NCBI RefSeq assembly: GCF_000190735.1
Contig: NC_015177.1
Location: 1,550,001-1,614,000 of the forward strand
DNA length: 64,000 nucleotides
Direction of reading: 5' to 3'
DNA from: Pseudopedobacter saltans DSM 12145
Lineage (GTDB): Bacteria; Bacteroidota; Bacteroidia; Sphingobacteriales; Sphingobacteriaceae
Shown here piece after piece: positions 1-64,000 of the stretch (within the stretch, counting starts at the first letter, position 1; each line of letters starts with the position of its first letter). Position numbers and translations under genes: made by a program. The notes under the pieces are model-generated. The model did no database searches. It was given only the letters and a program-made list of their open reading frames with translations, and had not been told where the DNA came from.

Positions 1-585
1 TCCTATTTCTTCTATATCTAAAACTGGTGGCAGGTCGCCCTGTTCGAATTTAGCGGTCTGCATAAAAAATCTGGCCTGCCATATACCAGATTTTCTTGGT
101 TTAAAGTAATGGTAGGCCCCGCGTATAATATTGTTCTCTTTGCTCTCGCGCCAATTACGTTGGAAATAAGGATCGACAAGGGTTACTCCCTCGGTGGCTT
201 TCATAAACGCAAAGGATATCTTGACACCATCATCGTTCATGGAATCTACCAAATGCCATTTTATTTTTTGCTGATAGGAAGAAACATCTATCCCATGTAC
301 ATAAAAACGTCTTGGGACTTTCACATTCAGCTTATCGTAATGCGGATAATCGTTAAATATAAACAGGTCTTTAATCCATCTGCCGGTAGAAACTGTAGTT
401 CGTATAATTTTTCCGTAATAGAACGGAGAAAACAACAATAAAACTACAATGGCTATAACGATTTTCCATTTGTATTTTTCGGTAAAACTTTTCTTTTTGG
501 CTTTCCTGGTCCGAGGTTTTCTTGCGGCACTTCTTGTTATTGGATTTTTCTTTCTCGTCGACGGAACTTTGGTAGCTGGCGGCAT
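1..585 (-). CDS. Glycoside hydrolase family 25 lysozyme (muramidase), 3'-truncated by the window edge
   Basis: Reading the minus strand from ATG at 585 gives 195 residues that run off the window. Residues 1-38 are strikingly rich in Lys/Arg/Pro and probably cytoplasmic; about 40-57 is one hydrophobic membrane anchor; from about residue 92 the GH25 fold starts. Visible family motifs are HGIDVSSYQ (Asp100), AFMKATEG (about 127-133), RGAYHYF (about 155-161) and PVLDIEE (Asp190, Glu192), the usual catalytic positions of GH25 enzymes, which cut the MurNAc-GlcNAc bond of peptidoglycan. It is probably a membrane-anchored wall hydrolase with its catalytic domain in the periplasm. The rest of the catalytic barrel lies outside the window. 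The family call is firm; substrate and role are inferred. Confidence 0.88.
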   Translation of the reverse strand, partial: MPPATKVPSTRKKNPITRSAARKPRTRKAKKKSFTEKYKWKIVIAIVVLLLFSPFYYGKIIRTTVSTGRWIKDLFIFNDYPHYDKLNVKVPRRFYVHGIDVSSYQQKIKWHLVDSMNDDGVKISFAFMKATEGVTLVDPYFQRNWRESKENNIIRGAYHYFKPRKSGIWQARFFMQTAKFEQGDLPPVLDIEEIG

Positions 586-1059
586 CACACTATTTTATTC
601 GGTAAAAGTACGAAATAGAAACTGGTTTTGGTAAAATTGGATTTACACATTAAGTATGAATCGATTTGTTTTGGCAGTGTTGGGATTCAGGATAAAAGTT
701 CCCTGAGAAAGTTCGTCATGTTGAGGGATAACGAAACATTTTATCAGAAGCTTGTACTATATCCTTCTTGCATGTGGTATCTTCGCCCATTCAAATCGGG
801 TCAGAAGGACACAAATATTCATTTCCAGTCCCGTCATGTTGAACAACAGCTAAACATCCCATTTATTAGAATACATATTTGATTTTGGAGACTATACAGG
901 CCGGTCTGAACTTTATCTTATTGCTTCCTTTATCAGAATCACCCCGCTTTCAATGGAATTATCAATAAAATGTAAACTAAGTAATAAGTTTAAACAAATG
1001 TTTAATTAAACACTTGTTTAGTTTAAACGATTGTTTAAATTTGCGCACTTCTAAAAAAG
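586..1059. other. Intergenic region with decayed repeat-like words
   Basis: I see no convincing gene here; the open frame at 628-882 starts with TTG, resembles no family I know and has no promoter. The 11-mer CGTCATGTTGA occurs twice in the same orientation (714-724 and 832-842), and the intervening text resembles intergenic interspersed repeats I associate with Bacteroidota genomes. The last 70 bases hold the efflux operon promoter and operators, annotated separately. Confidence 0.5.
990..1043 (+). promoter_or_regulatory. Promoter of the efflux operon with three tandem TetR-type operators
   Basis: Three palindromes of the form TTAAACA-N2-TGTTTAA lie head to tail at 990-1005 (perfect), 1006-1021 (one end base off) and 1023-1038 (one inner base off). 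They overlap a promoter matching the Bacteroidota consensus: -33 TTG at 1014-1016, 19-base spacer, -7 box TAAATTTG at 1036-1043. The start codon of the tetR-like gene is 17 bases further on. A repressor bound here would cover the whole promoter, so autorepression of the operon is the natural reading. The repeats are directly seen; that the adjacent TetR protein binds them is inferred. Confidence 0.85.
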
Positions 1060-1674
1060 ATGGACATCAACGCCAAACAAAAAGAGATTTTATTAGTAGC
1101 TGAAGATTTATTCGCTAAAAACGGTTTCGACGGAACTTCTGTTAGAGACATAGCACAAGAAGCAGGCATAAACGTTGCTATGATAAATTACTATTTCGGT
1201 TCTAAGGAAGGGCTTTTAGAAACGCTTGTAAAGGAAAGAGCGGATAACCACAAATTAGATCCCAAAGAATATAATTTTGAAACAGATCCTTTCAAACGTC
1301 TTGACAGAATGATTGAGCATTATATTGAGACTAAAATAGCCAATCAGCATATCTACCAGATACTGTCTACAGAAGCGTCTGTAAAAAAGCGAGTAGTTAA
1401 TTCGGCCAATTTTATTGAACTAAGGAAACATAATATCAACTGCTTAGCAGAAATTGTTGAATATGGATGCCAACAAAAAGCGTTCAGATACTATGACCCT
1501 ATTTTGCTACACACTACCATGATTGGAACATTCATGAATTTCAGGATGAATCAATCAATTTTTGAAGAGTTGTTAAAGACAGATCCGGAACAGGACTTTG
1601 ACCAATTTTTGAGAGAAGGTCTTACTAAACATTTAAAATTTACAATAAAAGCAATATTAACTCATGAAAATTAA
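1060..1674 (+). CDS. TetR/AcrR family transcriptional regulator of the efflux operon
   Basis: A 204-residue protein of normal TetR length. Residues about 8-52 form the TetR N-terminal DNA-binding domain, with the helix-turn-helix TSVRDIAQEAG followed by the recognition stretch NYYFGSKEGLL. The C-terminal two thirds is helical and would bind ligand and dimerise. It is the first gene of an operon with tolC-, hlyD- and MFS-like genes (its stop overlaps the next start by 11 bases) and lies directly behind three palindromic operator sites, so it most likely represses its own operon and is released by a pump substrate. The inducer cannot be read from the sequence. Confidence 0.92.
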   Translation: MDINAKQKEILLVAEDLFAKNGFDGTSVRDIAQEAGINVAMINYYFGSKEGLLETLVKERADNHKLDPKEYNFETDPFKRLDRMIEHYIETKIANQHIYQILSTEASVKKRVVNSANFIELRKHNINCLAEIVEYGCQQKAFRYYDPILLHTTMIGTFMNFRMNQSIFEELLKTDPEQDFDQFLREGLTKHLKFTIKAILTHEN

Positions 1675-2983
1675 GCATTGGACATTTGCATCCTCTATTA
1701 TAATGAGTTCCTTTTCTATACATGCACAGGAAAGGAAACATTTGGACATAGAAGAGGTGCTGCATTTAGCGTTCACACAATCTAATCAGGCCAAAGCATT
1801 AGATGCAAGTGTACAAACAAAACAACTACAATATGAAGCAGCCAAAGACAACTACCTACCAGAAACAAAACTATCCGGCACTTACCTCGCCCTAAATACA
1901 CCTAACATAGATTTAAAGATAAATAAGTCATCTTCCAATAACGGTGGAAACACCAACGGAAATGGTTCTGAAATAGCTCCAAACCAATTGATGCTTGGAC
2001 AGCTTTCTGTAAATATGCCAATATATGCTGGTGGAAAAATCAGAAACAGCGTAAAAACAGCAGAAGACACCTGGAAAGCTGCGGAGTTAAATACTGTAGC
2101 GACTAAGCAAAATTTATCGGTACAGGCTTTACACCTTTATCTTGCATTATACAAAGCACAGCAAACTACCTCTTTAATTGCTGAAAATATTAAAAAATCT
2201 GAGCAACAGGTTAAAGACTTTAAGGCTATGGAAGAGAATGGTATTATTGCCAGAAATGATTTATTAAAAGCCGAATTACAACTCTCTAACTATAAGGTTT
2301 CCTATCAGGAAGCAGCTAAAAATGTAAAGGTATTGAATTACCAGCTTACTACTTTATTAGGCCTTGGAGAAAATGTAGAACTGGATGATATTAAATTGTC
2401 CAAAGCCCTGTTAAGCAGTAACGCTACCGAAGGCAACTTGAAAGACCGTTATGAAATTAAAGCATTGGAAGCGCAAAAGAATGTAGCTGAAGATCAGATA
2501 AAAGTTACCAAATCGGCCTATAAACCTACCCTATTTGCTACTGCAGGTTATGCTGCCATAAATGTACCCAGTGTTGTAACGGTTACCAACGCACTTAATG
2601 CAGGTGTTGGCCTTTCTTATGATTTGGGTTCTTTATACAAAAACAAAAGGAAAGTTAATGTAGCAAAGCAAAGCTTGGTAGAGGTAGAAAGAAATCTTGC
2701 CGTTACTGAAGATAAAATCAAGAATCAAATACAGGAAGCTCAACAGGATGTAGTGCTGGCTAAGGAAAAAAACAAACTTCATCGACAGGCACTGGATCAG
2801 GCAAATGAGAACTACCGTATCACGAAAGACAAATATAACAATGGTGTTGCTGATACAGATGATCTTTTGACTGCCGATGTGCAACAGTTGCAAAGTAAAA
2901 TCAGCCTGGCTATAGGCGAAGCTGATCTGGTAGAAAGTTATTACAATTTATTATTAGCAAACGGTCAACTAAACATACAATAG
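1664..2983 (+). CDS. TolC-like outer membrane efflux protein
   Basis: A 439-residue protein with a signal peptide (about residues 1-21, ending near SIHAQ). The body has two related halves rich in long Ala/Gln/Lys/Glu helices, as in the OEP/TolC family, whose trimers form an outer-membrane barrel and periplasmic tunnel. An Asn/Gly/Ser-rich stretch at about residues 87-103 is probably a surface loop. The start overlaps the end of the regulator gene by 11 bases, and the hlyD-like gene follows 11 bases after the stop, so the genes are translationally coupled or nearly so. It is the exit duct of a tripartite efflux pump. Confidence 0.93.
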   Translation: MKIKHWTFASSIIMSSFSIHAQERKHLDIEEVLHLAFTQSNQAKALDASVQTKQLQYEAAKDNYLPETKLSGTYLALNTPNIDLKINKSSSNNGGNTNGNGSEIAPNQLMLGQLSVNMPIYAGGKIRNSVKTAEDTWKAAELNTVATKQNLSVQALHLYLALYKAQQTTSLIAENIKKSEQQVKDFKAMEENGIIARNDLLKAELQLSNYKVSYQEAAKNVKVLNYQLTTLLGLGENVELDDIKLSKALLSSNATEGNLKDRYEIKALEAQKNVAEDQIKVTKSAYKPTLFATAGYAAINVPSVVTVTNALNAGVGLSYDLGSLYKNKRKVNVAKQSLVEVERNLAVTEDKIKNQIQEAQQDVVLAKEKNKLHRQALDQANENYRITKDKYNNGVADTDDLLTADVQQLQSKISLAIGEADLVESYYNLLLANGQLNIQ

Positions 2984-2994
2984 ACAACAAAATC

Positions 2995-4089
2995 ATGGAA
3001 AATAATACACAAACACATAAACCTAAAAACCCGAAATTTGCTGTTATTTTGGCTATAATATTAGTTGTCGGAGGTGGTTTTGGAATATATAAATATATAC
3101 ACGGACAGGCACATGAAACGACCGACGATGCCCAGATAGAACGTAATCTTAACCCAATTATCGCTCGCGTTGGCGGATATATAGATCGTATATATGTGCA
3201 GGATAACCAAATGGTAAAAAAGGGCGATACCTTATTTACGATTCAACAGGCAGATTACGAAATTAAGGTTGAGGAAGCAAAAGCTGCGCTATTAGCCGCA
3301 GAAAGTTCTTACGAAGTTGCCAAAGCAGATGTAAACGCAGCTTCTGCAAATGTTGCTATATCCGAAGCGACTATACAATCTAATACCGGAACGGTAGAGG
3401 CTGCTGAAATCAGATTACAACAGGCTACCAACGATTTTAACCGCTATGCAAACTTATACCAAAACCATTCTATTACGAAACAGCAGTATGAACAGGCTAT
3501 GACGGCCAAACTTGAGGCTGAAAAACAGGTGGAAGTATTGAAGCAACAACGCAGAGCAAGCAGCTCTCAGAAAAATGCGGTGGTTAGCAAAACCGACGTT
3601 GCCAGCAAACAAACACGGGTTGCACAAGCCAATATAGACAGAGCTAAAGCAACATTAAAAGCCGCTGAGTTGAATTTATCTTATACTGCCGTTTTAGCTT
3701 CCGTAGATGGTCAGGTTTCGAATATCAGGTTACAGCCGGGACAATTGGTGAATCCGGGACAATCTGTTTTTTATATCATCAATAATACGCAAACCTGGGT
3801 TGTTGCGAATTTTAAAGAAACGCAACTGAATAAAATCAGGGCAGGACAATTGGTTGAAATCAAGGTAGACGCTTATCCTGACGATGTAATAGAAGGGAAA
3901 GTGGAGTCTTTCTCTCCTGCTACAGGATCTAAATTCGCCTTATTACCTCCTGACAATGCTACAGGTAACTTTGTTAAAACGGTACAACGTTTGCCTGTTA
4001 AAATCACTTTCACAGCTAACAATAAACCTGAAATTATAGCTATGCTTCGCCCAGGAATGAATGTGGACGTTGATGTGCATATCAAATAA
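2995..4089 (+). CDS. HlyD/EmrA-type periplasmic adaptor subunit
   Basis: A 364-residue membrane fusion protein. A short cytoplasmic tail is followed by one membrane segment at about residues 13-31, then the motif HETTDDAQIERN typical of EmrA/HlyD adaptors. The first lipoyl half (about 45-85, GGYIDRIYV...VKKGDTLF) and the second (about 230-255, DGQVSNIRLQPGQLV) flank a long Ala/Gln-rich coiled coil (about 88-225). It joins the MFS pump in the inner membrane to the TolC-like duct. It lies 11 bases after the tolC-like gene and 2 bases before the MFS gene. Confidence 0.94.
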   Translation: MENNTQTHKPKNPKFAVILAIILVVGGGFGIYKYIHGQAHETTDDAQIERNLNPIIARVGGYIDRIYVQDNQMVKKGDTLFTIQQADYEIKVEEAKAALLAAESSYEVAKADVNAASANVAISEATIQSNTGTVEAAEIRLQQATNDFNRYANLYQNHSITKQQYEQAMTAKLEAEKQVEVLKQQRRASSSQKNAVVSKTDVASKQTRVAQANIDRAKATLKAAELNLSYTAVLASVDGQVSNIRLQPGQLVNPGQSVFYIINNTQTWVVANFKETQLNKIRAGQLVEIKVDAYPDDVIEGKVESFSPATGSKFALLPPDNATGNFVKTVQRLPVKITFTANNKPEIIAMLRPGMNVDVDVHIK

Positions 4090-4091
4090 AT

Positions 4092-5678
4092 ATGGAAAAT
4101 TTAACAGATAAAGATAGCCTGGTAGAATATGGGTTTAAAAGGGCCTTGATAACCTTTACCTGTATTTTGTGTGCCTTGCTTGAAATTGTGGATACTACGA
4201 TCGTCAATGTAGCACTTAACGATATGAAAGGATCGTTAGGTGCTACCTTAACAGACGTTGCATGGGTAATCACAGCATATGCTATTGCCAATGTTATCGT
4301 TATACCGATGACCAGCTGGCTTTCGCAACAATTTGGTAGACGTAACTATTTTGCCGCTTCCATCATCATCTTCACCGTATCGTCTTTTCTTTGTGGAAAT
4401 GCAACGAATATTTGGGAGTTGGTCGCTTTCAGGTTTATACAAGGTATGGGCGGTGGCGCCCTTTTAGTTACTGCACAAACTATCCTCACCGAAACTTATC
4501 CTCCTGAAAAGAGAAGTATGGCGCAAGCCATATACGGCATGGGTGTTATTGTAGGCCCTACATTAGGTCCTCCACTGGGCGGATATATCGTAGATAACTT
4601 CTCGTGGCCATATATTTTCTATATCAATGTGCCTTTGGGTATTTTGGCTACGCTTATGACATTGTCTTTAGTAAAAAGCCCACGTTACGGTGCCAAACAA
4701 GCCGCTAAAGAAGTTGATTGGTGGGGAATGGTATTCCTGATTATGTTTATTGGTTCTTTACAGTTTGTTTTGGAACATGGACAGCAGGACGATTGGTTTG
4801 AGGACAGCACTATCCTTGGTTTAAGTATTTTATCTTTCTTTGGGTTGTTTTTCTTTATCTGGCGGGAACTTACTTACACTAAACCTATTGTTAATTTACG
4901 GGTCTTGAAAGACAAAAACCTACAGGTTGGAACCGTAATGAGTTTTATTCTGGGATTTGGATTATTTGGTTCTACTTTTATCATTCCAATCTACACGCAA
5001 TCTATTCTTGGCTGGACAGCGACCGATGCGGGTATGCTATTGATTCCAAGCTCGGTGATGACTGGTTTAATGATGCCATTTATTGGTAAAATGATTCAGG
5101 CGGGTGTGCCACAGAAATATATGGTTGCTGTTGGGCTCTGTATCTTCTTCGGCTTTTCGTTTTTTATGTATGGTTTAATTACCAACGACACCGGTTCTGA
5201 ACATATGTTTTGGCCGCTGATTGTTAGGGGAATTGGGTTGGGACTACTCTTTGTTCCGGTAATGACTCTCTCATTATCCACCTTACAAGGGAAAGCTATT
5301 GGTGAAGGTGCCTCTTTTACAGGGATGAGCAGACAATTGGGCGGATCTTTCGGTATTGCTTTGATTACGACTTTTATCTCCAGAGACAGCCAACACCATA
5401 GGGTTGATTTAATTGCGAATATAGACGCTACTAAATTTGAGGTACAACAACGAATAGCACAAATGCAGGCCAACTTTATTGGCAAGGGATTTAGTCCGAA
5501 CGAGGCACTTGCAAAAGCTTATCAGTTATTAGACGGATCGGTTACTAAACAAGCTACAATTCTGTCTTATATGGATGTGTTTTTGTATCTCGGTCTATTA
5601 TTTCTGATTTGTGTTCCTTTTGTATTGCTGATTAAACAAGGCAAAAAACAAAAGGTAGATATGTCTAATATGCATTAA
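4092..5678 (+). CDS. DHA2 family MFS drug efflux transporter (EmrB/QacA type)
   Basis: A 528-residue integral membrane protein with the 14-segment layout of the DHA2 family. Motifs seen include LLEIVDTTIVNVALND in the first membrane segment (typical of EmrB/QacA), WLSQQFGRRNYF (motif A region after the second segment) and GMGVIVGPTLGPPLGG (antiporter motif C). It is the inner-membrane pump of the tripartite system and would use the proton gradient to expel lipophilic compounds. It is the last gene of the operon and is followed by a hairpin at 5709-5742. Confidence 0.94.
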   Translation: MENLTDKDSLVEYGFKRALITFTCILCALLEIVDTTIVNVALNDMKGSLGATLTDVAWVITAYAIANVIVIPMTSWLSQQFGRRNYFAASIIIFTVSSFLCGNATNIWELVAFRFIQGMGGGALLVTAQTILTETYPPEKRSMAQAIYGMGVIVGPTLGPPLGGYIVDNFSWPYIFYINVPLGILATLMTLSLVKSPRYGAKQAAKEVDWWGMVFLIMFIGSLQFVLEHGQQDDWFEDSTILGLSILSFFGLFFFIWRELTYTKPIVNLRVLKDKNLQVGTVMSFILGFGLFGSTFIIPIYTQSILGWTATDAGMLLIPSSVMTGLMMPFIGKMIQAGVPQKYMVAVGLCIFFGFSFFMYGLITNDTGSEHMFWPLIVRGIGLGLLFVPVMTLSLSTLQGKAIGEGASFTGMSRQLGGSFGIALITTFISRDSQHHRVDLIANIDATKFEVQQRIAQMQANFIGKGFSPNEALAKAYQLLDGSVTKQATILSYMDVFLYLGLLFLICVPFVLLIKQGKKQKVDMSNMH

Positions 5679-5708
5679 ACTTCTTCCCTATTTTGATGCT
5701 TTATGAGA

Positions 5709-5742
5709 AAACTTAAGGGTAATTAGCCTTATCCTTAAGTTT
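5709..5742 (+). terminator. Hairpin after the efflux operon
   Basis: A perfect 10-base stem (AAACTTAAGG with CCTTAAGTTT) around a 14-base loop starts 30 bases after the MFS stop. The U tract after it is weak, so it may be an imperfect terminator or an RNA 3'-end stabiliser. Confidence 0.5.
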
Positions 5743-6010
5743 ATGGAGGAGTCTTCTTATGAATTAGATGGTTTATATCATTTATTGCCTTTATAAGTCA
5801 CCTGCTCTGAAACAGCTTGCCCGGCGGCAGTCAGGAGTTCGGGGTGAGTTATAAGGCAGAATAGTTTTCACTCTTCGCATAGGCGATCGATCTGAAAACA
5901 TTTTCTTTTTTATGGCTTTACCCATAGACTTCTCAAACATTCACAGACAAACAAACTCTGCTCCCAATATGTTAACAAACTATTTAACACTTCTATAAAA
6001 ACAGAAAAAC
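5743..6010. other. Intergenic region, no gene seen
   Basis: No frame of coding character. A small GC-rich patch around 5810-5850 looks out of place in the AT-rich surroundings and may be a relic of an interspersed repeat. No promoter matching TAnnTTTG was found in front of the gene at 6011. Confidence 0.4.
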
Positions 6011-6370
6011 ATGCTAACAAACATTCATCCAAAATTACCTATGCGCAATAAAGCCCAAACCAAAGACTATTATATAAATAAATTGGGTTTTAATGAATTA
6101 GGAGCCATAGATTACGATGGTTACCTGATGATTGAAAAGGATAATATTCAAATTCACTTTTTTGAATTTAAGGATTTGGTTCCACGAGAGAATTACGGAC
6201 AAATTTATATCAGGACCGATAATATTGATAGCTTATATCAAACGTTACTCAATGATAATATTGTCGAAATACATCCAAATGGAGCATTAGAAACCAAGAC
6301 ATGGGGACAAAGGGAATTTTCCTTACTCGATCCGGATAATAACTTACTGACTTTTGGACAAGGTATATAA
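6011..6370 (+). CDS. VOC family protein (bleomycin-resistance/glyoxalase fold)
   Basis: A 119-residue protein of the length and pattern of bleomycin-resistance-like VOC proteins: two beta-alpha-beta-beta-beta modules, with KDYYINKLGFNELG near the N-terminus and the C-terminal signature REFSLLDPDNNLLTFGQ. Proteins of this type dimerise to form binding pockets that sequester drugs such as bleomycin, or act as metal-dependent lyases or dioxygenases. The ligand cannot be told here. It stands alone in a gap of over 300 bases after the efflux operon. Confidence 0.85.
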   Translation: MLTNIHPKLPMRNKAQTKDYYINKLGFNELGAIDYDGYLMIEKDNIQIHFFEFKDLVPRENYGQIYIRTDNIDSLYQTLLNDNIVEIHPNGALETKTWGQREFSLLDPDNNLLTFGQGI

Positions 6371-6431
6371 AAGCTGCCAATCATCTCGATTAATAAATTA
6401 TATAACATTTATATACTTAAAACAGATAACC

Positions 6432-7199
6432 CTAACTTTCAACACAAGTCTTCAATACAAAATCATAAAGCCGTTTAACCTGCAAATCCCCAAGACCATA
6501 TATACCCTCCCGCTTTGAGAATTCTGAAAAAACCGACGAAAAATCTCTAACTCCGGTACTTATAATTTCCTTTATTACCTGTTGTGGCCTGCTCAGGTTT
6601 TTTCCCAATGGGAAGCGATCAATATGAGCTCGACAGACTTCTTCCAAATAAGCGAAACCATTTGTTCTGTGTTTAGATAAAGCTTCCAATCTATTAAAAT
6701 CGTTGTTCTGATAAGATTCCCATAAACACTTTCCTAACTCGATATCTTTTCCTTCGAGCTGGACTTTAGCATTGTATGCCTGTTCTAACTTTTCAGCATT
6801 GGCTATTCCAAATCCCTTCCATATATCGACAGGCCGCTCAATTGCGGGGAATACCCTGAATATCTTCAGTGTCGGGTGTTCTGATAATACCGTGATAACA
6901 AACCACAAGTTTACCTGGCAAAACAAATCATCCTCGAACCAAAGGCAAACTTCAGAATATTGGGGCAAATGATTTAGCTTTTCAATTTCATTTACTACTT
7001 TTTCGAAATATTCTTCTCGTGAACCTTTATACATACCGGTAATAAATGCTGTCCGCAGCTTCCAAAAATCGGTTATATTATTTGCAAAAACATTCCCTTC
7101 AACCAGGCATTCTCTGCATACAATAAAGTTGGGAGTTATAGACGTTTGCTTCAATTGCTCCGCCAAACAATCCCCATTCAACACATGATACTGTTGCAT
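6432..7199 (-). CDS. DUF1835 domain-containing protein
   Basis: A 255-residue cytoplasmic protein beginning QQYHVLNGD, the hallmark of DUF1835, with RECLVEG (about 28-34) and a CLWFEDDLFCQ segment (about 104-114) that also fit this family. No catalytic activity is established for the family that I know of. It begins 9 bases after the end of the esterase gene upstream and is probably cotranscribed with it. No signal peptide or membrane segment is seen. Confidence 0.82.
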   Translation of the reverse strand: MQQYHVLNGDCLAEQLKQTSITPNFIVCRECLVEGNVFANNITDFWKLRTAFITGMYKGSREEYFEKVVNEIEKLNHLPQYSEVCLWFEDDLFCQVNLWFVITVLSEHPTLKIFRVFPAIERPVDIWKGFGIANAEKLEQAYNAKVQLEGKDIELGKCLWESYQNNDFNRLEALSKHRTNGFAYLEEVCRAHIDRFPLGKNLSRPQQVIKEIISTGVRDFSSVFSEFSKREGIYGLGDLQVKRLYDFVLKTCVES

Positions 7200-7208
7200 T
7201 TTAATTAT

Positions 7209-8018
7209 TTATTTCGTGAGGCGTTTTACCTCATTAATCAACAATGGAAAAGCAGGATAAGTCATATTATGCCCATAACCATCTAATTCCAACAATCTGG
7301 TTTTTTGATGTCCTGTAAGTTTCATCATACGGGCCATATAAGCATTTTCTTCATATCTACCCAGCATTTCCATTTCCCTATCTCCGGTGATCAGCAATAA
7401 AGGTGGGGCATCTGCCCTAACATGATATAGGGGAGCCAAATTGTCGATTATAGGTTGAGTATCTTTAATACCCTGTTCTTTTCTCGCTGTAAAATGAGTA
7501 ATACATTGTCCGCTAAATGGAATTAATCCTGCTACCTGATTGGCATCTACTCCATATTTCAACAGATAATGTTTATCCAATATGGCCATCATTCCTAAAT
7601 AACCTCCCGCAGAGTGTCCCGATACAAAAATCTTACTTTTATCTCCTCCGAATTCTTCGATATGATTAAAGGCCCAGGCAATTGCTGCTGCACTATCGTC
7701 TATAGCCTGCACAACTTTTATGTGCGGGCTTAACCTGTATCCTACTCCAATAACACAAAATCCCTGATTTTTTAAAGCTTCTGGAATTTCCTTCTTCCCC
7801 TGCTCTATCCCGCCACCGTGGAACCATAAAATAGTAGCGAAATTCTTCGCATTTTTTGGATAATAAAGATCCAACACGCAACGTTCCAATGTATAGGCGT
7901 TATTACGATAACTAGCTTCTGGATAATACTTTATATTACTTTGAGTATCATATTCGGCTTTTTGCGCAAATACCTGTAAATGAAAACAGATAAAGAATAG
8001 TGCTGTAAAATATCTCAT
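7209..8018 (-). CDS. Secreted alpha/beta hydrolase (acetyl-esterase-like)
   Basis: A 269-residue protein with a signal peptide (residues 1-18, ending VFAQ). It has the oxyanion motif HGGG (67-70), nucleophile elbow GHSAGG (Ser135), a likely acid in TGDRE (Asp213) and the catalytic His in GYGH (His250): a complete alpha/beta hydrolase triad of the carboxylesterase/lipase HSL-BD-FAE type. It probably removes acyl groups from small esters or sugars in the periplasm. First gene of a two-gene unit with the DUF1835 gene. Substrate unknown. Confidence 0.88.
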   Translation of the reverse strand: MRYFTALFFICFHLQVFAQKAEYDTQSNIKYYPEASYRNNAYTLERCVLDLYYPKNAKNFATILWFHGGGIEQGKKEIPEALKNQGFCVIGVGYRLSPHIKVVQAIDDSAAAIAWAFNHIEEFGGDKSKIFVSGHSAGGYLGMMAILDKHYLLKYGVDANQVAGLIPFSGQCITHFTARKEQGIKDTQPIIDNLAPLYHVRADAPPLLLITGDREMEMLGRYEENAYMARMMKLTGHQKTRLLELDGYGHNMTYPAFPLLINEVKRLTK

Positions 8019-8117
8019 CCCTAAATTTAAGGATCTTGATTTGCTTTTCGATCAAATCACTAAACAAAGTTCTTAAAATGGTGTTCATCATACAGCCTAT
8101 GAAAAACGACATTACTT

Positions 8118-9023
8118 ATGGAACCTAAAAGAGTCCTTCTGATCATTAACCATAAATCTGGAAATCAGAAAAGGGAAAATATAGAACATCTATTTGCTGC
8201 ACATATGCAAAAAAGACAAATGGACCATAAGGTTTTGGAACTCTCCGATCATCCTAAAACAGCAATTAACAACGAAATTAATTACTACAAACCCAATATT
8301 GTCATTGCCGCTGGTGGAGACGGTACAATAAATATGATTAGTGATGTTATCCAGTATAAAGATGTACTGCTGTTAATCTTTCCGTTTGGTTCTGCTAATG
8401 GCATGGCAAGGGATTTAAGCATGCCCACGGATTTTAATCAGGCGCTAAACTTATTGGAAAATGGTAAAGTGGTAAAACTGGATCTGCTGAAGATTAACAA
8501 CAATACTTCTGTACATCTGGCCGATGTAGGTCTTAATGCCCGGATAGTCAAACGTTTTCAGCTAGATAAAAAAAGAGGAATGCTGACTTACGCAAAATAT
8601 CTTTTTAATGAAATCTTCTATATCAGGAGCAAACGTTTCGTAATTTCTTATGAAAACATTGTACGTCGGGTGAAAGCGGTATCACTTACGTTTGCAAATG
8701 CAACGATGTATGGCACAGGTGCAGTTATTAATCCCGAGGGAAAGATGAACGACGGACTTTTTGAAATATGTATTGTAAAGCCTTTTCCGAAAATAAAGTT
8801 GCTTTCCATCGCTTTGCATATGTTTAAAGGGAGCCTATCTTATTCACAATTTTTTGAAACCATCCAATGCAGCAAAGCATTTATAAGCTGTCCGAGAAGA
8901 ACCCTTTTGCAAATAGATGGTGAAGTTATTGGTAAAACCAGTTCTATAGATTTGGAATGCATTCCGGCAGCCGTACAGGTTATTATTTCCAAAGACCTAC
9001 ACTATCCAACTCTGGTAAGCTAA
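8118..9023 (+). CDS. Diacylglycerol kinase family lipid kinase (YegS/BmrU-like)
   Basis: A 301-residue protein of standard length. The N-terminus NHKSGN and the nucleotide-binding GGDGT motif (66-70) followed by FPFGSANGMARDL define the DAGK catalytic domain; the C-terminal half is the beta-rich domain of YegS-like kinases, with DGLFEICIVKPFP and QIDGEV. It would phosphorylate a lipid hydroxyl such as diacylglycerol or a sphingoid base with ATP. Sphingobacteriaceae make sphingolipids, so either is possible. Its 3' end overlaps the convergent metallophosphoesterase gene by 27 bases. Confidence 0.9.
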   Translation: MEPKRVLLIINHKSGNQKRENIEHLFAAHMQKRQMDHKVLELSDHPKTAINNEINYYKPNIVIAAGGDGTINMISDVIQYKDVLLLIFPFGSANGMARDLSMPTDFNQALNLLENGKVVKLDLLKINNNTSVHLADVGLNARIVKRFQLDKKRGMLTYAKYLFNEIFYIRSKRFVISYENIVRRVKAVSLTFANATMYGTGAVINPEGKMNDGLFEICIVKPFPKIKLLSIALHMFKGSLSYSQFFETIQCSKAFISCPRRTLLQIDGEVIGKTSSIDLECIPAAVQVIISKDLHYPTLVS

Positions 9024-10034
9024 CTGCCCCATTTCGTTATACGGATTGGTAACTATAGCTTCTATTTTAATACTTTTATCTGTATAAAATTTAAGCAGAA
9101 AAAATCCTTTTGCAGAAAGTCCAAACTTCGAATACTTTCCTTTAATAACATAAGTAGATTTAGACGCCGCACCACTAATAATATGGTGTGTCCCGTATTT
9201 CTCTATATATTGCAGATTATGTTCATGCCCCGACACATACATAATTCCGGGATAACGCTTAAAAATAGCTTTCATTCGCTTGCGCAGATAACTATATTTT
9301 GGATGGGCGATATCTTCTTTTGCGCCTACATATTTTCTATATAAAGGAATTAATGAACCAACAAAAGGAAGTGGAACATAGGCCTTTTTTCTATAGAGTG
9401 TTAAAGGAAAAACATGATGCCTGATTTTGTATTTACCACCATGCATAGAATAACTATAAATTGGATGGTGGCCCAATATGATTATACGTTTATCCTGGTT
9501 TTCGGACACCATGGTATTTAGCTTTCTAAAAAAATCACGTTCGTTATCTATACATCCGCTTTTTATTCCAATCGGTTTATCTCCATCCTGCATCCACCAT
9601 TGTGTATCTATCGCTATTATACAAACATTTTCATTTTTGGTGATTTCTACGGGGCCAGGACACCCATTTTTGGGATAGAAAACCTGTTTGTTGAAAATGG
9701 TATTGAAATACTCTTCCTGACGGATGAGATATTGCCATCCGTCTTCCTTTCCTTTATTCCAATCGTGGTTTCCCGGAATAAAAACAACCTCTCCCGTATA
9801 ATTTTTTACGACTTCAAAATGTTTTTTTGCGATCTCTTCAGCTTCTTTCCGAGCAGTGTCGTTTGCAGCTGGCATTCCTTTCGGATAGATATTATCACCC
9901 AAGAAACATACGCAGGAATTTTCTTCTTTTGGCAAATGTTTTTTCAAAAGTTCGAGCAGCTTGTCTTCCTGCGCATATTTTATATTGCCAGAATCACCTA
10001 CTAATAAAACTTCATAACCAATTTTTTTGTGCAT
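8997..10034 (-). CDS. Calcineurin-like metallophosphoesterase
   Basis: A 345-residue protein without a clear signal peptide. The metal-binding motifs appear in order: GDSGN (13-17), GDNIY (46-50), GNHDW (88-92), GHHP (188-191) and GHEHN (269-273), the arrangement of the calcineurin-like superfamily and closest in style to purple acid phosphatase/TRAP-like proteins. It would hydrolyse a phosphoester with two metal ions; substrate unknown. Its 3' end overlaps the lipid kinase gene on the other strand. Confidence 0.9.
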   Translation of the reverse strand: MHKKIGYEVLLVGDSGNIKYAQEDKLLELLKKHLPKEENSCVCFLGDNIYPKGMPAANDTARKEAEEIAKKHFEVVKNYTGEVVFIPGNHDWNKGKEDGWQYLIRQEEYFNTIFNKQVFYPKNGCPGPVEITKNENVCIIAIDTQWWMQDGDKPIGIKSGCIDNERDFFRKLNTMVSENQDKRIIILGHHPIYSYSMHGGKYKIRHHVFPLTLYRKKAYVPLPFVGSLIPLYRKYVGAKEDIAHPKYSYLRKRMKAIFKRYPGIMYVSGHEHNLQYIEKYGTHHIISGAASKSTYVIKGKYSKFGLSAKGFFLLKFYTDKSIKIEAIVTNPYNEMGQLAYQSWIV

Positions 10035-10172
10035 TTAACAACAACAAACAGGTATTAAAAAAGATTTTATTTTTTTATAATAAAAAAATAATTTTTTATT
10101 TTTAAAGTTAACTAAACAAATTATTAAACCATTATTCAAACATGACAGGATAAAAATAACTTTTTATTGCCT

Positions 10173-10976
10173 ATGAAACAACGTATACTAATTATATTTA
10201 TAAGTTTATTAACTTCAAAAAGTAGCAAATCGCAATTCATTTCAGGGGCTAAATTCACCGCTCTTGCTAATGCGTCGGTAGCTCTACAAGACATTTGGTC
10301 GGCAAATGCAAATGCTTCTGGTCTTAATCAGATAAAGAATGTAACAGGAGGCATTTCTTACGAAAACAGATTTTCTGTGAGTGAGCTAAGTGGCAAGGCA
10401 GCAATAATAGCAATTCCATTTAAAAATTATATTGTGGGCATTAATTTCCAAAACTATGGTATACAGGAATTTGGAAGCATAAAATCTGGAATGAGTTTAA
10501 CCAAAAACTTTGGTTCTAAATTTTCTACCGCGATACGGCTCAACTATCATAGGTTACATATAGAAAATTATGAAAGTGAAATGGCTTTTAGTGTAGACTG
10601 CGGCATGCAAGTACAGGTAGCCAGCCGAATAAGGCTGGGAGCCCATATTGCCAACCCCAACCAAAGTTCTTTTAAAAGGATTCAGGATCAGAGTATCGAG
10701 TCACATATACGATTCGGAGGCTTTATTGGTATTAGCGATAAATTGTCCACCTGTGCCGAAATAGAAAAGTCAAACAACAAATCTTTGGATTATAAAATGG
10801 GCATAGATTACCAAATTGCTAATTTCTTTGCGCTAAGAGGTGGAATTTCTGTTAATTCATTCAGGCAATATGGCGGTTTTGGTATTAATCATAAAAGTTT
10901 GGCCGTTGATTTTGCCGTAAGCAATCATAAGTATCTGGGTTATTCACCTCAATTGGCTCTGGCTTATGAATTTTAA
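10173..10976 (+). CDS. PorV/PorQ-like outer membrane beta-barrel protein
   Basis: The ATG at 10173 is preferred; an in-frame TTG two codons upstream (10167) is less likely. The 267-residue product has a signal peptide (about 1-20) and begins ISGAKFTALANASVAL..WSANANASGL, the pattern of PorV/PorQ/FadL-type barrel proteins of Bacteroidota (usually GARxxALGGA...NPAGL). It continues as alternating strands and ends AYEF, an aromatic C-terminus fit for a barrel. It overlaps the next gene by 11 bases and leads an operon with the HhH/barrel protein and comEC. It could be an accessory outer-membrane component of that unit; function unproven. Confidence 0.75.
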   Translation: MKQRILIIFISLLTSKSSKSQFISGAKFTALANASVALQDIWSANANASGLNQIKNVTGGISYENRFSVSELSGKAAIIAIPFKNYIVGINFQNYGIQEFGSIKSGMSLTKNFGSKFSTAIRLNYHRLHIENYESEMAFSVDCGMQVQVASRIRLGAHIANPNQSSFKRIQDQSIESHIRFGGFIGISDKLSTCAEIEKSNNKSLDYKMGIDYQIANFFALRGGISVNSFRQYGGFGINHKSLAVDFAVSNHKYLGYSPQLALAYEF

Positions 10977-12996
10977 ACCTATTCTAATTGTTTTGATTGG
11001 TCTGAATATCCCTGTATTGCTTTTTGCACAAACTGTTGAAGACAAAATTGTGGAAAGTATGATAGAAAGTATGTCAGAAGAAACTCCCGAGGATTTCGAT
11101 TTTGAAGAACTTTCAGAACGACTGATTAAATATAGGAAATCGCCCATTAATTTAAATAAAGCAACCAGAGAGAAAATAAAGGAATTGCCTTTTTTAAGCC
11201 CTTTGCAGATAAGTAATTTATTGAATCATATACAAGCCAACGGTAAATTACTTGAAATTTATGAGTTGCAAAGTATAGATGCATTTGATCTGGAAACTAT
11301 CAGATTACTCCTGAATTTTGCGACAATAGATCCACCGGATGGTTTCGAAAACTTTTCTTTAAAACATCTATCTTCCGGAACCCATGACTTTCTTATTCGC
11401 TATGCCCGGATTCTAAAACAGCAAAAAGGCTTCACTATTCCAAAAGACAGCAATAAAAGCAGATACCTCGGTTCTCCCGATCGCTTATTTTATCGCTACC
11501 GTTTCAATTATAAGCAAAACATTCAATTTTCATTGAACATGGAGAAAGACGCTGGTGAGCATATCTGGGAGAAAAAATATGGCCCCGATTTTTTGTCTGC
11601 CAGCTTATTTCTTAAAGATCTGAAACCATTTTCTAAAATTGTAATAGGAGATTATTCCCTTCAGTTTGGACAGGGATTAAGTTTATGGAGTGGATTGAGT
11701 TTTGGTAAAGGTTCTGATATTTCGTCCATCGCTAAACAGGACTTGGGATTGAAGCCATACACTTCTGCAAACGAATATTCATTCTTTAGAGGATTAGCTA
11801 CAACAATTAATTTCGGTAAAATGCATTTTACTCCTTTTGTCTCGTTCCGAAAACTGGACTCCAGTATGGATACAGATTTAAACGGTAATCCCACTATAAA
11901 CAGCTTGCTGCAAAGTGGCTTACATAGAACACCTAATGAGTTGGCTAACAGACAAAATCTTGAACAACTGGTTTACGGAGCAAACATCGAATTTGAAAAC
12001 CGAAATTTCTCAATAGGTATCAATGCTTATAAAACTCAATTCAATATTCCGTTTCAGTCACAATCCCCTTTATACAAACAATTTGATTTTACAGGAAACG
12101 AATTGACAAATATTGGGCTTCATTATACAAAATCATTTAGAAATATTTACTTTTTCGGAGAAGCCGCCCGTAGCATGAACAGTGGATTTGCTTTTCTCAA
12201 CGGGGCTTTAGCCAGTTTGTCCAATAGCTTATCAGTAAGTGTTTTCCAAAGAAACTATCAAAAAAATTATCATTCTTTTTTTAATCAGGCTATTAGCGAA
12301 AATACTACAGCTTACAATGAGCGTGGGTTATATTATGGAATCAACTATAAACATGGAAAGAAGTATGATTTTTTATTTTATACCGATTTTTTTACGTTCC
12401 CGTGGTTGAAATATCGGGTGGATGCGCCATCTTCAGGACACGAAATTTTCGGACAGCTTAATTATATGCCTTCTAAAATCTTACAGGTTGTAATGCGCTA
12501 CAAGCTTAAAGAAAAGGAACAGAATAGTTCTGCAAATGGAATAGAAACTTATCGCAGGCAGACCTATCGGTTCGAACTTCAATATCAATTAAATAAAAGT
12601 TTTAGCCTTAAAAACCGAGCCGAAATCAGTCAGTATAAAACTTTATCATCACCTAATCAATATGGCTTTCTGGTATTTCAGGATATTAAATATTCGCCGT
12701 CCCGTTCCAAAATATCAGGAAATTTAAGATATGCCATCTTTGATACCGAAGGCTTCGACACACGGATATATACTTATGAAAACGACGTTTTATACAGCTA
12801 TTCCAATCCTGGATTTCAGAACAAGGGAATCAGGTTTTACCTTAACGGACGCTATCGGATAAAAAAAGGATTAGACTTTTGGCTAAAATACAGTATCAGT
12901 AAATACGATGAGGTTACCAGTATTGGATCTGGTTTGGATGAAATTATTGGAAACAGTAAACCTGAAATTAAACTTCAGCTTAGATATCAATTATAA
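10966..12996 (+). CDS. ComEA-like helix-hairpin-helix protein with predicted outer membrane beta-barrel
   Basis: A 676-residue protein. Residues 1-21 are a signal peptide (ends LLFAQ). Residues about 60-117 form one or two helix-hairpin-helix units, INLNKATREKIKELPFLSP followed by a second helix pair, as in the DNA-binding domain of ComEA. From about 140 to the end the chain is a run of alternating amphipathic strands with many aromatic residues and ends LRYQL, so an outer-membrane barrel is predicted. It overlaps the PorV-like gene by 11 bases and the comEC start by 1 base. Together these suggest DNA handling at the outer membrane. The HhH call is strong; the barrel is predicted by eye and the function inferred. 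Confidence 0.8.
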   Translation: MNFKPILIVLIGLNIPVLLFAQTVEDKIVESMIESMSEETPEDFDFEELSERLIKYRKSPINLNKATREKIKELPFLSPLQISNLLNHIQANGKLLEIYELQSIDAFDLETIRLLLNFATIDPPDGFENFSLKHLSSGTHDFLIRYARILKQQKGFTIPKDSNKSRYLGSPDRLFYRYRFNYKQNIQFSLNMEKDAGEHIWEKKYGPDFLSASLFLKDLKPFSKIVIGDYSLQFGQGLSLWSGLSFGKGSDISSIAKQDLGLKPYTSANEYSFFRGLATTINFGKMHFTPFVSFRKLDSSMDTDLNGNPTINSLLQSGLHRTPNELANRQNLEQLVYGANIEFENRNFSIGINAYKTQFNIPFQSQSPLYKQFDFTGNELTNIGLHYTKSFRNIYFFGEAARSMNSGFAFLNGALASLSNSLSVSVFQRNYQKNYHSFFNQAISENTTAYNERGLYYGINYKHGKKYDFLFYTDFFTFPWLKYRVDAPSSGHEIFGQLNYMPSKILQVVMRYKLKEKEQNSSANGIETYRRQTYRFELQYQLNKSFSLKNRAEISQYKTLSSPNQYGFLVFQDIKYSPSRSKISGNLRYAIFDTEGFDTRIYTYENDVLYSYSNPGFQNKGIRFYLNGRYRIKKGLDFWLKYSISKYDEVTSIGSGLDEIIGNSKPEIKLQLRYQL

Positions 12997-15062
12997 TGGT
13001 CAGTTTCTTTAAAGAAGAGATTCCCTTTTTTAGGCACATATGGTTCTTTATTGCAGGGATTGGTATCGCCATAAAGTACAATGTCAATTCTGCCTCAGAT
13101 CTCCCTCTACTCTATTGGATGTTCTTTTTCCTGTTTATTATTTTGTTTCTAATCATATCGAGACTAAAAAAGCTGTTCTTTTTAAACTGGATTGCCGGCG
13201 TCACGATAAGCTTATTATTTACACTTACGGGAATAATATGGTGTAATAGCTACAAAGAAATAGAGCGAAAAAATCATTTTTCTAAAGTCGAAGCTTCTCA
13301 TCTGATAGCCATAATCGAAGAACCTCCCAAACTAAAGGGGGACATAGCCAGATTCCCGGTTAAAGTAATTCAAAGCATCAATAACCAAACAATAACAGCA
13401 ACTCTAGGAAAATTATTACTTGCCTTACGCTTTGATACATTGCAAAAACCCAAACTGCAATATGGTGATCTTTTGCTTATTAAAGCCCATTACTCCGAAA
13501 CTGAACAGGCTTTCAATCCTGCTGAATTTAATTATAAACGCTTTTTATCGTATAAACAAATCTACCACCAAAGCTTTATAAACATCAAAGATGTTAAACT
13601 TTTAAAATCGGAGTGCGGTAATCCTGTTTTAGATTATTCCCTCAAATTCCGGGAGATATTGGTAAAAAAGTTCAAACAATATTTACCGGATAAAAATGCG
13701 CAGTCTGTTGCGTCTACACTGATTTTAGGAGACCGGGCCGAATTAGATCCTGAAATATTAAGTGCTTATCAAAACACGGGAACTTTACATGTACTATCGG
13801 TCTCGGGAATGCATGTTATGATCGTTGTATTTGTCCTGAATATATTGTTCAAACCTTTAGATAAGTTTAAAGCCGGTAGAATCGTCAGATTAATTTTCAT
13901 GTTAGTGCTTATCTGGACGTATAGTATCGTCACAGGCTTAGCTCCATCTATATTGAGAGCTGCCATAATGGTTAGTGTTGCTTTACTTTCAAAATTTTCC
14001 AAGGGTAAATCCAATAGTTATAATGTTTTGGCCATAGCAGCCTTTATTATTTTACTGGCTAATCCCTATAATTTAATGGATATCGGTTTTCAACTATCCT
14101 TTTTAGCGGTTTTAGGCTTAATTTATATTCATCCCAAACTGTATCAGTTATATAATCCTAAATATAAAATTGTCGATCTATGCTGGCAATGTATCTGCGT
14201 ATCCTTAGCGGCGCAGCTCGCTACTACACCCCTAAGTCTTTTTTATTTTCATCAGTTCCCTACTTATTTTCTTATCGGAAATCTGTTTATGGCTTTGCCC
14301 GCTACGATCATCATGATTGGCGGTTTTATATTTTTAGCTATTCCCATAGATATTGTGCAATATTGGTTGGGCCTCTTTCTTAGCTACTTTCTTAATTTCA
14401 CCAATCAGGGGCTAATTTATATCCAGCAATTGCCTTTTTCTACAGTCAATCAAATCTGGTTAACAGTAATTGATTTAATAGCTCTTTATCTACTTTTGAT
14501 ACTTCTTATTTATCCCAATAGTTATAAACAAAAACAAATAGCTATTTGCATAGTCTCTTTCATTTTATTCGTTTCATTTTCTAATAAAAACGTTAAATTA
14601 ATTAATCAACATAAAACGGTCTTCTTTTCACTCAGAAAAAATACAGCTATTGCTTATATCAAAGGAAAATCCTGTTTGCTGATAACAGATCTGGATACTA
14701 ACGACTACACCTACAAATTTTCGGTAAAGCCTTATCTGGATAGTTGCAAAATTAAGAGTATTAAATTTATAAACCCTCATTTAACAGAGCATGAAAACAT
14801 TTACTCATTTGGGGATAAAACGCTTAAGCTATTAAATCATCGGCAAAAGACTTTTCATAAATCCAATGTAGATTGGTTGCTGATTACCGGGAATAGGAAT
14901 TACCCTATAGCAGAATTATTGGAATACTATTCTTTTCAAAAACTACTTATTGATGGAAAAAATTCGGATTATAACATTCGAAAATTAACGTCACAAGCCG
15001 ATTTATTAAATCTTGACTACTATATTTTAAAAAGGAACTTTGCTAAAGAAATAGATCATTAA
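12996..15062 (+). CDS. comEC: ComEC/Rec2 family DNA uptake channel protein
   Basis: A 688-residue membrane protein. N-terminal membrane segments (about 10-85) are followed by a soluble DUF4131-type region (about 100-200) with AFNPAEFNYKRFLSYKQI, then the Competence domain with GDRAELDPEILSAYQNTGT (245-263) and LSVSGMHV (267-274), then many membrane helices. The C-terminal 170 residues sit where ComEC normally has a metallo-beta-lactamase-like nuclease domain, but no HxHxDH motif is present, so this part looks degenerate. ComEC carries single-stranded DNA across the inner membrane. Its ATG overlaps the stop of the HhH gene. Confidence 0.9.
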   Translation: MVSFFKEEIPFFRHIWFFIAGIGIAIKYNVNSASDLPLLYWMFFFLFIILFLIISRLKKLFFLNWIAGVTISLLFTLTGIIWCNSYKEIERKNHFSKVEASHLIAIIEEPPKLKGDIARFPVKVIQSINNQTITATLGKLLLALRFDTLQKPKLQYGDLLLIKAHYSETEQAFNPAEFNYKRFLSYKQIYHQSFINIKDVKLLKSECGNPVLDYSLKFREILVKKFKQYLPDKNAQSVASTLILGDRAELDPEILSAYQNTGTLHVLSVSGMHVMIVVFVLNILFKPLDKFKAGRIVRLIFMLVLIWTYSIVTGLAPSILRAAIMVSVALLSKFSKGKSNSYNVLAIAAFIILLANPYNLMDIGFQLSFLAVLGLIYIHPKLYQLYNPKYKIVDLCWQCICVSLAAQLATTPLSLFYFHQFPTYFLIGNLFMALPATIIMIGGFIFLAIPIDIVQYWLGLFLSYFLNFTNQGLIYIQQLPFSTVNQIWLTVIDLIALYLLLILLIYPNSYKQKQIAICIVSFILFVSFSNKNVKLINQHKTVFFSLRKNTAIAYIKGKSCLLITDLDTNDYTYKFSVKPYLDSCKIKSIKFINPHLTEHENIYSFGDKTLKLLNHRQKTFHKSNVDWLLITGNRNYPIAELLEYYSFQKLLIDGKNSDYNIRKLTSQADLLNLDYYILKRNFAKEIDH

Positions 15063-15262
15063 AATTCACTTTCTGAATGGCTATTCATTTAGGACACTTC
15101 TTGTATTAAGGACAACCCATTTGGCAATATAAGGCTCCGCGAGGCGAGTTCCTGATAAACTACGAGAAGCAATCACTGTTCATCTTTCCCTTTCTTTTAG
15201 CATCAAAAGACACATACTTCACACTAAATCAAAGTTAACAACAAATTAAATTAACAATCTAT

Positions 15263-15270
15263 TAACTTTG
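15263..15270 (+). promoter_or_regulatory. Candidate -7 box, very near the start codon
   Basis: TAACTTTG matches TAnnTTTG and lies only 4 bases before the ATG at 15275, so a transcript from it would be leaderless or nearly so. No TTG is found at the -33 distance, so the call is moderate. Confidence 0.45.
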
Positions 15271-15274
15271 CGCT

Positions 15275-17152
15275 ATGTTAAAAAGCCTTGCTTTCTTTCT
15301 TAGATATTACCTTTTTTGGGTTCTTTTTTTTGCAGCTAACAGAGTAGCTTTCGAATTGTGGAACAGAACAAAATTTGATGGAATAAGCTCTTCCGAAATA
15401 CTTAAGACATTTCTATACGGATTACATATGGATACATCTATGGCATCCTATTTTTGTGTAATTCCCTTTCTGACTGCCATATGCAAGTGGTTGGTTCCAA
15501 AAATCGGATTTCCCAATAAATTCTTATCCGTATACACAGCAGTCTTATCATTTATAACAATTCTTATTACTATTGTAGATTTCAACATTTATACCGAATG
15601 GGGAAGTAAAATAAGCGCTAAGGTTATTGACCTCGCTATAGAAAGCCCTAAAGAAGCATTGGCATCAAGCAGCTCCTCGCCTCTATCTTTTATTTTATTT
15701 TATTTTCTGATTCTGTTAGGTGTTGCTTATATTTTGTATAGATATATTGTACCAACAGGTTTCCGCTTCAAGAATAAGACCGGAACGGTGTCGAAAGCAT
15801 TAATATCCCTATTGATTTTAGGATTCACATTTCTAGGCATTCGGGGCGGGTGGAAAATTGCCCCCATGAATCCCAGCCAGGTCTACTTCTCAGATAAACC
15901 CATATTAAATCATTCAGCATTAAATACCAATTGGTTATTGATGTCTAATTATGTAAAAAAGGCAGATACTAAAAATCCTTTTTTATACTTTTCTCAGGAA
16001 AAGGCAGACTCACTGGTAAAAAACTTGTATACTCCAACAGTTGACACCACACTCAGAATTTTAAATACCGATAGACCAAACATTGTTTTAGTAATCATCG
16101 AAAGTTTTACAGCAAACTTGGTTAAAGAATTAGGCGGAGAAGCTCAGGTTACACCGCAATTCTCAGATCTGATAAAAGAGGGATTACTTTTTGATCGTAT
16201 TTATTCTTCGAGCGACAGAACCGATAAAGGAATTATTGCAATATTAAGTGCATTCCCATCACAGGGTCCCAGAAGCATCATAAAAGAAAATGACAAACAG
16301 GAAAAACTTCCGTCAATTTCAAAAGAGTTGGCAAAAAATGGTTATCATACTTCTTTCTTTTATGGAGGATACTCTGAGTTTTCGAACTTCAAATCCTATT
16401 TATTAAGCCATCAATTCAACACTTTAATCGATGCCAACTCGTTCAATAGTGAAGATTTAACGTCTAAATGGGGTGCCTATGACGAGATTACCGTACAGAA
16501 GCAACTAAGTTTTCTAAAAAACGAAAAGCAGCCTTTCTTCTCCACATTACTTACACTAAGCAACCACGAACCTTTTGCTCTGCCATCCAGAGGTAAATTT
16601 GGAGATAGCAATGTTGCAGACAAATTTAGAAGTACCGCTTACTACACGGCAGATCAGCTTAAAAACTTTGTACAAACCGCAAAAAGAGAGAATTGGTACA
16701 ACAACACCATTTTTATATTTGTTGCCGATCATGGTCACCGACTTCCAAAAGAGAATAATGAAATCTTTCAACCAGAAAGGTACCATATCCCCCTTTTAAT
16801 TTATGGTGGTGGGTTAAAAACAGAATTTAAAGGCAGAAAAATATCGCTTTATGGAAACCAAACTGATATTGCGGCGACGTTATTAAAACAACTGAATTTA
16901 TCTCATGCTAACTTTAAATACAGCAATAATCTTCTTAACCCCATATCGAATGGCTTCTCGTTTTATGTGTGGCAAAATGGTTTCGGTCTGACAACCAAAG
17001 ATGGTGCTGTTTCCTTTGATCCGATAGCGAATAGAATAATATATACCGAACCCAAAGACCTTTCGAAAAACAAGAAAGAACAACAATTGCAAAATGCAAA
17101 AGTATTAATGCAAAGCGTTTATCAAGACTATTTGAACGCAAAATTCTATTAG
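15275..17152 (+). CDS. LTA synthase family sulfatase-like membrane phosphotransferase
   Basis: A 625-residue protein with about five membrane helices in residues 1-210 and an extracytoplasmic sulfatase/alkaline-phosphatase-type domain from about 265. Visible motifs: PNIVLVIIESF (metal ligand Glu), SSSDRTDKG (the Thr is the expected nucleophile), LTLSNHEPF and FVADHGHR (metal ligands Asp-His). Members move phosphoglycerol or phosphoethanolamine onto envelope glycans or lipids. Gram-negative bacteria lack lipoteichoic acid, so the acceptor is probably a periplasmic glucan, lipid A or another glycolipid. The GH130 gene follows 64 bases later on the same strand and may be cotranscribed. Confidence 0.87.
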   Translation: MLKSLAFFLRYYLFWVLFFAANRVAFELWNRTKFDGISSSEILKTFLYGLHMDTSMASYFCVIPFLTAICKWLVPKIGFPNKFLSVYTAVLSFITILITIVDFNIYTEWGSKISAKVIDLAIESPKEALASSSSSPLSFILFYFLILLGVAYILYRYIVPTGFRFKNKTGTVSKALISLLILGFTFLGIRGGWKIAPMNPSQVYFSDKPILNHSALNTNWLLMSNYVKKADTKNPFLYFSQEKADSLVKNLYTPTVDTTLRILNTDRPNIVLVIIESFTANLVKELGGEAQVTPQFSDLIKEGLLFDRIYSSSDRTDKGIIAILSAFPSQGPRSIIKENDKQEKLPSISKELAKNGYHTSFFYGGYSEFSNFKSYLLSHQFNTLIDANSFNSEDLTSKWGAYDEITVQKQLSFLKNEKQPFFSTLLTLSNHEPFALPSRGKFGDSNVADKFRSTAYYTADQLKNFVQTAKRENWYNNTIFIFVADHGHRLPKENNEIFQPERYHIPLLIYGGGLKTEFKGRKISLYGNQTDIAATLLKQLNLSHANFKYSNNLLNPISNGFSFYVWQNGFGLTTKDGAVSFDPIANRIIYTEPKDLSKNKKEQQLQNAKVLMQSVYQDYLNAKFY

Positions 17153-17216
17153 AATTATTGCTTCGATAAAACATTTCTCAAAAAAAGGAGTTTATTTTCT
17201 GTACAAAACCCCGATT

Positions 17217-18686
17217 ATGAGAATTCCCATCCAAAGAAAAAACATAAGGATTATGCCCGACTCCAAGCGGGTAATCGCCAGATTTTTTTATAATGGGCCA
17301 GAAAGAGCCGTTTCGATAATAGAGAAAGTTGACAACCTAACTGAGAAAGAAGTCGATGAATTAATACTACCTCTCCTTCAGGAATTTTCCAAAAGGCATC
17401 GGAACATCACCAAAATTTTAAAAAAGAATGCAGCCAAGGCTTATAAGGCTCTTGAAAAAGACCTTAGTGAATTAGACGAAATGACACTGTATAGAAAACT
17501 ACTCATAGGAGCTTATTTCACTCATGAATATTCTATAGAATCTGCAGCATTCTTTAATCCGTCAATAGTAGAAGATCCTTTTCAGGGAGATTTGGAAGAT
17601 GGCCAAAGGCGTATTATTATTAGTTTCAGAGCAGTTGGTGAAGGACATATTTCATCAATAGTATTCAGAAGAGCTTTAATTGATCACAATAATAATATTA
17701 TTGTAACGCCTTCCGGAACATACGTAGACGAAGCAGAAATCATAAAAAACAACATCTATTCTAAGATGTTCTTCTTTGAGAAAGCCATCGATTCCAAGAT
17801 ATCTGAAGATGTCATCCAGCTCATGAATCAGAATCTTCCTGACAAATTTGATTACAGAGAACTAAAGCAGATTATAGACAGAATAAAACTAGAACATGAA
17901 AATAAAGATCTTGATAAAATTCTCTGGTTAGCCGATTCCTATCACGAAATTAATTTCTCTTTAGACACTGATATTTCCGATCGGATAATCTATCCCATAT
18001 CAGAGTTTGAGCGTAAAGGCATCGAAGATGCCCGATTTGTAAAATTCACCAATGAAGAGGGCCATTGTAAATACTATGCAACATACACTGCGTATGACGG
18101 AAAAGTGATTATGCCCAAACTATTGGAGACCACAGATTTTTATAACTTTAAAGTACGTCCGCTGTACGGAGAAGGTGCAAAAAATAAAAACCTGGCTCTT
18201 TTCCCCCGAAAAATAAATGGCAAGTTTGCCATGATGTCCAGAATAGACGGTTGGAATAATTACATTATGTATTCCGACAAAATCAATATATGGAATAACC
18301 CCACATTACTTCAATCCCCACACTTCCCCTGGGAATATATTCAGATAGGAAATTGTGGCTCCCCTATAGAAACAGAAGAAGGTTGGCTGATAATATCTCA
18401 TGGAGTTGGCCCATTAAGAAGATACTGTCTCAGTGCAAGTCTATTGGACCTTGAAAATCCAAGCATAGAAATTGGACGTTTAAATGAACCTCTGTTGGTT
18501 GCCGATAAAGATGAAAGAGAGGGCTATGTTCCTAATGTAGTTTATTCTTGCGGTTCTATAATTAACAATGGCGAATTGATTGTACCGTACGGACTTTCGG
18601 ATTACTCCACTTCATTCATGACTGTAAATGTGAAAGCTCTGTTGGCGAGAATGAAAGAAGATAAAGCTAAAGTCACTTACAAATAA
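17217..18686 (+). CDS. Glycoside hydrolase family 130 protein (mannoside phosphorylase type), long form
   Basis: A 489-residue cytoplasmic protein. Residues 1-100 are an extra helical region; the rest is the five-bladed GH130 propeller. GIEDAR at 268-273 holds the expected proton-donor Asp271; ALFPRKINGK (327-336) and MSRIDGW (340-346) carry arginines that in phosphorylases bind phosphate, and SHGVG (394-398) the conserved His. GH130 enzymes phosphorolyse beta-mannosides to mannose 1-phosphate, and some are hydrolases. Convergent with a GT4 glycosyltransferase gene and sharing its terminator. The exact linkage cannot be told. Confidence 0.87.
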   Translation: MRIPIQRKNIRIMPDSKRVIARFFYNGPERAVSIIEKVDNLTEKEVDELILPLLQEFSKRHRNITKILKKNAAKAYKALEKDLSELDEMTLYRKLLIGAYFTHEYSIESAAFFNPSIVEDPFQGDLEDGQRRIIISFRAVGEGHISSIVFRRALIDHNNNIIVTPSGTYVDEAEIIKNNIYSKMFFFEKAIDSKISEDVIQLMNQNLPDKFDYRELKQIIDRIKLEHENKDLDKILWLADSYHEINFSLDTDISDRIIYPISEFERKGIEDARFVKFTNEEGHCKYYATYTAYDGKVIMPKLLETTDFYNFKVRPLYGEGAKNKNLALFPRKINGKFAMMSRIDGWNNYIMYSDKINIWNNPTLLQSPHFPWEYIQIGNCGSPIETEEGWLIISHGVGPLRRYCLSASLLDLENPSIEIGRLNEPLLVADKDEREGYVPNVVYSCGSIINNGELIVPYGLSDYSTSFMTVNVKALLARMKEDKAKVTYK

Positions 18687-18689
18687 AAC

Positions 18690-18720
18690 AAGTGCTGTAT
18701 TGGATGACAATACAGCACTT
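18690..18720. terminator. Bidirectional terminator between the GH130 and GT4 genes
   Basis: Perfect 13-base stem AAGTGCTGTATTG / CAATACAGCACTT with a 5-base loop, placed between two convergent genes with A/T-rich flanks on both sides. Confidence 0.85.
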
Positions 18721-18742
18721 CTACAATAAAACTCAAAATAAA

Positions 18743-21007
18743 CTAATTCTTATATTGGATACTCTTGTCAACCAGATCAAATTCATACTCTTTCTCCAAT
18801 GCTTGCAGAATCGTAAGATAAGAAATAAAGTAAGCTAATGTACTTTCCGCTCCCTGGTTTCTGTTTAAACCGATCATAGTTAAACCATCACAGCATCCGT
18901 TTGTTTCATAATCGTACAAAGGAACCCTTAACGTATTTTCACCTAAAAACCACAAGAACGTCTGTTGCATCTTTTTAATGTAAGATACATCCCCACTAAC
19001 TTTATAGGCCTGAAAATACATCATTACAGCGCCCATAGTTTCTATCGCTTGTTGGTCAAATATCGCTTTCTTCTTGCTGTTTCTATAAAACCATCCATCA
19101 TTACCAATAGGATTATAATAGCCTTTATCTAAAGTTTCCTTATCTAAAAAGTCCAGAGCCTTAAAAGCAATTTCCTTATAAATATATTCGTCTGTTACCT
19201 CGTAAGCTTTTAAAAGTGCCATCGGAAGAATTGCATTATCGTAAGTTAGCTTGTCTTCAAACCAATGCCAATCCGAAGAGCTCTGTTCATTAAACGCTTT
19301 AACCATCTTATCCGCCAAGAAAATTAATCTATTTCTCACTTCCTTGTCAGAATTACACGTCAGATAATGACTTAAACCAATAATACTATTCGCAAAACCT
19401 CTTATATGCTCTAAATTATCGATGTGTTTTAAAGAATTAAAAAATAATTCCTTAGAGAATTCCTTATAAGAGTTGTTTGGAGAATTGCAAACCATATATC
19501 CTAATGACCAAAGTGTTCTGCCAAAGGAATCATCACTTCCATATTCATCCAGATACTCTCTCCTGAAACTTAAAAAGTTTCTGAAATTTCCATCGTCACA
19601 TTGCATGTATTGAATAAAACTTAAATAAATGGGCAACAAATCAAGAGCCTCCTTATTTTTATACTGATTATATGCCATTAACACCATAATCAATGCCCTG
19701 ACATTATCATCCATACAATAGCCCTCTTTCAGATTTGGAATACCATAACGAGCGTGTTGTACTATCCCTGTATCGTCTGTTAGACGCTTTACATAATCAA
19801 GGTTAAAACTTGGAAGCCTTTCAGCGTCAATAGTAAAACTTTCTTTTGCACCTGTCAGTGCTTTCTGGGTGGATATTTCATTCAACAATTCAAAATACCT
19901 CGCACCAATTTTAGGATATCTGATTTTCAAGCCATATTGATACGCATTTTCTCTTATGGCAGCTAATTTATTATCATCACTTAATAGTTCTTCAATTATA
20001 TCAGATAATTGCTGATAGGATTTAAAAGCAAAAAGTTTTCCTCTATCCTTTGCGAGCAACTCCTGTGCATGCCAATATGGAGTAGAAATCACAGCACATC
20101 CTGCTCCCACTGCATAAGACAAAGTTCCGCTTGTTATTTGCGCTTCATTTAAATAAGGAGTTATATAAATCTCAGCCGCCCGTAGATAATTTACCAGTTC
20201 ATCTTCAGGAACAAACGAATCAATAAAATGCACATAATCACTTACCCCTAATCCTTTAGCCAATTGTTTTAAGCTATCTCTATATTCTTCCCCTTGCGAA
20301 GCTTTAATGCTTGGATGGGTACTTCCAATAATAGTGTAGCTTATATCGGGATGTTTTTCAACAATAGACGGTAAAGCTTTAATAACCGTTTCCAAGCCTT
20401 TATTTCTGGACAATAACCCAAAGGTTATTAATGTTCTTTTATTCTTAAAGAACGAATTTTCCAGTAGTGGATTCGCATCATTAATATCATAGTCTGGCAC
20501 TCCATGCTCAATAAGCTCAATTTTATAAAGCGGAACTTCATAAATATCTACCAGGAAATCAACCGCTTTTTGGGCCATAACCACAATCCTTGCAGATTGC
20601 TCGGCTATTTCCTTAATGATCAATTTTTGCAAATAGTTCGGCTCCTGTAAAACAGTATGCAAGATTGTTATAAGAGGTTTGTTAATTCTGTAAAGCATGG
20701 GAAGAATGTAAACTCCGCTCTCACCTCCATATATACCAAATTCGTGTTGCATCACGCAAACATCTGCACTACCCTGATTAATAACATTTGCCGCCTTAAT
20801 ATAATCTTTTTGACTTTGTTGTCTGATAATAAATCTGACATCCTCCGGATAATGGTACTGATTTAAGTTGTCTGAATCATTAATAGCAATTACAAAACTT
20901 TTGTTATCCTTAGAGTTATTACTTTCAATAGCATTTTTTAAGTTCAAATTGAAAGTTGCCAAACCACACGCCCTCGGTGTGTAAGTCGAAATATAAGCGA
21001 TGTTCAT
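18743..21007 (-). CDS. GT4 glycosyltransferase with C-terminal helical (alpha/alpha)-barrel-like domain
   Basis: A 754-residue, two-part protein. Residues about 1-375 are a GT-B glycosyltransferase of family 4: YISTYTPRACGLATF at the N-terminus, GLLSRNKGLETVIKAL (about 198-213, nucleotide-sugar side) and TPYLNEAQITSGTLSYAVGAG (catalytic loop with the acidic residue). Residues about 400-745 are helical with repeated Trp/Tyr/Asp-rich turns (YGSDDSFGRTLWSLGY, SSDWHWFEDKLTYDN, LNRNQGAESTLAYF), like toroid glycosidases or epimerases. Such GT4 proteins often lie near GH130 genes, as here, suggesting paired synthesis and turnover of a mannose-containing glycan. Donor and product are not known. Confidence 0.82.
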   Translation of the reverse strand: MNIAYISTYTPRACGLATFNLNLKNAIESNNSKDNKSFVIAINDSDNLNQYHYPEDVRFIIRQQSQKDYIKAANVINQGSADVCVMQHEFGIYGGESGVYILPMLYRINKPLITILHTVLQEPNYLQKLIIKEIAEQSARIVVMAQKAVDFLVDIYEVPLYKIELIEHGVPDYDINDANPLLENSFFKNKRTLITFGLLSRNKGLETVIKALPSIVEKHPDISYTIIGSTHPSIKASQGEEYRDSLKQLAKGLGVSDYVHFIDSFVPEDELVNYLRAAEIYITPYLNEAQITSGTLSYAVGAGCAVISTPYWHAQELLAKDRGKLFAFKSYQQLSDIIEELLSDDNKLAAIRENAYQYGLKIRYPKIGARYFELLNEISTQKALTGAKESFTIDAERLPSFNLDYVKRLTDDTGIVQHARYGIPNLKEGYCMDDNVRALIMVLMAYNQYKNKEALDLLPIYLSFIQYMQCDDGNFRNFLSFRREYLDEYGSDDSFGRTLWSLGYMVCNSPNNSYKEFSKELFFNSLKHIDNLEHIRGFANSIIGLSHYLTCNSDKEVRNRLIFLADKMVKAFNEQSSSDWHWFEDKLTYDNAILPMALLKAYEVTDEYIYKEIAFKALDFLDKETLDKGYYNPIGNDGWFYRNSKKKAIFDQQAIETMGAVMMYFQAYKVSGDVSYIKKMQQTFLWFLGENTLRVPLYDYETNGCCDGLTMIGLNRNQGAESTLAYFISYLTILQALEKEYEFDLVDKSIQYKN

Positions 21008-21445
21008 AGATGATAGAATTTTCTGTGATAGTGCTTATAAATAAGCTAATACTATGCCATTCAATCATTTATGTTACATTTTTTTTCATTTAACTTCTAT
21101 AACTCTAAAAAAAACTTAAACTAAATATTAAACGCTATGAATAAAAGCTGTAAATGTATAGTTGTAGGAAACAAATTAGAATATATTACTTTTCAATTTA
21201 TGAGACTTCTATAATAGACAATCAATAAACAGCTATCTGTTTGAACACTTAAAACGCATTTTTTTAAATTTAAAAATCAATATAAAATTGCATCGAAAGC
21301 TAACTATTGACCATGAAATCATCCTTATTGCGTCTTTGCTACCCCCCTTACTTAAGACGGAATATTTAAACATATTTTCACAACTCTTCATTACTAATAT
21401 TTTTAGCATTATCTTTGTCTAAAATCAGAGTATAGACAAAAAATA
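21008..21445. other. Divergent intergenic region between the GT4 gene and imuA
   Basis: AT-rich, no gene longer than about 25 codons. An inverted repeat CGTCTT (21331-21336) / AAGACG (21354-21359) flanks a C-rich stretch. Promoter and dyad for imuA are listed separately. No TAnnTTTG box was found for the GT4 gene. Confidence 0.5.
21410..21437 (+). promoter_or_regulatory. Candidate imuA promoter with adjacent dyad (possible SOS operator)
   Basis: TATCTTTG at 21410-21417 matches the -7 consensus. It runs into a 21-base dyad at 21417-21437 with arms GTCTA and TAGAC and further symmetric bases inside. Lying between the -7 box and the ATG at 21446, it would block transcription when bound. imuA-imuB-dnaE2 cassettes are usually LexA-controlled in other phyla; whether this is a LexA site is inference. 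Confidence 0.5.
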
Positions 21446-22204
21446 ATGGCTATCCGCGAAAAGCAAAAGGAAATCATCTCGCAACTACGCAAGAATATTC
21501 TTCACCTGGAGGGCTTCAGGCCTGAGCGTGAAGATTCATGTCTACGTATGGGTTTGGGTATTCTGGAGGATGCTTTTCCTTACGGAATATTTCCAAGGGC
21601 TGCCGTACATGAATTTTTGTGCCAGGAGGATGAAGAAGCTGCCGCTAGCAATGCCTTTTTGTCTGTAGTACTGGCCATGTTGATGCAGAGTCAGAAACCC
21701 TGTGTCTGGATCAGTCCTTTTCCCATGGTCTTCCCTCCTGCCCTTAAGAGTTTCGGTATCCATCCAGACCGCCTCATATTTGTGAGGTTGAACCGAGACC
21801 GTGACATTCTTTGGGCTATGGAAGAAGCACTGAAATGCAAGGGTTTGGCAGCTGTGGTTGCCGAGCTTCAGGAGCTCAGTTTCTCCCAATCCAGGCGTTT
21901 GCAACTGGCTGTAGAAAGCAGCAGGGTAAGCGGTTTCGTACTTCGCCGTGACACCAGGAAAATCAATACCACTGCCTGTGTGGCCCGCTGGCGCATCAGT
22001 CCGCAACCCAGCTTACTATTAGAAAAGGGATTGCCCGGTGTAGGCTTTCCCCAATGGCAGGTAGAACTTTTGAAAGTTAAGAACGGACAGCCGGGAAGCT
22101 GGAATATAGCATGGACACCGGAAGGACTTTTATTCGACAGACAGGAGAATACAGGGTTTTATCCTTTTGAGAAAAACAAGGAAGCCACAAAAACCGGAAG
22201 CTGA
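21446..22204 (+). CDS. imuA: ImuA, accessory protein of the error-prone mutasome
   Basis: A 252-residue RecA/SulA-like protein of Bacteroidota ImuA type. The pattern GLGILEDAFPYGIFPRAAVHEF near residues 36-57 and a following RecA-like core (KPCVWISPF, then RLIFVRLNRDRDILWAMEEAL) are characteristic. No intact Walker A P-loop is seen, as expected for this group. It overlaps imuB by 1 base (TGATG) and works with ImuB and DnaE2 in mutagenic repair after DNA damage. GC content and codon choice look higher than in flanking genes. Confidence 0.88.
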   Translation: MAIREKQKEIISQLRKNILHLEGFRPEREDSCLRMGLGILEDAFPYGIFPRAAVHEFLCQEDEEAAASNAFLSVVLAMLMQSQKPCVWISPFPMVFPPALKSFGIHPDRLIFVRLNRDRDILWAMEEALKCKGLAAVVAELQELSFSQSRRLQLAVESSRVSGFVLRRDTRKINTTACVARWRISPQPSLLLEKGLPGVGFPQWQVELLKVKNGQPGSWNIAWTPEGLLFDRQENTGFYPFEKNKEATKTGS

Positions 22205-23703
22205 TGCAAAAACGTTATCTATCCATATGGTTTAAATATCTGCTGCCCGATGCGCTGGCTATTCTGAGACCAGAATTGAAGGAGTTACCTTTGATTATAG
22301 TCGTAAAGGAAAGAGGCAGGCAATTGGTTAAATACTGTAATGACATAGCGCTTAAAGAAGGCATTAAAACAGGTATAACTGTCGCCGATGCCCGAGCTTT
22401 GGTCCCGGATATTATACTGGAAGATTATGAAGAAGGCAGCGAACGCCAGCTCTTGAAAGAGCTAGGGGAATGGTGCATCCGTTTTTCGCCCGCGGTAGCT
22501 ATTGATGGTAATGACAGCCTGCTTATAGACCTTAGCGGTTGCAGCCATCTCTGGAATGGGGAAATCCCTTATTTAAAGGATTTGCTCAACAGGCTCAAAG
22601 CCAAAGGCTACCATGTTCGGGGTGCTATTGCAGATACCATAGGCGCTGCCTGGGCCATTGCCCGCTTCGGCAAGGAAAAGGCAATTATTCCAGCTGGCGA
22701 GCAGTACCGTTTTCTTTTATCTCTGCCTCCAGCTGCCCTGCGCCTGGAAAGTACCCTGATACAGCGCCTGCATAAATTGGGAATGTACCGCTTGGAGAGT
22801 TTTATAGACTTGCCCCCATCGGTATTACGGCGGCGTTTTGGTGAGGATTTGCTGTTGCGTATTGCGCAGGCTTTGGGTCATGTGGAAGAGTTTTTAGATT
22901 TTATCTATATCCCCCAACCTTATACCGAACGTCTCCCCTGCCTGGAACCGATACGTACAGCCAAAGGTATTGAGCTGGCTATTGCCCAATTACTGGATGC
23001 CTTATGCTTTCGACTGCGCCGGGAAGGTATGGGCTTGCGGCAAGCTTTACTGAAATGCTATCGGGTAGATGGCCGGATGGTAACGGTTTCTATTGGTACT
23101 CATAAACCCTCACACCATATGGGACACCTGCAAAAGCTACTAGGCATGCGCATTGCACATATTGAACCGGCTTTGGGTATTGAACTGTTTATTTTAGAAG
23201 CTTCGGGTATAGAACCGATTGAGCTATCTCAACAGGCCATTTGGGCTATTAGTTCTGAAGCAGATGAACTGCTGGTTATTGAGCTACTAGACCGTATTGC
23301 TATGCGGGCCGGAAAGAATGCCATACAGCGCTTTCTGCCACAGGAACATTACTGGCCAGAGCGCTCGGTAAAGAGCGTTACCAACCTGGATGAACAGCCC
23401 TCAATTCCATGGTCTGTCTACAGGCCCCGGCCTACGCATCTACTAGCCTGTCCGGAACCTATCCGTGTTACTGCACCTATTCCAGACTATCCACCTATCC
23501 TCTTTATCTATAAGGGGAAGAAACATATTATTAAAAAAGCGGATGGCCCCGAGCGTATTGAAAGAGAATGGTGGCTGGAAGCAGGTGAACATCGCGATTA
23601 TTATACAGTAGAAGACGAAGCTGGCCGACGCTATTGGCTGTTCAGATCGGGCCACTACCATCACCAACAGGACCAATGGTTTTTACATGGATTTTTTGCA
23701 TAA
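22204..23703 (+). CDS. imuB: ImuB, Y-family polymerase-like mutasome scaffold
   Basis: A 499-residue Y-family polymerase homologue. The first strand reads SIWFKYLLPD where active Y-family enzymes have an Asp-x-Asp metal site, and the later acidic SxDE motif reads AIDGNDSLLIDLSGC, so catalysis is probably lost, as is known for ImuB. The palm/finger/little-finger region extends to about residue 340; the C-terminal tail (YYTVEDEAGRRYWLFRSGHY) is typical of the group. ImuB normally links DnaE2 to the sliding clamp. It lies between imuA (1-base overlap) and dnaE2 (8-base gap). Confidence 0.9.
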   Translation: MQKRYLSIWFKYLLPDALAILRPELKELPLIIVVKERGRQLVKYCNDIALKEGIKTGITVADARALVPDIILEDYEEGSERQLLKELGEWCIRFSPAVAIDGNDSLLIDLSGCSHLWNGEIPYLKDLLNRLKAKGYHVRGAIADTIGAAWAIARFGKEKAIIPAGEQYRFLLSLPPAALRLESTLIQRLHKLGMYRLESFIDLPPSVLRRRFGEDLLLRIAQALGHVEEFLDFIYIPQPYTERLPCLEPIRTAKGIELAIAQLLDALCFRLRREGMGLRQALLKCYRVDGRMVTVSIGTHKPSHHMGHLQKLLGMRIAHIEPALGIELFILEASGIEPIELSQQAIWAISSEADELLVIELLDRIAMRAGKNAIQRFLPQEHYWPERSVKSVTNLDEQPSIPWSVYRPRPTHLLACPEPIRVTAPIPDYPPILFIYKGKKHIIKKADGPERIEREWWLEAGEHRDYYTVEDEAGRRYWLFRSGHYHHQQDQWFLHGFFA

Positions 23704-23711
23704 GAGAGATA

Positions 23712-26700
23712 ATGGGCTATTCGGAATTACAGGTCACCAGCAATTTTAGTTTCTTAAGAGGAGCATCACATCCTGATGAACTGGTAGAAACAGCTGCCAG
23801 GTTGGGTTATGCCAAGATTGCCATTACAGATCGCAATACGCTGGCGGGCATTGTGCGTGGACATGTGGCTGCGCAGAAGCATGGCATAGGCTTTATTCCT
23901 GCCTGCCGTTTAGATTTATTGGATGGCCCGAGTCTGTTGGCCTATCCTACCGATCTGGCAGCCTACAGCAGGCTATCTTCTTTACTGTCTGTAGGAAACC
24001 TGAGGGCAGAAAAAGGGAAATGTTTACTATACCGACAGGATGTTTTTGAACATACCGAAGGTATCTTCTTTATTATTATCCCTCCTGCCGAACTGGATAG
24101 CAGTTTCAATTTTCCCGCTGATTTTACGGATGACCTGAAAGATTATCAGCAATATTTACCTTCGGACAAGCTCTTTCTGGCAGCTGTACGTAGCTATCAG
24201 GGAAACGACCAAAAGCGCTTGTACCGTTTGCAGCAATTATCTGACCGGTTGGGTATTCCTTTAGCCGCTACGAATGATGTGCATTACCATATAGCCGAAC
24301 GCCGGGAGCTACAAGACATCTTAACCTGTATCCGCGAGAAGTGCACCATCTACCAAGCGGGTTTTAAGCTACATGCCAACGCCGAGCGTCACCTGAAATC
24401 GGTAAAAGAAATGGAACGGCTTTTTATGCAGTATCCCGATGCTATTGCCAACACCCGAAAAATTGCCGACGTCTGCGATTTTTCACTAACTGATTTAAAG
24501 TATGTGTATCCTGATGAGCTAACCAGCGAAGGCCGTACACCGCAGCAGGAACTGGAATACCTGACCTGGATCGGCGCTCAAGAGCGTTTTGGTGAATCGA
24601 TTTCCCACGAACTTACTGAACAAATTGGCGAAGAGCTGGCCTTTATGAAGAAAAATAACCTGGCTAACTATTTTCTGACGGTGCATGACCTGGTACGTTA
24701 TGCCCGCAGCAAGGATATCCTGTGCCAGGGACGGGGATCAGCAGCCAATTCGGTGGTATGTTATTGCCTAGGAATTACTTCCGTTGACCCAACACGCATC
24801 AAACTGCTCTTTGCCCGCTTTATGTCTGATGCCCGCAATGAACCCCCGGATATTGATGTAGATTTTGAGCATGAGCGGCGGGAGGAGGTAATCCAGTACA
24901 TCTATGAAAAGTACGGACGCGACCGGGCTGCAGTAGTGGCTACCGTGACTCAGGAGCGTTACAAAGGCGCCATCAGGGATGTGGGGAAGGCTATGGGACT
25001 TTCTGTAGATACCATCAGCAGCCTTTCTTCAGGCGTTTGGCGCTATTCTTCTGAGTGGCTGGAAAATGTAGACTTGATTGAACAGGGCCTGAATAGTAAA
25101 GATCTACATTTACGCAAGACGCTGGATCTTACCCGTCAGCTGATGGGCTTCCCGAGGCAATTAGGGCAGCATACTGGCGGTTTTGTGATTACACAAGGCA
25201 AGTTATCCAACCTATGCCCTATTATGAATGCCCGCATGGAAGGACGCACCTGCATTGAGTGGAATAAAGAAGATATTGAGGCTTTAGGTTTTATTAAGGT
25301 GGATGTTTTGGCTTTGGGAATGCTTACCTGCATCCGCAAAGCCTTTAATTTGGCTAAAAAACATTATGGCCTCGACCTGAACCTGGCTGATATATCCAGA
25401 AATGAAGATAAACACCCGGAAGTATATGAGATGATCAGTCAGGCAGATACCATTGGCGTATTCCAGATTGAGAGCCGGGCGCAGATGTCTATGCTTCCAC
25501 GTTTAAAGCCCAAAAAATTTTATGATCTGGTGGTTGAGGTAGCTATTGTTCGTCCGGGCCCTATCCAGGGAGATATGGTGCATCCCTACTTATTGAGGAG
25601 ACAAGACCCAAGTCTTATAAAGTATCCTCCTAAACTGGAAAACATATTAAAAAGGACAAACGGTGTTCCGCTTTTTCAGGAACAGGCTATGGAAATTGCC
25701 ATTGTCGCCGCTGGCTTTACCCCTGCAGAAGCAGATGAACTGAGGCGTAGTATGGCCACTTTTAAATCGCATGGTAAGGTTAGTATATTCAGGCAGAAGC
25801 TGGTGGATGGCATGGTAGGCAATGGCTATGAAAAAGCGTTTGCAGAAAGGGTATTTAAACAGATTGAAGGTTTCGGTAGCTACGGTTTTCCCGAGAGCCA
25901 TGCAGCCAGTTTCGCCCTTTTAGTATATGTATCTTCCTGGATAAAATGCTATTATCCTGATATTTTTGCGGCGGCCATCCTCAACAGTTTACCTATGGGC
26001 TTTTACCAGCCTGCGCAATTGGTGATTGATGCTCGCAAGCATGGTGTGGAAGTTAGGCCTGTAGATATAAATTATTCTTTTTGGGATTATGTACTGGAAG
26101 AGCAGGCAGGAAAATACAGGGCGCTCCGGTTGGGTTTTAGACAAGTAAACGGTCTGAATATAGAGGACATGGAGTTATTGGTAGCCCACCGTAAGAAACC
26201 TTATAGTAATATTACACAATTGCTTAACATCGGTCTTTCTATTTCCTGCTTAGAAAAACTGGCTGATGCCGATGCTTTCCGCTCTATTGGCCTCGACCGG
26301 CGGCAGGCTTTATGGGAGATTGCTGCCCTGGCTGATAGTCCTCTTGCCTTGTTTGAAGGACAACCTTCCCAAAGTATGCTGGAACCACAGATTACCTTGC
26401 CACTCTTAACGAGTGGCGAACATGTGGTGCAGGATTACGTCAGCACATCCCTTTCACTAAAAGCACATCCACTTAATCTTTTACGCCAGCAACTGGACTT
26501 ATTAAAGGTAACCAGTACCAGAGATCTTGACGCAGTACCCGATGGTGCACAAGTAAAAGTGGCCGGACTGATACTCATCAGGCAACGACCCGGTACGGCC
26601 AAAGGAGTCTGCTTTATTACCATAGAAGATGAAACAGGCTACTCTAACGTAATAGTTTGGGAGAATTTATTTAATACCTACCGCAAGGAAATACTTACCG

Positions 26701-26873
26701 CCCGCTTACTCATGGTAGAAGGAATGTTGCAGAGAGAGGGCAAAGTGGTACATATTGTGGCTAAACGTTGCTTTGATCTTTCGGGACTTTTGCGGCAACT
26801 AAAAGGCAACAGCAGTGCTAGTGGTGTTTATGGAAAGAAGGAAGTTTTTCATAAAGGAAGGAATTTTAAGTGA
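23712..26873 (+). CDS. dnaE2: Error-prone DNA polymerase III alpha subunit, DnaE2
   Basis: Start chosen at ATG 23712 (MGYSELQVTSNFSF), 8 bases after the imuB stop and behind a purine-rich AGAGAGATA; the longer frame from 23634 overlaps imuB and lacks homology-like sequence. The 1053-residue protein has an N-terminal PHP domain (ITDRNTLAG, ATNDVHYH), the C-family polymerase core with PPDIDVDFEHERREEV (two catalytic Asp) and GRGSAANS, the finger/helix-hairpin region (GSYGFPESHAASFALL) and a C-terminal OB fold. Length and partners mark DnaE2 rather than replicative DnaE1. It performs translesion synthesis with ImuA and ImuB. Confidence 0.94.
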   Translation: MGYSELQVTSNFSFLRGASHPDELVETAARLGYAKIAITDRNTLAGIVRGHVAAQKHGIGFIPACRLDLLDGPSLLAYPTDLAAYSRLSSLLSVGNLRAEKGKCLLYRQDVFEHTEGIFFIIIPPAELDSSFNFPADFTDDLKDYQQYLPSDKLFLAAVRSYQGNDQKRLYRLQQLSDRLGIPLAATNDVHYHIAERRELQDILTCIREKCTIYQAGFKLHANAERHLKSVKEMERLFMQYPDAIANTRKIADVCDFSLTDLKYVYPDELTSEGRTPQQELEYLTWIGAQERFGESISHELTEQIGEELAFMKKNNLANYFLTVHDLVRYARSKDILCQGRGSAANSVVCYCLGITSVDPTRIKLLFARFMSDARNEPPDIDVDFEHERREEVIQYIYEKYGRDRAAVVATVTQERYKGAIRDVGKAMGLSVDTISSLSSGVWRYSSEWLENVDLIEQGLNSKDLHLRKTLDLTRQLMGFPRQLGQHTGGFVITQGKLSNLCPIMNARMEGRTCIEWNKEDIEALGFIKVDVLALGMLTCIRKAFNLAKKHYGLDLNLADISRNEDKHPEVYEMISQADTIGVFQIESRAQMSMLPRLKPKKFYDLVVEVAIVRPGPIQGDMVHPYLLRRQDPSLIKYPPKLENILKRTNGVPLFQEQAMEIAIVAAGFTPAEADELRRSMATFKSHGKVSIFRQKLVDGMVGNGYEKAFAERVFKQIEGFGSYGFPESHAASFALLVYVSSWIKCYYPDIFAAAILNSLPMGFYQPAQLVIDARKHGVEVRPVDINYSFWDYVLEEQAGKYRALRLGFRQVNGLNIEDMELLVAHRKKPYSNITQLLNIGLSISCLEKLADADAFRSIGLDRRQALWEIAALADSPLALFEGQPSQSMLEPQITLPLLTSGEHVVQDYVSTSLSLKAHPLNLLRQQLDLLKVTSTRDLDAVPDGAQVKVAGLILIRQRPGTAKGVCFITIEDETGYSNVIVWENLFNTYRKEILTARLLMVEGMLQREGKVVHIVAKRCFDLSGLLRQLKGNSSASGVYGKKEVFHKGRNFK

Positions 26874-26953
26874 TCTGACCTGAAACCTACTTAAATAGAC
26901 GCTCTCTCTTTCTGTTTGAGAGATTTACGTTTGATCGTTTTAATGATTTACAA

Positions 26954-26989
26954 AAAAACCCTCTAAATGGATATATTTAGAGGGTTTTT
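26954..26989. terminator. Strong bidirectional terminator after dnaE2 / after tRNA-Pro
   Basis: Perfect 15-base stem AAAAACCCTCTAAAT / ATTTAGAGGGTTTTT with a 6-base loop. It serves dnaE2 on the plus strand and tRNA-Pro on the minus strand. Confidence 0.92.
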
Positions 26990-27012
26990 GAACGGATTTG
27001 CTACCGTTATTG

Positions 27013-27086
27013 TCGGGGTGGCAGGATTCGAACCTACGACCTCCACATCCCAAATGTGGCGCGATACCGGGCTACGCTACACCCCG
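27013..27086 (-). tRNA. tRNA-Pro (anticodon TGG)
   Basis: 74 bases on the minus strand fold into a full cloverleaf: acceptor CGGGGTG / CACCCCG with discriminator A, anticodon arm CCACA-TTTGGGA-TGTGG (anticodon TGG), and T arm with GGTTCGAATCC. CCA is not encoded. Its 3' end faces the imu cassette; a matching promoter lies at 27139-27169. Confidence 0.97.
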
Positions 27087-27138
27087 ATTAGGTATCATCT
27101 TTTTTAATACTCTGGAGGAGTATTCCTTTTGAGTGGGA

Positions 27139-27169
27139 CAAATGTAGAGCTAAATTCCCCATCTTGCAA
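27139..27169 (-). promoter_or_regulatory. Promoter of tRNA-Pro
   Basis: On the minus strand TTG (27167-27169), a 20-base spacer and TACATTTG (27139-27146) match the Bacteroidota promoter. The leader between it and the tRNA contains a hairpin AATACTC-N5-GAGTATT at 27106-27124. Confidence 0.75.
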
Positions 27170-27329
27170 GTTTTTTTTAACAAAAATTGCAAAGAAATTA
27201 TAACTTTTTATAAATCAAACCATTATTTTTTGTTTCCTATTTAAGATTTAACAAAAAACATAAATTTTAAAGATTATAACCATCAAGTTGAAACAAAATA
27301 TATGATAATAAATAGTCTGAAAAATAAAA

Positions 27330-27352
27330 AAGACCGGTTAAAAACCAGTCTT
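27330..27352 (-). terminator. Terminator of the ppi-DUF5606 operon
   Basis: On the minus strand a hairpin with stem AAGACtGGTT / AACCgGTCTT (one mismatch) is followed by a run of T. It lies 22 bases past the DUF5606 stop. Confidence 0.85.
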
Positions 27353-27374
27353 CTTCTATTCTTTAAAAAAGGTT

Positions 27375-27884
27375 TTAGTCATTTTTTGCTGTCGCTTTCT
27401 TTGCTGCAGGCTTTTTAGCTGCTTTTGGCTTCTTCTCCACCACTTCCTCTGCTACCGCAACTTCTTCTTGTGTTAGCTCTTGTTCTTTAGCCTCTTCACT
27501 CACTTCATCAAATAACGGAGTAGTTTTTATGATAGAGAACCAATTGATAATTTTTTTGATATCAGAATTGTAAACTTTTTCAGTATCGTGGTTAGGTACA
27601 ATTTCTGTAAAGAATGCTCTTAATACTTTAGGATCTTCCTTTGCTTCAGGGATGCTTCCTTGATAAGCTTTTATTGTTTCAAACACATCTTTTAGTCTAA
27701 TATCATCATCATCGCTATAAATAGTGATATCTTCTAATGATGCCAACTTAGAAGTAGACATGTTAACTACTAATTTGGTCTTTTGCTCATCCAGACTTTC
27801 TAAAATAAAGCCCGACTTGTTTTGTCCAACCAGTTTATATAATCCTGGTTTTCCAGAAACTGCAACTAATCCTGCAATGTTCAT
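27375..27884 (-). CDS. DUF5606 domain-containing protein with Lys/Ala-rich tail
   Basis: A 169-residue protein found across Bacteroidota. Residues about 1-125 are the conserved domain, starting with an SH3-like region (MNIAGLVAVSGKPGLYKLVGQ) and a helical part (DVFETIKAY...KIINWFSII). Residues about 128-150 are acidic, and the last 20 read KKPKAAKKPAAKKA-like, resembling histone H1 or bacterial nucleic-acid-binding tails. It starts 11 bases after the cyclophilin gene and shares its terminator. The function of the domain is unknown; nucleic acid or ribosome contact through the tail is inference. Confidence 0.85.
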   Translation of the reverse strand: MNIAGLVAVSGKPGLYKLVGQNKSGFILESLDEQKTKLVVNMSTSKLASLEDITIYSDDDDIRLKDVFETIKAYQGSIPEAKEDPKVLRAFFTEIVPNHDTEKVYNSDIKKIINWFSIIKTTPLFDEVSEEAKEQELTQEEVAVAEEVVEKKPKAAKKPAAKKATAKND

Positions 27885-27895
27885 ATTTTCTTATC

Positions 27896-28357
27896 TTAAT
27901 CTTCTAAAATTTCTACAGACAAGATTTTATCGCCTTGTCTAATGTCATCTACCAGGTCAACATTTTCGATTACTTTACCAAAACAAGTATGGTTACGATC
28001 TAAATGTGCTGTATTATTACGGCTGTGGCAGACAAAGAACTGCGAACCTCCGGTATTTCTTCCAGCATGGGCCATTGACAATACTCCACGGTCATGGTAT
28101 TGATTCTCTCCTGTCAATTCACAATCAATATGATAACCAGGACCACCAGTTCCTGCTTTAAAAGCTGTCGCTGGATCTTTAGAGAAAGGACATCCTCCCT
28201 GAATAACAAAATCAGGAATAACTCTATGAAAAGTCACACCGTCATAAAAACCTTCTTTTGCCAATTTCTTAAAGTTCGCTACTGTATTTGGAGCATCTTT
28301 TTCGTAGAATTCTACGGTCATATCTCCTTTTTCAGTTTTAATAATTGCTTTACTCAT
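27896..28357 (-). CDS. Cyclophilin-type peptidyl-prolyl cis-trans isomerase
   Basis: A 153-residue single-domain cyclophilin without signal peptide, so cytoplasmic. Motifs: [27 protein letters not shown] (active-site Arg in FHRV), [29 protein letters not shown] and [11 protein letters not shown]. It speeds prolyl isomerisation in protein folding. First gene of an operon with the DUF5606 gene. Confidence 0.95.
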
Positions 28358-28439
28358 CTCCTTTAATTTAAGGACGCTAAATTAATAAAATTTTTAGCCC
28401 ATATTAGCGTTTTAAAGCTTTATCCCTAATTTTATAGGA

Positions 28440-29696
28440 ATGAAAAGATTTTTTGTCACGATATACCTCTTATTTTTTGTATCGCAGGCCTATAGCTCGG
28501 CTATATTGATACCTATGGATGAACAACAAAAAAATCATCTGAAGGCTTATGGACTGGCTTATTGGACTTTGAAGAAGAACAAGGAAATCACCTGGCTACT
28601 GAACTACAGAGGTGGTAGCTTCTCTATAAATTATGACAAAGAAATTGAAAATGAGCTAAAAATAAGAGGAATCAGCTACGACGTGATTGCAGATGGTAAG
28701 CTTACATCCATTTTAACCGAAATTTCCGATCCTGAAGTAAATATGGAAATGGTGAAACTTGAAAAAGCGCCTAAAATCGCTGTGTACTCACCCAAAAACA
28801 AGCTGCCATGGGATGATGCCGTAACGCTGGTTCTTACCTATGCCGAAATCCCCTATGATATAGTTTATGATGAAGAGATTCTGGATGGAAAATTGGCACA
28901 ATATGATTGGTTACACCTGCATCATGAAGATTTCACTGGACAATATGGGCGTTTTTGGGCTAATTTTCGGAATACAGATTGGTATCGACAAGATGTACAA
29001 CAACAAGAAGCCAGAGCCAAGAAATTAGGCTTTAAAAAAGTATCCCAAATGAAGCTGGCAGTTGCTTCGACTATTAAGAATTTCTGTATTGGTGGGGGCT
29101 TTCTTTTTGCTATGTGTTCCGGGACAGACAGCTTTGATATCGCCCTTTCTGCTGAGGGAGTAGATATTTGCGAAAGTATGTTTGATGGAGATGCAACCGA
29201 TCCGCAGGCGCAGCAGAAGTTAAACTTTGATAAAGCATTTGCTTTTCATAATTTCAACCTGGAGAACAATCCGGCCATATATGAATTTTCAGATATTGAT
29301 GCGACTAACACCAGAAATGTGGAAAAGACCCGGGATTATTTTACTTTATTTGATTTTTCTGCCAAATGGGATATTATACCTACTATCCTGACTCAGAACC
29401 ATGAAAAGGTGATCAAAGGTTTTATGGGACAAACTACTGCTTACAGAAAAGAAGTTATTAAGCCTGAAGTTACGGTTATGGGAGAGCTTAAATCTGCCAA
29501 TGAAGCCCGGTATATTCATGGAGAGATTGGAAAAGGACAATGGACGTTTTACGGTGGACATGATCCTGAAGATTACCAGCATTTAGTTGGCGACTCTCCT
29601 ACCGATTTAAATTTATTTCCAAACTCACCCGGTTATAGATTAATATTGAATAATATTCTTTTTCCCGCAGCCAAGAAGAAAAAACAGAAAACTTAA
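28440..29696 (+). CDS. Secreted protein commonly named 'asparagine synthetase B' (true function unclear)
   Basis: A 418-residue protein with a signal peptide (about 1-19). It shows none of the features of asparagine synthetase: no N-terminal Cys2 glutaminase and no ATP-pyrophosphatase SGGxDS motif. Instead KIAVYSPKNKLPWDDAVTLVLTYAEIPYDIVYDEE and GGGFLFAMCSGTDSFD suggest a Rossmann-like fold of the class I glutamine-amidotransferase/ThuA kind. Homologues in Bacteroidota carry the synthetase name by transfer, as far as I recall. It probably acts in the periplasm. Its stop lies 7 bases from the convergent deacetylase-like gene. Confidence 0.7.
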   Translation: MKRFFVTIYLLFFVSQAYSSAILIPMDEQQKNHLKAYGLAYWTLKKNKEITWLLNYRGGSFSINYDKEIENELKIRGISYDVIADGKLTSILTEISDPEVNMEMVKLEKAPKIAVYSPKNKLPWDDAVTLVLTYAEIPYDIVYDEEILDGKLAQYDWLHLHHEDFTGQYGRFWANFRNTDWYRQDVQQQEARAKKLGFKKVSQMKLAVASTIKNFCIGGGFLFAMCSGTDSFDIALSAEGVDICESMFDGDATDPQAQQKLNFDKAFAFHNFNLENNPAIYEFSDIDATNTRNVEKTRDYFTLFDFSAKWDIIPTILTQNHEKVIKGFMGQTTAYRKEVIKPEVTVMGELKSANEARYIHGEIGKGQWTFYGGHDPEDYQHLVGDSPTDLNLFPNSPGYRLILNNILFPAAKKKKQKT

Positions 29697-29703
29697 TTAA
29701 GGA

Positions 29704-30669
29704 TTATCTGGTATTACATTGGAGACTTTGGTTTAAATCATAAAGTATCCAATGCCCAAGTTGAATATTTCTTATATTGTACTTTAGCAGATTAATCCAA
29801 TCTTTAACGCCACTTTCTTCGTTTCCGTTCCCATGGATTAACACAATACTTCCATTTACCGGCCGCTGGCCTTTGGCCAACCAGGCATCAGCCCCTATTG
29901 GAATTAAACCATAATGCAGAACTTTTTCAAGAATTGCTTTATCCGACACCAGCCCAGGAAACCTGAAGAAAACAGAAGGAGTTATACCCTTTTCTATCAT
30001 CAGCTGCTCGTTTTGTAGAATTTCGGTATTCAAATCCGTTCCTTTACTTAACAGAAAATTTTCCGTTAAAGGCTCATTATTCATGAAATGATTATAAGAA
30101 TGATTAATCCAGATAATATTCCATTTACCACTTTTTGATAAGTATTTCAACCATTCCAAATCCTCCGGATGTTGTTGCATCCATTTACCTGAAACAGATA
30201 TACCTATGGGTATATTCTCCTCTTTACCCTGAAAATAGTTATAAGTAGAATCAAAAACAATACGATCCAGTTGCCTGTGCGAAGGACAAAGATCCATAGT
30301 TAAATTCACACCTTTTTCTCTGTTAAAATGCCTGTCTATTCCTGCATTCTGTATAGAAGATTCGTTAGTTCTTGCCAACTGTTGGGCCTTTATAAAACAG
30401 CTTTTTACAAATTCAGCATTTACTTTAGCGTAGTCCAACTTATTTAAACTTGAAATCTCATTGGTAGAAATAATAGCGGTTTTAAATGAATATGGATCTA
30501 CAGCCATATATTTCACCATCCCGTTTTGTTTAAATGTCCTTAAGCCCAACCATTCATGATTATATGTACGGATATTGGAAAATTCCGGCCGATAATCTTC
30601 AATCTGAACTGTTTGGCTAAATACGCTGTAAAAACAAAGTAAAAGAAGGAAGCTGGCACACAATTTCAT
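29704..30669 (-). CDS. Secreted polysaccharide deacetylase-like protein (NodB fold)
   Basis: A 321-residue protein with signal peptide 1-18 (ends VFSQ). NodB-type motifs can be followed: LTMDLCPS (metal/catalytic Asp126), NHSYNH (His190 and His194, metal ligands), FFRFPGL (Arg of motif 3, about 234-240), ADAW (about 260-263) and VLIHGN (His279, motif 5). The family removes N- or O-acyl groups from chitin, peptidoglycan or other glycans. A region of about 105 residues before the NodB domain is of unknown type. Probably periplasmic; substrate unknown. Confidence 0.8.
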   Translation of the reverse strand: MKLCASFLLLLCFYSVFSQTVQIEDYRPEFSNIRTYNHEWLGLRTFKQNGMVKYMAVDPYSFKTAIISTNEISSLNKLDYAKVNAEFVKSCFIKAQQLARTNESSIQNAGIDRHFNREKGVNLTMDLCPSHRQLDRIVFDSTYNYFQGKEENIPIGISVSGKWMQQHPEDLEWLKYLSKSGKWNIIWINHSYNHFMNNEPLTENFLLSKGTDLNTEILQNEQLMIEKGITPSVFFRFPGLVSDKAILEKVLHYGLIPIGADAWLAKGQRPVNGSIVLIHGNGNEESGVKDWINLLKYNIRNIQLGHWILYDLNQSLQCNTR

Positions 30670-30708
30670 AATAGGTAAAAGTGAAATGCAAGTTATTAAA
30701 TAACAAAA

Positions 30709-30780
30709 CCGCAGGAGACAAAACGCTTAAAGGCGAAGCTACGACCTCTTTCAGCTGCTGTATCCTGCGGCTAATAATTT
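30709..30780. other. Long-range hairpin between tonB-like and deacetylase-like genes
   Basis: An 8-base perfect stem CCGCAGGA (30709-30716) / TCCTGCGG (30773-30780) encloses a 56-base interior with smaller stems (for example GCTT/AAGC near 30725-30739). It is richer in GC than its surroundings. Candidates: terminator of the tonB-like gene, 5' leader of the deacetylase-like gene, or a short mobile repeat. Confidence 0.45.
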
Positions 30781-30794
30781 AATTGCTTTTATAA

Positions 30795-31658
30795 TTATAA
30801 ATCGAGATGGAACATCACTGGAATAACGTATGAAACCCTCACTTTGCGTCCGTTCATTACACCAGCTTGCCAAACAGGTGATTTTCTGATAACTCTCACT
30901 GCTTCCTCATCACAACCGCCGCCTATTCCTCTTAGAACTTTAACATCTGTAACAGACCCGTCTTTTTCAACCACAAAAGAAACGGTAACCCTTCCCTGTA
31001 TCCCTGCTTCTTTGGCTAAAGCCGGATAGTTCAAATTCTTTCTAAGAAATTTCGCCCAGGCTTCCATTCCGCCAGGGAACGCAGGCATTTGCTCTACACT
31101 AGCTGTATTATAGGTAGTATTGTCGGATTCAGATCCATTTCCACTGATTTCATTTCTCCCATTTATAACTCCTACAGACAAATTTTCAGCTTCTGATTTT
31201 GCTCCTTCGATATCAGTAGAACCTATAATATTATCCTTTATAATGGCTGTAGCAGGAGCATCAACACCTTTGCTATCTTCCACCGGGCGCATTTTTACAT
31301 ATTTTATCTGTGCAATATTAATCTGTGGTGTCGACGCAACCTGATCTGGCAGAGGTTTAGTGTTTTCTACCATAGGTGGTGTTTCTTGTTTGAAGTCTTC
31401 CAGTTTCACAATTCTTTCATCGTCAAAATCTTTATGTAGGGAAGTTGTATAACTTGTTGCTGCTTGTTTATCTTTATTCATATAATAAACAGTGGAGCCA
31501 ATAAACAAACTAAATACACCAAAAGAAATGAGCAGGGCTTTCAACAAATAGGTATCTGCATCTCTACGAATCTCATACGCACCATAGCTTTTATTGCGGT
31601 TTTGGAAAACAAGATCGAGCCACTCGCCCTTGTTTAAGTTTAATTTAGAGAATGACAT
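30795..31658 (-). CDS. TonB family energy transducer
   Basis: A 287-residue protein with one membrane helix at about 42-60 after an N-terminal cytoplasmic segment containing NKSYGAYEIRRDAD, a Bacteroidota TonB hallmark. A Pro/Lys-containing linker spans the periplasm (about 75-190), and the C-terminal TonB domain (about 200-287) has YPALAKEAGIQGRVTVSFVV, DGSVTDVKVLRGIGGGCDEEA and SPVWQAGVMNGRKVRVSY. It transmits proton-motive energy to TonB-dependent receptors such as the BtuB-like receptor in this window. No exbBD genes are nearby. Confidence 0.92.
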   Translation of the reverse strand: MSFSKLNLNKGEWLDLVFQNRNKSYGAYEIRRDADTYLLKALLISFGVFSLFIGSTVYYMNKDKQAATSYTTSLHKDFDDERIVKLEDFKQETPPMVENTKPLPDQVASTPQINIAQIKYVKMRPVEDSKGVDAPATAIIKDNIIGSTDIEGAKSEAENLSVGVINGRNEISGNGSESDNTTYNTASVEQMPAFPGGMEAWAKFLRKNLNYPALAKEAGIQGRVTVSFVVEKDGSVTDVKVLRGIGGGCDEEAVRVIRKSPVWQAGVMNGRKVRVSYVIPVMFHLDL

Positions 31659-31779
31659 ATTATGAAAGATTTGATTAGTATTAAGTTAGCAATAATTAAT
31701 CTAAATAAAAAAGACTTGAGTAAAACTTTTTTATTACAAAAGACTTTTAGATTAGTAGCTGCTTTAGTATTTGAATAAT

Positions 31780-33255
31780 ATGCCCCAAATCCCTTATCAA
31801 ACTACGCTTATATTAATTGGTGAGGTTGCTTATATTGTTATTCTGATTGGAGTTTGTCTGAAGATCATCTATGACACACGTTCATCCAGCAAAACGGTAG
31901 CCTATTTATTACTAGTTATATTTATTCCCATCATCGGTATTATTTTTTATTTCTCTTTTGGCATAAACTATAGAAAGAGCAAAATATACAACAAGAAATT
32001 AGAAATCGATGAATCCTTAAAAGAGGTATTTAAACGCCGTTTAATTGATCTTTACCAATATTTTTCTACCAGCAAAAACCCGTCTTTGTTAAATAATCAG
32101 GAATTAACCAGATTAATGGCTAACAAAAAAAACGGCAATGAAGGTGTTTTGCCTAACAATGTTGTAGAGCCTTTATTCAATGGAGAGATCCTTTTCCCAA
32201 AACTGATAACGGAACTGAAGAAGGCTAAGAAGCATATCCATTTCGAATATTATATTTACGAAAACGATTTTATTGGAAATGAGATTAAAAACATTTTAAT
32301 TGAGAAAGCAAAAGAAGGCGTAGAAGTTAGATTTATATACGATGATTTTGGAAGTTCGGGTATCCGGAAAAATATAATCAGAGAACTGAAAAGAAATGGT
32401 GTACAAGCTTTTCCCTTCAACAAGATCAAACTGATTTATTTTGCTAACCGAATTAATTATCGAAACCACCGTAAGATAGTTATTATTGACGGAATCACTT
32501 CATTTATAGGCGGCATCAATATCTCTGACAGATATATTAATAGCTCAAGTGATCAGTTATATTGGAAAGATGCACATCTGATGATTAAAGGTTATTCTAC
32601 GCTCTCTCTTCAACAGATTTTTTTGGCCGATTGGAATTTCTGTAGTAAGGAAAATTTAATGGTCAATAAGGATTACTTCCCTCCTATTGAAATTGATCGT
32701 GAGCATTCCATACCTGTACAGATCACTTCCAGCGGACCCGACTCTGAACTACCAAGCATACTTTTTGCTATTGTTCAGGCGGTAAATCTGGCCCGTCGCG
32801 AAATATTACTGACCACACCTTATTATGTTCCCGATCAAACTTTACAGGACAGTCTTGTTATAGCTGCTTTAAGCGGAATTGATGTAAAATTACTCATTCC
32901 AAAAAAGGGAGATTCCTTATCTGTAAGTGTAGCTGCACAATCTTATTTCGAAGAATTACTGGAAGCTGGAGTGAAAATATATCAATATGAAAAGGGTTTT
33001 ATACATGCAAAAACTATTGTAACCGATCGTGAAATGGCATCTGTTGGAACTGCCAATCTGGATTCCAGAAGCTTCGACCTGAATTTTGAAGTTGCGGCAT
33101 TGATATATGACTCGAAAATAGCTTATAAACTAGCGATTGAATTTGAAAATGATTTAAAACATTCGACACAAATTGATCTATACGATTGGAATAAAAGAAA
33201 TAAAGCCCGAAAACTCATAGAAAGAATCTTCAGGCTTTTATCTCCTTTTATGTAA
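31780..33255 (+). CDS. cls: Cardiolipin synthase (phospholipase D superfamily)
   Basis: Start set at ATG 31780; a TTG three codons upstream is possible. The 491-residue protein has two N-terminal membrane helices (about 9-29 and 40-61) and two PLD domains with HKD motifs NHRKIVIIDG (from about 229) and IHAKTIVTD (from about 408), each followed by the usual Gly/Ser/Asn motif (FIGGINI, GTANLDSRS). It joins two phosphatidylglycerols, or PG and PE, to make cardiolipin in the inner membrane. It is divergent from the tonB-like gene across a region with nested inverted repeats. Confidence 0.95.
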   Translation: MPQIPYQTTLILIGEVAYIVILIGVCLKIIYDTRSSSKTVAYLLLVIFIPIIGIIFYFSFGINYRKSKIYNKKLEIDESLKEVFKRRLIDLYQYFSTSKNPSLLNNQELTRLMANKKNGNEGVLPNNVVEPLFNGEILFPKLITELKKAKKHIHFEYYIYENDFIGNEIKNILIEKAKEGVEVRFIYDDFGSSGIRKNIIRELKRNGVQAFPFNKIKLIYFANRINYRNHRKIVIIDGITSFIGGINISDRYINSSSDQLYWKDAHLMIKGYSTLSLQQIFLADWNFCSKENLMVNKDYFPPIEIDREHSIPVQITSSGPDSELPSILFAIVQAVNLARREILLTTPYYVPDQTLQDSLVIAALSGIDVKLLIPKKGDSLSVSVAAQSYFEELLEAGVKIYQYEKGFIHAKTIVTDREMASVGTANLDSRSFDLNFEVAALIYDSKIAYKLAIEFENDLKHSTQIDLYDWNKRNKARKLIERIFRLLSPFM

Positions 33256-33282
33256 GTGTAAATAAACGTTTTATAAATAAAT

Positions 33283-35313
33283 TTAATCGTAGAAATTCCA
33301 ACTTAAGCCAAAACGTGCTACAGAATAAGGCATTGGATATCTGTCGACAGTATAATACCCCCTGGAGAAAAGCCCCTTGTTCAGATAATCATAACGTACA
33401 AACAGGTTTGCCCGTTTCCAGTTAGTTCTTACCCAGGCATCAACTATCGGCCAGGTATCAAATCTTGTATTGTCTTTATTATAAAACTGTCCGATATCAG
33501 GCGCATATGAGTTTGCGGTATATTTTCCAAAATATTTAATATCAAAACCAAAGTCCATCTTTAATACTTTAAAAAGATCCTGATGCATATACAAGCTGTG
33601 GAAAGTGTATATTTCCGGCGTCCTCAGTACAGATTCATAATCTGTTTTCTGATAAACAATATAATTTTCCAGTGTCAGCTTGCCTACATGAAAATCTTTG
33701 GACAATGTTAGTTTCAGCATATTGATATTTCCTGAAACTTGCGCCGGAGTAATGTCGCCATTAGCATCGGCGCCAAAGTATAAATAATTACTCACTAAAA
33801 AATATTCAGCTTTAGCTTTTAAATCAAACTTGGGATTACTGTATGCAAAAGATAGATTCTGGGTTTTCGTCCTGTCGAAATTCAAATCCCATCGACGGTG
33901 ATTGCTCGTTTGCATCTCGTAATTTACAGCCGGACTTTGGTTCTGGGAATAAGCCCCCAGGAAAATACTTCCTACCGAATTGCTCAATTTCACTTCTGAA
34001 TTTGCTTCGTACAGAAAATCTCCTATATAGGGTCCCTGAAAGATCTGCTGCAGACCAACATTCAGGTTTATCCTATTACTAAGACCATAGGTTACATTTC
34101 CTTTTAAGGTTAATGTTTGGAAATTTTTATTGTAAGTGTACTGATTGTATCTGTAATAATCCTGAACCAGCCCTGCGTTTACTTTTACCTCGTTTTTTAA
34201 GAAAGAAATCCGTTTCCCTCTGATATAAAAGCTATAGGCAAACTCGTTGCGAACGTGATCTAACCGAGTAGAATCAGAAGTAGAATCCTGGTAAATGTAG
34301 TAGTTTTTAAAAAGCCCTGTGGTGTCTACCCTCCCGTATCTAAAATTATATTTTTGTCTGTTATAAGAGAAAGCATAGCTAACCCTTTGCGTGGGTAGGG
34401 CAACTTCTCCGCTATCAACTAAACGTTGTTTTCCTATGTTATAAAATTGCTTAACAAAAATGGTATTGTTTTTAACGTTATGTCTCGCATTACCAGCTTC
34501 GCGGCTATTATATAATCTTGTCCGCTCGAAAAGAGGCTCTACAATGGTTTTTGCTGTAAAAACACTATCGTTGAAAATAGACCCGGTTTCATTACTTTTA
34601 ATTGTATTGAAATTAGCACTTACCAGTAAAGTATAACGTTTACTTTTAGATTGGTACCAGTTCCATAGAGAGGCATTTAAAATATCCGAAACCTGCCCCG
34701 CATAATATCCCTGTGAACCGGTTTTTGCATATTTTGCTCCCATATTCCAGTTAGGTTTGATATTCTGGCTATGCAAAACATGAAACATTTCTTCCTGTTT
34801 TCCTCCAAATGGAGATACATAATACAACTCTGTATATCGCGCTCTGGCCTGATAATATTTAATATCCTGAGGTCCTTCTATATACCTATCAAAATAATGC
34901 AAGCCTATATCAAACCCGATATCTTTACGCGGCTCGAATAACATTGGACGGAACGCCATACCCAATACACCTAAATTCATAGTGGGACTATGTGGATCAT
35001 TGAGCGGATTAAAATGCTGAAAGTCTTTGGCTGTTGTATCCAAATTAAATAATCTGGTACTATCTTCTAAAAAAGCTGCTTTTGTAAATTTAATATACTT
35101 AGCATTAAAAACAACAGAGTCTTTTTTACCGTCCAGCTGTTTACGTAAGGAATCGACACTAATATCCCGATTGGAAGTTGGCTTATTTGTACTTGTAGTA
35201 TCAAAACCAAAACCATCGTTTCTCCTCAATGTAGATCCAAACTGGGCGAAAGCCTGCAATGTATTGACTAAAATAAAAAACAGGAAAAATATCTTTCTGA
35301 GCATATTATACAT
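33283..35313 (-). CDS. Putative outer membrane porin (Porin_10 family)
   Basis: A 676-residue protein with a signal peptide (ends QAFAQ), followed by an Asn/Thr/Ser/Asp-rich linker and then an unbroken series of amphipathic beta strands to the C-terminus (ARFGLSWNFYD), matching the Bacteroidota putative porin family. Two starts are possible: ATG 35313, overlapping the PNP stop by 8 bases, or ATG 35304, just after it, which gives a more normal signal peptide. Substrate unknown; it may serve purine nucleosides given its PNP neighbour, but that is only positional inference. Confidence 0.85.
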   Translation of the reverse strand: MYNMLRKIFFLFFILVNTLQAFAQFGSTLRRNDGFGFDTTSTNKPTSNRDISVDSLRKQLDGKKDSVVFNAKYIKFTKAAFLEDSTRLFNLDTTAKDFQHFNPLNDPHSPTMNLGVLGMAFRPMLFEPRKDIGFDIGLHYFDRYIEGPQDIKYYQARARYTELYYVSPFGGKQEEMFHVLHSQNIKPNWNMGAKYAKTGSQGYYAGQVSDILNASLWNWYQSKSKRYTLLVSANFNTIKSNETGSIFNDSVFTAKTIVEPLFERTRLYNSREAGNARHNVKNNTIFVKQFYNIGKQRLVDSGEVALPTQRVSYAFSYNRQKYNFRYGRVDTTGLFKNYYIYQDSTSDSTRLDHVRNEFAYSFYIRGKRISFLKNEVKVNAGLVQDYYRYNQYTYNKNFQTLTLKGNVTYGLSNRINLNVGLQQIFQGPYIGDFLYEANSEVKLSNSVGSIFLGAYSQNQSPAVNYEMQTSNHRRWDLNFDRTKTQNLSFAYSNPKFDLKAKAEYFLVSNYLYFGADANGDITPAQVSGNINMLKLTLSKDFHVGKLTLENYIVYQKTDYESVLRTPEIYTFHSLYMHQDLFKVLKMDFGFDIKYFGKYTANSYAPDIGQFYNKDNTRFDTWPIVDAWVRTNWKRANLFVRYDYLNKGLFSRGYYTVDRYPMPYSVARFGLSWNFYD

Positions 35314-36121
35314 GCTGAATCAGCTCTTTTAAAATCGTTGTCATCTTTGGCTCTGCAACAGTAGCCGTATTAATAATTTCTTGCAAAGATACAGGTTCCA
35401 GTACATCATTGAAACCCTCATCTGTAAGTACAGAAACGGCAAAAACATCCAGACCCATATGTCTTGCAACTATAACTTCCGGAACAGTACTCATACCTAC
35501 AGCATCACCGCCTATAATTCTTAGATATTTATATTCGGATTGCGTCTCCAGATTAGGCCCCGTTACAGAAACATATACTCCAGTGTGGCAGGTAATATCA
35601 TGTGTCGCCGCTATCTCTAAACCTTTTTTTATCAAATCTCTTTTATAAGGTTCGCTCATATCCGGAAAACGTGGACCTAGCTCTTCGTAATTTGCTCCCA
35701 CCAGAGGGTTTTCGGGCTGCAGATTGATGTGGTCTTTAATAATCATCAGGTCGCCCTTTTTAAATTCAGGATTTAAAGATCCGCTGGCATTGGAGACAAA
35801 CAAAGTCTGTATTCCCAGCATTTTCATCACTCTTACAGGAAAAGTAATTTGCTTCATGTTATATCCTTCATAATAATGCAGTCTCCCCTGCATGGCAACC
35901 ACTTTCTTTCCGCCCAACACACCAAAAATAAGTTTCCCTGAATGGAATTCCAGCGTAGAAATCGGGAAGTTTGGAATATTCGAATACATCAACTTATACT
36001 CCACCTCAATATCCTGAACCAAACCACCTAAACCGGTCCCCAGGATAATTCCTATTTCAGGTTTAAATTCGTTGGTTTTCTTTTTAATGTATTCTATCGC
36101 TTCGTTTATTTGATATAACAT
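35306..36121 (-). CDS. Purine-nucleoside phosphorylase
   Basis: A 271-residue protein of the trimeric PNP (PunA) class. Motifs: GIILGTGLGGL (phosphate loop), MQGRLHYYEGY, FVSNASGSLNP, VSVTGPNLETQSEY and GGDAVGMSTVPEVIVARH. It splits purine nucleosides with phosphate to base and ribose 1-phosphate. Its start overlaps the end of lpxK by 38 bases and its stop abuts the porin gene, so lpxK-pnp-porin looks like one transcription unit. Confidence 0.94.
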   Translation of the reverse strand: MLYQINEAIEYIKKKTNEFKPEIGIILGTGLGGLVQDIEVEYKLMYSNIPNFPISTLEFHSGKLIFGVLGGKKVVAMQGRLHYYEGYNMKQITFPVRVMKMLGIQTLFVSNASGSLNPEFKKGDLMIIKDHINLQPENPLVGANYEELGPRFPDMSEPYKRDLIKKGLEIAATHDITCHTGVYVSVTGPNLETQSEYKYLRIIGGDAVGMSTVPEVIVARHMGLDVFAVSVLTDEGFNDVLEPVSLQEIINTATVAEPKMTTILKELIQHV

Positions 36122-37154
36122 AATTTAATATTTCTTGGTCAAAAACCGACTTATCTTTATCTAAAAACACTATTTCTATCGGCCATTGATAAACAGGAAG
36201 TGTGTAGATATGTTTTCTATTTTCGGTAATGTTTAAACGAACAGCATCTTTTTCTGTTGTTATTATTACTTTATCTGTTGCTTCAATATCCTGAAACGCC
36301 TCTACAAGTTTAAGCATATTTTTTGTGCTAAACAGATGGTGGTCCGGGTAAAAATGATGTATTATATTATCTGTGTATTTACGAATTTCGTTTACGAGAG
36401 GTAGAGGATTTGCTATTCCTGTAATCAATAAAACATGGGTGTCTTTATTAATTGTATTTACAGGTTTTAATTGTCCCGCGAAAATATTTTTAATATCATT
36501 GGAGTATCCAATACTGGAAAAAACAACCTTCTGATTATTAAGAGGTTTCATTTTTCTTATAATCTCATCTCGTCGGGTTGTGTTCAATTGTTGTGGACAT
36601 TTACTGATTAATAAAATATCAGCTCTTTTTCTTTCAACAAATAGATCTCTATAGTTTCCAGCAGGTAACAAGAAGCGTAGCTTATTCAAATTGTAGTAAT
36701 TAAACACCAAAACATTGAACCCAGGCTTTATAGCTCTGTGCTGATAAGCATCGTCTAAAAGAATAAGATCGTGATTGTGCTGCAACTGTTTGACTCCTGC
36801 TACTCTGTCTTCACATACAGACACATCTATAGCAGGGAATTTATTTTTTATCTGTGCAGGTTCATCTCCGCTCAAGGTCGAATCATCATGTTCTTTTACC
36901 CACCTGAAACCCTTTGTTTTTCTTCCATAGCCTCTGCTTAAGGTCGCCAAACGATACCCAGAAAGAAGTTTGATAAGATATTCCGTCAATGGTGTTTTCC
37001 CCGATCCTCCTACTTCCAGATTACCTACCGAAATAACAGGTAAATCAAAAGATGTAGATGAAAAGACCCCGAAATCGTACAACCTGTTTCTAAGCCATAC
37101 AACTAATCCGTAAACGGCAGAAATGGGCAAAAGAAGGAGACGCAAATAGTTCAT
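36084..37154 (-). CDS. lpxK: Tetraacyldisaccharide 4'-kinase LpxK
   Basis: A 356-residue protein with one N-terminal membrane-associated helix (residues about 3-20) and a P-loop VGNLEVGGSGKTP (Walker A, about 43-55); further family motifs are TLSRGYGRKTKGF, SGDEPAQI, LLDDAYQHR and TTEKDAVRL. It phosphorylates the 4' position of the lipid A precursor at the inner membrane. A -7-like TATTTTTG is found 18 bases upstream on this strand (37173-37180). The long overlap with pnp suggests translational coupling. Confidence 0.95.
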   Translation of the reverse strand: MNYLRLLLLPISAVYGLVVWLRNRLYDFGVFSSTSFDLPVISVGNLEVGGSGKTPLTEYLIKLLSGYRLATLSRGYGRKTKGFRWVKEHDDSTLSGDEPAQIKNKFPAIDVSVCEDRVAGVKQLQHNHDLILLDDAYQHRAIKPGFNVLVFNYYNLNKLRFLLPAGNYRDLFVERKRADILLISKCPQQLNTTRRDEIIRKMKPLNNQKVVFSSIGYSNDIKNIFAGQLKPVNTINKDTHVLLITGIANPLPLVNEIRKYTDNIIHHFYPDHHLFSTKNMLKLVEAFQDIEATDKVIITTEKDAVRLNITENRKHIYTLPVYQWPIEIVFLDKDKSVFDQEILNYVISNKRSDRIH

Positions 37155-37172
37155 TTATACGATTTGAGCTAA

Positions 37173-37180
37173 CAAAAATA
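37173..37180 (-). promoter_or_regulatory. Candidate -7 box for lpxK-pnp-porin
   Basis: TATTTTTG on the minus strand matches TAnnTTTG, 18 bases before the lpxK ATG; no clear -33 TTG. Confidence 0.4.
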
Positions 37181-37226
37181 GAAAATTAAGCTATGTATAG
37201 ATAAATGCTCTACAAATAAAACAAAA

Positions 37227-37253
37227 AACGCCAGCAAATATTTACTGGCGTTT
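37227..37253 (-). terminator. Terminator after the DUF6580 gene
   Basis: Hairpin with stem AACGCCAG / CTGGCGTT and a TTT-rich tail on the minus strand, 20 bases past the DUF6580 stop and before lpxK. Confidence 0.88.
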
Positions 37254-37272
37254 CTTATCGAATATTATTTTA

Positions 37273-37827
37273 TTAAACTACTGACTCTTTAAAAGAAGCT
37301 GATTTTACTTTGTAAAGCTCATAAGCTCCGTACATTAGAGCAGAGAATATAATATTTCCGTAAAGCAGATTTTTCTCAAACGGTATTGCTGCTACCAACG
37401 CATTGATATAACCCGAGAAATCTTTAGTGTACGGTCCTGCTAACCATGGCTGAATGTCTGCTAAAATCCAATGTGTAAAAACAGCAGCTATAGTTGCTAA
37501 AAAAACATTCGATACGCTTACTTTTTTAATTAAAGAACCGATATAAACCATTACCCCAAAACTCACATATACCAGTTCGATGCCAGGATAATACGGGTTA
37601 AACGTTCCGGTATACTTGTAACCTAATAAAATGTCACTTAATAATAAAATAAACAAAGGCACAAAAAAGCTTCTGGTTTTATCTTTAAAATAAGTTCCTC
37701 CAAATAGTGCTATTGCACCTACAGGAGTAAAATTCCCCCAACTGTAATTTGATCCTAAATCTAAAAACCTGAAAGATACGGCTATTAAAATAACCAGCGT
37801 TATGATGAATTTATTGCTTAAAGACAT
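37273..37827 (-). CDS. DUF6580 family membrane protein next to the BtuB-like receptor
   Basis: ATG at 37827 (MSLSNKF) is chosen because the longer frame to 37890 runs into the receptor gene. The 184-residue product has about five membrane helices; NFTPVGAIALFGGTYF after the first helix, FFVPLFILLLSDILLGY and a C-terminal NLLYGNIIFSALMYGAYELY are typical of this family of putative transport proteins, whose shape recalls substrate-binding S components of ECF transporters. It lies 34 bases downstream of the receptor gene. A role in carrying the receptor's ligand across the inner membrane is inference. Confidence 0.75.
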   Translation of the reverse strand: MSLSNKFIITLVILIAVSFRFLDLGSNYSWGNFTPVGAIALFGGTYFKDKTRSFFVPLFILLLSDILLGYKYTGTFNPYYPGIELVYVSFGVMVYIGSLIKKVSVSNVFLATIAAVFTHWILADIQPWLAGPYTKDFSGYINALVAAIPFEKNLLYGNIIFSALMYGAYELYKVKSASFKESVV

Positions 37828-37861
37828 AGCTATCGTTTTAAAATGTAAAATTATTAAAATC

Positions 37862-39739
37862 TTATCGAATCTTAAAATTAATCCCTGCATTAAAATTAAA
37901 ACCTGCAGTGTTGTAACCTACAAATTCATGGTAATTCCTATTGAAAATATTTTTACTATCCACAAAAATGGTCAGATTTTTTAAAGTTTGATATTGTATA
38001 TAAAGATCCGTTCTGTGGTAATCATGTAAAGTAACTTTAGTCACTTCGTAAGTAGTCAAATTAAAATACGCATCTTCCCTTTTCCCCATCCATTTATGTA
38101 ATAATGAAGCCGATAAACGTTTAGAAAATTTATAATTCACATTTGCTCCTACAGTATTTTTAGGTCTTCTGGCAAGCGATGTTTCCATTCCTTCTTTGAT
38201 CACAAAACCACCCGTATAGGTATAAAAAGCCGAAAGTTTAAAAACATCTTCAAGTTTAAATGTAATATCACTCTCCATGCCTTTGGCCTTTTCTGTATTT
38301 GCATTCTCATACTGGAACCTACCATCGTCCGCCATTCCAAAATCTATAACGTCTTTAATCCTCCTTTTAAATAAAGAGCTTGTTAAAAAAAGCTTGTCCG
38401 ACCATAAATTTGCTTCGACTCCAAACTCTGTATTATAAGCTGTTTCAGGCTTTAATCCATTAGTATTTTTAAAGTCAGAAGCCAATTGATACAAAGCAGG
38501 CACTTTATATGCCGATGATAGATTTAGGTAAACTTTATAGCGACTGGCTATCAATAACGAAGGGTTCAAAGTGTACGAGAAATTTTTCCCATAACTGCTG
38601 TGGTAGTTATAACGTCCTCCCAGTTCATTTCTAAAAATCCCCTTTTTGAAGAACAAAGATGTGTAAACACTGCTTAAATGACTATTTGCATCATCGGAAC
38701 TAATACTGGCGAATGGACTTACCTGATCTGTGGTAGTATATTTATAGTTAAGTCCAGAGGTAATATCAAACAGATCATTCAACCTGTAAGACAGTATAGT
38801 TTGAATATTACTTACAGAACCTTGGTTTTTTGTAATATAGCCAGATTCATCGGCCTTATAAGAGACATTGTTCTGCGTAAAAATCAGGCTCACTTGTCCA
38901 TTGTTTAATTGATAAGCCCCTTTTAAATTCGCAATAAAGGATTTTTTAAACGAATTGTTTTCCCTGCTATCTGTAAAAGCTCCGGCATCGAACCCCGCCT
39001 TGGAATTGCTATAATTAAGGCCCAGATAAAGATTGATTTTTGAAGTTAAACTTTGGCCTAAATTCAGATTTACAGCTTTTTGCTTATAGCTATCCCTTTC
39101 AAATTTTTCTCTTCCATCTATATTTTGAGCAGAAGAAAAACCATCAGACACAAGATTGGAAAGATTTAGTGCGACCGTTGTCTGATTCAACTGTCCAGAT
39201 ATGCCCGCATTTTGCTTAAAAGTCCCATAACTTCCCGCAGTTGCCAAAAAATCACCATTCAGTTTCTCTGTACCCTTTTTAGTAATGATATTTACCACTC
39301 CGGCCACAGCATCAGACCCCCACAGAGTAGAGCTTGCTCCTTTTAATATTTCTATTCGCTCGATCTGATCTATTGTTATTGCAGAAAGATTATAATCATT
39401 AGATATGGTTGAAGGATCGTTCAGAGAAACACCATCAATTAAAAGTAAGGTATTACCCGCAGATGCTCCTCTTACAAATAGCGACACGTTTTCTCCTATA
39501 TTGCTGTCGCTACCCGAAACGTTAATTCCAACTACCTGACTAAGTAATTGTGCTAAAGTTCTGCCTTGAGACCGATCCAATTCTTCACGTGAAATAACTT
39601 TTACTATTTTCCCAATATCACCTAATTTCTTTTCAGACTGTGATGCGGTAACCACTATTTCATTGAGTTCCTTAACTTCCTGACTTATAAGTTGACTGTA
39701 GCTAAAAGTAAATACAAGTAAAATGTATGTCCTCTTCAT
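37862..39739 (-). CDS. TonB-dependent receptor, BtuB-like
   Basis: Start taken at ATG 39739 (MKRTYILLVF), not at the TTG 18 bases upstream. The 625-residue protein has a signal peptide, a TonB box-like ELNEIVVTAS, a plug domain with VFVRGASAGNTLLLIDGVSLNDP-type sequence and RIEILKGASSTLWGSDAVAGVVNI, and a 22-strand barrel ending FNFNAGINFKIR. Size and plug resemble BtuB, so the ligand may be a cobalamin or other corrinoid. No cobalamin riboswitch is visible upstream, which weakens that call. The TonB protein in this window could energise it. Confidence 0.87.
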   Translation of the reverse strand: MKRTYILLVFTFSYSQLISQEVKELNEIVVTASQSEKKLGDIGKIVKVISREELDRSQGRTLAQLLSQVVGINVSGSDSNIGENVSLFVRGASAGNTLLLIDGVSLNDPSTISNDYNLSAITIDQIERIEILKGASSTLWGSDAVAGVVNIITKKGTEKLNGDFLATAGSYGTFKQNAGISGQLNQTTVALNLSNLVSDGFSSAQNIDGREKFERDSYKQKAVNLNLGQSLTSKINLYLGLNYSNSKAGFDAGAFTDSRENNSFKKSFIANLKGAYQLNNGQVSLIFTQNNVSYKADESGYITKNQGSVSNIQTILSYRLNDLFDITSGLNYKYTTTDQVSPFASISSDDANSHLSSVYTSLFFKKGIFRNELGGRYNYHSSYGKNFSYTLNPSLLIASRYKVYLNLSSAYKVPALYQLASDFKNTNGLKPETAYNTEFGVEANLWSDKLFLTSSLFKRRIKDVIDFGMADDGRFQYENANTEKAKGMESDITFKLEDVFKLSAFYTYTGGFVIKEGMETSLARRPKNTVGANVNYKFSKRLSASLLHKWMGKREDAYFNLTTYEVTKVTLHDYHRTDLYIQYQTLKNLTIFVDSKNIFNRNYHEFVGYNTAGFNFNAGINFKIR

Positions 39740-39865
39740 TAGGTTGATAATTCTCAAAATTTAATAAGATAGTTTAAAATACTTTGAATAAAAGTCACGA
39801 TAAAATCATAATATTTTTATTTGATACAACAAAATCTATCAAGAAAATTTTAAATGCAATTTGGG

Positions 39866-39873
39866 CAAATGTA
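39866..39873 (-). promoter_or_regulatory. Candidate -7 box for the BtuB-like gene
   Basis: TACATTTG on the minus strand matches the consensus and would give a leader of roughly 120 bases, long enough for post-transcriptional control. No -33 TTG at the right distance. Confidence 0.4.
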
Positions 39874-39994
39874 AGGCTTATTTCTGTTTTAAAAACCTGT
39901 TAACACGGTACTTAATTTATTTTTTGGCATAATTATAGAATACGATTTTATAGGAATGAACAATTAAGTTAAAAAACTCCAAAAACTTATCGCT

Positions 39995-40258
39995 ATGAAA
40001 ACAATGGAAAGAGTGGGTTTGGCCAAATCAATAAAAAGTGATAAGGCTAAGTTAAAAACTGTATTAAAAGAAAAAGTAAGCAGAGGGCTCGATAAAACGG
40101 CATTCAAGACAAATTTGCTTTATGCTGTGGCGATTATCACTATTACTGCATGGATTATTTCTTTAAGGTTGTTTCCTTTTGGCGATACTTTTCAGTTTTT
40201 ACTTGGTGGCGTAGTGCTTTCAGTTAATTTAATGATTTTTAAACACACAAAGATTTAA
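39995..40258 (+). CDS. Small two-helix membrane protein
   Basis: An 87-residue protein. Residues 1-42 are highly charged and Lys-rich (possibly cytoplasmic); two hydrophobic helices follow at about 44-60 and 66-83, separated by a short LFPFGDT turn, ending KHTKI. The helix pair resembles small lmo0937/DUF5670-like membrane proteins, but the charged extension is longer. I cannot assign a function. Coding is supported by the charge pattern, a clear start and clean gaps on both sides. Confidence 0.6.
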   Translation: MKTMERVGLAKSIKSDKAKLKTVLKEKVSRGLDKTAFKTNLLYAVAIITITAWIISLRLFPFGDTFQFLLGGVVLSVNLMIFKHTKI

Positions 40259-40288
40259 CTCAATTTTTTTAATCACACCGTCCTGAAC

Positions 40289-40296
40289 TATCTTTG
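40289..40296 (+). promoter_or_regulatory. Candidate -7 box for the YchJ-like gene
   Basis: TATCTTTG matches TAnnTTTG 17 bases before the ATG at 40314. Confidence 0.45.
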
Positions 40297-40313
40297 TTGA
40301 AAAATCGTCAACA

Positions 40314-40682
40314 ATGTGTCCTTGCGGAAGTAATTTAGATTACAGCCTCTGCTGTATGCCATACCATCAGGCAAAGAAAATAGCTGAAAGCCCTTTATTA
40401 TTAATGAAAAGCAGATATTCAGCTTATGTGATGGCCGATGCAGATTATATTCTGAAAACTACCGCTCCAACTAAAGTTAAACTCTATAGAAAAGGAGACA
40501 TTTTAAAGTGGGCCAACTCCAGCAAATGGCTAAAACTGGAAATCCTTTACAGTGGCGAGCAGACAGTTGAATTTAAGGCTCATTATTTCAACGAAAAAAT
40601 GCAGCTTCAGATTCACCATGAGCGTTCTAACTTCCAGTTACTTAACGGAAAATGGTACTATTTCGACGCAGATTTTTTCTGA
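40314..40682 (+). CDS. YchJ family protein with SEC-C zinc motif
   Basis: A 122-residue protein beginning CPCGSNLDYSLCC, the SEC-C zinc-binding motif of the SecA C-terminus, followed by the NTF2-like UPF0225/YchJ domain: LLMKSRYSAYVMADADYILKTT and ERSNFQLLNGKWYYFDAD. The family's function is not established; SEC-C suggests contact with the ribosome or SecB-like partners. Its last 25 bases overlap the convergent thioredoxin-like gene. Confidence 0.9.
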   Translation: MCPCGSNLDYSLCCMPYHQAKKIAESPLLLMKSRYSAYVMADADYILKTTAPTKVKLYRKGDILKWANSSKWLKLEILYSGEQTVEFKAHYFNEKMQLQIHHERSNFQLLNGKWYYFDADFF

Positions 40683-41176
40683 TTATGATTAGCAGTATCT
40701 ATCAGTTTAAAAATCTCCTCCATTTTATCGTCATTATTTGCATAAACCAGTAAATCTCTTTTTGGCGAGTACAAATAAAGTGACGGATATCTTTTAGGGT
40801 TAAACAACGGTACAAATTCATATTTACCATCATGGAGTATAGTTACTTTCGAATTGTTCCAGAATTTGGGGCCAAACTCGGTTAAAAACATGTGAATAGA
40901 TTTCTCTACATCCAAAGAAACCAGAACCACATTGGTATTGTAAAGTTTCTCGTAATTCTTATTTACCTTTATCATGGCGTCCTTGCAATGTCCGCAGGTA
41001 GCATCGAAAAATATGATGAGTGTGTTTTTCGTTGAATCTAAATCTGTACGCTTAAATGAGGTACTGTCTAGTTTTTGGAACTCGAAATCAGGTAAATAAG
41101 GAGTGGGTTCCTGCGCTTCAAGTGTCAATACAAAAAACAGCATTAAAACTGTTAGTATATTCTTCATCATAGTCAT
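40658..41176 (-). CDS. Thioredoxin-like (TlpA-type) periplasmic protein
   Basis: A 172-residue protein with a signal peptide (about 1-22) and a thioredoxin fold with FFDATCGHCKDAM (CxxC redox pair at about 61-64). The likely ATG is 41176 or 41167. TlpA-like proteins reduce or oxidise thiols in the periplasm. Overlaps the YchJ-like gene at its 3' end; the flavoprotein gene lies 12 bases upstream, suggesting cotranscription. Confidence 0.85.
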   Translation of the reverse strand: MTMMKNILTVLMLFFVLTLEAQEPTPYLPDFEFQKLDSTSFKRTDLDSTKNTLIIFFDATCGHCKDAMIKVNKNYEKLYNTNVVLVSLDVEKSIHMFLTEFGPKFWNNSKVTILHDGKYEFVPLFNPKRYPSLYLYSPKRDLLVYANNDDKMEEIFKLIDTANHNQKKSASK

Positions 41177-41188
41177 TTCCTAGTCTGT

Positions 41189-42385
41189 TTAAATATTTTG
41201 TGCAATTACATATCCACTGGCCCATGCCCATTGGAAATTATATCCTCCCAACCATCCTGTTATATCAACACATTCCCCTCCAAAATACAATCCTTTAACT
41301 TTTTTAGATTCTAAAGTTTTAGAAGATAATTCATTTGTTGAAACACCGCCTCTCATAACTTCGGCTTTGTCATAACCTTTATCACCTGCAGGTTTAACCT
41401 TAAAATGATGAATAAAGTTTTCAACCGATAACAAATCCTCTTTAGACAAAGAAGCTAAATTTTTATGGATTGGCAATATACTTTCTAAAGCTTCAACGAA
41501 TTTCTTTGTATAATATTGGCTTAAGAAATTCGATAAATGTTTTTTTCCGTTGTGCTGTCTTTCTTTTAAGATAGCTTCTGCAATATTGATATCAGGCAAT
41601 AAATTGATATTTATTATTTCACCAGGCCTCCAATAAGAAGAAATCTGTAATATAGCAGGGCCACTTAGTCCCCAGTGTGTAAAAAGAATATTTTCTTCGA
41701 AGGAGATTTTATCGTTACTCACTACTGAAAAAATGGAATTTCCGGATAGATTGGCAAACCATTGCTGATCTTTGCCTGTAATGGTAAGCGGCACTAATGC
41801 CGGCGCTGTTTTAGTTAAAGTCAGCCCAAATTTCACCGCCGTTTTCAATGCAAAATCTGTAGCGCCCATCTTGGCAATAGGAAGCCCTCCACTGGCCATC
41901 ACAACTTTTGGAGCAGTAATTTTATTATCCTTCCCATTTCTTTCATAGATAATTTCGAACAATTCTCCATTCTTCTCAACGGACACCGCACTGGAATTCA
42001 ATAAAATATCCTGCCCCAGGTCTTCGCACAAATTTGCAAAAACATCAATTATATCTTTGGCTTTATTTGATTTAGGGAACAATTGCCCCAGCGTTTTTTC
42101 CTGTCCATAAATTCCGTTGGCTTCAAAAAAGGCTATTGTGTCTTCCACGGTCCATTGAGAAAGTGAGGAATTTAAAAAGTGTGGATTTTCTGAAATGTAG
42201 TTTTCCTTACTTGCGTAAAGGTTAGTATAATTACACCGTCCTCCGCCCGAGATCAGAATTTTCGCACCTAACTTATCATTCTTTTCTATAATTAGGACGC
42301 TTTTTCCCAAATATCCCGCTTGTACGGCACACATCAATCCACAAGCGCCTCCTCCAATTACTACGGCATCATACTTTTTTGACAT
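41189..42385 (-). CDS. HI0933/YhiN family NAD(P)/FAD-dependent oxidoreductase
   Basis: ATG at 42385 (MSKKYDAVVIGGGACGL) is chosen over the longer frame because the FAD dinucleotide motif normally starts within the first ten residues. The 398-residue protein carries GGGACG (FAD ADP binding), LISGGGRCNYTN, the GGLPIAKMGATDF motif and the C-terminal GLYFGGECVDITGWLGGYNFQWAWASGYV, all typical of HI0933-type flavoproteins, a family whose general function is unknown. Cytoplasmic. Confidence 0.9.
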   Translation of the reverse strand: MSKKYDAVVIGGGACGLMCAVQAGYLGKSVLIIEKNDKLGAKILISGGGRCNYTNLYASKENYISENPHFLNSSLSQWTVEDTIAFFEANGIYGQEKTLGQLFPKSNKAKDIIDVFANLCEDLGQDILLNSSAVSVEKNGELFEIIYERNGKDNKITAPKVVMASGGLPIAKMGATDFALKTAVKFGLTLTKTAPALVPLTITGKDQQWFANLSGNSIFSVVSNDKISFEENILFTHWGLSGPAILQISSYWRPGEIININLLPDINIAEAILKERQHNGKKHLSNFLSQYYTKKFVEALESILPIHKNLASLSKEDLLSVENFIHHFKVKPAGDKGYDKAEVMRGGVSTNELSSKTLESKKVKGLYFGGECVDITGWLGGYNFQWAWASGYVIAQNI

Positions 42386-42484
42386 AGCACAAAAATGGAA
42401 TTTTGTTCTAATATTTTCACCTATAATGGCAAAATCATTACAAACTATTACGTTCGACACACTATTTAAATCGTAAATTTGTAT

Positions 42485-42492
42485 TAAATTTG
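42485..42492 (+). promoter_or_regulatory. Candidate -7 box for nuoAB
   Basis: TAAATTTG lies 11 bases before the nuoA ATG; a second identical box is at 42474-42481. No clear -33 TTG. Confidence 0.4.
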
Positions 42493-42503
42493 CTACCTAG
42501 AAA

Positions 42504-43094
42504 ATGGACGAATATTCACAGATAACTGAGTTTGGCAAAGTTCTGATATTCCTGATTATCGGAACTATCTTCGTATGTGCTACCTTTTTCGCAAACAAAA
42601 TACTTTCTTTAAAAAAACCTAATCCTGAAAAAAACAGTTCTTATGAATGTGGTGAAGAAGTTTATTCCAATTCATGGATTCAGTTTAATAGCCGCTTTTA
42701 TGTTATTGCTTTAGTTTTCTTGTTATTCGACGTAGAGATGATTTTTATCTTTCCATGGGCGACAATATTTAGCAATAACGAATTAATCGCATTGGATGGA
42801 AGATGGGGCTGGCTTACATTTATAGAAATGCTGATTTTTATAAGCATATTGTTGCTGGGGCTGGTTTATGTATGGAGAAAGAAAGACTTACTTTGGATAA
42901 AGCCAGAAAATTTAAGTCCTAAGGTTGATACTAAAATTCCTTTGGATGCTTATGCTGTAATTAATGAACAAACATACTTAACGAAGTCAATCTCTCATAG
43001 CGAAGTAATAACTAAAAACATCGAAACTGTTCAACCAGAACTCGTTTCTGAAAAGCCAAAATTTGTCCCAAGATTTAAGAAAATTTCATCATGA
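42504..43094 (+). CDS. nuoA: NADH-quinone oxidoreductase subunit A, with long C-terminal extension
   Basis: A 196-residue protein. Residues about 1-130 are the normal three-helix NuoA with the loop [24 protein letters not shown] and [14 protein letters not shown]. NuoA usually ends near there; this one continues for about 65 hydrophilic residues (Pro/Lys/Glu/Val-rich) into the cytoplasm. It is part of the membrane arm of complex I. Its stop overlaps the nuoB start by 4 bases (ATGA). Confidence 0.93.
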
Positions 43095-43576
43095 GCTTAG
43101 AAAAACAACTTGAAAACGGGGGCCTGATTGTCACTAAACTAGACGATTTATTAAACTGGTCCCGACTTTCGTCTTTATGGCCATTAAGTTTTGGTTTAGC
43201 TTGCTGTGCTATCGAAATGATGGGTTCATATTCTTCAAATTTTGATTTCGACAGACTAGGTGTGTTTCCCCGTCCCAGCCCTAGACAAGCAGATGTCATT
43301 ATTATTGCTGGTACGGTGACTTTTAAAATGGCAGAAAGAATCAAACGCCTGTACGAACAAATGCCCGAACCTAAATATGTTATCTCTATGGGTTCCTGCT
43401 CGAATTGTGGAGGTCCTTATTGGGAACACGGATACCATGTTGTTAAAGGCGTAGATCGTATTATTCCTGTAGATGTTTATGTGCAAGGATGCCCTCCTCG
43501 CCCAGAAGCTCTAATTGGCGCAATTATAGAACTTCAACAAAAAATAGAGAAAGAGTCTCTGTTAACAACAACATAA
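43091..43576 (+). CDS. nuoB: NADH-quinone oxidoreductase subunit B
   Basis: A 161-residue PSST-type subunit. The four ligands of cluster N2 are seen: the tandem Cys pair in [11 protein letters not shown], Cys in [11 protein letters not shown] and Cys in [11 protein letters not shown]. It hands electrons to quinone. Translationally coupled to nuoA. NuoC and NuoD genes are 3 kb away, unlike the usual contiguous order. Confidence 0.97.
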
Positions 43577-43638
43577 TCACATTTAAATTATTATAATATT
43601 TACAAAATGCAATTCTTGCCTATTGTAAAACAACAGAA

Positions 43639-44778
43639 ATGAAATCCAACATTACACAAACGCGATTAGGTATTTTAGGAGGTGGACAACTCGGAAGAAT
43701 GCTTATCCAGGAATCTATCAACCTCAATTTGTCTGTTTCAATTTTAGACCCGGACAAAAATGCTCCCTGTAAAAATATCTGCGATTACTTTGAAGTAGGT
43801 GAACTATCTGATTACGAAACAGTATACAATTTCGGTAAAAATGTAGATTTAATTACTATAGAGATCGAAAAAGTAAACGTCGAAGCCTTAGAAGCATTGG
43901 AAAAAGAGGGCGTTATGGTATTTCCACAATCCAGAATAATCAGGCTAATCCAGGACAAAGGTTTACAAAAACAGTTTTTTAAAGAAAACGATATACCTAC
44001 CGCCGATTTTAAACTTATCGCCAACAGAGAAGAATTATTAAAAGAGAATTTCGACTTCCCTTTTATACAAAAACTAAGAAAAGATGGCTATGATGGAAAA
44101 GGCGTGGTAAAAATCAGCCAGATTACAGACTATGACAAAGCTTTTGATGCTCCGTCTATAGTAGAAAAAAATATCGATTTCGAAAAAGAAATATCTGTTA
44201 TTGTAGCCAGAAACGAAAAAGGACAAATTAAAACGTTCCCTTTGGTCGAGATGGATTTTAATGCCGAAGCCAATTTAGTGGAATATCTAATAAGCCCATC
44301 AACTTACTCTTTAGAAATCCAACAAAGAGCGGAAAAAATCGCAATAGATATTGCTACCAGCTTGAATATTGTTGGTCTTTTGGCTGTTGAAATGTTCTTA
44401 ACTGCTGATGGTAATATTCTGGTAAACGAGCTTGCACCAAGACCTCACAACAGTGGACATCAAACTATAGAAGGAAACAAAACTTCTCAATTCATGCAAC
44501 ATCTAAGAGCCATATTAAACCTTCCTCTAGGCTCCACAGAAGCGCTTGGAAATGCTATTATGGTTAATTTATTGGGAGAAAAGGGACATGAAGGCCCCGC
44601 TCTTTATAAAGGATTAAAAGAAGTATTGAAAAAAGAAGGTGTATATGTGCATCTATACGGAAAAAAGCTAACCAAGCCTTTCCGTAAAATGGGCCATGTT
44701 ACTATTGTAGACAACGATAGAGAAAAAGCCATAGAAAAAGCAAAATTTGTAAAAGAAACCTTAAAAGTCATAGCGTAA
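43639..44778 (+). CDS. purK: 5-(carboxyamino)imidazole ribonucleotide synthase
   Basis: A 379-residue ATP-grasp enzyme. [13 protein letters not shown] at the N-terminus, [13 protein letters not shown] (ATP-grasp B) and [17 protein letters not shown] identify PurK. It carboxylates AIR to N5-CAIR using ATP and bicarbonate in purine synthesis. Its stop overlaps the purE start (TAATG), so the pair is coupled. Confidence 0.97.
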
Positions 44779-45290
44779 TGTACAAACCTTTAGTAGGTAT
44801 AATCATGGGTAGCAAATCGGATTTACCGATTATGAAAGATGCTGCAGATTTTTTAAAAGATTTAGGAATTGACTACGAGCTAACAGTAGTTTCGGCGCAT
44901 CGTACGCCCGAAAGAATGTTTGATTATGCACAAAATGCGGCGAACAGAGGTATAAAAGTGATCATTGCAGGTGCTGGTGGCGCAGCCCATCTTCCTGGAA
45001 TGGTAGCTTCTTTAACCTCACTGCCTGTAATTGGCGTCCCTGTAAAGTCCAGCAATTCTATAGATGGCTGGGACTCCGTTCTTTCTATATTACAAATGCC
45101 AAATGGTATTCCGGTAGCGACAGTAGCTTTAAATGCAGCAAAAAATGCTGGAATTTTGGCCGCTCAAATTATCGGAACTGCAGATGAAAATGTTTTCAAA
45201 AAAGTGGAAGCTTTCAAAAATGATCTTAAAGCAAAAATTGAAGAATCTGCAGAAGGATTAAAATCCGAAGGATATCCTACAAATTTCTAA
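44778..45290 (+). CDS. purE: N5-CAIR mutase
   Basis: A 170-residue class I PurE with [25 protein letters not shown] (catalytic His) and [14 protein letters not shown]. It moves the carboxyl of N5-CAIR to C4. Coupled to purK. Its 3' end overlaps the stop of the convergent yqgE by 4 bases. Confidence 0.97.
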
Positions 45291-45850
45291 TTCCACTCTG
45301 GTCTCTCGGGAAAATTGGCTATATGTGCGTATTTTTCGCCTAAATTTATAATTGCCTCTTTCCAAATATCAATTTCAGAGTGTTCAAATACAATAGCTGG
45401 ATTAATTCTATCAGAAACAATCCAGCTATTTTCATTCAATTCTCTTTTCAATTGCTCTTTGTCCCAGCCAGAGTAGCCAAGAAAAAAACGGATTTCTTCT
45501 TCGCTAATATTTCCTAAAGACAATTGTGTCCTTAGCATTTCAAAATCCCCGCCCCAATAAATTCCATCTCTAATTAAATCTCCATCAAAAATCTTATCCG
45601 GGCAACTGTGCACAAAATGAAGCGTATCCGGCGAAACAGGTCCGCCAATATAAACTGGGAAATTACAGTCAGTAAATTCCACGAGCAGATCTTTAACCAG
45701 CAAGTTGCTCCGCTGATTTAAAATGTACCCAACATGTCCCTCCTCATCTTCTGCTACCAATATTACGACAGACCGTTTAAAGTTATCGTCTAACATAAAT
45801 GGCTCAGCAATTAAAATGTTCCCTATTTGTGGTAATATTCGATTCAACAT
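45287..45850 (-). CDS. YqgE/AlgH family protein
   Basis: A 187-residue UPF0301 protein: [23 protein letters not shown] at the N-terminus, [13 protein letters not shown] and [17 protein letters not shown] at the C-terminal side. Function not firmly known; AlgH has been linked to regulation in Pseudomonas. Inserted on the opposite strand between purE and pdxH. Confidence 0.93.
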
Positions 45851-45929
45851 GATAATGTCAATATAATAATTTTGTTAAAAATAGTGCAAATAAAACATCT
45901 ATCCGACAACATTATTCTTTAGCATTTCG

Positions 45930-45937
45930 TAAGTTTG
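45930..45937 (+). promoter_or_regulatory. Candidate -7 box for pdxH-nuoCD
   Basis: TAAGTTTG lies 6 bases before the pdxH ATG, implying a near-leaderless transcript; no -33 TTG. Confidence 0.45.
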
Positions 45938-45943
45938 TAAGGC

Positions 45944-46597
45944 ATGGATGAGCAAAAAATAAATATTAGAGATCTTCGTCAGGACTATAAATCATCATCC
46001 TTATCCGAAAATGATGTTAAGAAAAACCCTATTGATCAGTTTGCAATCTGGTTTAATCACGCCATCGAAGTTCAGATTTTAGAACCCAATGCAATGATAA
46101 TTGCTACGGTAAATGAAAATGGTTTTCCCAGTGCAAGAGTTGTCTTGTTAAAAGAATTTGATGAGAATGGCTTTACTTTTTTCACCAATTACAATAGTAG
46201 AAAAGGGCATGATATAGAGACGAACCCAAAAGTAAGTCTGTTATTTTTTTGGGTAGAACTCGAACGCCAGATAAGAATTGAAGGAATTGCAGAAAAGATA
46301 AGTCAGGAAGCATCTAACGATTATTTCCATTCCAGACCTCATGGCAGTCAACTGGGCGCACATGCTTCTCCGCAGAGTAGTGTTATCCCCAACAGGATCT
46401 TTTTGGAAAACAACCTAAAAGCATTGGAAGATAAATACAAAGAAGGTGAAGTTCCTAAACCTGAACATTGGGGCGGATACAAGATACATCCAAAATCTGT
46501 GGAATTTTGGCAAGGACGGTCCAACCGTTTACATGACAGAATAAGATACACTTTAAATAGTGACAACATTTGGAAAATTGAAAGATTAGCACCGTAA
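45944..46597 (+). CDS. pdxH: Pyridoxamine 5'-phosphate oxidase
   Basis: A 217-residue FMN enzyme. NIRDLRQDYKSSSLSE at the N-terminus, SARVVLLKEFDENGFTFFTNY, RIEGIAEKIS and the C-terminal EFWQGRSNRLHDRIRY with final ERLAP are hallmarks of PdxH. It oxidises PNP/PMP to pyridoxal phosphate. Its stop overlaps the nuoC start (TAATG), so nuoC is probably coupled to it. Confidence 0.97.
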   Translation: MDEQKINIRDLRQDYKSSSLSENDVKKNPIDQFAIWFNHAIEVQILEPNAMIIATVNENGFPSARVVLLKEFDENGFTFFTNYNSRKGHDIETNPKVSLLFFWVELERQIRIEGIAEKISQEASNDYFHSRPHGSQLGAHASPQSSVIPNRIFLENNLKALEDKYKEGEVPKPEHWGGYKIHPKSVEFWQGRSNRLHDRIRYTLNSDNIWKIERLAP

Positions 46598-47097
46598 TGA
46601 CATTTCAGGAAATTAAGCAGTTAATTGTAGAAAATATAGGCAAAAACGTAATTGTAGGCGAAGAAACTACAGGATTGCAGCCAGCGTTAATTATCAATCC
46701 TGATTATATAACGGAAGTCTGCCTGGAACTTAGGGACAACAAAAATACCTGGTTTGATTTTCTATCGAGTTTAAGTGGAGTAGATTATGGCGTGGAATCA
46801 GGTAAGTTTGGCGTCGTTTATCATCTATCCTCCATTATCAAAAAGCATCAGCTAGTCTTAAAAGTGTTTAGAGAAAACGATAGAAACGAGCAAAATTTAC
46901 CGGTATTTAAAAGCGTATCATCTATATGGCGTACTGCCGAATGGCATGAAAGGGAAACTTTTGACTTATTCGGTATCTTCTTCGAAAGTCATCCTGATTT
47001 AAGAAGAATTTTATTACCGGATGATTGGAAAGGATATCCTCTGCGCAAAGATTATAAAAACGCTGAAACCTATAAAAACATTAAAATAGACCTTTAA
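46597..47097 (+). CDS. nuoC: NADH-quinone oxidoreductase subunit C
   Basis: A 166-residue 30-kDa subunit with the signature WRTAEWHERETFDLFGIFFESHPDLRRILLPDDW followed by GYPLRKDY. Part of the peripheral arm of complex I. Between pdxH (overlap) and nuoD (9-base gap). Confidence 0.96.
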   Translation: MTFQEIKQLIVENIGKNVIVGEETTGLQPALIINPDYITEVCLELRDNKNTWFDFLSSLSGVDYGVESGKFGVVYHLSSIIKKHQLVLKVFRENDRNEQNLPVFKSVSSIWRTAEWHERETFDLFGIFFESHPDLRRILLPDDWKGYPLRKDYKNAETYKNIKIDL

Positions 47098-47106
47098 AAA
47101 CAGCTT

Positions 47107-48291
47107 ATGTATACAGAGGCTTTAGAAAGATATCGACATAAAATTAGTTCTGTATCGTCAGAGGAAATGGTTCTTAATCTGGGACCACAACACCCCAGTA
47201 CCCATGGAGTTTTACGTCTGGAACTGATTACCGATGGTGAGGTTGTAAAAGAGGTCATACCTCATTTAGGCTACTTACACCGTTGTTTCGAAAAACATGG
47301 TGAAGCTTTAAGTTACAACCAGATTATTCCCTATACAGACAGATTAGATTACCTGGCATCAATGAACAACAATCATGCTTTTGTAATGGGAGTTGAAAAA
47401 ATGCTTGGAATAGAAAAGGACATTCCTAAAAGGGTAGAGTATATAAGAGTTCTGGTATGTGAATTAAACAGGATAGCCTCGCATTTAATTGCAGTTGGAA
47501 CTTACGGCATTGATATCGGTGCCTTTACACCCTTTTTATGGTGTTTTAGAGACAGGGAACATATCATGAATATGCTTGAATGGGCATCTGGTGCCAGAAT
47601 GTTATATAACTACATTTGGGTAGGTGGCTTATTTTATGATTTACCTGTAGGGTTTGAGGAAAGATGTAAAGAATTCGTGGATTACTTCAGACCTAAGCTT
47701 AAAGAGCTAAACGAATTACTTACTGATAACCAGATTTTTATTTCGAGAACAGCAAACGTAGGCGTATTACCTTTAGACGTCGCTATTAATTATGGATGTT
47801 CCGGTCCGGTCTTAAGAGGTTCCGGCCTGAAATATGATTTAAGACGAGTAGATGAATATTCTGTTTATCCCGAAATTGACTTTGATATTCCTTATTCTAA
47901 AGGAGAAATTGGTGTAGTTGGAGATTGCTGGAATAGATATAAAGTCAGAATTGACGAGATTGGCGAGTCGCTAAAGATCATTGAACAATGTATTGAAAAA
48001 TTAACCAAGGAATATAAAAGAACTCCTGATTTTGATCCAAGAGCAAAATTGCCTAGAAAGATCACGCCTAAAGCTCAGGATTTTTATATGCGAGCAGAAA
48101 ACCCAAAAGGTGAGCTTGGTTTCTATTTTATAGCAGATGGCAAATCAGACAAGCCATTCAGAATTAAATCCAGAGGACCTAGCTTTAACAACCTATCTGT
48201 TCTTCCAGAAATATCAAAAGGAGTCCTGATAGCTGATTTGATAGCTATAATCGGCTCTATTGACATCGTATTAGGCGAAGTCGACAGATAA
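47107..48291 (+). CDS. nuoD: NADH-quinone oxidoreductase subunit D
   Basis: A 394-residue 49-kDa subunit. [46 protein letters not shown], and the C-terminal [18 protein letters not shown] and [11 protein letters not shown] are diagnostic; the His and Tyr of the quinone pocket are in the first and third motifs. It is followed by a strong terminator, so nuoE-N must be elsewhere. Confidence 0.97.
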
Positions 48292-48315
48292 ACAAGAACC
48301 CTCAATAAAAACAAA

Positions 48316-48358
48316 AAAATCACTAAAAGAAACAATTATTGTTTCTTTTAGTGATTTT
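48316..48358. terminator. Strong bidirectional terminator after nuoD
   Basis: A 19-base stem (AAAATCACTAAAAGAAACA with its complement) around a 5-base loop, flanked by A and T runs, between nuoD and the convergent regulator gene. Confidence 0.92.
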
Positions 48359-48394
48359 CTTTTATTGAGTAAATCTTTAGAAGATTCATCTTAT

Positions 48395-48736
48395 TTACAC
48401 ATAAGATTTCATTCCTCTAATTTCTTCATAAAGCTCAATTACTTTTTTCTGAAGGTCAATTACTTCCGCATCCCTTTCTTGAAGTTTTTTGGTAGCAATT
48501 TCCAAATCAGAAGCATACTTCACCTCTTGCTCAGGATCATTATAAGTCAAAAGCTCTACAACAGACATATCAAACAGGGCTGATATTTGTTCTAATCTAG
48601 ATAAATTAACATCAGTGATTCCTGTCTCAATTTTAGAGAAAGCGGGAATAGAAATATCTAATTGTTTAGACACATCTTCCTGGCTCCACCCTCTTTGATG
48701 CCTTAAAAGCCTAATTTTCTTACCTAACAATTTCAT
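48395..48736 (-). CDS. XRE family helix-turn-helix regulator with C-terminal coiled coil
   Basis: A 113-residue protein. Residues about 5-60 are a Cro/C1-type HTH (RLLRHQRGWSQEDVSKQLDIS, FSKIETGITDVNLSRLEQIS); residues about 75-108 are a heptad-patterned coiled coil (LEIATKKLQERDAEVIDLQKKVIELYEEI) likely for dimerisation. Targets unknown. Between the nuoD terminator and mpl. Confidence 0.88.
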   Translation of the reverse strand: MKLLGKKIRLLRHQRGWSQEDVSKQLDISIPAFSKIETGITDVNLSRLEQISALFDMSVVELLTYNDPEQEVKYASDLEIATKKLQERDAEVIDLQKKVIELYEEIRGMKSYV

Positions 48737-48798
48737 TTTTTAACCAATACTAAATTTTCAATGTGTTTTCTTATTGCGTTGCTTAACGTTTTATAAAA

Positions 48799-50181
48799 TT
48801 AATATTTTTTTCTGTTTTTCAATATTTTTTTTGATAATGTAACCAAATCAATACCTCCGAAATTTCCTGAACTCATTAATAATACATTATATTCATTCAA
48901 TATATTTAACTCTAACAAATATCGCTCCAAGCTTGAAGAATTATTAAAGAAAATTATATCCCTATCATTAAAAGCTTCCTTTATCTGGCTCTCAGATATA
49001 GGATCGACTTTCTTTTGTATCAAATTAGTTTCATCTACAAAGACAATCTTCACATCTGCCGCTTTCATACTGTCCTTATATTCAGAAATGAAATCTTTAT
49101 TTACACTACTAAACGTATGTAATTCTATAAGCGCGACTAAATCTCTGTTAGAAAATTGATTTTTTACCGCCCCTACTGTAGCCTTTAACTTCGAAGGAGA
49201 ATGCGCAAAATCTCTAAATACAATTGTGTCGTCGCTTTCTGCCATCTTCTCTAGCCTTTTGCTGGCTCCTTTAAAAGAAACTATAGCATTAAAGAACTGC
49301 TCATCACTAATCCCTAACTCATTACAAATCAGCTTAGCTGCATTAAGATTCATTAAATTGTGTTTTCCAAAAACACCAATCTCCAATTCCCGATTTTCAT
49401 CTAACTTTAAATAGGTGTTTCCTTCTTTAACTTCTGAATCTAACGCTTTATACGGCAAAAATTTTATTTTGTTATGAATTTTATGTTTTTTTATTAAATC
49501 GGACAGCACCTCATCTTCTTCACAGTAGATTAACGTTCCTTTTTCCTGAATCGTATCTATAAATCCAGAAAATTGTTCTTTATAATTCTCGAACGTTGGA
49601 AAAACATTCACATGATCCCAGGCGATGCCGCTGATCACACCTATATTTGCTTTGTAAAGATGAAACTTAGGCCTTCTGTCAATTGGTGAAGCCAGATATT
49701 CATCTCCTTCAATTATAATACATGGAGCATCTGAAAGCTTAACCATATTATCGAAACCTTCTATTTGCGCACCAACCAGATAATCAAAATCAAAAGAAAT
49801 CTGTTTTAAAACATGCAACACCATAGAAGTAATTGTAGTCTTTCCATGACTACCGCCAACAACGACTCTTGTCTTATCTCTAGATTGCTCATAAATATAT
49901 TCCGGATAAGAGTACACTGGCAAATCCAACTCTTGTGCTTTAATCAATTCTGGATTATCGGCTTTAGCATGCATACCTAAAATAATCGCATCGATACCCT
50001 TATTTATTTTTTCCGGATACCAGCCAAAAACTTCCGGCAATAAACCATGCTTCTGTAACCTGCTTTTAGAAGGCTCGTATATCGCATCATCAGATCCGGT
50101 TACCTGATAACCTTTCAAATGCAATGCAATGGCTAAATTATGCATCGCAGCTCCGCCGACAGCTATAAAATGAACTCTCAT
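48799..50181 (-). CDS. Mpl-type UDP-N-acetylmuramate tripeptide ligase (peptidoglycan recycling)
   Basis: A 460-residue Mur ligase. VHFIAVGGAAMHNLAIALHLKGYQVTGSDD is the Mpl/MurC N-terminal domain, VVGGSHGKTTITSMV the ATP P-loop, EGDEYLAS a metal-binding motif and RDFAHSPSKLKATV the C-terminal domain. Mpl reattaches recovered murein tripeptide to UDP-MurNAc. The short first domain and EYLAS motif favour Mpl over MurC. It overlaps the prmA stop by 1 base. Confidence 0.9.
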   Translation of the reverse strand: MRVHFIAVGGAAMHNLAIALHLKGYQVTGSDDAIYEPSKSRLQKHGLLPEVFGWYPEKINKGIDAIILGMHAKADNPELIKAQELDLPVYSYPEYIYEQSRDKTRVVVGGSHGKTTITSMVLHVLKQISFDFDYLVGAQIEGFDNMVKLSDAPCIIIEGDEYLASPIDRRPKFHLYKANIGVISGIAWDHVNVFPTFENYKEQFSGFIDTIQEKGTLIYCEEDEVLSDLIKKHKIHNKIKFLPYKALDSEVKEGNTYLKLDENRELEIGVFGKHNLMNLNAAKLICNELGISDEQFFNAIVSFKGASKRLEKMAESDDTIVFRDFAHSPSKLKATVGAVKNQFSNRDLVALIELHTFSSVNKDFISEYKDSMKAADVKIVFVDETNLIQKKVDPISESQIKEAFNDRDIIFFNNSSSLERYLLELNILNEYNVLLMSSGNFGGIDLVTLSKKILKNRKKY

Positions 50182-51014
50182 TATTTCCTTAATTTAACAG
50201 CTACCCAATCATTTAATTTCTTATGCGAAACATATTGCAATTTATACTTCTTCGCTTCATCCACTAAAATCTCAATATCCGACTCATAAAAACCACTTAA
50301 AAACAGCAGTCCGTCAGACTTTAAAACTTCTGCATATCTTTCTATTTGGTCTAAAAGGATATTCCTATTGATATTTGCCAGGATAATATCGTACGCCGTG
50401 TTCGGAATAGCTTCCTTAGAACCACAAAAAACACTTACATTATTTATATCGTTAAGTTCAGCGTTTTCTTTTGCACTTAAATAACAAACATCGTCATAAT
50501 CAATAGCATCCACCGCTTTGGCTCCCTGCTTAGAAGCCAATATTCCCAGAATAGCAGTTCCACATCCCATATCCAAAACATTCTTTCCTTCTACTTCTGT
50601 TTCTAAAAGCCATTCCATCATCAATGTTGTTGTTTGATGATGTCCTGTACCAAAAGCCATTTTGGGGTCTATAACTATCTCATAAGGGAATGCTTGCTTA
50701 GGTTCATGAAAAGTTGCTCTTACATACACCTGATCTTTAATCTCCAGCGGCTCAAAATTACTTTCCCATACCTCGTTCCAGTTTTTCTGAGGAATAAATA
50801 CACTCTCGTACGAAAAGGTAAACATATCTTTATAAGTAGCTAAAGTGTCCGCTATCAGCTTAGCATTATATGCGGTTTCCGCCACAAAAGCGTTAAAACC
50901 TTTTTCACTCTCTTCAAAAGTATCAAAACCAATTTCAGCCAGTTCACCAATCAACAAATCCTGATGAAACTCCTCTGCATCTTTAAGTTCAAATTTCAGT
51001 TCGTAATAATTCAT
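50181..51014 (-). CDS. prmA: Ribosomal protein L11 methyltransferase
   Basis: A 277-residue SAM methyltransferase. FGTGHHQTTTLMMEWL, the SAM loop VLDMGCGTAILGILASKQGA, DIILANINRNILL (NPPY-like motif) and LSGFYESD identify PrmA. It methylates L11 at several lysines and its N-terminus. Adjacent to mpl, with a terminator between it and tpiA upstream. Confidence 0.95.
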   Translation of the reverse strand: MNYYELKFELKDAEEFHQDLLIGELAEIGFDTFEESEKGFNAFVAETAYNAKLIADTLATYKDMFTFSYESVFIPQKNWNEVWESNFEPLEIKDQVYVRATFHEPKQAFPYEIVIDPKMAFGTGHHQTTTLMMEWLLETEVEGKNVLDMGCGTAILGILASKQGAKAVDAIDYDDVCYLSAKENAELNDINNVSVFCGSKEAIPNTAYDIILANINRNILLDQIERYAEVLKSDGLLFLSGFYESDIEILVDEAKKYKLQYVSHKKLNDWVAVKLRK

Positions 51015-51037
51015 TTTCTTATTGAAAAATATAGGAC

Positions 51038-51075
51038 AAAAAAAAACTTACGATCAGAGATTCTAATCGTAAGTT
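51038..51075 (-). terminator. Terminator after tpiA
   Basis: Minus-strand stem AACTTACGAT / ATCGTAAGTT (11-base loop) followed by nine T. Confidence 0.92.
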
Positions 51076-51098
51076 CATCTGTTTTACAAATATAATTT

Positions 51099-51866
51099 TT
51101 AGTTGTTGAACGTCTTAACAATATCAACAAAATCTCTCGATTTTAAAGATGCCCCCCCTATCAATCCGCCATCTATATCTTTTTGAGCAAACAATTCAGC
51201 CGCATTCCCCGGATTACAGCTTCCTCCGTATAATATAGTTGTGTTTTCAGCAACTTCGGCACCATATTTAGCAGCCACTTCGCTTCTGATGAATGCATGA
51301 ATTTCTTGCGCTTGTGCAGAACTTGCGGTTACACCCGTTCCAATTGCCCAAACCGGCTCATAAGCGATAACGAGTTTAGAAAAATCCTCTGCAGACAAGT
51401 GGAAAGTGGCCTCTGCCAATTGCGTTTTAATAACATCAAAATGCTGATTACTCTCTCTTTCAGCTAACGTTTCCCCAATACAAAAAATCGGCTTTAAATC
51501 ATTTGCCAATGCTGTATTTGTTTTTTTGGCTAACAGTTCATTATTCTCGCCAAAATACTGACGTCTTTCCGAGTGTCCTAATATCACATATTCTACTCCA
51601 ACAGACTTCAACATACCTGTTGATATTTCTCCGGTATAAGCACCTGATGCTTCCTGATGTGCATTTTGCGCACCTACAAAAACATTATTTGTTCCCTTTG
51701 CTAAAGCTGATAAACTATGCAGATGAATGTACGGAGCACAAACAACTACCTGTTGCTCTCCCCTTACTTCATCTTTCACCATATTTAACACTTCCGAAAA
51801 CAAACTAAGACCTTCTGAATAATCTTTATTCATTTTCCAGTTTCCAGCTACAATTTTCTTTCTCAT
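51099..51866 (-). CDS. tpiA: Triosephosphate isomerase
   Basis: A 255-residue TIM barrel with VAGNWKMNKDY (catalytic Lys), VILGHSERRQYFGE (catalytic His), VIAYEPVWAIGTG (catalytic Glu) and LYGGSCNPGNA / GGLIGGASL (phosphate loop). It interconverts DHAP and glyceraldehyde 3-phosphate. It starts 3 bases after the GlmU-family stop, so the pair is one operon. Confidence 0.98.
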   Translation of the reverse strand: MRKKIVAGNWKMNKDYSEGLSLFSEVLNMVKDEVRGEQQVVVCAPYIHLHSLSALAKGTNNVFVGAQNAHQEASGAYTGEISTGMLKSVGVEYVILGHSERRQYFGENNELLAKKTNTALANDLKPIFCIGETLAERESNQHFDVIKTQLAEATFHLSAEDFSKLVIAYEPVWAIGTGVTASSAQAQEIHAFIRSEVAAKYGAEVAENTTILYGGSCNPGNAAELFAQKDIDGGLIGGASLKSRDFVDIVKTFNN

Positions 51867-51869
51867 ATT

Positions 51870-53054
51870 TTAAAACCTTCTTGATTTTTCTGTTAAATTA
51901 TATAAATAAGCGAATATTTCCTGTTCTTTATCATCAAACTCTCTTCCTTTTCTCTCATAAGCCAGTTTAGCCGTCTCTACAGCTTTGTTTAATGTATAAT
52001 TTTCAAATCCCTGTGCACCACCCCAGGCAAAATCAGGAATAAATACCCTAGGAAAACCCGAACCAAATATATTCGCGCTAACACCAACAACAGTTCCGGT
52101 ATTAAACATAGTGTTAATACCACATTTAGAATGGTCTCCCATAATCAATCCGCAAAACTGTAAACCCGTTTTTCTAAATCTTTCCGTTGTGTAGTCCCAT
52201 ATTTTAACCTCCGCATAAGTATTCTTCATATTGGAATTATTGGAGTCCGCGCCAAAATTACACCATTCGCCTACAACCGAATTCCCTAAATATCCTTCAT
52301 GTCCTTTTGCCGAATACCCAAATATCACGGCGTTATTAATTTCACCACCGACTCTACTTTTAGGACCTACAGTAGTTCCACCGTAAATCTTAGCACCCAT
52401 TTTCACTTGAGAATCCTCGCACAATGCAAAACTTCCCCTAATATGGCTACCTTCCCACACCTGTGAATCTTTTCCTAAATAAACAGGCCCATTTTTAGTA
52501 TTAAAACTCGAGCATTCTGCCTCCACTCCTTCTTCTACAAAAATATCATCTCCAATTACAGTATTCGTTCCGCTTAGCACTGCCGATTGACGGCCTTTGG
52601 TGATTAACTCAAAATCTAAAGCGATTTGCTGCGCATTTTTAGAAAACACCTGTTCGGGATATTTCAATTGATTAACCTCTCCAAGATATATTACATTCCT
52701 GCAGTCTGAAGACACTGTACACGAAAAATCCCTGGCCTCTTCTCCGTCTATTCTTGCCGCAAGCAACACTCCATCTTTACTTAAAATATCACCATTATTA
52801 AGTTTACTGATAGCGTCCAGAATTTGTCGATCGGGTAAAACAGAACCGTTAATAAAAATATTTTGATCAGATACAGAAAAAGTAAATTTCGACTGCAGAT
52901 AGAGTTCCGTCTTAAACGAGACTTCGGCACTTAGATACTTAGCCCATTTTTCATAGATTTTTAATATTCCGATTCTGATATCGGCAATTGGTCTGGTTAA
53001 AGTTAAAGGGAATAGAGTATTCCTGGTAGAATCGTCGAAAAGAATAACTTTCAT
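51870..53054 (-). CDS. GlmU family sugar nucleotidyltransferase-like protein
   Basis: A 394-residue protein found throughout Bacteroidota. The N-terminal part (LFPLTLTRPIADIRIGILKIYEKW) resembles a degenerate nucleotidyltransferase; the C-terminal half is a left-handed beta-helix of hexapeptide repeats (VYLGKDSQVWEGSHIRGSF, VKMGAKIYGGTTVGPKSRVGG) as in GlmU and acetyltransferases. The usual GlmU N-terminal glycine-rich loop is missing, so the activity is uncertain. Upstream of tpiA. Confidence 0.85.
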   Translation of the reverse strand: MKVILFDDSTRNTLFPLTLTRPIADIRIGILKIYEKWAKYLSAEVSFKTELYLQSKFTFSVSDQNIFINGSVLPDRQILDAISKLNNGDILSKDGVLLAARIDGEEARDFSCTVSSDCRNVIYLGEVNQLKYPEQVFSKNAQQIALDFELITKGRQSAVLSGTNTVIGDDIFVEEGVEAECSSFNTKNGPVYLGKDSQVWEGSHIRGSFALCEDSQVKMGAKIYGGTTVGPKSRVGGEINNAVIFGYSAKGHEGYLGNSVVGEWCNFGADSNNSNMKNTYAEVKIWDYTTERFRKTGLQFCGLIMGDHSKCGINTMFNTGTVVGVSANIFGSGFPRVFIPDFAWGGAQGFENYTLNKAVETAKLAYERKGREFDDKEQEIFAYLYNLTEKSRRF

Positions 53055-53073
53055 AAATGCAAAAAAACAAAAA

Positions 53074-53099
53074 AAGTCCCGACAAACAAGCCGGGACTT
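53074..53099 (-). terminator. Terminator after rpmE2
   Basis: Stem AAGTCCCG / CGGGACTT with a T-rich tail on the minus strand, 24 bases after the rpmE2 stop and before the GlmU-family gene. Confidence 0.88.
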
Positions 53100-53123
53100 A
53101 AAAAATATCGTTTTAAGCTATGC

Positions 53124-53372
53124 TTATTTTTTTGCGTAACGATTTCTGAATTTGTCAATACGTCCTGCAGTATCAACCAATTTCATTTTACCAGTATAGA
53201 ATGGATGAGAAGTATGGGAAATCTCCAATTTCACCAAAGGATATTCGTTTCCGTCTTCCCATTTAATAGTCTCTTTAGTATCAATACAAGATTTTGTTAG
53301 GAAAGCATAGTCGTTAGACAAATCTTTAAAAACCACTAATCTGTAGTTTGATGGATGCAAATCTTTTTTCAT
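53124..53372 (-). CDS. rpmE2: Ribosomal protein L31 type B
   Basis: An 82-residue L31 of the longer, zinc-independent type: [38 protein letters not shown] and a basic end. The four zinc-binding Cys of type A are absent. Part of the 50S subunit. Confidence 0.96.
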
Positions 53373-53409
53373 TATATTCTTATTCCTTTCTATCTCTTTT
53401 TTAGAGGCG

Positions 53410-53417
53410 CAAATATA
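53410..53417 (-). promoter_or_regulatory. Candidate -7 box for rpmE2
   Basis: TATATTTG on the minus strand, with TTG at 53439-53441 (21-base spacer), 38 bases before the start codon. Confidence 0.5.
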
Positions 53418-53589
53418 TTAAATTATTATCTTTCTTTCCAAAAAAGTACAACAAATTTATCAATTATTTATTTCCCATATCAAATACCCTATCTGCAAGC
53501 ACCTCATTAACCATCCTAAAATTGCTTTATAATGACGTTTATCTATACTTATATAGATAATACATATATCCTATGATTACAATTTTTCT

Positions 53590-53597
53590 TATCTTTG
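53590..53597 (+). promoter_or_regulatory. Candidate -7 box for iscS
   Basis: TATCTTTG lies 17 bases before the ATG at 53615. A dyad TATCTAT-N6-ATAGATA is at 53540-53559, about 30 bases further upstream, and could bind a regulator. Confidence 0.5.
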
Positions 53598-53614
53598 TTG
53601 AGAGAAAAAAGTTA

Positions 53615-54835
53615 ATGACGATGTTAAAAACCCCGATATACTTAGACAATAACGCAACAACTCCAATGGACCCCAGGGTTTTGGAGGCTATGCTACCTTA
53701 TTTCGTAGATAAATTTGGTAATGCTGCCAGCAGAAATCATGCATTCGGATGGGCTGCAGAGGAAGCGGTAGATTATGCCAGAGAACAGGTGGCTAAATTA
53801 ATTGGAGCTACTGAAAAAGAAATTATCTTTACTTCCGGAGCTACGGAATCTGACAACTTAGCTTTAAAAGGTGTTTTCGAAATGTATAAAGATAAGGGAA
53901 ACCATATCATTACTCTAAACACTGAGCATAAAGCGGTTTTGGATGCATGTAAACACATTGAAAAAATTGGCGGAAAAGTTACTTATCTTGAAGTTGAAAG
54001 CGATGGACTTTTAGATTTGGCTAAGCTGGAAGCCGCTATTACTCCAGAAACAATTCTAGTTTCAGTAATGTACGGAAATAACGAGATTGGTGTGGTTCAA
54101 CCTATCAAAGAAATCTCGGCAATTGCACATAAACATGGTGCTCTTTTCTTCACAGATGCAACACAGGCTGTTGGTAAAATATCTGTAGATGTAAACAGAG
54201 ATGGTATTGATTTACTGGCTTTATCCGGTCATAAAATTTACGGACCTAAAGGTGTGGGCGCGTTATATGTGAGAAGAAAAGGGCCACGGGTAAAGGTTAC
54301 TTCCCAAATGGATGGCGGCGGTCATGAAAGAGGTATGCGTTCTGGTACTTTGAATGTTCCGGGTATTGTTGGCTTAGGAAAGGCTTGTGAGCTATGCCGT
54401 TTGGAAATGGATAGTGAAGCTGCCAGACTTTCTGCCTTACGTGATAAATTAGAAAACAGCTTACTTGAGCTTGAAGAATCATATGTTAATGGTAACAAAG
54501 AACACAGATTACCACATACAACCAACATCTCTTTTAAATATGTAGAAGGTGAAGGTTTAATGATGGCAATGAAAGATATGGCTGTATCTTCTGGTTCTGC
54601 TTGTACTTCCGCGTCGTTAGAACCGTCTTACGTTTTGAAAAACCTAGGTCTTTCTGACGATTTGGCACACTCTTCTATACGTTACGGATTGGGAAGATTT
54701 ACAACTGAAGAAGAAGTTGATTTCGCTATCGAAAACACTAAAAAAGCGGTGAATCATCTCAGAGAATTGTCACCTTTGTGGGAAATGTTTAAAGAGGGCA
54801 TAGATCTTGATTCTATCGAGTGGGCAGAACACTAA
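53615..54835 (+). CDS. iscS: Cysteine desulfurase IscS
   Basis: Start set at ATG 53615 (or 53621), because an upstream frame to 53573 would place the promoter inside the gene. The roughly 406-residue PLP enzyme begins [31 protein letters not shown] holds the PLP Lys and [17 protein letters not shown] the catalytic Cys loop of IscS-type enzymes. It takes sulfur from cysteine for Fe-S clusters. First gene of iscS-iscU-iscA. Confidence 0.96.
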
Positions 54836-54974
54836 TTAAAGCATGATTTAGGAATTTACGAGGTACGATTTAAAACTCGGAAATTCTACAATCTAAAATA
54901 AAAAAGAGTATGAACATTTATTTACGACATACGGATTAAAAATCCAGCATCGTAAATCTAAAATCTAACATAAA
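54836..54974. repeat. Degenerate TTTACGA / ATCTAAAA repeat array in the iscS-iscU spacer
   Basis: The 139-base spacer contains TTTACGA at 54855-54861 and 54921-54927, its complement TCGTAAA at 54950-54956, and repeated ATCTAAAA-like words, more than chance in so short a stretch. Confidence 0.45.
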
Positions 54975-55388
54975 ATGGCTTATTCGGATAAAGTAATAGA
55001 TCACTACAGCAACCCAAGAAATGTGGGTACTTTGGATAAAAGTAAACAAAATGTAGGAACAGGATTAGTTGGTGCACCTGAGTGTGGCGACGTAATGCGC
55101 CTTCAAATTGAAGTTGATGAGAACAACGTTATCACTGATGCTAAATTCAAAACCTTTGGTTGCGGTTCAGCTATCGCCTCTTCTTCTTTAGCAACAGAAT
55201 GGTTAAAAGGAAAAACTATTGACGAAGCAGTTACTATCGACAACATGGATATTGTAGAGGAATTAGCTTTACCTCCGGTAAAAATCCACTGCTCGGTATT
55301 AGCAGAAGATGCGATCAAATCAGCAATTAACGATTATCGCGTTAAAAATGGTTTACCAGCATTGGAAATCGAAAAATCTCATCATTAA
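54975..55388 (+). CDS. iscU: Fe-S cluster scaffold IscU
   Basis: A 137-residue scaffold. The three cluster cysteines are in GAPECGD, FGCGSAIASSS and KIHCSVLAEDA, and LPPVK before the last is the chaperone-recognition motif of IscU. It receives sulfur from IscS and builds 2Fe-2S/4Fe-4S clusters. Between iscS and iscA, with long spacers. Confidence 0.97.
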   Translation: MAYSDKVIDHYSNPRNVGTLDKSKQNVGTGLVGAPECGDVMRLQIEVDENNVITDAKFKTFGCGSAIASSSLATEWLKGKTIDEAVTIDNMDIVEELALPPVKIHCSVLAEDAIKSAINDYRVKNGLPALEIEKSHH

Positions 55389-55474
55389 TTCAAACGTGAG
55401 ATATTAAACATGAGATTTGAGATACTGGAAGTTCAACAAATAACCAGTACTACAAAACTTAATAAATTAATAAA
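55389..55474. repeat. TGAGAT repeat words in the iscU-iscA spacer
   Basis: TGAGAT occurs at 55397-55402, 55411-55416 and 55418-55423 in an 86-base spacer, a degenerate short repeat of the kind found between Bacteroidota genes. Confidence 0.4.
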
Positions 55475-55801
55475 ATGGTAACAATTACAGATAAAGCAAA
55501 ACAGAAGGTTCAGGAATTAATGGAGGGCGCAGGCCTTGATAATTCGTATTTCTTGAGAGTGTCTGTAAAAGGTGGTGGTTGTTCTGGTCTTTCTTATAAT
55601 ATGGACTTCGATAATGAAGCACATAGTGGAGATCAGAATTTTGAAGATAACGGATTGAAAATTGTTTTAGACATGAAATCTTTTCTTTATCTGGCCGGAA
55701 CCGAGCTTGATTACTCGGATGGATTAAATGGAAAAGGCTTTAATTTCGTCAATCCCAATGCCAGCAGAACTTGTGGGTGTGGAGAGAGTTTCTCTGTTTA
55801 A
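55475..55801 (+). CDS. iscA: IscA/ErpA family Fe-S assembly protein
   Basis: A 108-residue A-type carrier with Cys in GGGCSGLSYNM and the C-terminal CGCGESF pair. It passes Fe-S clusters to target proteins. Last gene of the isc set; hscBA, fdx and iscR are not nearby. Terminator at 55830-55861. Confidence 0.94.
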   Translation: MVTITDKAKQKVQELMEGAGLDNSYFLRVSVKGGGCSGLSYNMDFDNEAHSGDQNFEDNGLKIVLDMKSFLYLAGTELDYSDGLNGKGFNFVNPNASRTCGCGESFSV

Positions 55802-55829
55802 TACAATATCCCATAATTTATAAACATAT

Positions 55830-55861
55830 AAAAAAGGGAATCCATTGAGATTCCCTTTTTT
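55830..55861 (+). terminator. Terminator after iscA
   Basis: Perfect stem AAAAAAGGGAATC / GATTCCCTTTTTT with a 6-base loop. Confidence 0.92.
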
Positions 55862-55950
55862 ATGATAAATATTTTATAAACATCCATCTAAAATTTCATT
55901 TTTTTATATCAACTTCGCATGAGGACTTATTATTAAAATAAAACGTTCAT

Positions 55951-56481
55951 ATGAGGTTTATCTTAACTGTCTTTACCTGCTTTATTAGCTTGCAATTAAG
56001 TGCATTCAACGAGTTCAACATAAACAACTTCGTATTGTCTGAAAATCCTCAGAAAAGCAATACGTTTATTGTTATTGCCAAAGACTCGTTAAACAACGCT
56101 TCAGACGCTTTAAACGGAACATACAACTTCAGTATAAATGGCTTTAAAGAAACACTAAACTTTCATTCAGGAGTAGCGGCAAGCAAAATGGAAATAGACA
56201 AATCTTTGTTTCTATATATTAAACACGAGAACGAAAACAACACAGTTTCCAAACTATATTATTTACGAAAAACCGATAACGGAATAAATCCGATAGGTAT
56301 TAGCTGGTATATATTACTGATAATTCCCGCTAGCCTTATTTTAATCGGATATATGTTTAGAAAGATAATCGGCGTTGTCATTTTCTTCCTGATGGCCTAT
56401 ATTTATTTCAGTTACAGTAAAGGCTTATCCGTATCGACATTTTTAGAGTCCATATTTGATGGTCTAAAAAATTTGTTTTAA
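55951..56481 (+). CDS. Hypothetical protein with signal peptide and two membrane helices
   Basis: A 176-residue protein: signal peptide (about 1-18, LSAF), a periplasmic region of about 95 residues with Ser/Asn-rich strands, then two helices at about 118-135 and 139-155, and a short amphipathic end. I recognise no family. It is convergent with the TamL gene, whose end overlaps it by 4 bases. Confidence 0.7.
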   Translation: MRFILTVFTCFISLQLSAFNEFNINNFVLSENPQKSNTFIVIAKDSLNNASDALNGTYNFSINGFKETLNFHSGVAASKMEIDKSLFLYIKHENENNTVSKLYYLRKTDNGINPIGISWYILLIIPASLILIGYMFRKIIGVVIFFLMAYIYFSYSKGLSVSTFLESIFDGLKNLF

Positions 56482-58808
56482 AAAGGCATTCCTATACCAA
56501 ACTGTATCTGCGTGGTGCTATACCGATCGGGATTATTGGTTATTGCATATCTATTTTTAAATGCTCTTTTTGCCTGTCTGTCGAAATAGTATTTACCTAT
56601 CCATTGGTCTGAACCAGAGAATTGCGGATCTTTAAGCTTTAATCCCGCGTCCAATCTAAACACAAAGAAAGAAACATCAAATCTTAACCCAAAACCGGTA
56701 CCAATAGCCATCTGGCTCCAAAGCCTTTTAAACTGAAACTGAGATCCCGGAAAGTCCGGATTATCTTTTAAACGCCAAATATTACCAAAATCTACAAAGG
56801 TTGCACCTTTTACCTTAGAACCAAAAAAGTCATTCAGAATTTTAAACCTATATTCTACGTTTCCTTCAAATTTGATATCTCCCAGCTGATCCAGATTTCT
56901 CAGTCTCAACCTTACAGAATCCGATTCTAAAGAACTCCGGTTATAATTACCAGGTCCAAGCGTTCTTGCCTGCCATGCTCTGATACCACTGGACCCACCG
57001 GCAAAAAACTGTTTATCGAAAGGCAACGAAGGCATATTTCCGTAATAATAACCTACTCCCGGGTTTATTCTTGTCACCAATTGCCTCTCGCCGCCAAAAC
57101 CTTTATAGAAGCGCATATCGCCTTCCAGACGAACGAATTGATAATAAGGAACACCGAGTATCGTATTTCCTAAGTCATTCCTATTCTTAGCGATAACATT
57201 CGAAACCAAAGCGGCTGTATTCCCTCCCACCTCTAATGTTCCATTAAAAAATGTAAAATTACTTAAAGAAGTAAGCCTTGACAGGTTATAGGTATAAGTA
57301 TAAGACGAACTGGCAACCAACTGCGATCTCAGGGTCGCTAAGAAAAAGCTATTTCCCTGCGATTCTAAGTATTCTTGTAAATCCCGGCTTATCCGTCCCT
57401 GAACATATTGAATGCTCACCGGAGTTATAGAATGCGATTTATATTTTGTCTCGGCCCAATCATAAGTCAGCGTTGTTCCTAGTACCCGGCGTAAATAGCT
57501 TTCTCTTAAATTATAAATCTGATAGTTTACAGCTATCCTCGTTCTTGGAACAGCATTTTTGGAATTGGACGGAATATTAAATGGCGTTATTAAACGCGGG
57601 AAATTCAGACTGGCTCCAATCTGATAGTCGCTGCTCAATAAACGGTCGTTCAAATTACCACTTAGATTCTTATCGAACTGAAATCCACCTCTGAATTTTA
57701 CTTCAAAAACCTCCGCACCTCCAAAGGTGTTTTTATTTTGATAAGTAAAACCTGCATTAACTCCCGTTATACTCGAATTAAAAGTATATTCACCGTCTAT
57801 CCTGTTCGATTTCTTCTTCAGCGGAATCATATCTACCAAACCAACCAGTGTATTCAGCTGGTCCTTCTTCTTTGTAAAATCTACAGTTATGCTTTTAAAA
57901 ACGTTCAAATCAAATAACCTCTGTGTTGTCAATTCTACATCAGAGATATTATACTCGTTCCCGTGACTTAGAAAAATATAGTTAGTCAGCTTTTCAGGTT
58001 TAAAAAACTTCGAATAGTCGAAGAATTTATACTGGCTGTCTACCCGTAAAGTATCAGGTTTTACATTTGCCAGATTCGCGTTGGTTGGTTGAATACGCAA
58101 ATAAGTATTATCTAAATAATATTTCTGATGAGTGCTGTCGCCAGGATTTAATATTTGTATCTCGACATCAGCCTGATGACTGTTTAGATTCGTGTCAATC
58201 TTAGCTCTTACATATGGCCTTACAAACTCATAATAACCATTTTTCTTCATCAACAAGTAAATCTGATCCCTTTCATAAGCGATACTGTCCTCATCAAATC
58301 TCTTGCCTTCTCTGATATGGGTAAAGATTTTTCTTTTACTCAGGTATAAATCTTTAATAGATGAATCCTTAATATCAAAAGTTATATTCCTGAAATCGAA
58401 TTTCTCATTCTGCTGAGCATTAAATATAACTTTAGCTCTTTTTTTATGTATTTTGATATCACTATTTACTTTAGCATTCAGAAAACCTTTTGTTTTCAAA
58501 AATTTCTCAAGCTGAAGCCTTGATACCTCAACCAGTGAACTGTCCAAAATCCTTGGAGCTTCCCCTAAAGTCTTTCGTCCGTTTGGATTAAATGTATTAT
58601 AAATCCACAGGTTTAGAGGAGCGTTAGGTCGAATGTCTAAAGACACATAAGAATAAGCCTGATCTGAAAAAGTATTTTCAATACCATTTATTTCTAACTT
58701 TGTGATTAAAGACTCATTCTCTTTTAATCTGTTAGTAGAGCGACAGGCGCCCATAACCAGTATTAAAAGCAGTAATATGTATAAAGAATAATTAGTGTAT
58801 GCTTTCAA
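56478..58808 (-). CDS. TamL-like BamA-family outer membrane lipoprotein
   Basis: A 776-residue protein. The start must be TTG at 58808, since a stop lies six codons upstream and the first ATG is inside the lipobox. Residues 1-20 are a lipoprotein signal ending MGAC, so it is lipid-anchored at Cys21. POTRA-like repeats (about 30-330) precede a 16-strand Omp85 barrel with RIRAWQARTLGPGNY-like loop and FVDFGNIWRL. A BamA-like lipoprotein next to a SpoU methyltransferase is the pattern of Bacteroidota TamL, partner of TamB. No tamB gene is in the window. Confidence 0.87.
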   Translation of the reverse strand: MKAYTNYSLYILLLLILVMGACRSTNRLKENESLITKLEINGIENTFSDQAYSYVSLDIRPNAPLNLWIYNTFNPNGRKTLGEAPRILDSSLVEVSRLQLEKFLKTKGFLNAKVNSDIKIHKKRAKVIFNAQQNEKFDFRNITFDIKDSSIKDLYLSKRKIFTHIREGKRFDEDSIAYERDQIYLLMKKNGYYEFVRPYVRAKIDTNLNSHQADVEIQILNPGDSTHQKYYLDNTYLRIQPTNANLANVKPDTLRVDSQYKFFDYSKFFKPEKLTNYIFLSHGNEYNISDVELTTQRLFDLNVFKSITVDFTKKKDQLNTLVGLVDMIPLKKKSNRIDGEYTFNSSITGVNAGFTYQNKNTFGGAEVFEVKFRGGFQFDKNLSGNLNDRLLSSDYQIGASLNFPRLITPFNIPSNSKNAVPRTRIAVNYQIYNLRESYLRRVLGTTLTYDWAETKYKSHSITPVSIQYVQGRISRDLQEYLESQGNSFFLATLRSQLVASSSYTYTYNLSRLTSLSNFTFFNGTLEVGGNTAALVSNVIAKNRNDLGNTILGVPYYQFVRLEGDMRFYKGFGGERQLVTRINPGVGYYYGNMPSLPFDKQFFAGGSSGIRAWQARTLGPGNYNRSSLESDSVRLRLRNLDQLGDIKFEGNVEYRFKILNDFFGSKVKGATFVDFGNIWRLKDNPDFPGSQFQFKRLWSQMAIGTGFGLRFDVSFFVFRLDAGLKLKDPQFSGSDQWIGKYYFDRQAKRAFKNRYAITNNPDRYSTTQIQFGIGMPF

Positions 58809-59545
58809 AATCTCAAATAAGTTTCATCAAGTCTCTCCAACAAAAAAAATTCCGTAAAGAACACAACTTATTTATTGTTGAAGGCTTAAAATCTATAACA
58901 GAATTTTTGGCCTCAAAGTATCAAGTTCAAACAATATATTGCTTAAGCAAAGACATTCCAAATTTGCCTAAATTATCTCAAAAACAAAAGGTTTTTGAAA
59001 TAACCGAACAGGAACTAACAAAAATAAGTTCCCTGCAAAATCCTCAGGAAGCACTTGCTTTGATAGAAATACCACAATTGGACGTAAATGTTTTAGAAAT
59101 CGAGAAGGAAATTAACCTTGTTTTAGATGGTGTACAGGATCCGGGCAATTTAGGAACTATAATAAGAACAGCAGATTGGTTTGGCTTTTCTAATATCATT
59201 TGCTCTAAAAATACCGTAGATGTCTATAACCCTAAAGTAGTGCAAGCAACCATGGGTTCACTTGCTCGGGTAAATGTTTCTTATGTCGACTTACCTGCTT
59301 ATTTAATCGCTCAACAGTTACCAAAATTCGGCACTTTATTAGACGGGAAAAATATTTATCATCAGGATTGGCCAGAGGCAGGCTTTCTAATTCTTGGAAG
59401 TGAAGGAAATGGTATTTCAGACGAAATAATCTCATTACTAGATGGTTCTGTAACCATTCCCAAATTAGGACAAACCGAATCGCTTAATGTTGGCATTGCA
59501 GCAGCGATTTGTTGTTCAGAGATTAAAAGAAAATCTCTAAAATAA
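58799..59545 (+). CDS. TrmH/SpoU family RNA methyltransferase
   Basis: A 248-residue protein. An N-terminal substrate-binding domain (FRKEHNLFIVEGLKSITEF) is followed by the SPOUT knot: LDGVQDPGNLGTIIRTADWFG (motif 1), LILGSEGNGISDEI (motif 2) and IPKLGQTESLNVGIAAAI (motif 3). It 2'-O-methylates rRNA or tRNA. Its ATG overlaps the TTG start of the divergent TamL gene by 10 bases, so each promoter must lie in the other's coding sequence. Confidence 0.93.
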   Translation: MLSKSQISFIKSLQQKKFRKEHNLFIVEGLKSITEFLASKYQVQTIYCLSKDIPNLPKLSQKQKVFEITEQELTKISSLQNPQEALALIEIPQLDVNVLEIEKEINLVLDGVQDPGNLGTIIRTADWFGFSNIICSKNTVDVYNPKVVQATMGSLARVNVSYVDLPAYLIAQQLPKFGTLLDGKNIYHQDWPEAGFLILGSEGNGISDEIISLLDGSVTIPKLGQTESLNVGIAAAICCSEIKRKSLK

Positions 59546-59546
59546 G

Positions 59547-59576
59547 TTGACAAGTATTATTTTTTTGCTATTTTTG
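59547..59576 (+). promoter_or_regulatory. Promoter of tRNA-Cys (and the small ORF behind it)
   Basis: TTG at 59547-59549, a 19-base spacer and TATTTTTG at 59569-59576: an exact Bacteroidota promoter ending 19 bases before the tRNA. Confidence 0.85.
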
Positions 59577-59595
59577 CATTCCTTTTAAAACAAAA

Positions 59596-59666
59596 GGTCG
59601 GGTGGCCGAGTGGCTAGGCAGAGGTCTGCAAAACCTTGTACAGCGGTTCGAATCCGCTCTCGACCT
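59596..59666 (+). tRNA. tRNA-Cys (anticodon GCA)
   Basis: 71 bases: acceptor GGTCGGG / CTCGACC with discriminator T, anticodon arm with loop CTGCAAA (GCA), T arm GGTTCGAATCC. CCA not encoded. No terminator follows until after the next small ORF. Confidence 0.97.
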
Positions 59667-59691
59667 CTTAATATTTATATAAATAAGTGTC

Positions 59692-59853
59692 ATGGCAGTA
59701 ACGCGTTTAAAAAGAAAAGACAGAAGAAATAAAACGACTTCTCGTTTAGAGGTTCAGTTCTTGAAACAAGGATCGAACGTAGAAAATGGAAGCCGCTCTA
59801 AAGAAGGAAAAAGCCAAGTTGTGAAAAACAACGAGGTGTTAGCTTCTTTATAA
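59692..59853 (+). CDS. Small basic protein (53 aa), apparently cotranscribed with tRNA-Cys
   Basis: ATG at 59692 to TAA at 59851. The product begins MAVTRLKRKDRRNKTTSRLE and is strongly basic in its first 20 residues; the rest is polar (QFLKQGSNVENGSRSKEGK, then VVKNNEVLASL). I believe similar short proteins occur in Sphingobacteriaceae but cannot confirm. It starts 26 bases after tRNA-Cys, with no promoter between, and ends 25 bases before a strong terminator. The basic end suggests RNA or ribosome binding. Coding by pattern and context; function unknown. Confidence 0.7.
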   Translation: MAVTRLKRKDRRNKTTSRLEVQFLKQGSNVENGSRSKEGKSQVVKNNEVLASL

Positions 59854-59877
59854 GAGATTAACATATTTTATTTCATA

Positions 59878-59911
59878 AAACCTATTTATCGGCCGGTAAA
59901 TAGGTTTTTTT
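59878..59911 (+). terminator. Terminator after the small ORF
   Basis: Stem AAACCTATTTA / TAAATAGGTTT around TCGGCCGG, followed by T's. Confidence 0.92.
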
Positions 59912-60021
59912 ATGTTCTATTCAATAAGGTCGGAGAATATTGGATCTGCTCCAAAGCTTGTGAATCTGAATAAGAAAAAATTGACACCACCTATACGGAT
60001 CTGTTTCAAAGCTATTTCAGT

Positions 60022-60551
60022 TTATTTTTTCCAATCAGCTTTTTCTATACAATACACGAAATTATATCTAACAGGTTCACTAAAATAAGCTACCTGTTCC
60101 TCTCCTACTTTTACAGCATTTAATCTGTTCATTGCAATCTGGGAACGAATATTATTAGCTCCTACATGAAAATATACTTTTGTAACGAACTGGAAAATGT
60201 AATCGAGCATCAATATTTTTACAGTCCGGTTTATTCCTTTTCCCAGCAAGACGTTGCATAAAAAGTATATCCCATGAATATGCTATTTTGTTTGTCGTCA
60301 TAATTGTAAAAGCGTGTACTGCCTAATATTTTACGGGATGATTTATCTATAATCTTAAAAGCACCTTTACTTTCTATCGCCCCGTCAAAAAAGATCTTAA
60401 AAACATGTTCTTTCCAACGGTCTTTATTGGGATGCTGTTCCCATATCTTAGGATCGGATGCTACCTTGTACAATGCTTTAAAATCTGCTTTAGCCAAAGG
60501 TAAAACTACCAAACTATCATTCGTCAAAATGGGTTGTATATCAATCTCCAT
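60022..60551 (-). pseudogene. GNAT family acetyltransferase gene broken by a one-base frameshift
   Basis: Two overlapping frames (60231-60551 and 60022-60249) encode consecutive halves of one RimJ/RimL-type acetyltransferase. The first half (MEIDIQPILTNDSLVVL ... FMGYTFYATSCWEKE) breaks off at the acetyl-CoA loop; the second resumes with GKGINRTVKILML ... FHVGANNIRSQIAMNRLNAVKVGEE. Adding one G to the GGG at 60242-60244 (minus strand) restores SCWGKGI and a single 176-residue frame. It is either a recent pseudogene or a sequencing error in a short homopolymer. Confidence 0.85.
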
Positions 60552-60997
60552 ATATATTCTTTATCAAATGGCTAATTAGAGCAATATAAAAAGGTCCTGT
60601 AAGCTTTAAAAGTCACAAACCTTTTCACAACAATAGTGCACTTGAAAATATAAGGATAAGTGACACTTGAGTTTGTGATTAATGCAATCAATCTCACCGT
60701 TTTTATCAGCAATATATATATTATAAAAACCAGATTCATTGTATTCATATTTAATACGTTAATGAGCTACAAAATCTGGAGAAATTCTATTCTCTCCAAT
60801 CTATTTGGTAATAGATTTGCTGGCTCTTAACCGATAGTCAATTGTAATTGTACAACATAGAACTGACACTGTAATAATGTAAAACAAGTATTTGTCCAAT
60901 TTATCTCTTTTAAAAGTATAATTCGGGTGTTAACTTATTAAAATCAAATAATAAACACATTCCAAAATACAACGAGACCAAACTAAAATCAATAACC
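60552..60997. other. Intergenic region, no gene seen
   Basis: AT-rich, no coding frame. A small hairpin TGGAGA / TCTCCA lies near 60776-60797. No consensus promoter was found for the gene at 60998. Confidence 0.5.
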
Positions 60998-61498
60998 ATG
61001 AAAAATGAAAGTTATACCACAACTATTGTTGTGGACAAAGATGCAAAAACAGTATTTAATGCCGTAAAAAATCTGAAAGCCTGGTGGAGTGAAGATATAG
61101 AAGGTGATACAGATGTGCTTAATGAAACCTTTTTTTACCATTATAAAGATGTTCATTTAAGTAAGATTAAACTCATCGAAATAATCCCTGACAAAAGATT
61201 GGTTTATCATGTTATCGATAACCAATTCAATTTCACTAAAGATAAATCCGAATGGACGAATACAAAGCTGGTCTTTGATTTATCCGAAGATGCAGCTAAA
61301 ACAAAAGTAATATTTACTCACGAAGGCTTGGTTCCTCTATGCGAATGTTATAACATATGTAACGATGCCTGGACCAATTATATTAAAAACAGTCTTTACA
61401 AACTGATTGTTATAGGAAAAGGCGAACCAAATCCTAAAGATAAAGATGGCTTTAATGCTGAAATTGTAAAAAAATGGAAATTAAGTGCAATTGCTTAG
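60998..61498 (+). CDS. SRPBCC (AHSA1/START-like) domain protein
   Basis: A 166-residue single-domain protein: YTTTIVVDKDAKTVFNAVKNLKAWWSEDIEG at the N-terminus (typical AHSA1 entry with WW), a central beta sheet and a C-terminal helix DAWTNYIKNSLYKLI. Such proteins bind hydrophobic ligands in a deep pocket. Ligand unknown. 119 bases before the GH130 fusion gene on the same strand. Confidence 0.85.
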   Translation: MKNESYTTTIVVDKDAKTVFNAVKNLKAWWSEDIEGDTDVLNETFFYHYKDVHLSKIKLIEIIPDKRLVYHVIDNQFNFTKDKSEWTNTKLVFDLSEDAAKTKVIFTHEGLVPLCECYNICNDAWTNYIKNSLYKLIVIGKGEPNPKDKDGFNAEIVKKWKLSAIA

Positions 61499-61617
61499 AG
61501 GTAATATAACACATAAGATTTAGGTTTTTTAAGGTAGGGTTACAGCGTATTTGTAAAACTTATTACATTCTGTTATGTTAATCTATCAGTTAAAAACCCC
61601 GGATACTCCAGACTATT

Positions 61618-63297
61618 ATGATCAGAGTTACAAAAGAAGGTGTGATACTAAGAAAAACGGATTTTGACTTCGAGAATGAATCAGTTTTGAACCCTGCGAT
61701 CATACGTGAAGGCGATTCCCTTTATTTATTCTATAGAGCGGTTAGAAAAGGAAACTATTCCAGTATAGGTTTCTGCAAACTGGACGGACCTTTAACAGTT
61801 AAAGAGCGTTTCGATATACCTATTATGATTCCCGAGTTTGAATACGAATCACATGGAATTGAAGATCCCCGTATCGTTAAAATTGATGATCTATATTACA
61901 TGACTTATGTAGCCTATAATGGTACAAATGCTTTAGGCGCCTTGGCTATATCAAAAGATTTAAAGCATTTCGAGAAACAAGGATTAATAGTTCCGGAAAT
62001 TAGAATTAATGAATTTACTGCTATTGTCCAGCCAATGGATAAGGTAACCAATAAATACTTTACCATGAATGTCGGGAGCGGTTTCCTGATGAATAAAGAT
62101 GTGGTTTTCTTTCCCCGGCGAATTAATAACAAATTGTATTTTATGCATCGTATAAAACCAGAGATACAACTTGTTTCGGTAAACAGCTTACAAGAGCTTA
62201 CAAAAGAGTTTTGGGAAAATTACTTTAACCACTTCGATGAAAATATCATGCTTAAACCAAGATATAGCCAAGAGCTAAGTTATATTGGTGCCGGCTGCCC
62301 GCCAATAGAAACTAACGAAGGCTGGCTGCTAATTTATCATGGTGTTTACGGAATATCAGGTAAATATACTTATTCCGTTCGCGTCGCTTTATTGGATTTG
62401 GAGGATCCCCGAAAAGTAATTGCCCATTTACCTTACCAATTGTTTAAACCTGCGAATGACTATGAATTATCAGGAATAGTAAATAAAGTATGTTTCCCCA
62501 CAGGAACAGCATTGTTTGGCGACACATTATATATTTACTATGGAGCAGCAGACCAATGCATTGCCTGTGCATCTCTGAGCCTTTCTTCTTTATTAGGAGA
62601 ATTAGTAAATGTTAAAATACAAAACAAGAAAGCCTGCAGTATAAAAATAAAATCAATACAGCATCTGACTCATAATGTATTGAAAATCGTCACAGAGAAG
62701 CCTCCGGCTTTTGATTTTTATCCAGGACAGGCTGCAGAGATTTCTATAAATAAAAATGGTTGGGAAAATGAACTAAGACCTTTCACCTTCACTTCTCTTC
62801 CGAATGAAAACCATTTAGAGTTTACAATCAAAACCTATCCTTCACATAAGGGTGTAACCAAACAACTTTTAAAGCTGGTTGAAAATGATGAATTTATACT
62901 ACATGAAGTTTTTGGCACAATTACTTATAAAGGAGAAGGTGTATTTATAGCAGGAGGTGCAGGTGTAACACCTTTTATTTGCATCTTTAGATATCTGAAA
63001 TCGATAAATAAAATAGGAAATAATGTGTTGATTTTTGCAAATCGAACTAAGGCTGACATCATACTTCAACAAGAACTAAAAAATTTATTAGGCAAGAATT
63101 TCATCAATATTTTATCACAGGATAAAGTGTTAGGATATGCCCAGGGGCGCATTACAAAACAGTTTCTCAAAGCTAATGTTAGCGACTTTAGCAAAAAATT
63201 TTATTTATGCGGCCCGGAATCAATGATCGATAACGTAGAAAAACAGTTATACGATTTAGGCGTGAACGAAAAATCCATTGTTAAAGAAGAGTTTTAA
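61618..63297 (+). CDS. GH130 glycoside phosphorylase-type domain fused to a ferredoxin-NADP-reductase-like domain
   Basis: One uninterrupted 559-residue frame with two unrelated domains. Residues 1-325 are a complete GH130 propeller: NPAIIREGDSLYLFYRAV, GIEDPR (80-85; expected catalytic Asp83), FFPRRINNKLYFMHR (Arg167, Arg168, Arg178 at phosphate-binding positions), GCPPIETNEGWLLIYHGV (His241). Residues about 338-559 are an FNR domain: RPFTFTS (387-393, FAD binding), FIAGGAGVTPF (443-453, NAD(P)H loop), YLCGPESM (529-536) and a C-terminal EEF. No 2Fe-2S domain or membrane segment is present. No internal Met or start lies at the junction. The reducing partner and the reason for the fusion are unknown. 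Domain calls are firm. Confidence 0.9.
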   Translation: MIRVTKEGVILRKTDFDFENESVLNPAIIREGDSLYLFYRAVRKGNYSSIGFCKLDGPLTVKERFDIPIMIPEFEYESHGIEDPRIVKIDDLYYMTYVAYNGTNALGALAISKDLKHFEKQGLIVPEIRINEFTAIVQPMDKVTNKYFTMNVGSGFLMNKDVVFFPRRINNKLYFMHRIKPEIQLVSVNSLQELTKEFWENYFNHFDENIMLKPRYSQELSYIGAGCPPIETNEGWLLIYHGVYGISGKYTYSVRVALLDLEDPRKVIAHLPYQLFKPANDYELSGIVNKVCFPTGTALFGDTLYIYYGAADQCIACASLSLSSLLGELVNVKIQNKKACSIKIKSIQHLTHNVLKIVTEKPPAFDFYPGQAAEISINKNGWENELRPFTFTSLPNENHLEFTIKTYPSHKGVTKQLLKLVENDEFILHEVFGTITYKGEGVFIAGGAGVTPFICIFRYLKSINKIGNNVLIFANRTKADIILQQELKNLLGKNFINILSQDKVLGYAQGRITKQFLKANVSDFSKKFYLCGPESMIDNVEKQLYDLGVNEKSIVKEEF

Positions 63298-63422
63298 ATA
63301 TCCTAAAAAGATCTTCAAGATCTTAAATCCAACAAGAAATCTATTACATGTTTTTGAATTGATATTATATAAATCCATGAAGTAGAAATGGATCCAATAG
63401 GGTACCTATGATAGAAAACAAA

Positions 63423-63450
63423 AAATCCCAACCTAAAAGCTGGGACTTTT
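63423..63450 (-). terminator. Terminator after tRNA-Ser
   Basis: Minus-strand hairpin built on TCCCA / TGGGA followed by a T run, just past the tRNA 3' end. Confidence 0.75.
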
Positions 63451-63453
63451 CCG

Positions 63454-63538
63454 CGGAGAAAGAGGGATTCGAACCCCCGGACCTGTTACAGTCAACGGTT
63501 TTCAAGACCGCCGCATTCGACCGCTCTGCCATTTCTCC
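63454..63538 (-). tRNA. tRNA-Ser (anticodon TGA)
   Basis: 85 bases with the long variable arm of a class II tRNA: acceptor GGAGAAA / TTTCTCC, discriminator G, anticodon loop CTTGAAA (TGA), T arm GGTTCGAATCC. CCA not encoded. Confidence 0.97.
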
Positions 63539-63543
63539 GGGGG

Positions 63544-63573
63544 CAAAAGTACAAAGTTTGGATTAATCTCCAA
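63544..63573 (-). promoter_or_regulatory. Promoter of tRNA-Ser
   Basis: On the minus strand TTG (63571-63573), 19-base spacer, TACTTTTG (63544-63551), ending 5 bases before the tRNA. Confidence 0.85.
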
Positions 63574-63739
63574 AACATTTTTCATTTTTGGACCTAACTA
63601 ACTTGTTTACAAACAATTTAATTTGTCGAGGTGATAAAAGCACTAGTAAAATTGATAAAATATGCCTCTTCTATTAAAGAAAACAATTATTATAATAAAA
63701 GCCAATTTAAAAAACTGATATCTGGGTTAAAGATAAACA

Positions 63740-64000
63740 TCAGCTTACCTGCTCATCAATAATCTCTTTCAGTTTATCCTCCAGATCATCGCAAAAAGCA
63801 GGATGAACTCCGGAAGTTTGTATAATCGTACTACGTTTCGCTGTAAGCCATCTAAACCTCGACGGGGCATCCAACTCTCCTATCGGCCCACCCGATTTCC
63901 CACCTATACTTATTTTTTTAAAAGCATTCAGATGTTGTTTGATCTCATCAATATCTATAGTCGGATGTAGCGCCTTTAATCTTTCCTCGTTTAATTGGAT
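63740..64000 (-). CDS. DUF3037 family protein, C-terminal 86 residues (truncated by window edge)
   Basis: The minus strand is open from the window end to TGA at 63740-63742. The visible end reads GGPIGELDAPSRFRWLTAKR, then STIIQTSGVHPAF, the C-terminal pattern of DUF3037 proteins, and finishes LEDKLKEIIDEQVS. DUF3037 genes often sit beside a HipA-like kinase gene, which would lie outside the window. Function unknown. Confidence 0.72.
   Translation of the reverse strand: MQLNEERLKALHPTIDIDEIKQHLNAFKKISIGGKSGGPIGELDAPSRFRWLTAKRSTIIQTSGVHPAFCDDLEDKLKEIIDEQVS

What the first reader, a model, noticed from the sequence alone, without database searches (positions are those of the whole stretch)
10173..15062. 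Predicted DNA-uptake unit: PorV-like protein, ComEA-like HhH joined to an outer-membrane barrel, and ComEC
Three genes overlap by 11 and 1 bases. The middle one joins a ComEA-type helix-hairpin-helix segment to a long predicted beta-barrel, putting a DNA-binding domain on an outer-membrane protein directly upstream of the inner-membrane DNA channel. This suggests a secretin-independent route for DNA across the outer membrane in Bacteroidota. No known pilus or secretin gene is nearby.
Basis: partly seen in the sequence, partly recalled or inferred. Interest (0 to 1): 0.78.

Follow-up and report, generated by a model that had tools for sequence, protein, structure and literature searches.

The report
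Outer-membrane barrel beside DNA-import gene
A Bacteroidota bacterium carries, overlapping its DNA-import channel gene, a widespread but unstudied large outer-membrane barrel with a ComEA-like foot; it is a good, untested candidate for how these bacteria bring DNA through their outer membrane without the usual pilus pore.

Summary
In detail: three + strand genes (10173-10976, 10966-12996, 12996-15062) overlap by 11 and 1 bases. Gene 1 is a 14-strand PorV/FadL-type barrel. Gene 2 is a signal peptide, an acidic leader, a ComEA-like HhH domain and a predicted 24-26-strand barrel (mean pLDDT 81.7). Gene 3 is ComEC without a nuclease domain. The complete genome has no secretin hit.

The barrel is widespread (211 of 296 phylum genomes at E<=1e-20) and its usual upstream partner is the PorV-like gene. 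The comEC link is confined to the Sphingobacteriaceae branch (69 of 95 loci). DNA binding by this HhH is doubtful: the GxG hairpins are lost and the region is slightly acidic, while a membrane-anchored 3xHhH protein elsewhere in the genome is basic and canonical.

Distribution separates the parts. The barrel occurs without type IX secretion (63 of 64 genomes of one family) and is missing where that system is present (0 of 35 strong hits). The PorV-like neighbour was seen only in genomes with SprA (34 of 34). A family without ComEC also lacks the barrel (7 of 7).

Best reading: outer-membrane component of DNA uptake, with the PorV-like protein as a surface accessory. No experiment supports this yet.

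The parts
10173..10976 (+). PorV-like 14-strand outer-membrane barrel, 267 aa (alternative TTG start at 10167)
   Evidence: NCBIfam PorV_fam E 1.3e-6, below cut-off; 28 of 33 alignment members match PorV_fam at E<=0.001; model pLDDT 92.6, best Foldseek hits 8gl6_F and 6h3i_F of T9SS complexes
10966..12996 (+). HhH-barrel protein, 676 aa
   Evidence: one match in the genome
10966..11028 (+). signal peptide of the HhH-barrel (residues 1-21, by eye, near ..LLFAQ)
   Evidence: read from the sequence; no signal-peptide tool was run
11032..11139 (+). acidic leader, residues 23-58, net charge -7
11140..11319 (+). ComEA-like HhH domain, residues 59-118, hairpins degenerate, net charge -1
11374..12993 (+). 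beta-barrel, residues 137-676, 24 strands of 8 or more residues plus short ones
12996..15062 (+). ComEC, 688 aa, DUF4131 + Competence, no metallo-beta-lactamase domain hit
13719..14513 (+). Competence (ComEC core) domain, residues 242-506

Best explanation
The 676-residue protein is an outer-membrane component of the DNA-uptake pathway that feeds ComEC. Shown here by computation: its barrel model, its one-base overlap with comEC, its usual PorV-like neighbour, its phyletic pattern. Inferred: the wide barrel gives DNA a passage (or forms the frame of one) across the outer membrane. The N-terminal HhH domain stands in the periplasm and probably acts as a plug, dock or gate rather than as the main DNA binder. 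The inner-membrane-anchored, basic 3xHhH protein encoded elsewhere in the genome receives the DNA and hands it to ComEC. The PorV-like 14-strand barrel is an accessory that sits beside the big barrel, as PorV does with SprA and BamG with BamA, and holds a surface protein, possibly one exported by the type IX system.
For: Operon: overlaps of 11 and 1 bases; comEC directly downstream in 69 of 95 loci, median gap 0, 2 changes on the gene tree. Domain: HHH_3 in 19 of 24 family members at E<=0.01; ComEA is the best PDB sequence match. Barrel: pLDDT 81.7; best Foldseek hit is chain B of the Mtr complex 6r2q, E 5e-13 (that this is MtrB, a 26-strand barrel, is recalled); FimD usher aligned over 371 residues, Z 14.2, rmsd 3.8. 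Barrels of this size could hold DNA (recalled, not computed). Lumen-facing strand residues, estimated by parity, hold 27 K+R against 15 D+E. Presence: barrel hit in 229 of 288 genomes with ComEC and 1 of 8 without (Fisher p 1.4e-4); with strong hits only, 210 of 288 against 1 of 8 (p 8e-4); neither is corrected for relatedness. Seven of these eight are one family, f52, with genomes of normal size. G022, G341 and G558 also lack the barrel and have no, or only a broken, comEC. Not type IX: barrel in 63 of 64 SprA-less genomes of family f32 and 0 of 35 strong hits in SprA-bearing families f19+f20. No secretin hit in the genome. The outer-membrane step of competence in P. gingivalis is stated as unclear in PMC11532111.
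Against: No experiment. The comEC link is confined to one family. The HhH region lacks the canonical hairpins in the window protein and is net negative in all 16 Bacteroidia rows tested; the window's HhH is not among the 5 HHH_3 matches of its own genome. The barrel's net charge is positive in 15 of 16 Bacteroidia rows but ranges from -18 to +27 over all 35 rows. ComEC without a barrel hit is common: 59 of 288. 28 of 55 good-quality class genomes without a strong barrel hit also lack a strong Riemerella-type receptor, and 26 of these 28 still have a ComEC hit over the cut-off. Two genomes have the barrel but no ComEC hit, G299 and G373, in 290 and 150 contigs. Five of 11 barrel-bearing genomes tested have a secretin. 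Co-loss rests on few independent events, three of them in small genomes (0.5-1.7 Mb). Downstream of the unit lie envelope or sugar genes (sulfatase, GH130, glycosyl transferase), which could hint at another role.
Confidence: 0.48

Rival explanations
1. A general outer-membrane barrel (porin, polyanion or polysaccharide exporter, surface-assembly factor) whose HhH domain is a protein-protein module; its place before comEC in one family is incidental.
For: comEC link only on the Sphingobacteriaceae branch; in other families neighbours are housekeeping genes (AIR carboxylase, PurK-type ATP-grasp, adenylate kinase, EPSP and DHQ synthase families); best VIA-align hits by Z are AlgE, the alginate exporter, Z 16.5, and one of 24 members touches PgaA_barrel, E 0.0012; slightly acidic, hairpin-less HhH; sulfatase, GH130 and glycosyl transferase genes downstream in the window.
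Against: A ComEA-like domain fused to the barrel is shared by 19 of 24 members, and GIG hairpins survive in distant members L212, L217, L224, L228; no barrel hit in the seven ComEC-less f52 genomes.
Confidence: 0.28
2. A type IX secretion accessory: PorV-like carrier plus a large barrel that receives or anchors type IX cargo.
For: The PorV-like partner is a true PorV/FadL-type protein and was not found beside the barrel in the 5 SprA-less genomes checked, while all 34 genomes that have it have SprA. Outside the class a DUF4835-like gene lies beside the barrel in 12 of 19 loci, 11 of them with the PorV-like gene; DUF4835 is listed as a hypothetical T9SS component in PMC9722745.
Against: The barrel itself is present in 63 of 64 SprA-less f32 genomes and in SprA-less G042, G269, G277, and has no strong hit in 35 SprA-bearing f19+f20 genomes. 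This fits the PorV-like accessory, not the barrel.
Confidence: 0.12
3. The barrel acts in DNA uptake only as a scaffold, while DNA crosses by another receptor, such as the Riemerella RS04915/RS04920-type TonB-like pair.
For: RS04915 and RS04920 are essential for transformation in R. anatipestifer (PMC8459023); strong matches to the RS04915-like profile occur together with the barrel in 45 class genomes. The own genome has a more distant relative of that receptor (858-aa frame, two pieces, E 2e-72 and 1.2e-46).
Against: In good-quality class genomes strong receptor matches are commoner where the barrel is missing (27 of 55) than where it is present (45 of 231, not corrected for relatedness). 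The own genome's relative is of a second kind that genomes with the strong receptor also carry (e.g. G142), and none of the own genome's three DUF5689 hits lies near it.
Confidence: 0.12

Closest known systems
ComEA (periplasmic/membrane HhH DNA receptor)
   Same: HHH_3-type domain; ComEA is the family profile's best PDB match (8dss, E 0.003)
   Different: fused to a 540-residue barrel; GxG hairpins absent and net charge -1 here; the genome has a separate basic 3xHhH protein
Riemerella anatipestifer transformation genes RS04915/RS04920/RS02645 (PMC8459023)
   Same: outer-membrane route proposed without a secretin in Bacteroidota; RS02645 is a 3xHhH protein like the one in this genome
   Different: RS04915-like proteins are CarboxypepD_reg (some with Plug) proteins of 862-954 aa, unlike the HhH-barrel in domains
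T9SS PorV-SprA and Bacteroidota BamG-BamA
   Same: a 14-strand FadL/PorV-type barrel paired with a larger barrel (passages of PMC10994853, PMC12611786, PMC12578637); T9SS PorV chains are the top structural hits of gene 1
   Different: the large partner here is an HhH-barrel, not SprA (36 strands) or BamA; physical pairing is inferred from gene order only
Mtr-complex and FimD-type large barrels
   Same: best Foldseek hit (6r2q_B) and longest good VIA alignment (FimD)
   Different: about 10 % identity; fold similarity shows no shared function
PilQ-type secretin of type IV pilus DNA uptake
   Same: would do the same step, DNA across the outer membrane
   Different: no secretin hit in the genome; single-chain barrel predicted instead of a multimer

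Membership tests
ComEA | HHH_3 domain above the curated cut-off | tested here: not met
   window protein 18.1 bits against 27; 19 of 24 relatives match at E<=0.01; distant members in G139, G171, G102, G156 score over the cut-off
ComEA | canonical GxG DNA-binding hairpins | tested here: not met
   PFLSP and IDAFD in the window protein; GIG in the second hairpin of L212, L217, L224, L228 (meaning of the motif recalled)
ComEA | small periplasmic or membrane-anchored protein | tested here: not met
   fused to a barrel
outer-membrane beta-barrel | barrel in a confident model | tested here: met
   pLDDT 81.7, 24 strands of 8+ residues; 422 PDB chains at E<=0.001, the 50 listed being outer-membrane barrels. 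Closure was not inspected in coordinates
PorV/PorQ family | NCBIfam NF033709 above cut-off | tested here: not met
   28.3 bits against 90 for the window protein; best alignment member E 8.5e-21, 28 of 33 match at E<=0.001
PorV/PorQ family | 14-strand FadL-type barrel like PorV | tested here: met
   (8gl6_F E 1e-9, TM 0.79 by query length)
PorV/PorQ family | binds type IX cargo | not testable with these tools
   only indirect: found beside the barrel only in SprA-bearing genomes
ComEC | Competence domain above cut-off | tested here: met
   200 bits against 23
ComEC | C-terminal Lactamase_B domain (not in all ComEC) | tested here: not met
   no hit at E<=1; DUF4131+Competence is reported as the main profile in Bacteroidetes (PMC6299819, passages)
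secretin-based DNA uptake | secretin gene in the genome | tested here: not met
   0 hits in G000; 7 of 21 tested genomes have one, 5 of them among the 11 barrel-bearing ones
type IX secretion component | barrel occurs with SprA | tested here: not met
   barrel in 63 of 64 SprA-less f32 genomes; 0 of 35 strong in f19+f20 with SprA
Riemerella RS04915-type receptor | CarboxypepD_reg/Plug domains | tested here: not met
   no such family among those listed for 24 HhH-barrel members at E<=0.01

The most novel reading that the evidence does not exclude
The HhH-barrel is the old, secretin-independent outer-membrane DNA-uptake pore of the Bacteroidota and allied classes: a self-contained barrel with its own ComEA-derived periplasmic plug, feeding ComEC. 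In type IX-bearing lineages it works with a PorV-like subunit that displays a type IX-exported surface DNA receptor, and in several lineages it was replaced by the TonB-like RS04915/RS04920 pair.
Probability: 0.25. Interest if true: 0.85.

Novelty: new variant of a known kind. Interest (0 to 1): 0.62.

Why it matters
How DNA crosses the outer membrane in Bacteroidota is an open question in print: for P. gingivalis import into the periplasm 'remains unclear', T2SS and T4SS are said not to be identified and the pilus not to be involved (PMC11532111, passages). This protein family has hits in 230 of 296 sampled genomes of the phylum, 211 of them strong, and overlaps comEC here. I saw no description of it in the listings or in the passages read (open-access library only). 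It makes the question testable with one gene deletion. It also adds a third candidate case of a PorV/FadL-type barrel paired with a larger outer-membrane machine.

Tried and rejected
Rejected: a phylum-wide comEC operon (link found only on the Sphingobacteriaceae branch; 0 of 19 loci outside the class). Rejected: strict mutual exclusion between the barrel and the Riemerella-type receptor (45 class genomes have both, 28 good-quality ones neither). Rejected: the barrel as a type IX part. YbaJ and TomB hits at residues 493-545 are weak, the YbaJ one in one of 24 members only, and taken as chance. The viral structure library gave weak hits, the named ones mostly porins and other barrels. Literature searches on Chlorobaculum and on Bacteroidota outer-membrane channels listed nothing on this protein. 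Families missing from the fold lists are not excluded.

Thresholds: 'strong' barrel hit means E<=1e-20; by it 19 of the 230 hits and 10 of the 268 are weak. The weak ones are probably the separate HhH protein or fragments; this was not checked one by one. 'Strong' RS04915-like match means E<=1e-110 in one piece; the next best genome scored 2.7e-96, so genomes with more distant relatives, the window's own included, count as negative. 'Good quality' is at least 90 % complete and at most 5 % contaminated.

Rows with HhH-barrel ORFs under 500 aa were left out (99 rows kept) and loci without enough flank were not scored (95 scored upstream, 95 downstream, 92 both). L221 has no HhH region in its ORF.

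Not done: search of type IV pilus ATPases; SprA status of the named Pedobacter and Sphingobacterium genomes without a PorV-like gene; comparison with the R. anatipestifer sequences themselves (homologues identified by domains and adjacency only).
Full report
1. What is there. Three + strand genes overlap by 11 and 1 bases at 10173-15062. The window lies in a 4.6 Mb, one-contig genome with a single match to the middle gene. By the gene tree the host is a Sphingobacteriaceae member near Pelobium and Pedobacter arcticus (54 % identity to the latter, the best among the tree's rows). The upstream neighbour at 8997-10034 is on the other strand and the downstream sulfatase gene starts 212 bases after comEC, so the unit is probably three genes. 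Beyond it lie GH130 and glycosyl transferase genes.

2. Gene 1, PorV-like. NCBIfam PorV_fam matches at E 1.3e-6, far below its cut-off, but 28 of 33 members of the alignment match it at E<=0.001, best 8.5e-21. The profile finds PorV of the solved T9SS translocon as the best PDB sequence (E 9e-7 over positions 1-102). The model (pLDDT 92.6, 14 strands) has T9SS complex chains 8gl6_F and 6h3i_F (PorV) as the two best fold matches, followed mostly by FadL-type proteins and small porins. A chain of the F. johnsoniae BAM complex also appears (9n2d_B, rank 36).

3. Gene 2, HhH-barrel. The model (24-row alignment, pLDDT 81.7, pTM 0.82) shows N-terminal helices to residue 137 and then a barrel. 24 strands are 8 residues or longer and further short ones make 26 possible. 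Best Foldseek hit: chain B of the Mtr complex (E 5e-13, TM 0.41). VIA-align ranks AlgE and OprD-type porins highest by Z (16.5 downward, about 300 residues aligned, rmsd near 6) and aligns FimD over more of the chain (Z 14.2, 371 aligned, rmsd 3.8). The fold match says 'large barrel', no more.

4. The HhH domain. HHH_3 is below cut-off in the window protein (18.1 of 27 bits) but is found in 19 of 24 relatives at E<=0.01 and above cut-off in distant members. The family profile's best PDB match is ComEA. The two hairpins that carry GxG in ComEA (recalled) read PFLSP and IDAFD here; GIG in the second hairpin survives in four distant members. Net charge of the HhH region is -1 in the window protein and negative in all 16 Bacteroidia rows; it is positive in 5 of the 18 other rows that have the region. 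The leader before it is acidic in all 35 rows. By contrast the genome's separate 294-residue protein at C1:2646333-2647217 (- strand) has three HHH_3 stretches (E 5.6e-30), an N-terminal hydrophobic anchor, a KGIGPAYA hairpin and net charge +15. It is the better ComEA. I therefore do not expect the barrel's HhH domain to be the main DNA binder.

5. Gene 3, ComEC. Competence and DUF4131 domains are clear and Lactamase_B gives no hit. This profile is described as the main one in Bacteroidetes (PMC6299819, passages seen). DprA is present elsewhere in the genome.

6. Gene order. In 30 loci of relatives with 1.5 kb flanks, comEC is found beside the barrel in all 22 of the window's family and in none of 8 from other families of the class; the PorV-like gene is found in 28 of the 30. 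In the larger set, comEC follows in 69 of 95 loci, the PorV-like gene precedes in 68 of 95, both in 40 of the 92 scored for both, and one locus has neither. The comEC link changed twice on the tree, most simply one gain at the Sphingobacteriaceae branch and one loss in Parapedobacter. In 19 loci chosen outside the class, the PorV-like gene is adjacent in 12 and comEC is in none.

7. Distribution. The barrel profile hits 230 of 296 phylum genomes at E<=0.001, 211 at E<=1e-20, and 268 of 335 class genomes, 258 at E<=1e-20. ComEC: 288 of 296. Barrel hit given ComEC 229 of 288, without ComEC 1 of 8 (p 1.4e-4; strong hits 210 of 288 against 1 of 8, p 8e-4; not corrected for relatedness). Seven of the eight are family f52, which has SprA and genomes of 2.8-3.9 Mb. 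Among 60 further genomes, G022 and G341 lack both, G558 lacks the barrel and has only a broken ComEC trace, G370 lacks the barrel and has ComEC in two pieces, and G373 has the barrel without a ComEC hit. Most barrel-less genomes still have ComEC, so the barrel is not the only route, or not all ComEC serve uptake.

8. Not a type IX part. SprA is in 228 of 296 genomes. Families f19 and f20 (35 genomes) all have SprA and no strong barrel hit; two have weak hits. The PorV-like neighbour behaves otherwise: of 49 genomes with both data, 34 have it and all 34 have SprA; of the 15 without it, 5 lack SprA (p 0.0016, not corrected for relatedness; three lineages). Outside the class a DUF4835-like gene lies beside the barrel in 12 of 19 loci (two confirmed by Pfam, the rest by BLAST), 11 of them among the 12 with the PorV-like gene. 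DUF4835 is listed as a hypothetical T9SS component in PMC9722745 (one table line seen). So the barrel is the core and the PorV-like protein an accessory of type IX-bearing lineages.

9. The known Bacteroidota system. In R. anatipestifer (PMC8459023; abstract, passages and discussion read) ComEC, DprA, ComF, RecA, a 3xHhH protein, an outer-membrane CarboxypepD_reg protein (RS04915), a DUF5689 protein (RS04920) and a DUF1343 protein are essential. I identified RS04915/RS04920-like pairs by domains and adjacency in 14 of 16 loci fetched for strong DUF5689 hits and the own genome's best one; 11 also have a divergent Exo_endo_phos_3 gene. Among 286 good-quality class genomes a strong receptor match occurs in 27 of 55 without and 45 of 231 with a strong barrel hit. 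This hints at replacement in some lineages. It is not exclusion, and relatedness is not corrected for. The window's genome has only a more distant relative of the receptor (858-aa frame, E 2e-72 and 1.2e-46 in two pieces).

10. Secretins. None in the own genome; 7 of 21 genomes tested have one, 5 of them among the 11 that carry the barrel. Whether those secretins serve DNA uptake was not studied.

11. Mechanism, with status. Shown by computation: barrel model, gene order, partner, phyletic pattern, no secretin here. Inferred: passage of DNA through or beside the barrel; HhH as plug or dock; handover to the 3xHhH protein and ComEC; PorV-like protein as surface dock by analogy with PorV-SprA (PMC10994853, passages) and BamG-BamA-BamH (PMC12611786 and PMC12578637, passages). 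What drives DNA inward is unknown here; ComEA-type ratcheting is the default (recalled).

12. Verdict. A real, conserved outer-membrane family, undescribed in what I could search, with a plausible role in DNA uptake.

Noticed in passing
window 21446-26873 (+): 252-aa ORF without Pfam hit, a 499-aa IMS-domain protein and a 1079-aa DNA polymerase III alpha with HHH_6 in a row: looks like an imuA-imuB-dnaE2 mutasome cassette (name recalled; domains).
   Followed up: no
window 33283-35313 (-): Another putative outer-membrane protein of 676 aa, Porin_10 (E 1.9e-145), next to a nucleoside phosphorylase and an LpxK gene.
   Followed up: no
L173-L188, e.g. L175:2741-3802 (-): The Riemerella-type transformation receptor pair has a divergent Exo_endo_phos_3 gene (possible nuclease) nearby in 11 of 16 loci.
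   Followed up: partly
L232:5334-6218 (-), G000:C1:2646333-2647217: 3xHhH ComEA-like protein with an N-terminal hydrophobic anchor in the window's own genome, net charge +15.
   Followed up: yes
L212-L228: DUF4835-like gene divergent from the PorV-like/HhH-barrel genes outside the class Bacteroidia (12 of 19 loci).
   Followed up: partly
G138, G253, G300, G562, G581 (genus g27 of the window's family): These genomes keep comEC but have only weak barrel-profile hits and no strong Riemerella-type receptor match; how they would take up DNA is unexplained. In G253 and G300 neither barrel nor PorV-like gene lies near comEC.
   Followed up: partly
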